A stretch of DNA of 20,921 bases from a virus, in the IMG/VR virus record IMGVR_UViG_3300027965_000019, positions 1 to 20,921 of that record. One strand, 5' to 3'. A model generated the notes under the pieces. The model was not told where the DNA came from and made no database searches. It saw only the letters and a program-made list of their open reading frames with translations. How positions within the stretch are numbered: position 1 is the first letter of the stretch; every line of letters begins with the position of its first letter. Position numbers and translations under genes: made by a program. Positions 1-20,921 of this stretch are shown piece by piece.

Positions 1-47
1 TCGAATGCCATTGGTAGACTTTCAATCGTCGCAGCCGGCTGTGGCAT
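1..47 (-). CDS. Possible leftward gene, 5' end only
   Basis: On the minus strand an ATG at 47-45 opens a frame that runs off the window edge after 15 complete codons (MPQPAATIESLPMAF). A strong ribosome binding site, AGGAG at 59-55, lies 7 bases upstream of this ATG. That spacing is the main support for a real gene. It would be divergent from the toxin gene to its right, so the stretch 48-285 would be a shared control region. The product cannot be recognised from 15 residues. It could be a chance start, so confidence is moderate to low. Confidence 0.4.
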   Translation of the reverse strand, partial: MPQPAATIESLPMAF

Positions 48-144
48 GGGGGTGCTCCTGTCGTGGACCTTGGTCGGCCACAGGGAGTACCCCTTTCATT
101 GCCTGACACACATATCCTTACGTCACCTGCACAGCGGATTTCGC

Positions 145-173
145 TTGACAAATCCGGATCGATGTGGTATAAG
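145..173 (+). promoter_or_regulatory. Sigma70-type promoter upstream of toxin gene
   Basis: TTGACA at 145-150 and TATAAG at 168-173 are separated by 17 bases, a near-consensus sigma70 promoter. The expected start site is about 180. The spacer contains the palindrome ATCCGGAT, also present in the second copy, which may be an operator. A terminator hairpin begins only about 11 bases after the predicted start site, so unaided transcription should yield an RNA of roughly 40 bases. Confidence 0.7.
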
Positions 174-190
174 TTTCGCACAATCGAAAT

Positions 191-220
191 CCCGGCGGTC
201 GCGGACCAGCCGGGTTTTTT
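191..220 (+). terminator. Rho-independent terminator next to promoter
   Basis: CCCGGC (191-196) and GGTC (197-200) pair with GACC (204-207) and GCCGGG (209-214), with a GCG loop and one bulged A at 208. Six T residues follow at 215-220. The hairpin lies between the promoter at 145-173 and the toxin gene at 286. It would block expression of that gene unless read through, or it could end a tiny RNA. Confidence 0.75.
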
Positions 221-285
221 GTTGCCGCAGCGATCATGCGGCGTCTACTCGCCTTCGCCGATCTTCGCTTCCGGAGCGCTCGTCC

Positions 286-1293
286 ATGACCGCGATGACC
301 TTGTTCACGCTGCGCAACAGGTGCATGCGGAAAGGTGCGAGCTTGCTGGGCCTCTCCTGCGACGAGGACGGCCTCCATTTTGGCGACTGCGCGCTCGTCC
401 GGGCGGCGAGAGATACGAAGGGCCGACGCGTCTACGAGCCGCGCGCCCTTGGCGAGATCAATGCCGTCCTCTCCGCTGCCTATGGCCGCGAGGTCGAGTT
501 CGCCAGTCGCATGCCCGGTTTGCGCCGGGTGTCGCAGCATCTCTCCGAGGGCAAGCTGGCGCTGGCGCAGTTCACGGCGCTTCATCTGCGCTTGCCGGAG
601 CTGCCGGACGAGGCCGCGGTAGAGCGCTTGAGCAAGGCGGAGGCGCTGTTGCGCTTCAATCCCAACCATTTCGGTCCAGGCCCGCGGCACGGGCAATTCG
701 CTCCCGCGAGCGAAAGTGAAAACAGCGGTGACGGCAACGCAGCGACCCGCTCCTATCCAGCGCCAGCGGGCAACGGCATCGTTCGCAACTATTCGCCGGA
801 AGAGGCCGCGAAGCTCCCGCCACCGCCACCGGGCAGCAAATATGTCACGCTGAAAGACGGCTCCGTCGTCTGGAGCAGCTTTGCCAATCAACGCAGAGGC
901 GGTCCGATGCTCATGCCCGATGGGGTGTCTTTGGCCGCCAATATCCGCCGGGGCGAAGAGATCTCGGACGAGCACGACGATATCATCGATCAATACAAGG
1001 ACATGTTCGATCTCTTTTACCGTAACCGCTCTATGGACTATCAGCGGATCTATGGCACGGGCGGCAAGATCAATCGGGACTACATTGATTTCGGCAACTA
1101 CAATTATGGCGCCGTCGCGGCGGCTGCCGGACTTTCATGGGTCGAGACCATAGGCGCCGCTGGGTTGATCAATCTCGGTGGCGCGGGTGACAAATCGGGC
1201 CCCCTTCTCAATAACCCGAGAAACCTTGCATTCATCCGACGTGGCTTCGAGGATTATCGCAATGGCAAGATATCGGCGCATCAGAGAAACTGA
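286..1293 (+). CDS. Polymorphic toxin with phage linker and Ntox44-like C-terminus
   Basis: A 335-residue protein in three parts. Residues 1-123 form an N-terminal domain I do not recognise, presumably a docking or delivery domain. Residues 124-140 (FNPNHFGPGPRHGQFAP) match the Phe-Asn-Pro...Gly-Gln-Phe linker found before exchangeable toxin tips in alphaproteobacterial phages. Residues from about 185 resemble bacterial toxin 44 (Ntox44, PF15607), with MDYQR at 250-254, GNYNYG at 270-275 and a Gly/Ala-rich end. That family is predicted to be toxic, possibly as a nuclease; its activity here is inferred. I chose ATG 286 because GGAG lies 10 bases upstream; ATG 295 and ATG 325 are alternatives. 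The 3' end overlaps the next gene by 32 bases, as in toxin-immunity pairs. Base composition becomes less GC-rich toward the 3' end, suggesting a transferred tip. Confidence 0.7.
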   Translation: MTAMTLFTLRNRCMRKGASLLGLSCDEDGLHFGDCALVRAARDTKGRRVYEPRALGEINAVLSAAYGREVEFASRMPGLRRVSQHLSEGKLALAQFTALHLRLPELPDEAAVERLSKAEALLRFNPNHFGPGPRHGQFAPASESENSGDGNAATRSYPAPAGNGIVRNYSPEEAAKLPPPPPGSKYVTLKDGSVVWSSFANQRRGGPMLMPDGVSLAANIRRGEEISDEHDDIIDQYKDMFDLFYRNRSMDYQRIYGTGGKINRDYIDFGNYNYGAVAAAAGLSWVETIGAAGLINLGGAGDKSGPLLNNPRNLAFIRRGFEDYRNGKISAHQRN

Positions 1294-1801
1294 TTTCCTC
1301 GAATTGCTTTGGCTACATCACCCGCTCCTCGTCGGTTATCTCTGGGCAGTTACCGGCGCATCTGTAACGTTTGCCGCCATCATCGTAGCCAGTGCGAGCA
1401 TGGCCGGCTTCGCCAGCGTGGATCCGTTACTTGAGCGCATCTGGGGCAGTGTGCTCACGTTCTTCGTGTGGGCCCAGCTATTCTGGATCTGCGCCCTCCC
1501 CATGGCACTGCCGCCTTTCGCCCTGTCGTGGCAGATAGCGAAGAAATTTGAGATAGGGAGCTTCGTCTACTATGTTCTATGCGGCGCGATGGCCGGCCTT
1601 GTCCTGACGCCAGTCTTCGAGGAACTCGTCGCGCCTGAGGTGCGGCTGAGCGACGATCCCACCTTTCTTCAAGATTGTATCCGCTGGTGGCCCACATTCA
1701 TTCTGTCGGGCACGTGCGGCGCGCTAGCCTTCTGGTATAGAACCGGCCGCCATCTTGGCCGCATCTTGGCGAATATGGCACAACCGCAATCCACGCTCTG
1801 A
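1262..1801 (+). CDS. Four-helix membrane protein, candidate immunity protein
   Basis: A 179-residue integral membrane protein. Hydrophobic segments lie at about 22-48, 61-90, 99-120 and 143-160, with a basic N-terminus (MARYRRIRET) and a short loop rich in acidic residues around 119-132. I do not recognise a named family. ATG 1262 is preferred because GAGG at 1249-1252 gives a 9-base spacing. A longer in-frame version from GTG/ATG codons near 1178 would lie inside the toxin gene and is less likely. The gene starts inside the toxin's 3' end and ends 48 bases before the terminase small subunit. An overlapping membrane protein directly after a polymorphic toxin suggests immunity, but this rests on position, not on homology. 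A holin-like or other phage membrane role is possible. Confidence 0.7.
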   Translation: MARYRRIRETDFLELLWLHHPLLVGYLWAVTGASVTFAAIIVASASMAGFASVDPLLERIWGSVLTFFVWAQLFWICALPMALPPFALSWQIAKKFEIGSFVYYVLCGAMAGLVLTPVFEELVAPEVRLSDDPTFLQDCIRWWPTFILSGTCGALAFWYRTGRHLGRILANMAQPQSTL

Positions 1802-1849
1802 CGGTTTCGCGGCGGCGATGCGCCGTCCCAACTTACGGCGGCAAGACCG

Positions 1850-2410
1850 ATGACGCGACTGAAGAAAGCGCGGATGACGCCGCGCCAACTCCGCTTTGTG
1901 CAGGAGTATCTCGTCGATCTCAACGGCAAGCAGGCGGCGATCCGCGCCGGCTATAAGCCGAGTTGTGCGGCGAAGATTGCCTCGGACATGCTGCGCCGCC
2001 AGCCGCAGATCGTCAAAGCGGTGAGCGACGCCATGGCGGCGCGCGAGTTCCGCAAGCTGCTGACGCGCGAGCGCATCCTCCTCGAATATGCGCGCATCGC
2101 CTTTGCCGATATCCGCCAGATCATCGATTGGGGGCCGGAGGGCCTGACGCTCAAGGAGGCGGCGACGCTCAGCGATGCGGATGCCGCCGTCATCGCCGAG
2201 GTCTCCGCGATCAAGCACAAGGCGGGCGGCGGACGATCGCGGCTCAAGATGCACGACAAGAAGAGGGCGCTCGATGCCATCGTGCGCCTGCTCGGTTTCG
2301 CGGAGAAGAACGGCGAGGACGATCCGCTGCGACGCCCCGAAGGCGCGCTGCCGGCGCGCGAGATCCTGCGCCGGCGCCTCGACGCGATTGCGCGCGAGAA
2401 CAAGGAGTGA
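1850..2410 (+). CDS. terS: Phage terminase small subunit
   Basis: A 186-residue protein of the Terminase_2 type (PF03592). The N-terminus carries the family signature: MTPRQLRFVQEYLVD at residues 9-23, then the helix-turn-helix region NGKQAAIRAGYKP at 25-37. The middle is helical and the C-terminus is basic (REILRRRLDAIARENK). The small subunit recognises phage DNA at the packaging site and hands it to the large subunit. Unusually, the large subunit does not follow directly: 141 bases holding a promoter and terminator separate the two. No strong ribosome binding site precedes ATG 1850. Confidence 0.88.
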   Translation: MTRLKKARMTPRQLRFVQEYLVDLNGKQAAIRAGYKPSCAAKIASDMLRRQPQIVKAVSDAMAAREFRKLLTRERILLEYARIAFADIRQIIDWGPEGLTLKEAATLSDADAAVIAEVSAIKHKAGGGRSRLKMHDKKRALDAIVRLLGFAEKNGEDDPLRRPEGALPAREILRRRLDAIARENKE

Positions 2411-2453
2411 TGCAGGTTAGGGCGGATTTTTCGGCTCTTCTGCGATTTTCTCC

Positions 2454-2482
2454 TTGACAAATCCGGATCGATCTGATATATA
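2454..2482 (+). promoter_or_regulatory. Sigma70-type promoter upstream of terL
   Basis: TTGACA at 2454-2459 is followed after 17 bases by TATATA at 2477-2482; the AT-rich stretch continues so TATATT at 2479-2484 is an alternative -10. The spacer shares ATCCGGAT with copy 1 and extends to GATCGATC. The expected start is near 2489, about 15 bases before the terminator stem. Confidence 0.72.
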
Positions 2483-2503
2483 TTTTGCATCATCGAAATT
2501 CTG

Positions 2504-2533
2504 CCCGGCGGTCGCAGACCGGCCGGGTTTTTT
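2504..2533 (+). terminator. Rho-independent terminator upstream of terL
   Basis: CCCGGC (2504-2509) and GGTC (2510-2513) pair with GACC (2517-2520) and GCCGGG (2522-2527), leaving loop GCA and one bulged G at 2521. Six T residues follow at 2528-2533. The terL ribosome binding site GGAGG begins only 7 bases later. The terminator may separate terS from terL transcription or act as an attenuator on the promoter just upstream. Confidence 0.78.
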
Positions 2534-2551
2534 GTTGCCGGAGGCGCGGCG

Positions 2552-3913
2552 GTGACCGAACCCGAGTTGCCGCAGCATTCCGACGCTTGGCGGCTTCGTG
2601 CTCTGGGAAGACGGCGCCGGGATGCCGAGATCGCCGCGCTCGGCGATGCCGAGGTGCATGAGCTGCTCCGCGATTGGCGCTTCTGGGCGCGGCCCAATCA
2701 GCTTCCGCCGCCCGGCGCGTGGCGCGTGTGGCTGCTCTTGGCCGGGCGCGGTTTCGGCAAGACGCGAACGGGCGCCGAATGGGTCAGGCTTCAGGTCGAG
2801 CAGAAGCGCGCGCGGCGCATCGCGCTGGTGGCGCCCACCTCGGCCGATGTGCGCGATGTCATGATCGAAGGCGAGAGCGGGCTCCTCGCGATCTCGCCCG
2901 AGGGATCGCGCCCGCGCTATGAGCCCTCGAAGCGCCGGCTCACTTGGCCGGGCGGCGCGGTGGCAACGGCGTTTTCGGCGGAGGAGCCGGACCGGTTGCG
3001 CGGACCGCAGCACGATGCGGCGTGGTGCGACGAACTCGCCGCCTGGCGTCATGCCGAAGCGTGGGACATGCTGATGCTGGGATTGCGGCTCGGCGCCGAT
3101 CCGCGCTGCGTCGTCACGACCACGCCCAAGCCGGTACGCCTGCTGCGGCAATTGCTCGCCGATGGCGGCGTCGCCGTGACGCGCGGCTCGACTTACGACA
3201 ATCGCGACAATCTCGCGCCGGCTTTCCTGGCGCAGATCGTCAAGCGTTACGAGGGCACACGGCTCGGCCGGCAGGAGCTCGAGGCGGAGCTGCTCGACGA
3301 TGTCCCGGGCGCGCTGTGGACGCGCGAGATGATCGAGCGCGCGCGGCTGATCGCGGCGCCCGAGTTGCGGCGGATCGTGGTCGCGATCGATCCCGCCATG
3401 ACATCGGGCGAGGACGCCGACGAGACCGGCATCATCGCGGCCGGGATCGGCTTCGACGGACACGGCTATGTGCTCGACGATCTCTCCGGCCGCATGCCGC
3501 CCCATGAATGGGCGCGGCGGGCGGTTGCCGCCTATCACGCGCGCAAGGCCGACCGCGTCGTTGCCGAGGTGAACAACGGCGGCGACATGGTCGAGGCGAC
3601 CATTCGCATGATCGATGCCGGCGTCAGCTATCGCGCGCTGCGCGCGAGCCGCGGCAAGATCCTGCGGGCCGAGCCCGTGGCGGCGCTTTATGAGCGCGGC
3701 CGCGTGCATCATGTCGGCGGCTTCGCCGTGCTCGAAGATCAGATGTGCGCCTTCACCACCGAATTCGACCGGCAGGCCGCGGGCTACTCGCCCGACCGGC
3801 TCGACGCACTCGTCTGGGCCTTGAGCGATCTCATGGTCGAGACCGGCGATACCGGTCTCCTCGACTATTACCGAGACCTTTATCTGACCCTGGAAGCGAG
3901 AGGTGGGCGATGA
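2552..3913 (+). CDS. terL: Phage terminase large subunit
   Basis: A 453-residue packaging motor of the Terminase_6 / GTA-type family. It pumps DNA into the prohead through the portal and cuts the concatemer. Walker A is GRGFGKT at 65-71, Walker B is AAWCDE at 156-161, and the coupling motif VVTTTPKP is at 187-194. The RNase H-like nuclease domain shows VAIDPAM (Asp280), AEVNNGGD (Glu339) and SPDRLDALVWAL (Asp415/Asp418), so both activities look intact. The start is GTG 2552 with GGAGG at 2540-2544, 7 bases upstream. Its stop overlaps the next gene by an ATGA, showing translational coupling. Length is normal for the family. Confidence 0.95.
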   Translation: MTEPELPQHSDAWRLRALGRRRRDAEIAALGDAEVHELLRDWRFWARPNQLPPPGAWRVWLLLAGRGFGKTRTGAEWVRLQVEQKRARRIALVAPTSADVRDVMIEGESGLLAISPEGSRPRYEPSKRRLTWPGGAVATAFSAEEPDRLRGPQHDAAWCDELAAWRHAEAWDMLMLGLRLGADPRCVVTTTPKPVRLLRQLLADGGVAVTRGSTYDNRDNLAPAFLAQIVKRYEGTRLGRQELEAELLDDVPGALWTREMIERARLIAAPELRRIVVAIDPAMTSGEDADETGIIAAGIGFDGHGYVLDDLSGRMPPHEWARRAVAAYHARKADRVVAEVNNGGDMVEATIRMIDAGVSYRALRASRGKILRAEPVAALYERGRVHHVGGFAVLEDQMCAFTTEFDRQAAGYSPDRLDALVWALSDLMVETGDTGLLDYYRDLYLTLEARGGR

Positions 3914-4197
3914 CCGGAACCGTGCGCGTGCTGTCACCGATCAAGACGGTCACCATCGCGAAGGAGGGTCGCATCTATACGAGTCAGGGTGCGGGCGTTG
4001 CGATCGATGTCCATGAATCCGATACGCATGCGCTCGAAAGCGCGGGCTACGCCATCGTCGCGCCTTCGGGTCCGACCGCGTCGCGACCGGCGGCGCCAGC
4101 CAAGGGACAGCGCTTCGTCGACACCACGATCGGCAAGCTGATCGTCGCCGACGGCACCGGCACCTGGCGCGACCCGATCACCGGCGCCGCGATCTGA
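3910..4197 (+). CDS. Small phage protein between terL and portal
   Basis: A 95-residue protein starting at ATG 3910 inside the terL stop (ATGA), so it is co-translated with terL. The first half is beta-rich (VRVLSPIKTVTIAKEGRIY). A Pro/Ala linker near residues 57-66 precedes a C-terminal module GQRFVDTTIGKLIVADGTG (about 67-85). A similar FVDTTLGK-IWWNGT-type ending is common in small structural or host-interaction proteins of phages. No enzyme motif is present. Position suggests a virion-associated or decoration role, but I cannot assign one. Confidence 0.72.
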   Translation: MTGTVRVLSPIKTVTIAKEGRIYTSQGAGVAIDVHESDTHALESAGYAIVAPSGPTASRPAAPAKGQRFVDTTIGKLIVADGTGTWRDPITGAAI

Positions 4198-4207
4198 GGG
4201 CCAAGCG

Positions 4208-6199
4208 ATGCCGCAAGGAGGGCAGCAGACGCCGCTATCGCCGAGCCTGGTGCAGCGCGCGGTCGAGGGCATCCGCTATATCATCAGCGGCGTGACGCCA
4301 TCGACCTGGTTCGGCCCCATGCAGCCGCTGGCGCCGATGGCGCCGGCGGCGGTGGCGGGGCGGCAGTTCGACTATCCCGTCGGCTACAACCTGACGGTCA
4401 CGCCGCGCGCCGAGGAGCGGATCAGCTTCGCGCAATTGCGCGCGCTCGCCGATAGCTATGACCTGCTGCGCCTCGTCATCGAGACGCGCAAGGATCAAAT
4501 CGAGCGGCTCGAATGGAGCATCCGCCGGCGCGCGCTGCCGGGCGGCGAGCCCGCCGATCGCGATCACGATCCGCGCATCGCCGCGATCGAGGCTTTCTTC
4601 CGCATGCCGGACCGGGTCCATTTCTGGTCGACTTGGCTCAGGCAGCTTCTCGAAGATCTCTTCGTCGTCGATGCGCCGGCGCTTTACCTGCGCCGCACGC
4701 GCGGCGGGCAGCTCCATGCGCTCGAGCTCATCGACGGCACGACGATCAAGCGCCTCATCAACGCCGATGGCCGCACGCCCGAGCCGCCCGATCCCGCCTA
4801 TCAGCAGGTGCTCCACGGCGTGCCGGCGGCGGATTTCAGCACCGACGAGCTCATTTATCGCCCGCGCAATCTGCGCACCCACCGGCTCTATGGCTACTCG
4901 CCCGTGGAGCAGGTGGTGATGACGGTCAATATCGCGCTGCGCCGCCAGCTCTATCAGTTGAGCTACTACACCGAAGGCAATGTACCGGAGGCGTTGATCG
5001 GCACGCCCGAGAGCTGGTCGCCGACGCAGATCAAGGAGTTCCAGCAATATTGGGACGCGCTGCTCGAAGGCAATCTGGCCCAGCGGCGGCATGCGAAATT
5101 CGTGCCCGGCGGCGTCGCCAAGACCTTCATCCCGACCAAGGAGGTCGAGCTCAAGAGCGCCTATGACGAATGGCTGGCGCGGGTCATCTGCTTCGCCTTC
5201 TCGGTCTCGCCACAGGCCTTCAGCGAGCACATGAACCGCGCCACGGCGGAGACGGCGCAGAGCACGGCCTTGGCGGAGGGTCTGGCGCCGATCCGGAGCT
5301 GGGTGAAGCAGCTCGTCGATTACGTGATCCTCACCGAGTTCGCCGCACCCGACCTCGAATTCGCCTGGCGCGACGAGAGCGCGAGCGATCCCGAGAAGCA
5401 GGCGAGCGTCGCGCAGATCTATGTGACGAACGGCATCAAGACGATCAACGAGACGCGCGCCGAGATCGGGCTCGATCCGGTCGAAGGCGGCGATGCGCCG
5501 CTGATCTTCACCGGCGCGGGGCCGGTGCCGCTCACGGGCATCGGCGCCAAAGCGAGCGCGCCAGCAATCGGCAAGGCGAACTTTGACCCGGGCCAGCTTC
5601 GCGTGCCGAAAGGCAGCCCCGATGCGGGGCAGTGGACAAGCGGCGAGACCGCGAGCAGCATCGGAAATAATACGCTGTTGGTATCGAGCGAAAATGACGC
5701 CCAAGGCTCGTCCGGCGATCGCCGACCCGCGCCAGCCGCAGGCCCTCAGGCCGATCATACCACCGATGCGCAACTATCATTCGAAACTGCGCCCCACCAA
5801 AGAAGTCGAACCGACATCGACCAATTGCAGCGTGTCATTAATGACCCGGCGATCCGCGCTCAGATGCAGGAAGCATGGGCGGCGTCCAACCCAAACGGCC
5901 CAGATCATCAGGAGCACGGATTCTGGATTATTCAAGATCCGAAAACGGGCGCGCTTTCCACGCTACCGTTCGATAACTTTGGTGAACGCGAGACAATGGC
6001 ACCTGGAGCGATCCCGCCGAACACCGTCGCCTTCTTCCATACTCATCCTTCGCCGCTAAACGTCGGTAAGCCCGGTCCCAGTCCCTTGGACTTGAGTTTT
6101 GCCTCGGGACACGGGCTTACGGGGATAATTGGCTCACATGTGGGCATATACTATTATGGCCGCCCGCTCCGGCGGCCAGTGCCGGCGGTGAACCGTTGA
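4208..6199 (+). CDS. Portal protein fused to a JAMM/DUF4329-like peptidase domain
   Basis: A 663-residue protein, about 200 longer than a usual GTA-type portal. Residues 1 to about 450 are the portal, including LRLVIETRKDQIERLEW near 92-108, the stretch LYGYSPVEQVV, and TINETRAEIGLDPVEGGD at the usual C-terminal end. The portal forms the dodecameric DNA channel at one capsid vertex. Residues 456-479 are a linker (GQLRVPKGSP...GQWTSG). After a low-complexity spacer, residues about 560-655 resemble JAMM/DUF4329 metallopeptidases. Glu569, HTH at 611-613, and Ser625-x2-Asp628 fit E...HxH...SxxD, with 11 residues between the second His and the Ser instead of the usual 7 or so. This second half is less GC-rich. 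The likely role is a toxin or processing domain carried on the portal; activity is inferred. Confidence 0.85.
   Translation: MPQGGQQTPLSPSLVQRAVEGIRYIISGVTPSTWFGPMQPLAPMAPAAVAGRQFDYPVGYNLTVTPRAEERISFAQLRALADSYDLLRLVIETRKDQIERLEWSIRRRALPGGEPADRDHDPRIAAIEAFFRMPDRVHFWSTWLRQLLEDLFVVDAPALYLRRTRGGQLHALELIDGTTIKRLINADGRTPEPPDPAYQQVLHGVPAADFSTDELIYRPRNLRTHRLYGYSPVEQVVMTVNIALRRQLYQLSYYTEGNVPEALIGTPESWSPTQIKEFQQYWDALLEGNLAQRRHAKFVPGGVAKTFIPTKEVELKSAYDEWLARVICFAFSVSPQAFSEHMNRATAETAQSTALAEGLAPIRSWVKQLVDYVILTEFAAPDLEFAWRDESASDPEKQASVAQIYVTNGIKTINETRAEIGLDPVEGGDAPLIFTGAGPVPLTGIGAKASAPAIGKANFDPGQLRVPKGSPDAGQWTSGETASSIGNNTLLVSSENDAQGSSGDRRPAPAAGPQADHTTDAQLSFETAPHQRSRTDIDQLQRVINDPAIRAQMQEAWAASNPNGPDHQEHGFWIIQDPKTGALSTLPFDNFGERETMAPGAIPPNTVAFFHTHPSPLNVGKPGPSPLDLSFASGHGLTGIIGSHVGIYYYGRPLRRPVPAVNR
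5570..5607 (+). repeat. Linker repeat inside portal gene, copy 1
   Basis: This 38-base segment encodes the start of the portal-toxin linker (GKANFDPGQLRVP). About 34 of 38 bases match 6744-6781 downstream. The two copies bracket the JAMM domain, the immunity-like gene and a decayed gene, marking the ends of an exchangeable cassette of about 1.2 kb. Confidence 0.8.
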
Positions 6200-6208
6200 A
6201 GAAACCTC

Positions 6209-6517
6209 ATGATTTTATTTCCTACGCTCTCAATCATCATGCTGGTGTGCGGTTCGCTGGCGATCGCTCAAGCTTCCGCGGAGGAACATGCAGCGACGCC
6301 GAGGAAATGCGATATCCTAAAAGTCGCCAACGAGTACAAAGCTGCACACTTTCCGGATGTTCGCAACCCGCCCTACAAAGTGGTGCAACGACGCACGGAG
6401 AACGATGATCTTCGAGAGGTTAGCTACGAGCTACCCCCGAATTTTATCGGCGGAGGCCCTGTCCTGACGATTTCGAAGAGCAAATGTGAGGTCGTACGAG
6501 CGTATGTAACCCAGTAG
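6209..6517 (+). CDS. Secreted small protein, candidate immunity to the portal-linked domain
   Basis: A 102-residue protein beginning 9 bases after the portal stop. A signal peptide is clear: hydrophobic core at about residues 3-20 and an AQASA cleavage site after residue 24. There is no lipobox, so the mature protein of about 78 residues should be soluble in the periplasm. Two cysteines (34 and 93) could form a disulfide. The end, GGGPVLTISKSKCEVVRAYV (81-100), resembles the close of NTF2-fold immunity proteins (a GGGxxxxID-KTGKV-type strand pair). Position directly after a toxin-like domain fits immunity, and the periplasmic location would imply protection against incoming protein. The family match is by eye and tentative. 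Base composition is less GC-rich than the flanking structural genes. Confidence 0.65.
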   Translation: MILFPTLSIIMLVCGSLAIAQASAEEHAATPRKCDILKVANEYKAAHFPDVRNPPYKVVQRRTENDDLREVSYELPPNFIGGGPVLTISKSKCEVVRAYVTQ

Positions 6518-6680
6518 CGAGGAGTTGGCGAAGCAGGCGATTGAGGAGCTTAGGGGTACGCCTGGTTTCAACAAATATCCCAACGCCTTTCGCATCATCC
6601 CGTGCACCTTGGACCGTGTTGAATGGCCGGACGGATTTCCTCCCTACCAGAAAGCTACCGGCGGTAATAGCAAGGCGTAA
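6510..6680 (+). pseudogene. Remnant of a displaced toxin or immunity gene
   Basis: An open frame of about 56 codons ending at TAA 6678-6680 reads SEELAKQAIEELRGTPGF and then NKYPNAFRIIPCTLDRVEW, which looks like genuine protein and not random translation. No usable start is present: the frame opens after a stop at 6507-6509, overlaps the previous gene, and its only early start codon (TTG 6525) abuts the purine-rich GAGGAG. I read it as the 3' end of a gene whose front was lost when a new cassette was inserted. Family unknown; a small intact gene with TTG start cannot be excluded. Confidence 0.5.
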
Positions 6681-6743
6681 CTAGAGGCATTCGCGCATCG
6701 CCTAAAGCACAGGCGCATCCGGGCGTCTTATTCGCCGCCGGTT

Positions 6744-6781
6744 GGCAAGGCGAACTTCAACCCGGGCCAGCTCCGTGTGCC
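6744..6781 (+). repeat. Orphan linker repeat, copy 2
   Basis: Near copy of 5570-5607 (about 34 of 38 bases), encoding GKANFNPGQLRVP with no carrier domain in front. This is the expected footprint of an orphan tip: homologous recombination between the two linkers would delete the JAMM cassette and join whatever follows to the portal. Confidence 0.75.
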
Positions 6782-6902
6782 CGCGGGGAGCGGCCACACC
6801 AGCGGCCAGCCGATCATCGTCTCGTCAGGAATAGATGATCAGGCCATCAGCGGGACGTTCGTCCAGACGCCGCGCCATTCCGGCGCGTTGGATCGTTATC
6901 GG

Positions 6903-6923
6903 GGCGCCTTCGGGCGCCTTTTT
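6903..6923 (+). terminator. Rho-independent terminator before the protease gene
   Basis: GGCGCC (6903-6908), a TTCG tetraloop (6909-6912), GGCGCC (6913-6918) and five T residues (6919-6923). The UUCG loop makes a very stable hairpin. It lies 33 bases upstream of the protease ATG and would separate the portal-cassette transcript from the head-tail operon. Confidence 0.8.
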
Positions 6924-6956
6924 CATTCGGGATCTCACAGACGGGATGGAACGGCG

Positions 6957-8027
6957 ATGAGGCTCTTTGCCGAGATCAAGAAGATCGATCACGAGCAGCG
7001 CATGGTGTTCGGCTATGCCAGCACCGAGGCGCTCGACAGTCAGGGCGAGATCGTCCGCAAGGAGGCGATCGAGGCGGCGCTGCCGGACTATATGCGCTTC
7101 GCCAATATCCGCGAGATGCATCAGCCCTCGGCCGTGGGCGTCGCCAAGGAGGCTGAGATCGACGACAAGGGCCTCCATCTCGCGGCGCGCATCGTCGATG
7201 ACGAGGCGTGGAAGAAGGTGACCGAAGGCGTTTACAAGGGCTTCTCGATCGGCGGCAAGGTGACGGCGCGCGACGCCACGGCAAAGCATGTGATCACCGG
7301 CGTCGAGCTTCTCGAAATCAGCCTCGTCGATCGCCCCGCCAATCCCGAGGCGGTGATCGAGCTCTACAAGGCGGCGCCCGCTCCCGCCGATGCGGCGGTC
7401 AACAAGGGAATGGACGCCGTGCGGGATCTCGCCGGCATTCTCGCCGATATCCGCGAGTTGCAGGAGAGCTCGGCTTCGGAAGAGGCGGCGGAAGGCGATG
7501 ACAGCGCGATGCCGGCGAAGCTCAAGGCCTGGCTCGAGGAAGGCGCCGCCTTGCTGCGCGACATGGTCGGCGAGGAGACGGACGAGCTTTCGGCGACATA
7601 CACGACTTATCCGGTCGTTTCCACGGTCGGCAAGGTCGGCGCGCGGCACAGCAAGGTCGATCTCGCGCGCGTGCAGTCGGTTCACGATACGGCCGTCGAT
7701 CTCGGCGCCGATTGCTACGGCTCGGCGAAGGCCGCTGCGGCGGGCGAGATGGGCAAGCTGGATGCGGCGATCCGGCAAGTCGTCGATCCGCTCGCGAAGG
7801 GGATCGCCGACCTTCACCAGCGCGTCGCGGCAATCGAGGCGCAGCCCTTGCCCGCGAAGGGCGTCACCAAGGCGATCGCCGTCGCCAAGGAGCAGGATGC
7901 CGGCGGCGCCGCATCCGAAGGCGAAACGCTCGAGGCTTTCGTCGCGCGTCTCGCCGGCATGACCGCGGAGAAGCGTGCGCATGAGCTCACCAAGCTCGCG
8001 CTGCGCTTTCCGCAGCCGCTGCGATAG
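6957..8027 (+). CDS. HK97-type prohead protease, possibly with scaffold region
   Basis: A 356-residue protein. Residues 1-135 are the prohead protease domain (peptidase family S78/U35): FAEIKKIDHEQRMVFGYAS at 4-22, catalytic His55 in REMHQPS and catalytic Ser97 in KGFSIGG, and the family strand ELLEISLVDRPANPE at about 115-129. The enzyme cleaves scaffold and capsid N-termini during head maturation. Residues from about 150 to 356 are helical and charged and may serve as a fused scaffold, which would explain the absence of a separate scaffolding gene. ATG 6957 is chosen because the conserved domain begins immediately after it; upstream sequence is cassette debris and a terminator. Confidence 0.92.
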   Translation: MRLFAEIKKIDHEQRMVFGYASTEALDSQGEIVRKEAIEAALPDYMRFANIREMHQPSAVGVAKEAEIDDKGLHLAARIVDDEAWKKVTEGVYKGFSIGGKVTARDATAKHVITGVELLEISLVDRPANPEAVIELYKAAPAPADAAVNKGMDAVRDLAGILADIRELQESSASEEAAEGDDSAMPAKLKAWLEEGAALLRDMVGEETDELSATYTTYPVVSTVGKVGARHSKVDLARVQSVHDTAVDLGADCYGSAKAAAAGEMGKLDAAIRQVVDPLAKGIADLHQRVAAIEAQPLPAKGVTKAIAVAKEQDAGGAASEGETLEAFVARLAGMTAEKRAHELTKLALRFPQPLR

Positions 8028-8094
8028 CAGGAGAGATTTCCGGGACGCCTAACCGGGAAGCCGAAGAACAGCCGCTTGGGCAACGGCACACGCC

Positions 8095-8134
8095 GCGCCG
8101 CGAGGCGCCGCATCCCGCGCTTCCGCTTGGAAGC
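8095..8134 (+). promoter_or_regulatory. Two hairpins in the capsid gene leader
   Basis: The 122-base gap between protease and capsid genes contains GCGCC-GCGA-GGCGC (8095-8108, a GNRA-type loop) and GCTTCC-GCTT-GGAAGC (8119-8134). The second ends 5 bases before GGAG at 8140-8143, which serves ATG 8150. Such structures could stabilise the abundant capsid message or expose its ribosome binding site. No T tract follows, so they are not terminators. Confidence 0.4.
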
Positions 8135-8149
8135 AAGATGGAGCCCCTC

Positions 8150-9646
8150 ATGTACAATGTCACCAAGGAGACGCTTGATCTGTTCAAGCAGGCGATGGCC
8201 AATCCGAGCCAGGACCTGGCGAAAAGCATCAGCCTGGCGACCGGCCTCACCGCCATCGACCTCCAGGCGCCGGCGAAAAACCTCTACCCCGTCATCACGC
8301 CGCTGCGCAACAGCATCCCTCGCGTCGGCGGCGGCACGGGCACGGCGACGCAATGGCGGCAAGTCACCGCCATCACCGGCTCGGGCTTCGACGCGATGGG
8401 CTGGGTCCCGGAAGGCCAGCGCACGGCGCGCATGTCCTATACCACCGCCAGCAAGGCAGCGGCCTATGTCACCATCGGCGAAGAGGACCAATTGAGCTTC
8501 GAAGCCGAGGCGGCGGCGCAGAATTTCGAGGACCTCAACGCGACGATGAGCCTTCGCCTCCTCCAGAAGATGATGCGCAAGGAGGAGATCGGCCTGCTCG
8601 GCGGCAATGCCTCGCTCGCCCTCGGCACGCCGCCAACGCCGGTCGTGTCCGCTTCGGGTACCGGAGCCACTTTGCCCGCCGCCACCTATTCGGTGATCGT
8701 CGTCGCCCTGGCGTTCGAGGGCTGGAAGAATGCGAGCCTCGCCGCCGGCGTCGCCACGAGCAAGACCATCACCGGCGCCGATGGCAACACTTATACGCTC
8801 AATAGCGGCGCCTCGAACAAATCGACGAATGCGACCCAGGCGGTAACGCTGGGGCAGACGCTGTTCGCCTCGGTGACGGCGGTTCAGGGCGCCGTCGCCT
8901 ATGCCTGGTATGTCGGCGCCGCTGGCGCAGAGACGCTGCAGGCGATCACGACGATCAACAGTGCCGCGTTCAACGCGCCGCTCGCGGCGGGGCGCCAGGC
9001 CGCGAGCGTCATTACCCAGGACAGCTCCTCCAATCCGGGCCTCGCCTTCGACGGGTTGCTGACGGCGGCGCTCAATCCGGCGAACGGGGCCTTCGTCAAT
9101 CTTCTGGGCACCGGAACGGCGGGAACCGGTACCGTGCTGACGGCGTCGGGCCGCGGCTCGATCAACGAGATCGACGCGATGCTGCAATCGATGTGGGACA
9201 ATTTCCGTCTCTCGCCCACCGTCCTCTATGTCAACAGCCAGGAGCTCAAGAACATCACCAACAAGGTGCTGTCGAACGCCTCGGGACCGTTGTTGCGGTA
9301 CAACGTCCCGGCCACGGGCGGCGCGGACCCCTACGCCATCGTCGCCGGCGGCGCCGTCGAGTTCTATTTCAATCCGTTCTCGGTCGATGGCGGCGTCAAG
9401 ATCCCCGTCAAGGTTCATCCCGACTTGCCTCCCGGCACGATCATCGGCTGGTGCGAACAGTTGCCGCCTGCCTATCAGTCGAACGAGGTGCCGAACGTCG
9501 CCGAGGTGAAGACCCGCCGCGACTACTACCGCGTCGATTGGCCGCTCAGGACGCGGCAGCGGGAGGTCGGCGTCTATGCCGAAGAGGTGCTCGCGATCTA
9601 CGCCCCCTTCGCGATGGGCGTGATCGGCAACATCGCCAACGGCTGA
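8150..9646 (+). CDS. Major capsid protein, HK97 fold, with inserted beta domain
   Basis: A 498-residue capsid protein. Recognisable features are the N-terminal helix (VTKETLDLFKQAMANPSQDL), the early strand region with TPLRNSIPRVGG, the GWVPEGQR loop, the spine helix around SFEAEAAAQNFEDLNATMSL, and the P-loop-like C-terminal part ending in YAPFAMGVIGNI. Between residues about 160 and 285 sits a Gly/Ala/Thr-rich beta segment (ATYSVIVVAL... VAYAWYVGAAG) resembling an Ig or fibronectin type III domain. It probably projects from the capsid surface. ATG 8150 has GGAG at 8140-8143; ATG 8138, adding four residues, is an alternative. I see no obvious short N-terminal delta domain; protease cleavage is not located. 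Confidence 0.9.
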   Translation: MYNVTKETLDLFKQAMANPSQDLAKSISLATGLTAIDLQAPAKNLYPVITPLRNSIPRVGGGTGTATQWRQVTAITGSGFDAMGWVPEGQRTARMSYTTASKAAAYVTIGEEDQLSFEAEAAAQNFEDLNATMSLRLLQKMMRKEEIGLLGGNASLALGTPPTPVVSASGTGATLPAATYSVIVVALAFEGWKNASLAAGVATSKTITGADGNTYTLNSGASNKSTNATQAVTLGQTLFASVTAVQGAVAYAWYVGAAGAETLQAITTINSAAFNAPLAAGRQAASVITQDSSSNPGLAFDGLLTAALNPANGAFVNLLGTGTAGTGTVLTASGRGSINEIDAMLQSMWDNFRLSPTVLYVNSQELKNITNKVLSNASGPLLRYNVPATGGADPYAIVAGGAVEFYFNPFSVDGGVKIPVKVHPDLPPGTIIGWCEQLPPAYQSNEVPNVAEVKTRRDYYRVDWPLRTRQREVGVYAEEVLAIYAPFAMGVIGNIANG

Positions 9647-9660
9647 ACGTTGCGGGCAAG

Positions 9661-9694
9661 GGCCGGGCGAGAGGGCTCGCCCGGCCGCTTCTTT
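9661..9694 (+). terminator. Strong hairpin after the capsid gene
   Basis: A perfect 11-bp stem: GGCCGGGCGAG (9661-9671), loop AGGG, CTCGCCCGGCC (9676-9686), followed by GCTTCTTT. The U tract is broken, so termination is likely partial. Placement directly after the capsid gene fits a device that lowers downstream expression or protects the capsid message from 3' decay. Confidence 0.6.
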
Positions 9695-9712
9695 CGAAAT
9701 CGCGAGGTCATG

Positions 9713-9886
9713 ATGGCGAAGCTGAAGGCGCCCGAGAACGGCGCGCCGGTTCATTGGCGCGACAAGGTCTATGACATCCGCCGCGACGGTTCCATCGAGG
9801 TACCCGGGGATTTGGCCGAGGCGCTGATCGCGCACGGCTTTGTCCCCTGGCCGGAGCCCGTCCGACCCGGCAAACGAGGGGTCTAA
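9713..9886 (+). CDS. Small head or connector-region protein
   Basis: A 57-residue protein. ATG 9713 is preferred over ATG 9710 because GAGG at 9704-9707 gives 5-base spacing. The sequence includes VHWRDKVYDIRRDGSIEVPG and a helix DLAEALIAHGF, then a Pro-rich basic tail. Small proteins of this kind occur between capsid and connector genes in siphophages, but no function is known to me. The stop is 1-3 bases before the next gene start, so expression is coupled. Confidence 0.7.
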   Translation: MAKLKAPENGAPVHWRDKVYDIRRDGSIEVPGDLAEALIAHGFVPWPEPVRPGKRGV

Positions 9887-9889
9887 GCC

Positions 9890-10450
9890 GTGGCGGCCGG
9901 CGATCTCACCACGCTTGCCAATGTGAAGGGCTGGTTCTCTCCGCCATTGGCGACGACGAGCGATGATGCGCTGTTGACGCGGCTCATCACCGCGGCGAGC
10001 CAATTCATTCAGACCTGGCTCGGACAGCAACTGGCAATGCAAAGCTACACCGAGACACGTGACGGCAAGGGGGAACGGAAGCTCGCCTTCACCGCGACGC
10101 CGGTGATCGCGGTGAGCGCGTTGTCGATCGACGGACAAAGCATCCCGCCGGCGCCCGACCCGCTGTCGCCCGGCTACGTCTTCGGCCCGACAATGCTCTA
10201 TTTGCGCGGCTTCTGCTTCACGCCAGGCGTTCAAAACGTCTCGGTCACCTACACGGCCGGCTATGCGGCAACGCCGCCCGAGATCGAGCAGGCCTGCATC
10301 GAACTCGTGGCGCTGCGCTACAAGGAAAGGGATCGTATCGGCCATGTCTCGAAGGGTGTCGCCGGAGAGACGGTGACCTTCACGCAGAAGGACATGCCGC
10401 CCGATGTTCAGACAATCCTCAACCAGTATCTGAGGAACTTCGCGCCATGA
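9890..10450 (+). CDS. Head-tail connector protein, gp6/phiE125 gp8-like
   Basis: A 186-residue adaptor that docks under the portal and closes the DNA exit. Features of the connector family are the N-terminal helix pair (LANVKGWF...DDALLTRLITAASQFIQTWLGQQL), a central beta region with VTYTAGYAATPPEIEQACIE, and the following helix VALRYKERDRIG. RcGTA gp6 holds the same place. Start is GTG 9890 with GAGGGG at 9876-9881, 8 bases upstream. The 3' end overlaps the next gene by ATGA. Confidence 0.85.
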   Translation: MAAGDLTTLANVKGWFSPPLATTSDDALLTRLITAASQFIQTWLGQQLAMQSYTETRDGKGERKLAFTATPVIAVSALSIDGQSIPPAPDPLSPGYVFGPTMLYLRGFCFTPGVQNVSVTYTAGYAATPPEIEQACIELVALRYKERDRIGHVSKGVAGETVTFTQKDMPPDVQTILNQYLRNFAP

Positions 10451-10938
10451 TCGAGGTGACGATCGAGGGCGGCGAGGCGGCCGTCGGTCGCGTGGCCTCG
10501 CTCGCCGATCGCCTGCATCGACGGTTGGCGACGCTCATACAGCGGCTCGCCGGCGATCTCCAAGGCCGCGTGCTCGACAATCTGCATGGCGGTTCGCTCG
10601 AGGAGCAAAGCGGCCGGCTCGCGAATGCTCTGACACTCGGCATCGACGCCAATAGCGGCCGACTCTCGGCCAGGCTCGAAATCGAACCAGGCGCGGTCCC
10701 CTATGCGGCTTTTCAGGAATATGGCTTCCGCGGCACCGAGACAGTGCGCTCTCACCTGCGCGTGATCAAGCAAGCCTTCGGTCGGCCGATCGCCGAACGG
10801 CAGGTATTCGTCGGCAGCTACACCCGGAAGGTCGATTACCCCGCGCACTCCTTCCTGCGTTCGGCGCTTGCCGAACTCGCTCCGGAAGTTGCGCCGCAAA
10901 TCAAAGATGCCATTGCCGTCGAGGCGAGCGACCGATGA
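10447..10938 (+). CDS. HK97 gp10-like head-tail or tail completion protein
   Basis: A 163-residue protein of the HK97-gp10-like group. Diagnostic parts are the N-terminal helix ALADRLHRRLATLIQRLAGDLQ region, VPYAAFQEYGFRG at about 79-91 (the family's Y-A-x-x-x-E-x-G pattern) and PAHSFLRSALAE near 139-150 (the P-x-x-F-L/M-R-x-A ending). It helps join heads to tails. It begins in the preceding gene's stop (ATGA) and ends overlapping the next gene by 4 bases. Confidence 0.85.
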   Translation: MIEVTIEGGEAAVGRVASLADRLHRRLATLIQRLAGDLQGRVLDNLHGGSLEEQSGRLANALTLGIDANSGRLSARLEIEPGAVPYAAFQEYGFRGTETVRSHLRVIKQAFGRPIAERQVFVGSYTRKVDYPAHSFLRSALAELAPEVAPQIKDAIAVEASDR

Positions 10939-11360
10939 ATCGTGAGGCGATCTACACCGCGCTCTTCGCCAAGGTCGCGGCATCGGCCGCCTTTGTGACG
11001 GCGAGCCGCCGGCTGCGTCACTGGAGCGATGTCGGTCCCGCCGAACAGCCCGCGCTCTTCATGATTCAGAAGAGCGAGACGGCGCAGCGCACAAAGGGCT
11101 TGCCGCCGAAATGGACGTTCTCGGTCGAGCTCTTCATCTATGTTCACGCCCCTGACGATTTGTCGCCGCCCGCTTCCAGCCTCAATCCGCTGATCGACGC
11201 GATCGAAGCGGCACTGGCGCCCACCATTCCCGCCGACAATCAAACACTGGGTGGCCTTGTCGATCATGCTTGGATCGCCGGCAAGATCGAAACCGACGAA
11301 GGCGCGCTCGGCGGGCAGGGGGTCGCCATCATTCCACTCAACATCCTCGTGCCGAGCTGA
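10935..11360 (+). CDS. Tail terminator or completion protein
   Basis: A 141-residue protein starting at ATG 10935, overlapping the upstream stop. It has an N-terminal helix (REAIYTALFAKVAAS), the strand QPALFMIQKSE, a central FSVELFIYVHAP strand and an acidic IDAIEAALAP helix, then IIPLNILVPS. This is the alpha/beta plan of tail terminator proteins (RcGTA gp8, lambda gpU type), which cap the tail tube. Assignment rests on position and secondary-structure pattern more than on a sharp motif. Confidence 0.75.
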   Translation: MNREAIYTALFAKVAASAAFVTASRRLRHWSDVGPAEQPALFMIQKSETAQRTKGLPPKWTFSVELFIYVHAPDDLSPPASSLNPLIDAIEAALAPTIPADNQTLGGLVDHAWIAGKIETDEGALGGQGVAIIPLNILVPS

Positions 11361-11372
11361 GGGAGATTTCGG

Positions 11373-11570
11373 ATGGATCGGGAAGAGAATGACGAGATTT
11401 CCGATTTGACGGCACGGCGCGAGCGCGTCGCCGCGCGGATGCGGGCGGAGATCGACCGGTGGTTCGTCGATCACTTCCACGGATCGGTGGTCGCGACGGT
11501 CACTGAGCATTTCAACCACGTCTTTGCCGCAACAGAGGATTTGAAGCGGCGCCTTGCCGAGGAGATCTGA
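11373..11570 (+). CDS. Small helical protein of unknown function
   Basis: A 65-residue, highly charged, helical protein (ISDLTARRERVAARMRAEID then VTEHFNHVFAATEDLKRRL). A GAGGGAG-type ribosome binding site just after the preceding stop supports translation, and the gene ends 2 bases before the tail tube start. No family recognised. It may be an accessory assembly factor; no virion motif is visible. Confidence 0.68.
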   Translation: MDREENDEISDLTARRERVAARMRAEIDRWFVDHFHGSVVATVTEHFNHVFAATEDLKRRLAEEI

Positions 11571-11572
11571 TC

Positions 11573-12313
11573 ATGCCTGTCTATAGCTTTGGCGCCGGCA
11601 CCTTGTTCGGCACCCGTTCCGACGTCGCCAATTCCACGCCCGTGAAATTCGGCGCCCTTCAGGACGTATCGGTCGAATTCAACTTCTCTGTGAAAGAGCT
11701 CTATGGCCAATTCCAATTCCCGTTGGCCGTTGGCCGCGGCACCGGAAAGATTCAAGGCAAAGCGAAATTCGCGCAAATCAACGGCGTGACGTTCAACTCG
11801 CTCTTCTTCGGCTTGCCGCAGGCATCGGGTCAATTGTCGACATCGCTGACCGAAGCGCAAACGGTTCCGGCATCGACGCCCTTTACCCTGTCGGTGGCGA
11901 ATGCCGCGACTTTCGTGAGCGATCTGGGCGTGGTCTATGCCGCGACTGGTTTGCCGCTCGCCAAGGTCGCAAGCGGGCCGAGCCAGGGCCAGTACGCGGT
12001 CTCCCCAACCGGCGTCTACACCTTTGCCTCGGGCGACAGCGGTGCGGCGGTTCTCGTCTCCTACACATTCAATGCGACGGCCGTCGGAAACACGGTAAGC
12101 ATCTCGAATCAGCTTCTGGGCGCAGCGCCGACTTTCCAAGCGAATTTCTTCGAGACGTTCCAGGGGAAGCAAGTGACGTTGCAGCTCAACCAATGCGTGG
12201 CGCAGAAGCTCTCGCTGGCGACGAAGCTCGATGACTTCACCATTCCGGAGTTCGACTTCCTGGCTTTCGCCGATGCTTCCGGCAACATCGGCAAGATCGG
12301 CCTGGCGGAGTGA
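11573..12313 (+). CDS. Major tail (tube) protein with inserted beta module
   Basis: A 246-residue tail tube subunit. The tube fold is suggested by FGALQDVSVEFNFSVKELYG (about 26-45), GRGTGKIQGKAKFAQINGV (about 57-75) and the C-terminal QVTLQLNQCVAQKLSLA and FDFLAFADASGNIGKIGL strands. Residues 97-164 are an extra module that closely matches residues 218-282 of the tip protein far downstream, including VPA-S/T, GQY and GVYTF landmarks. Hexameric rings of this protein stack to form the tail. It lies between completion proteins and chaperones, as expected. GAGGAG precedes the start. Confidence 0.88.
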   Translation: MPVYSFGAGTLFGTRSDVANSTPVKFGALQDVSVEFNFSVKELYGQFQFPLAVGRGTGKIQGKAKFAQINGVTFNSLFFGLPQASGQLSTSLTEAQTVPASTPFTLSVANAATFVSDLGVVYAATGLPLAKVASGPSQGQYAVSPTGVYTFASGDSGAAVLVSYTFNATAVGNTVSISNQLLGAAPTFQANFFETFQGKQVTLQLNQCVAQKLSLATKLDDFTIPEFDFLAFADASGNIGKIGLAE

Positions 12314-12316
12314 CCG

Positions 12317-12631
12317 ATGACTGATCTGATCGAAGGGGTCACCATCCGGATCGCCGGCCGGGACTGGATGGTTCCGGCGCTCACCTTCAAGCAGCTACGG
12401 CGTCTCCAGCCGCAGATCGAGCTGTTGGCGACGATCGGCGCCGCGGCCACGCCCGAGCAAATCGCGGCGGTGAGCGAGATCGTCCGCGCGGCACTCAGCC
12501 GAAACTACCCGGAGCTGACCACGGATGATGTCGAGGAGATGCTCGATCTCGGCAACGCCGCCCGCATCATCGGTGCCATTCTCAGGGGAAGCGGGCTCAA
12601 TTCGGGGGAAGCGAGGCCGGGGAGCGTCTGA
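12317..12631 (+). CDS. Tail assembly chaperone, short form
   Basis: A 104-residue protein (VTIRIAGRDWMVPALTFKQLRRLQ, helical middle, LTTDDVEEMLDLGNAARI) of the gpG / RcGTA gp10 type. Such proteins wrap the tape measure during tail assembly. The last ten codons diverge from the conserved part and the -1 frame stays open across the stop. This supports a longer G-T-like product by frameshifting. Confidence 0.8.
   Translation: MTDLIEGVTIRIAGRDWMVPALTFKQLRRLQPQIELLATIGAAATPEQIAAVSEIVRAALSRNYPELTTDDVEEMLDLGNAARIIGAILRGSGLNSGEARPGSV
12604..12610 (+). promoter_or_regulatory. Candidate -1 ribosomal frameshift site
   Basis: In the chaperone frame the codons are TCG GGG GAA, giving the heptamer G GGG GAA at 12604-12610. 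A slip of -1 yields GGG GGA and continues GSEAGERLSWEMFWIEAEG without a stop into the next gene. A second candidate, G GGA AGC at 12586-12592, is close to the lambda G-T slip site G GGA AAG. I do not see a clear pseudoknot downstream. Confidence 0.45.
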
Positions 12632-12639
12632 GCTGGGAG

Positions 12640-12876
12640 ATGTTTTGGATTGAAGCCGAAGGGCTCCTCGCCACCGCCTGCGGTTACGGTCCCGAACAAA
12701 TCGACGCCATGACACTGCCCCGGCTTCATCGCCTGTGCCGATATTGGTCAGCGCACCCGCCGCTGCATCTTCTGGTCGATGCCTATTTCCGTGCGCTCTC
12801 GCGCAAGCCCCAGCAGCAGGATCTGGGCGAATTGCTCGCGATGGCCAAGGCGACGGGCGGCGCGCTTCAATCCTGA
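12640..12876 (+). CDS. Tail assembly chaperone, downstream part (T-like / gp10.1)
   Basis: A 78-residue open frame (MFWIEAEGLLATACGYGPEQ...LHLLVDAYFRALSRKPQQQ) in the -1 frame relative to the preceding gene. If read from ATG 12640, its only purine-rich stretch, GGGAG, directly touches the ATG, so independent initiation looks poor. If reached by frameshift at 12604-12610, the fusion would be about 186 residues. In either case the position just before the tape measure marks it as the second chaperone component. Confidence 0.75.
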   Translation: MFWIEAEGLLATACGYGPEQIDAMTLPRLHRLCRYWSAHPPLHLLVDAYFRALSRKPQQQDLGELLAMAKATGGALQS

Positions 12877-12900
12877 GCTTTCCAAGGATCGAGACAATCC

Positions 12901-14184
12901 ATGGCCGACAACCAAGTCGAAGTATCGATCGTCGCGGATTCGAGCGGCCTGGAAGCAAGCCTTGCTCAAGCCGTGCAGGCGATGCAGGACGCCTTCGCCG
13001 CCATCGTCAACAGCGCGCAAAAAGCGAACGCGTCGCTCCAAGGCATTGCCGACAATTTTGCCGGCGTGCAGCGTGGCGCGCATGACGCACAGAATGCGGC
13101 CGGCGACTTTGGTCAGAGGACTGCCTCATCGATGCAGCAATTCAATCGGTCGCTGCAAGAGGGGATGAGGAATCTTCGCACGCTGGCGCAGCTCCATCAG
13201 ATCACCGCCGCCGAAGAGGCCGAAGCGGAAATCGCCCTCACGAACACGAAATTTCAGGAGCAGCTAAAGGCGCTGCAAAATGAGCTGCTGACCCGCGAAC
13301 TGAGCGTCAAAGATTATAACAGGGTCCTCCAGGAGAAGGCGGCCCTGGAGCAGAGATGGGCCACCGAAATCGAGCGCATCAACGAGCGTGCGGCGCTCAA
13401 TGCCATGAAAGATTGGCAGCAGATCCTGCGGCCCATCGAAGCCGGCTTCGATGGCATGTTTCGCAACATGCTGACCGGCTCGAAAAGCTTTCAGCAAAGC
13501 ATGGCGCAGGTCGCGAACAACATCGTCACCAGCTTCGTCTCCTCGCGCATCAAGATCGAGTTCGAATGGCTCGCGGGCCAGCTCGCGATGGGGCTGGGCG
13601 CCCAGCAATGGGCGGAGAAAAGCCTGCTGGCCTGGGTCGCAACGGAACTCGGCATAACCTCGGCGCAAAAGACCGCCGATGCCACCTCGGTCGCGAGCAA
13701 GAGCGCTGCCGCTGCCGCCACGGGAGCGATCGCCGTCGGACAAGCAACGGGACAGATCATGACCGCTGCCGCGGTCGCTGCAGCCAACGCCTATGCAGCA
13801 ACGGCGGCCATTCCGATCGTCGGGCCGGAATTGGCACCCGAGGCGGCCGAGGTGGCTTACGCCGGCACGGCCGCCTGGGCGGGGGCGTTGGAGGCCGCTG
13901 GAAACATCGCCGCCGGTGCGCCGGGCTTGGCCGTCGGCGCTTGGGAGATTCCCTCGACCATGCTGGCGGTTCTGCACGCCGGCGAGTCCGTGGTGCCGGC
14001 CGATTTCGCGAGCGGTCTTCGCAGCAGCGGCGTCCTGGGCGGCGCCGGCGGCGATGTCTACTCCATAACGATCCAAGCGATCGATACGCAAACCGGAGCG
14101 CAGTTCCTGAAGAACAATATGAGCACCATCGTGGCAGGATTGGCGCGCCAGCGCCGCAATCTGAACGCCGCGCTCAGCGGTTGA
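12901..14184 (+). CDS. Tail tape measure protein
   Basis: A 427-residue, mostly helical protein that sets tail length and is ejected with DNA. The N-terminal half is coiled-coil-like (EASLAQAVQAMQDAFAAI; AEAEIALTNTKFQEQLKAL; LQEKAALEQRWATEIERI). Residues about 262-349 form an Ala/Gly-rich hydrophobic stretch able to insert in membrane. The end contains LAVLHAGESVVPADF (about 354-368), a common tape-measure ending. At roughly 0.15 nm per residue, a tail near 64 nm is predicted. The stop overlaps the next start (ATGA). Confidence 0.88.
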   Translation: MADNQVEVSIVADSSGLEASLAQAVQAMQDAFAAIVNSAQKANASLQGIADNFAGVQRGAHDAQNAAGDFGQRTASSMQQFNRSLQEGMRNLRTLAQLHQITAAEEAEAEIALTNTKFQEQLKALQNELLTRELSVKDYNRVLQEKAALEQRWATEIERINERAALNAMKDWQQILRPIEAGFDGMFRNMLTGSKSFQQSMAQVANNIVTSFVSSRIKIEFEWLAGQLAMGLGAQQWAEKSLLAWVATELGITSAQKTADATSVASKSAAAAATGAIAVGQATGQIMTAAAVAAANAYAATAAIPIVGPELAPEAAEVAYAGTAAWAGALEAAGNIAAGAPGLAVGAWEIPSTMLAVLHAGESVVPADFASGLRSSGVLGGAGGDVYSITIQAIDTQTGAQFLKNNMSTIVAGLARQRRNLNAALSG

Positions 14185-14831
14185 TGCCGATGTCGACACA
14201 GATCTTTCCGGCGCTCCCCGGTCTCGGCTGGAGCGTCAAGCGCACGCCGGTGTGGAAGACGCGCAAGCAGGAATCCATCTCGGGCAAGCGTACTTCGATC
14301 GCGGACTGGTCGTTTCCCCGCTGGGAGTGGGAAATCACCTTCGACTTTCTGCGCCAGGCAGGAACCGGCCAGCAATCCGCGTCCTTTGCGGGCGCGAGCT
14401 ATGCCGAATTCGCCAGCTTGGCCGGGTTCTTCAATCTCCGCTCCGGCGCTTTCGACAGCTTTCTCTACCAAGATGCGGACGACAACACCGTCGTCAACCA
14501 AACGATCGGGACGGGGGATGGCTCGACGACCCTCTTTCAGCTCGTGCGCGCCTTCGGCGGCTTCGTCGAGCCGATCTACGCGCCGACCAATATCAGCGCG
14601 GTCTTCGTCAATGGCATCAATATCGGCAGCGCTTACAGCGTATCGAGCTGGGGCCTCTCGCTGACGCCCGGCATCATCACGCTCAACACGCCCGCGGGCG
14701 CCGGGCAGACGGTTGCCGCGAGTTTCACCTATGCCTTCCCCTGCCAGTTCGACGACGACCGCATGACCTTCGAGAAGTTCATGGCGGCACTCTATGCGGC
14801 GAAATCGGTGAAGTTCTCTACCTTGAAGTGA
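14184..14831 (+). CDS. Distal tail protein, DUF2460 family (RcGTA gp12-like)
   Basis: A 215-residue protein with DUF2460 landmarks: IFPALPGLGWSVKRTPVWKT near the start, RWEWEITFDFLR, FFNLRSGAFDSFLYQDADD, GTGDGSTTLFQLVRAFGG, and CQFDDDRMTFEKF close to the end. It builds the ring between tail tube and hub. Start ATG 14184 overlaps the tape measure stop; ATG 14190 is an alternative two codons later. Length and neighbours agree with RcGTA gp12. Confidence 0.88.
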   Translation: MPMSTQIFPALPGLGWSVKRTPVWKTRKQESISGKRTSIADWSFPRWEWEITFDFLRQAGTGQQSASFAGASYAEFASLAGFFNLRSGAFDSFLYQDADDNTVVNQTIGTGDGSTTLFQLVRAFGGFVEPIYAPTNISAVFVNGINIGSAYSVSSWGLSLTPGIITLNTPAGAGQTVAASFTYAFPCQFDDDRMTFEKFMAALYAAKSVKFSTLK

Positions 14832-14838
14832 CGCGCTC

Positions 14839-15048
14839 ATGAAGCTGTGGACTTTTCTGTTCCCATCCGCCGCGAGCCTTTATCGAAGCGCCCGTGTGGC
14901 CGCACCCGATCGGCATAGCGCCGTCGCGACCTTGACCGCCGCGATCGAGGAGGGGCTCGAGCGGGACGTGCTTTGCCAATATGCGGGCGAGGTGCCCGCG
15001 GAGGCGCCGAAAGTGCTGGAGCTTGTTGCGCGCGGTGCAGAGCGATGA
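14839..15048 (+). CDS. Small protein between distal tail and hub genes
   Basis: A 69-residue protein, MKLWTFLFPSAASLYRSARV then a helical acidic half (VATLTAAIEEGLERDVLCQY) ending KVLELVARGAER. No family recognised. It starts 7 bases after the DUF2460 stop and its own stop overlaps the hub start, so it is embedded in a coupled cluster. That tight packing is the main reason to treat it as real. Confidence 0.65.
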   Translation: MKLWTFLFPSAASLYRSARVAAPDRHSAVATLTAAIEEGLERDVLCQYAGEVPAEAPKVLELVARGAER

Positions 15049-15935
15049 AGCCGGCGAGTCTCGAATTGCTGGCCTTGCTCGAAACCCGGCAATTCTATGT
15101 GGCCGATCTCTATACCTTCACGCTGGCCGGCGGCGGGGTGTTGCGTTATTGCAGCGGCGATCAAACGGTCATGGCCAATGGCTTCACCTATAGCGCCGGC
15201 GGCACGACGGGTCCCTACTTCGATCGGCAGGACAACAAAGCCAAGTGCCACTGGAAGATCGGTGTCGAAGTCGACACGCTCGTCTTCGACGTTTTGCCGG
15301 GCACCGCCACGGTGCTTGGCGAACCGTTCTTGCAGGCCGTCCATGCAGGTCAGTTCGATGGCGCGGAGGTCGTTCTCGAGCGCGCCTTCATGCCCAGCTA
15401 CGGCGATACGAGCCGCGGAACCATCGTGTATTTCGTCGGCCGCGTTGCCGAAATCGACGCAGGCCGATCGATCGCAACATTCTCGGTCAACAGCCATCTC
15501 GAGCTGTTGAACCTGCAATTGCCGCGAAACCTATTCCAGTCCGGTTGCGTCAATAATCTCGGTGATGCCGCCTGTGGCGTCAGCCTGGCGAGCTATGGCG
15601 TCGCGGGAAGCGTGACCAGCGTGGCGAATGCCGCGAATTCCGTGTCGGCGACCACCGTTGGCGGACAGGCAGCCGGATATTTTCAACTCGGCAAGATTCG
15701 TTTCACGAGCGGCGGGAATGCTGGTCTGACGCGAAGCATCGCCTCCTATGACCAGACGAATGGCGCCCTGGTCTTTGTCAGTCCGTTCCCTGTGGCGCCG
15801 GCGCAAGGTGACGCGTTTCAGATCTTTCCCGGCTGCGACAAGACCTATAGCGGTTCGAATGGATGCCCAAAATTCAACAATGTCGCGCGATTCAAGGGCT
15901 TTCCGTTCGTGCCAGTTCCCGAGACGGCGGTGTGA
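15045..15935 (+). CDS. Tail hub protein, DUF2163 with Phage_BR0599-type C-terminus (RcGTA gp13-like)
   Basis: A 296-residue hub protein. The N-terminus (LELLALLETRQFYVADLYTF) and central QDNKAKCHWKIGVEVDTLVF match DUF2163 (PF09931). The C-terminus has the Phage_BR0599 (PF09356) ending, FPGCDKTYSGSNGCPKFNN followed by ARFKGFPFVP. Four cysteines, 168, 177, 264 and 274, form the spacing C-x8-C...C-x9-C, like the iron-sulfur site of lambda minor tail protein gpL, so a 4Fe-4S cluster is plausible. Start ATG 15045 lies in the preceding gene's stop. RcGTA carries the equivalent gene in the same place. Confidence 0.9.
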   Translation: MKPASLELLALLETRQFYVADLYTFTLAGGGVLRYCSGDQTVMANGFTYSAGGTTGPYFDRQDNKAKCHWKIGVEVDTLVFDVLPGTATVLGEPFLQAVHAGQFDGAEVVLERAFMPSYGDTSRGTIVYFVGRVAEIDAGRSIATFSVNSHLELLNLQLPRNLFQSGCVNNLGDAACGVSLASYGVAGSVTSVANAANSVSATTVGGQAAGYFQLGKIRFTSGGNAGLTRSIASYDQTNGALVFVSPFPVAPAQGDAFQIFPGCDKTYSGSNGCPKFNNVARFKGFPFVPVPETAV

Positions 15936-15936
15936 C

Positions 15937-16422
15937 ATGGATGAGATCGAACGGCAGCAGCGCGCGGCGGTTGTCGCCGAGGCTCGGAGCTGGTTGCGCA
16001 CGCCCTATCACCACGAGGCGCGAATCAAGGGCGTCGGTGTCGATTGCGCCCAGTTGCTCATTGGCGTGTTCTCGGCACCGGGCGTCGATCTGATCGAACC
16101 GCTCGTCGTGCCCCACTATCCGCATGACTGGCATTTGCATCGCGCCGCGGAGCGGTACATGCACATCATCCTCGAACATGCCCGCGAAATCGAAGGCCGA
16201 CCGCTTCCCGGAGATGTTGTCCTCTGGCGCTTCGGCCGATGCTACTCGCATGGCGCCATCGTCATCGAGTGGCCAATGGTCATCCATGCCTATCTCCATC
16301 GCACCTGCTCGCTCGAGGATGCGGAAGCGGCCGCGTGGCTCAATGTCGTTGGCGAAGGCGAGGGGGATCGGGGCAGGCCTCGGCCGCGCAAGTTCTTCAG
16401 CTATTGGGGCGCGGGAAAGTGA
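15937..16422 (+). CDS. NlpC/P60 peptidoglycan hydrolase of the tail (RcGTA gp14-like)
   Basis: A 161-residue cysteine peptidase. The triad is Cys37 in GVDCAQLL, His105 in CYSHGAIV and probably His117 in VIHAYL. The supporting motif RPLPGDVVLWRF at about 88-99 is typical. In phages of this type it opens the cell wall during DNA entry and sits at the tail tip. The start ATG 15937 follows the hub stop by one base, and the stop overlaps the next gene as GTGA. Confidence 0.9.
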   Translation: MDEIERQQRAAVVAEARSWLRTPYHHEARIKGVGVDCAQLLIGVFSAPGVDLIEPLVVPHYPHDWHLHRAAERYMHIILEHAREIEGRPLPGDVVLWRFGRCYSHGAIVIEWPMVIHAYLHRTCSLEDAEAAAWLNVVGEGEGDRGRPRPRKFFSYWGAGK

Positions 16423-19400
16423 GCTTTCTCACGGGTCGTCCCACCCAGGCGCAGCAAACGCCGGCAATATCGGGGCTGCAGATCCAGTCTTCGGTGCTCG
16501 GCAAGCCGATCCCCATCATTTATGGCGCCACACGCGTTGCCGGAAATCTCATCTGGTATGGCGGCTTTCAGCAATTGTCCGGTGCTCAGCAGACGGGCAA
16601 GGGTGGTGGCGGCGGTGGCGGCAAGGGGGGCGGCAAAGGCGGGGGATCGCAGACCAATTATCAGGCTTCGGTGGCGATCGCGCTCTGCGAGGGACCGGTC
16701 GCGGGATACGGTCATCTCTGGAACAACAAGAACGTCTCGCATGTCAACGCGACATTCACGGAATTCTTTGGCAACTATCCGCAAACGCCTTGGACCTATC
16801 TCACGACGAATGATCCGGCACAGGCTTTGGGCTATGCCGGTGTCGGCTACGTCGCCGCGGCGAATTTGCAGCTCGGCGCAGGCGCGCAATTGCCGAACTT
16901 CAATTTCGAGGTCCAGGGGGCGCTCTTCGGCACGGGCAACAATCAGGCCGGATTCGGCGATGCCGATCCATCCCAGGTTGTCGCCGATCTTCTGACGAAT
17001 TCCTTCTACGGCGCAGGTTTTCCCGCGGCGCGGCTTGGCACGCTCAATACCGTGCTGCAGGAAGCCCATGTCGTTCCGGCGACCGGGCCGTTGGTCGTGA
17101 CCGTCGCTGAGGCGCCCTTCTTCAAGGCCAATCTCGATGTGGTGAGCGGCGGAACGACGCTGAGCTGCGTCGCGGGGAGCCCGGCCGCCGGGCAGTACTC
17201 GTTTTCCGCGGGCGTCTACACCTTCAACGCGGCGCAGGCCGGATCGACCGTTCGGATCAGCTATGCCTGGCTTGGCGGCCTTACGAATTATCAGGCCTAC
17301 GCCCTCGCCTCCGGTCTTTGGATATCGCCTGCCTATACCGACCAGGCCCAGGTCTCGTCGATGCTGGACGATATCGCGACTTACACCAATTCCGAATGGG
17401 TTTGGTCGAGCGGCGTTCTGACGCTGGTCCCCCGCGGGACCGTGGCGATCGGCGGCAATGGTTTCAGCTACGCGCCGCCCGCCGCGCCGCTGTTCAATCT
17501 GACGGATGATGATTTTCTGCCGAATGTCGGCGGAGGTGGCGCATCGGCGGCGGCGAATGGCGATCCGGTGCTGCTGACCCGCCTGCGCCCGGCCGATCAG
17601 CTCAACGACATCAAGATCGAATGCCTCGATCGCGCCAACCAATACAATATCGCGATCGTCGAAGCGTCCGATCAGGCGATGATCGACAATTTCGGACGCC
17701 GCTCGGACCAGAGCCGGCAGGCGCATCTCTTCTGCGACTTGAACGCGGCGAACACCTCGGCGCAGCTTCTTCTGCAACGACAGGCGATCCGCAATACCTA
17801 TCAATTCACGCTGGATCAGCGGTATTGCGTTCTCGATCCCATGGATATCGTCACGCTGACCGATGCGGGCCTCGGCCTCAATCAGCAGCCGGTTCGGATC
17901 ACCGAGATCACGGAGAACGACGACGGCACGCTGTCGATCGTCGCCGAGGAGTACCCTGCAGGTCTGGGTGCGCCGCCGACCTACAGCTTTCAGACGGGAC
18001 AGCGCTTTGCCGCCAATTACAATCTCTCCGCCGGCAACATCAATCCGCCGATCATCTTCGAGCCGCCGGCGGCTCTGGCCGAGGATCTCGAGATTTGGCT
18101 CTCGGTATCGGGTCAGCCGGGGATCTATGGCGGCGCGGATGTCTATATCTCCGGCGATGGGGACACCTATCAATTTCTCGGCCGGCTTCTCGGGCCGACG
18201 CGCATGGGCGCGCTTGCAGCGCCGCTTCCGGCGGTGGCGGCGGCGACTACCGGGCCGACCCTCGATCAGACCAGCACGCTCTCGGTCAACCTGTCGGAAA
18301 GCGGCGGCCAGCTTTTCTCGGTGACGCCGCAGGCGGCGGCCAGCGGCAACTCGCTCTGTTACGTCGATGGCGAGCTCATCGCCTTTGCCAATGCGACGCT
18401 GACCGGCGCCAATCAATACAGCCTCACCTCCCTGGTTCGCGGCATGTATGGCAGTCCCATCGGTTCCCACGGCGTCGGCTCGGCCTTCGCTCGGCTCGAT
18501 GGGCAGTTTTTCCGCGTGCCCTTCACGGCGGACCGGATCGGGCAGGTCGTCTATTTCAAATTTCTGACTTTCAACCAGTATGGCGGCGGCGAGCAGAGCC
18601 TCGCCAGCGCCCAACCCTATGCCTATGCGATCCAGGGCACCGCCTTTGCCTCGCCTCTTGCCGCGCCGAGCAATCTGGTCGCGGTCTATGTCGCCAATCA
18701 GACATCGATCACTTGGTCGGAGATCGGCGGCGATTTTCGGCCGATCCTCTATGAAATCCGCTCCGGCGCGAGCTTCCAAGGCGGGCAGGTTCTCGGCACA
18801 TTGGCGCACCCGCCTTTTGTCGTGCCCGGCAACGGCACCTATTGGGTCGCGGCGGTGACACGCCCGATTGCCGGCATACAGGTCTACTCCGCCTGGCAAA
18901 GCATAACCGTTTCCGGCGCAGTGATCGCGACGAACACGGTGCAAAGCTTCAATGAGGGCGCCACGGGCTGGTCGGGGAGCTTCGGCGGGAACGCGACGCT
19001 CAGCGGCGGTGTCGTCGTCCTCGACTATCAGGGGAATGTACTCGGCGTCGCCGATTGGCTGAACGACCTCGATATTCTGCACATGCCGCCAGCGGGTCCC
19101 GCCGGAACTTATACGATTCCCGCATCCCACCGCGTCAATGTCGGCCGTGTCGCGCCGTGCACCGTGTCGATCGCTCTCACCTCGATCGGGCAGGTGCCCG
19201 GCCAAAGCGTCCTCTCGATAACGAACTGGCTGGCGAACACCGACATTCTCGGCAACGCGGCGTCGGCCAATGTGAACGTCGTGCCCTACATCCAGACCGC
19301 CGGCGCCAATGGCGTGTTCGGTCCGTTTCAGAAATTCGTGCCGGGCGTTTACAACGCGCAGTTCTTCAACATCCAAGTTCAGCTATCGTCGACGGACAGC

Positions 19401-19721
19401 CAGACGCAAGCGATACTCGAGAGCCTCGTCTTCTCGATCAGCATCCCCGACCGCATCGATGATTATGTCGGCGTCACCGTCCCGGCAGCCGGGCTCAATC
19501 TCGTCTATTTCGTCAACGGCGCAACGAGCGCAACGCCTGCGCCGTTCAACAGCGGGCCGGGAGGCCAGGCGCTTCCGCAGATTCAAGTGACGGTGATCGG
19601 CGAGCAGGCCGGCGACATCGTCAGCCTCACCAATCAAACGCTGGCGGGCGCAACCGTGCAGATTCTGAATGGCGGCGCCGGCGTTCAGCGCGTCGCAAAC
19701 ATCCTGGTGAAGGGGTTTTGA
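16419..19721 (+). CDS. Tail tip/host specificity protein (RcGTA gp15 / gpJ-like)
   Basis: An 1100-residue protein. GTG 16419, inside the NlpC stop, is the start because homology-like sequence begins there (MSFLTGRPTQAQQTPAISGL). Residues 28-50 carry GKPIPIIYGATRVAGNLIWY. Residues 60-77 are a Gly/Lys tract. A stretch near 400-515 (LDRANQYNIAIVEASD; LDQRYCVLDPMDIVTLTD) fits Phage-tail_3 (PF13550) hub proteins. Residues 218-282 are the beta module shared with the tail tube. The C-terminal third is beta-rich with LTSLVRGMYG and Ig-like segments, and probably faces the host. It is the central tip that leads DNA entry. The lack of a clear TIM-barrel region differs from RcGTA gp15. Confidence 0.88.
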   Translation: MSFLTGRPTQAQQTPAISGLQIQSSVLGKPIPIIYGATRVAGNLIWYGGFQQLSGAQQTGKGGGGGGGKGGGKGGGSQTNYQASVAIALCEGPVAGYGHLWNNKNVSHVNATFTEFFGNYPQTPWTYLTTNDPAQALGYAGVGYVAAANLQLGAGAQLPNFNFEVQGALFGTGNNQAGFGDADPSQVVADLLTNSFYGAGFPAARLGTLNTVLQEAHVVPATGPLVVTVAEAPFFKANLDVVSGGTTLSCVAGSPAAGQYSFSAGVYTFNAAQAGSTVRISYAWLGGLTNYQAYALASGLWISPAYTDQAQVSSMLDDIATYTNSEWVWSSGVLTLVPRGTVAIGGNGFSYAPPAAPLFNLTDDDFLPNVGGGGASAAANGDPVLLTRLRPADQLNDIKIECLDRANQYNIAIVEASDQAMIDNFGRRSDQSRQAHLFCDLNAANTSAQLLLQRQAIRNTYQFTLDQRYCVLDPMDIVTLTDAGLGLNQQPVRITEITENDDGTLSIVAEEYPAGLGAPPTYSFQTGQRFAANYNLSAGNINPPIIFEPPAALAEDLEIWLSVSGQPGIYGGADVYISGDGDTYQFLGRLLGPTRMGALAAPLPAVAAATTGPTLDQTSTLSVNLSESGGQLFSVTPQAAASGNSLCYVDGELIAFANATLTGANQYSLTSLVRGMYGSPIGSHGVGSAFARLDGQFFRVPFTADRIGQVVYFKFLTFNQYGGGEQSLASAQPYAYAIQGTAFASPLAAPSNLVAVYVANQTSITWSEIGGDFRPILYEIRSGASFQGGQVLGTLAHPPFVVPGNGTYWVAAVTRPIAGIQVYSAWQSITVSGAVIATNTVQSFNEGATGWSGSFGGNATLSGGVVVLDYQGNVLGVADWLNDLDILHMPPAGPAGTYTIPASHRVNVGRVAPCTVSIALTSIGQVPGQSVLSITNWLANTDILGNAASANVNVVPYIQTAGANGVFGPFQKFVPGVYNAQFFNIQVQLSSTDSQTQAILESLVFSISIPDRIDDYVGVTVPAAGLNLVYFVNGATSATPAPFNSGPGGQALPQIQVTVIGEQAGDIVSLTNQTLAGATVQILNGGAGVQRVANILVKGF

Positions 19722-19722
19722 T

Positions 19723-20760
19723 ATGGGCACATTGCAATGGGGCGTGAGCGGGACGATCTCGGGCCTGCAAAACAATCAGCAAGGCAACAGCATCGCGGCC
19801 GCCCTCGCGACGGCCAGTCAAGGCGGAACGGCACCGACGCCAAGCTCGACGGGGCTCCCCGCCACCTCCGGCGTGCTATGGCATGACACCTCCGCCAATC
19901 AGCTGAGGATCCGTGATCAGGCAGATTCCACATGGATGTCGATCGCCGCCGTCGATGAGACCAACAAGCAGGTCGTCATGCAGCATGGCGGCTGTCGCTT
20001 TCAATTCGGCAGCGCCACCTCGGTCGTGCTGAAGCCCTACAATGGCAACGGCATCAAGATCAATGGCGTCTACTACGCGATTTCGGTGAACGGCGTCATC
20101 TCCGCCAATACGAGCACTTTTGTCAGCGGCGTGAGCAACAGCAATCTCGCCGCCTCGACCGCCTATCTCGTCTATCTCTTCAACAATGGCGGCGCGCCCG
20201 CGCTCGATTTCTGGCCGCTCTCGGGCGGTCATGTGACGGACAGCAGCGCCGGCAACATCGGCGTCGAAGTCCGCAGCAACAGCGGCAGCCCGGACAGCAC
20301 GCGAACACTGGTGGGCGCGGTGCTAACCAATGCAAGCGGGCAGTTTCAATTTTCCTCGACATTCGTTGGTGTTGCCAGTTGGTTCAATCGGCGTCTCGTC
20401 ACAGCGTCGTCAGTGACGTTCAACTCATCTGCATCCAGTGCAAGCCCCGCAGTGTTGGCTAACTCAGGGGCTAATATCTTTGCCTGGGCTGATGCACCAG
20501 TCATCAATGCTTCGTTCATTGGACACGTTTTTTCATCGTCAACCGGGTTCGGCACCGATACCTATCTGGGGCAAGGATCGATTGCGCAGACACCAGGGAT
20601 GGCGATTTCGATCACGACGGCAGGTGCTACCTACAATGCTTCCATCGCTGGGCCGATCATCCTCGGAGGGGATGGCTTCTTGCAAGTAAACACCTTTGCT
20701 CAGGTCGGATCGCTCTCGGCTACGTGGGCCGGCACTACCTATGCCGCCGCGTTAATTTAA
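19723..20760 (+). CDS. Tail fibre or receptor-binding protein
   Basis: A 345-residue protein starting one base after the tip protein stop, with GAAGGGG upstream. The N-terminal 75 residues (PATSGVLWHDTSANQLRIRD, then WMSIAAVDE) are the usual attachment segment of siphophage fibres that bind the tip. The rest is Ser/Gly/Asn/Ala-rich beta sequence with little hydrophobic core. From about 20390 the DNA is less GC-rich and less biased in codon use than the first half. That suggests a replaceable receptor-binding end. The gene ends with TAA, unlike most neighbours. Exact family uncertain. Confidence 0.75.
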   Translation: MGTLQWGVSGTISGLQNNQQGNSIAAALATASQGGTAPTPSSTGLPATSGVLWHDTSANQLRIRDQADSTWMSIAAVDETNKQVVMQHGGCRFQFGSATSVVLKPYNGNGIKINGVYYAISVNGVISANTSTFVSGVSNSNLAASTAYLVYLFNNGGAPALDFWPLSGGHVTDSSAGNIGVEVRSNSGSPDSTRTLVGAVLTNASGQFQFSSTFVGVASWFNRRLVTASSVTFNSSASSASPAVLANSGANIFAWADAPVINASFIGHVFSSSTGFGTDTYLGQGSIAQTPGMAISITTAGATYNASIAGPIILGGDGFLQVNTFAQVGSLSATWAGTTYAAALI

Positions 20761-20823
20761 CCAAAGTGGGACATTGATGATCACGAGAGCCGCTTTCAAA
20801 GCAGCATCATCCTGATGCGCGCT

Positions 20824-20921
20824 TGACCTGCCCCTGAGAAGTTCCTCCAGATGGCGTTAGAGTCCGGCCCAAACGAGGGACGGACCGATGAAGCGGGGCA
20901 GATTTACGGAAGAGCAGATCA
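20824..20921 (+). mobile_element. IS3-family insertion sequence, left end (IS407 group-like)
   Basis: TGACCTGCCCC at 20824 matches the terminal inverted repeat of IS407-group IS3 elements, followed by an approximately 60-base leader and a transposase start. The element runs off the window. It begins 63 bases after the tail fibre stop. The target-site duplication cannot be tested without the right end. Confidence 0.75.
20888..20921 (+). CDS. IS3-family transposase OrfA, 5' end only
   Basis: The first 11 codons read MKRGRFTEEQI, the characteristic start of IS407-type OrfA (helix-turn-helix DNA-binding subunit). GAGGGA at 20875-20880 lies 7 bases upstream. Full proteins normally arise by fusion with OrfB through -1 frameshifting. 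The gene is cut by the window end and not by mutation as far as can be seen. Confidence 0.75.
   Translation, partial: MKRGRFTEEQI

What the first reader, a model, noticed from the sequence alone, without database searches (positions are those of the whole stretch)
286..1801. Toxin-immunity pair placed in front of the terminase genes
A three-part protein (unknown N-terminal domain, FNPNH...GQFAP linker, Ntox44-like end) overlaps a four-helix membrane protein. The packaging module is an odd place for a free toxin unless it is a virion passenger or a phage-competition factor. A membrane immunity protein suggests the toxin acts on or crosses the inner membrane, or that the toxin is held there.
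Basis: partly seen in the sequence, partly recalled or inferred. Interest (0 to 1): 0.75.

Follow-up and report, generated by a model that had tools for sequence, protein, structure and literature searches.

The report
Phage-borne swappable toxin with immunity gene
The first genes of this phage-type cluster are a toxin and the membrane protein that should protect against it; the toxin has an undescribed front part that carries many different toxin ends in related phages and soil bacteria, and in these same phages the DNA-gateway (portal) protein can also end in a toxin, so the particles may serve as weapons between bacteria.

Summary
286-1293 encodes a three-part 335-aa protein; 1262-1801, overlapping it by 32 nt, encodes a 3-4-helix membrane protein. 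The tip (residues ~161-335) is homologous to Ntox44 (hhalign 94.5%; 50% identical to a protein above the PF15607 cut-off) but falls below that cut-off itself and lacks two of three signature motifs. It is a previously unlisted carrier of polymorphic toxins. The spot in front of the terminases is not special: relatives carry such toxins mostly between the DUF3168-type and major-tail genes. A second pair was missed: the window's portal protein ends, behind a similar linker, in a JAB-like domain followed by a secreted Imm-NTF2-2-like protein. Related portals end in pesticin, M23 or papain-toxin (with Imm35) tips, and one genome has an array of partial portal copies with different tips. Best reading: a particle-associated polymorphic toxin acting on the cell envelope. 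Delivery and toxicity are inferred, not shown.

The parts
286..654 (+). Carrier (N-terminal) domain of the toxin, residues 1-123
   Evidence: Homologous domains in L006/L065 (three copies), L008, L042 (two copies) and 16 of 199 alphaproteobacterial genomes
655..708 (+). Linker FNPNHFGPGPRHGQFAPA, residues 124-141
   Evidence: Counterparts FDPSQPRNDRGRWT, KYSPDQPRDEHGRWT, FDPDEPRDERGRWT at the same place in relatives, and similar linkers in portal proteins
766..1290 (+). Toxin tip, Ntox44-like; core match to PF15607 at about 1078-1257
   Evidence: keeps GNxxxG, has DYQ for DxK and NNPRN for DxxxD
1262..1801 (+). Membrane immunity protein, 179 aa, 3-4 helices, overlaps the toxin gene by 32 nt
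   Evidence: homologue immediately downstream of the homologous tip in L006
144..230 (+). Promoter-like TTGACA..TATAAG followed by a terminator-like hairpin, copy 1, just upstream of the toxin gene
   Evidence: by eye; the automatic scan does not list this promoter
2453..2543 (+). Copy 2 of the same block, between small and large terminase genes
4208..5527 (+). Portal protein core
   Evidence: PF04860 E 1e-19; phrog_2662 E 1.2e-88
5582..5638 (+). Portal linker FDPGQLRVPKGSPDAGQWT
5639..6199 (+). Portal C-terminal tip with a JAB/JAMM-like motif (E, HTHP, SPLD): second toxin candidate
   Evidence: Motif by eye and relatives with other portal tips; no Pfam hit, low-confidence model
6209..6517 (+). 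102-aa protein with signal peptide, Imm-NTF2-2-like: candidate immunity to the portal tip
   Evidence: PF15631 E 0.012, below cut-off; same size and layout as L138, which passes the cut-off; Tox-JAB-2/Imm-NTF2-2 pairing in PMC3482391

Best explanation
The pair is a polymorphic-toxin cassette carried in the late (structural) operon of an alphaproteobacterial tailed phage or GTA-type particle. The toxin is carrier - linker - exchangeable tip; the tip is a divergent Ntox44-like domain that probably attacks the cell envelope (periplasm or inner membrane), and the overlapping membrane gene is its cognate immunity protein, protecting the producing lineage and kin. Because the phages of this group also attach toxin tips, behind a related linker, to the portal protein, the carrier most likely brings its tip into or onto the particle, or releases it with the particles at lysis. 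Shown by sequence: architecture, carrier homology, tip exchange, immunity genes next door, portal fusions. Inferred: toxicity, envelope target, particle delivery, linker as a junction or processing site.
For: Same carrier with different tips in related phages (GH24 lysozyme 3e-38, two unidentified tips with SUKH immunity beside them, another unidentified tip) and in chromosomes (CDI_toxin_EC869_like 2.4e-26, AHH 1.1e-9). Adjacent recognised immunity families: CdiI 6.7e-31, Imm52 4.8e-13, Imm11 8.6e-6, three SUKH-1 genes 2e-15 to 2e-17. Tip plus membrane-gene pair conserved in L006. Orphan Ntox44-like tip with an array of similar membrane-protein genes in the phage of L008. Immunity location follows tip type: membrane or exported for Ntox44 (15/17), not for other tips (1/15). 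Portal-fused tips: pesticin 1.7e-38, M23 3.6e-5 (below cut-off), papain-fold toxin 4.2e-8 followed by Imm35 1e-8. T6SS sheath found in only 3 of 12 carrier genomes, portal genes in 11 of 12.
Against: Chromosomal carriers examined lie beside housekeeping genes (UvrB, EamA), with none of the window's phage genes within about 10 kb, so the carrier is not tied to a particle. No protein evidence for virion incorporation. The tip lacks two of three Ntox44 signature motifs and may have lost or changed activity. No fold match in the PDB; the model is of low confidence. One copy of the pair in L006 has a frame break near the end of the toxin.
Confidence: 0.62

Rival explanations
1. Polymorphic toxin not linked to particles: the carrier is recognised by a host export route, and the phage merely ferries a toxin-immunity gene pair that helps its lysogen compete, like mycobacterial PEST cassettes.
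For: Carrier toxins stand alone in chromosomes beside housekeeping genes with their own immunity genes; prophage toxins with signals for host secretion systems are known (PMC10654092).
Against: The phages concentrate these genes inside the head-tail operon, up to three per phage; portal proteins carry tips behind a similar linker; T6SS sheath not found in 9 of 12 carrier genomes.
Confidence: 0.25
2. Intracellular function: an abortive-infection or superinfection-exclusion pair (toxin-antitoxin-like) that acts in the cell that makes it.
For: Two adjacent overlapping genes; a membrane partner would fit exclusion at the envelope (inference).
Against: The gene sits with the late genes; tips are exchanged on one carrier; neighbouring genes match polymorphic-toxin immunity families; lysozyme and pesticin tips have secreted neighbours, which makes sense against attack from outside.
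Confidence: 0.08
3. Structural or ejection-type phage protein whose variable end is a host-range or genome-entry function, with the membrane gene unrelated.
For: Location next to the structural genes; some tips are cell-wall hydrolases, common in virions.
Against: No match to any PHROG or structural Pfam family; nuclease tips with CdiI, SUKH and Imm52 neighbours are not explained this way; relatives lack the gene at this place.
Confidence: 0.05

Closest known systems
Polymorphic toxin systems (Zhang et al. 2012, PMC3482391)
   Same: Constant N-terminal part, exchangeable C-terminal toxin, adjacent immunity gene, orphan tips and immunity arrays; Ntox44, Tox-JAB-2/Imm-NTF2-2 and papain-like toxins are listed there
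   Different: The carrier domain found here matched no Pfam, PHROGs or NCBIfam model above threshold; no immunity partner is listed there for Ntox44
MuF toxins of temperate phages (Jamet et al. 2017, PMC5576092)
   Same: Polymorphic toxins encoded in the packaging/head module of temperate phages, proposed to travel with the capsid
   Different: No MuF domain; the carrier is a different small domain, found in several slots and also in chromosomes; tips also on the portal itself
Bxa family of Bacteroides prophages (PMC11699363) and PEST cassettes of mycobacterial prophages (PMC10654092)
   Same: Prophage-borne polymorphic toxins with cognate immunity
   Different: Other N-terminal domains and other hosts; PEST toxins bear type VII secretion signals
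Portal fusions to PBECR or 2H domains (Iyer et al. 2017, PMC5512222)
   Same: Portal protein fused to an effector domain
   Different: Here the portal tips vary among close relatives, have neighbouring immunity genes, and in G015 partial portal copies with different tips lie in tandem

Membership tests
Polymorphic toxin system | One N-terminal domain with different C-terminal toxin domains | tested here: met
Polymorphic toxin system | The same tip on different carriers | tested here: met
   The L005 portal tip resembles the L008 carrier tip (by inspection only); lysozyme-type tips on both portal and carrier in the L006 phage
Polymorphic toxin system | Immunity gene directly downstream, from recognised immunity families in relatives | tested here: met
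   CdiI, Imm52, Imm11, SUKH-1, Imm35
Polymorphic toxin system | Orphan tips or immunity arrays | tested here: met
   phage of L008; G015; three SUKH genes in L042
Polymorphic toxin system | Toxicity neutralised by the neighbour gene | not testable with these tools
   Needs expression tests
Ntox44 (PF15607) | Score above the curated cut-off (24 bits) | tested here: not met
   14.6 and 16.4 bits
Ntox44 (PF15607) | GNxxxG motif | tested here: met
   GNYNYG
Ntox44 (PF15607) | DxK and DxxxD motifs | tested here: not met
   DYQ and NNPRN; L114, above the cut-off, has DYQ and NPRN as well
Ntox44 (PF15607) | Homology to members | tested here: met
   50% identity to L114; hhalign 94.5% without L114
MuF toxins | MuF domain (PF04233 or PF06152) | tested here: not met
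   No hit in Pfam or PHROGs
Tox-JAB-2 with Imm-NTF2-2 (second pair) | E, H[ST]H, S, D motif in the toxin | tested here: met
   EHGFW, HTHP, SPLD in the portal tip
Tox-JAB-2 with Imm-NTF2-2 (second pair) | Family profile match for toxin and immunity | tested here: inconclusive
   No DUF4329 hit; PF15631 E 0.012 below cut-off
RcGTA-type gene cluster | Conserved gene order from terminase to the Rcc01698-like tail protein | tested here: inconclusive
   DUF2460, Gp84_N/BR0599, NlpC/P60 (weak), Phage-tail_3 plus Rcc01698_C in that order; no GTA sequence was compared directly, and related free phages may share the order

The most novel reading that the evidence does not exclude
Tailed-phage or GTA-type particles of Alphaproteobacteria are a polymorphic-toxin delivery platform: both a dedicated carrier domain and the portal protein display exchangeable toxin tips with cognate immunity genes, and some genomes keep tandem partial portal copies as a store of alternative tips.
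Probability: 0.42. Interest if true: 0.9.

Novelty: new variant of a known kind. Interest (0 to 1): 0.74.

Why it matters
It adds a carrier domain to the known routes for polymorphic toxins, in phages and chromosomes of Alphaproteobacteria, and shows the portal protein, an essential virion part, being used as a toxin carrier with exchangeable ends. If the tips travel with particles, phage or GTA particles act as weapons as well as gene carriers, and the lysogen's immunity genes explain who survives. It also gives a candidate immunity class (exported or membrane proteins), and so a likely compartment, for Ntox44 toxins, for which the 2012 survey listed no immunity partner.

Tried and rejected
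DUF222 (PF02720, E 0.0049 for residues 66-121) rejected: below cut-off and limited to a short, predicted helical stretch. tblastn of the toxin in 50,697 phage records, and of carrier, tip and membrane protein in 72,556 plasmids: no match. PDB by sequence and by fold: nothing for the tip, canonical Ntox44 or the JAB-like tip. Single-sequence model of the portal tip too poor to judge. The first profile comparison was circular because L114 was in both alignments; repeated without it. A first Fisher test used rough counts; the counts were used. PF15607 search in 299 near relatives and the tip profile in 289 genomes of the class: no hit. Rfam: nothing. T6SS as a general route disfavoured (3 of 12 genomes, several of them drafts).

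Full report
Observation. The window is a 20,921-base IMG/VR contig; a 12.3-kb contig from another record is 100% identical over the regions matched. The two ORFs are as described: toxin 286-1293, membrane protein 1262-1801, 32-nt overlap. Terminase genes, portal, protease, capsid and tail genes follow. The order and the last genes (DUF2460, Gp84_N/BR0599, NlpC/P60, Phage-tail_3 with Rcc01698_C) resemble RcGTA-like phages and gene transfer agents (gene order from general knowledge), so prophage and GTA cannot be told apart here.

The tip. Pfam gives Ntox44 below cut-off. The tip is 50% identical to L114, a protein above the PF15607 cut-off, and a profile of the window tip and its phage relative matches canonical Ntox44 at 94.5% without L114. 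GNxxxG is kept; DxK is DYQ and DxxxD is NNPRN; L114 shares these changes. The motifs are those given for Ntox44 in PMC3482391. I therefore call it Ntox44-like, a sister group, with activity uncertain.

The membrane gene. A 44%-identical homologue lies directly downstream of the homologous tip in L006. The viral scan found it only in these two places, and 299 genomes have none. Around canonical Ntox44 toxins drawn from 399 Pseudomonadota genomes, 15 of 17 downstream genes have a transmembrane or signal segment, one with four; beside carriers with other tips it is 1 of 15 (Fisher 7e-6, not corrected for relatedness, hydropathy only, counted by hand from the tables). The simplest reading is that Ntox44-type tips act in the envelope.

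The carrier. Residues 1-123 have homologues in L006 (three per phage: two with Ntox44-like tips and one with a GH24 lysozyme tip, each followed by a membrane or secreted gene), L008 (another tip), and L042 (two other tips with three SUKH-1 genes between them). Sixteen of 199 relatives of an alphaproteobacterial MAG have it, with CDI-type nuclease and AHH tips and CdiI, Imm52 and Imm11 neighbours. A profile from chromosomal members alone scores the window domain at 98 bits. It matched no Pfam, PHROGs or NCBIfam model above threshold. The chromosomal copies examined stand among host genes.

Position. In L006, L040 and L042 such toxins lie between the DUF3168-type and major-tail genes (in L040 the N-terminal part is only weakly similar); in the phage of L008 that slot holds an orphan Ntox44-like tip (L066:6096-6395, minus strand) and an array of related membrane-protein genes, and its carrier gene lies between portal and protease. 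The window's place in front of the small terminase, behind a promoter-terminator block that recurs before the large terminase, is thus one of several.

The portal. The window's portal has a 205-aa extension starting at the linker FDPGQLRVPKGSPDAGQWT and ending in a JAB-like motif, and the next gene is a secreted Imm-NTF2-2-like protein; that pairing is in the 2012 survey. In its closest relatives the portal ends in a pesticin domain, an M23-like domain, a deaminase-like domain (weak), another tip, or nothing. In G117 the portal ends in papain-fold toxin 1 and is followed by Imm35; in G015 several partial portal copies besides the full one, with visible linkers and different tips on three, lie between large terminase and protease, with an orphan CdiA-CT RNase A cassette among them. 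Portal fusions to effector domains were known (PBECR, 2H); exchange of portal tips with immunity genes was not found in the papers read.

Mechanism. I infer that tips reach the envelope of other cells with or through particles, and that the membrane protein protects kin. The portal fusions argue for particle association; the stand-alone chromosomal carriers argue that the carrier can use another route. T6SS is not general. The literature search covered open-licence PMC papers only.

Noticed in passing
window 144-230 and 2453-2543: A promoter-like TTGACA box with an ATCCGGAT palindrome and a downstream terminator-like hairpin occurs twice, before the toxin and before the large terminase (79% and 93% identical parts); a related TTGACAAATCCGGAT promoter-like sequence stands upstream of the small terminase in L010. 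This recalls late promoters controlled by antitermination.
   Followed up: partly
window 4208-6517: Portal protein with a JAB-like C-terminal tip followed by a secreted Imm-NTF2-2-like protein: a second toxin-immunity candidate in the same cluster.
   Followed up: partly
L151 and L152 (G015:C7): Tandem partial portal copies with the linker KYN.NHDE.GRFST and different tips between large terminase and protease, with an orphan CdiA-CT RNase A domain (L152:6967-7377).
   Followed up: partly
L157:10819-13259 (G117): Portal ending in papain-fold toxin 1 followed by an Imm35 gene.
   Followed up: partly
L095-L121: Genes directly downstream of canonical Ntox44 toxins are nearly always predicted exported or membrane proteins: candidate immunity class for Ntox44.
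   Followed up: partly
L068:8036-8527 (phage of L010): A free GH24-like lysozyme gene overlaps the portal stop codon, at the place where relatives have portal-fused tips.
   Followed up: no
L068:1-1056: Part of an acyl-CoA ligase-like gene lies on the same contig ahead of the packaging genes, so this relative probably sits in a chromosome (prophage or GTA).
   Followed up: no
L006:7912-9072: The first Ntox44-like carrier toxin of this phage has a frame break near its end, while a second copy (L065:10390-11565) is open.
   Followed up: partly
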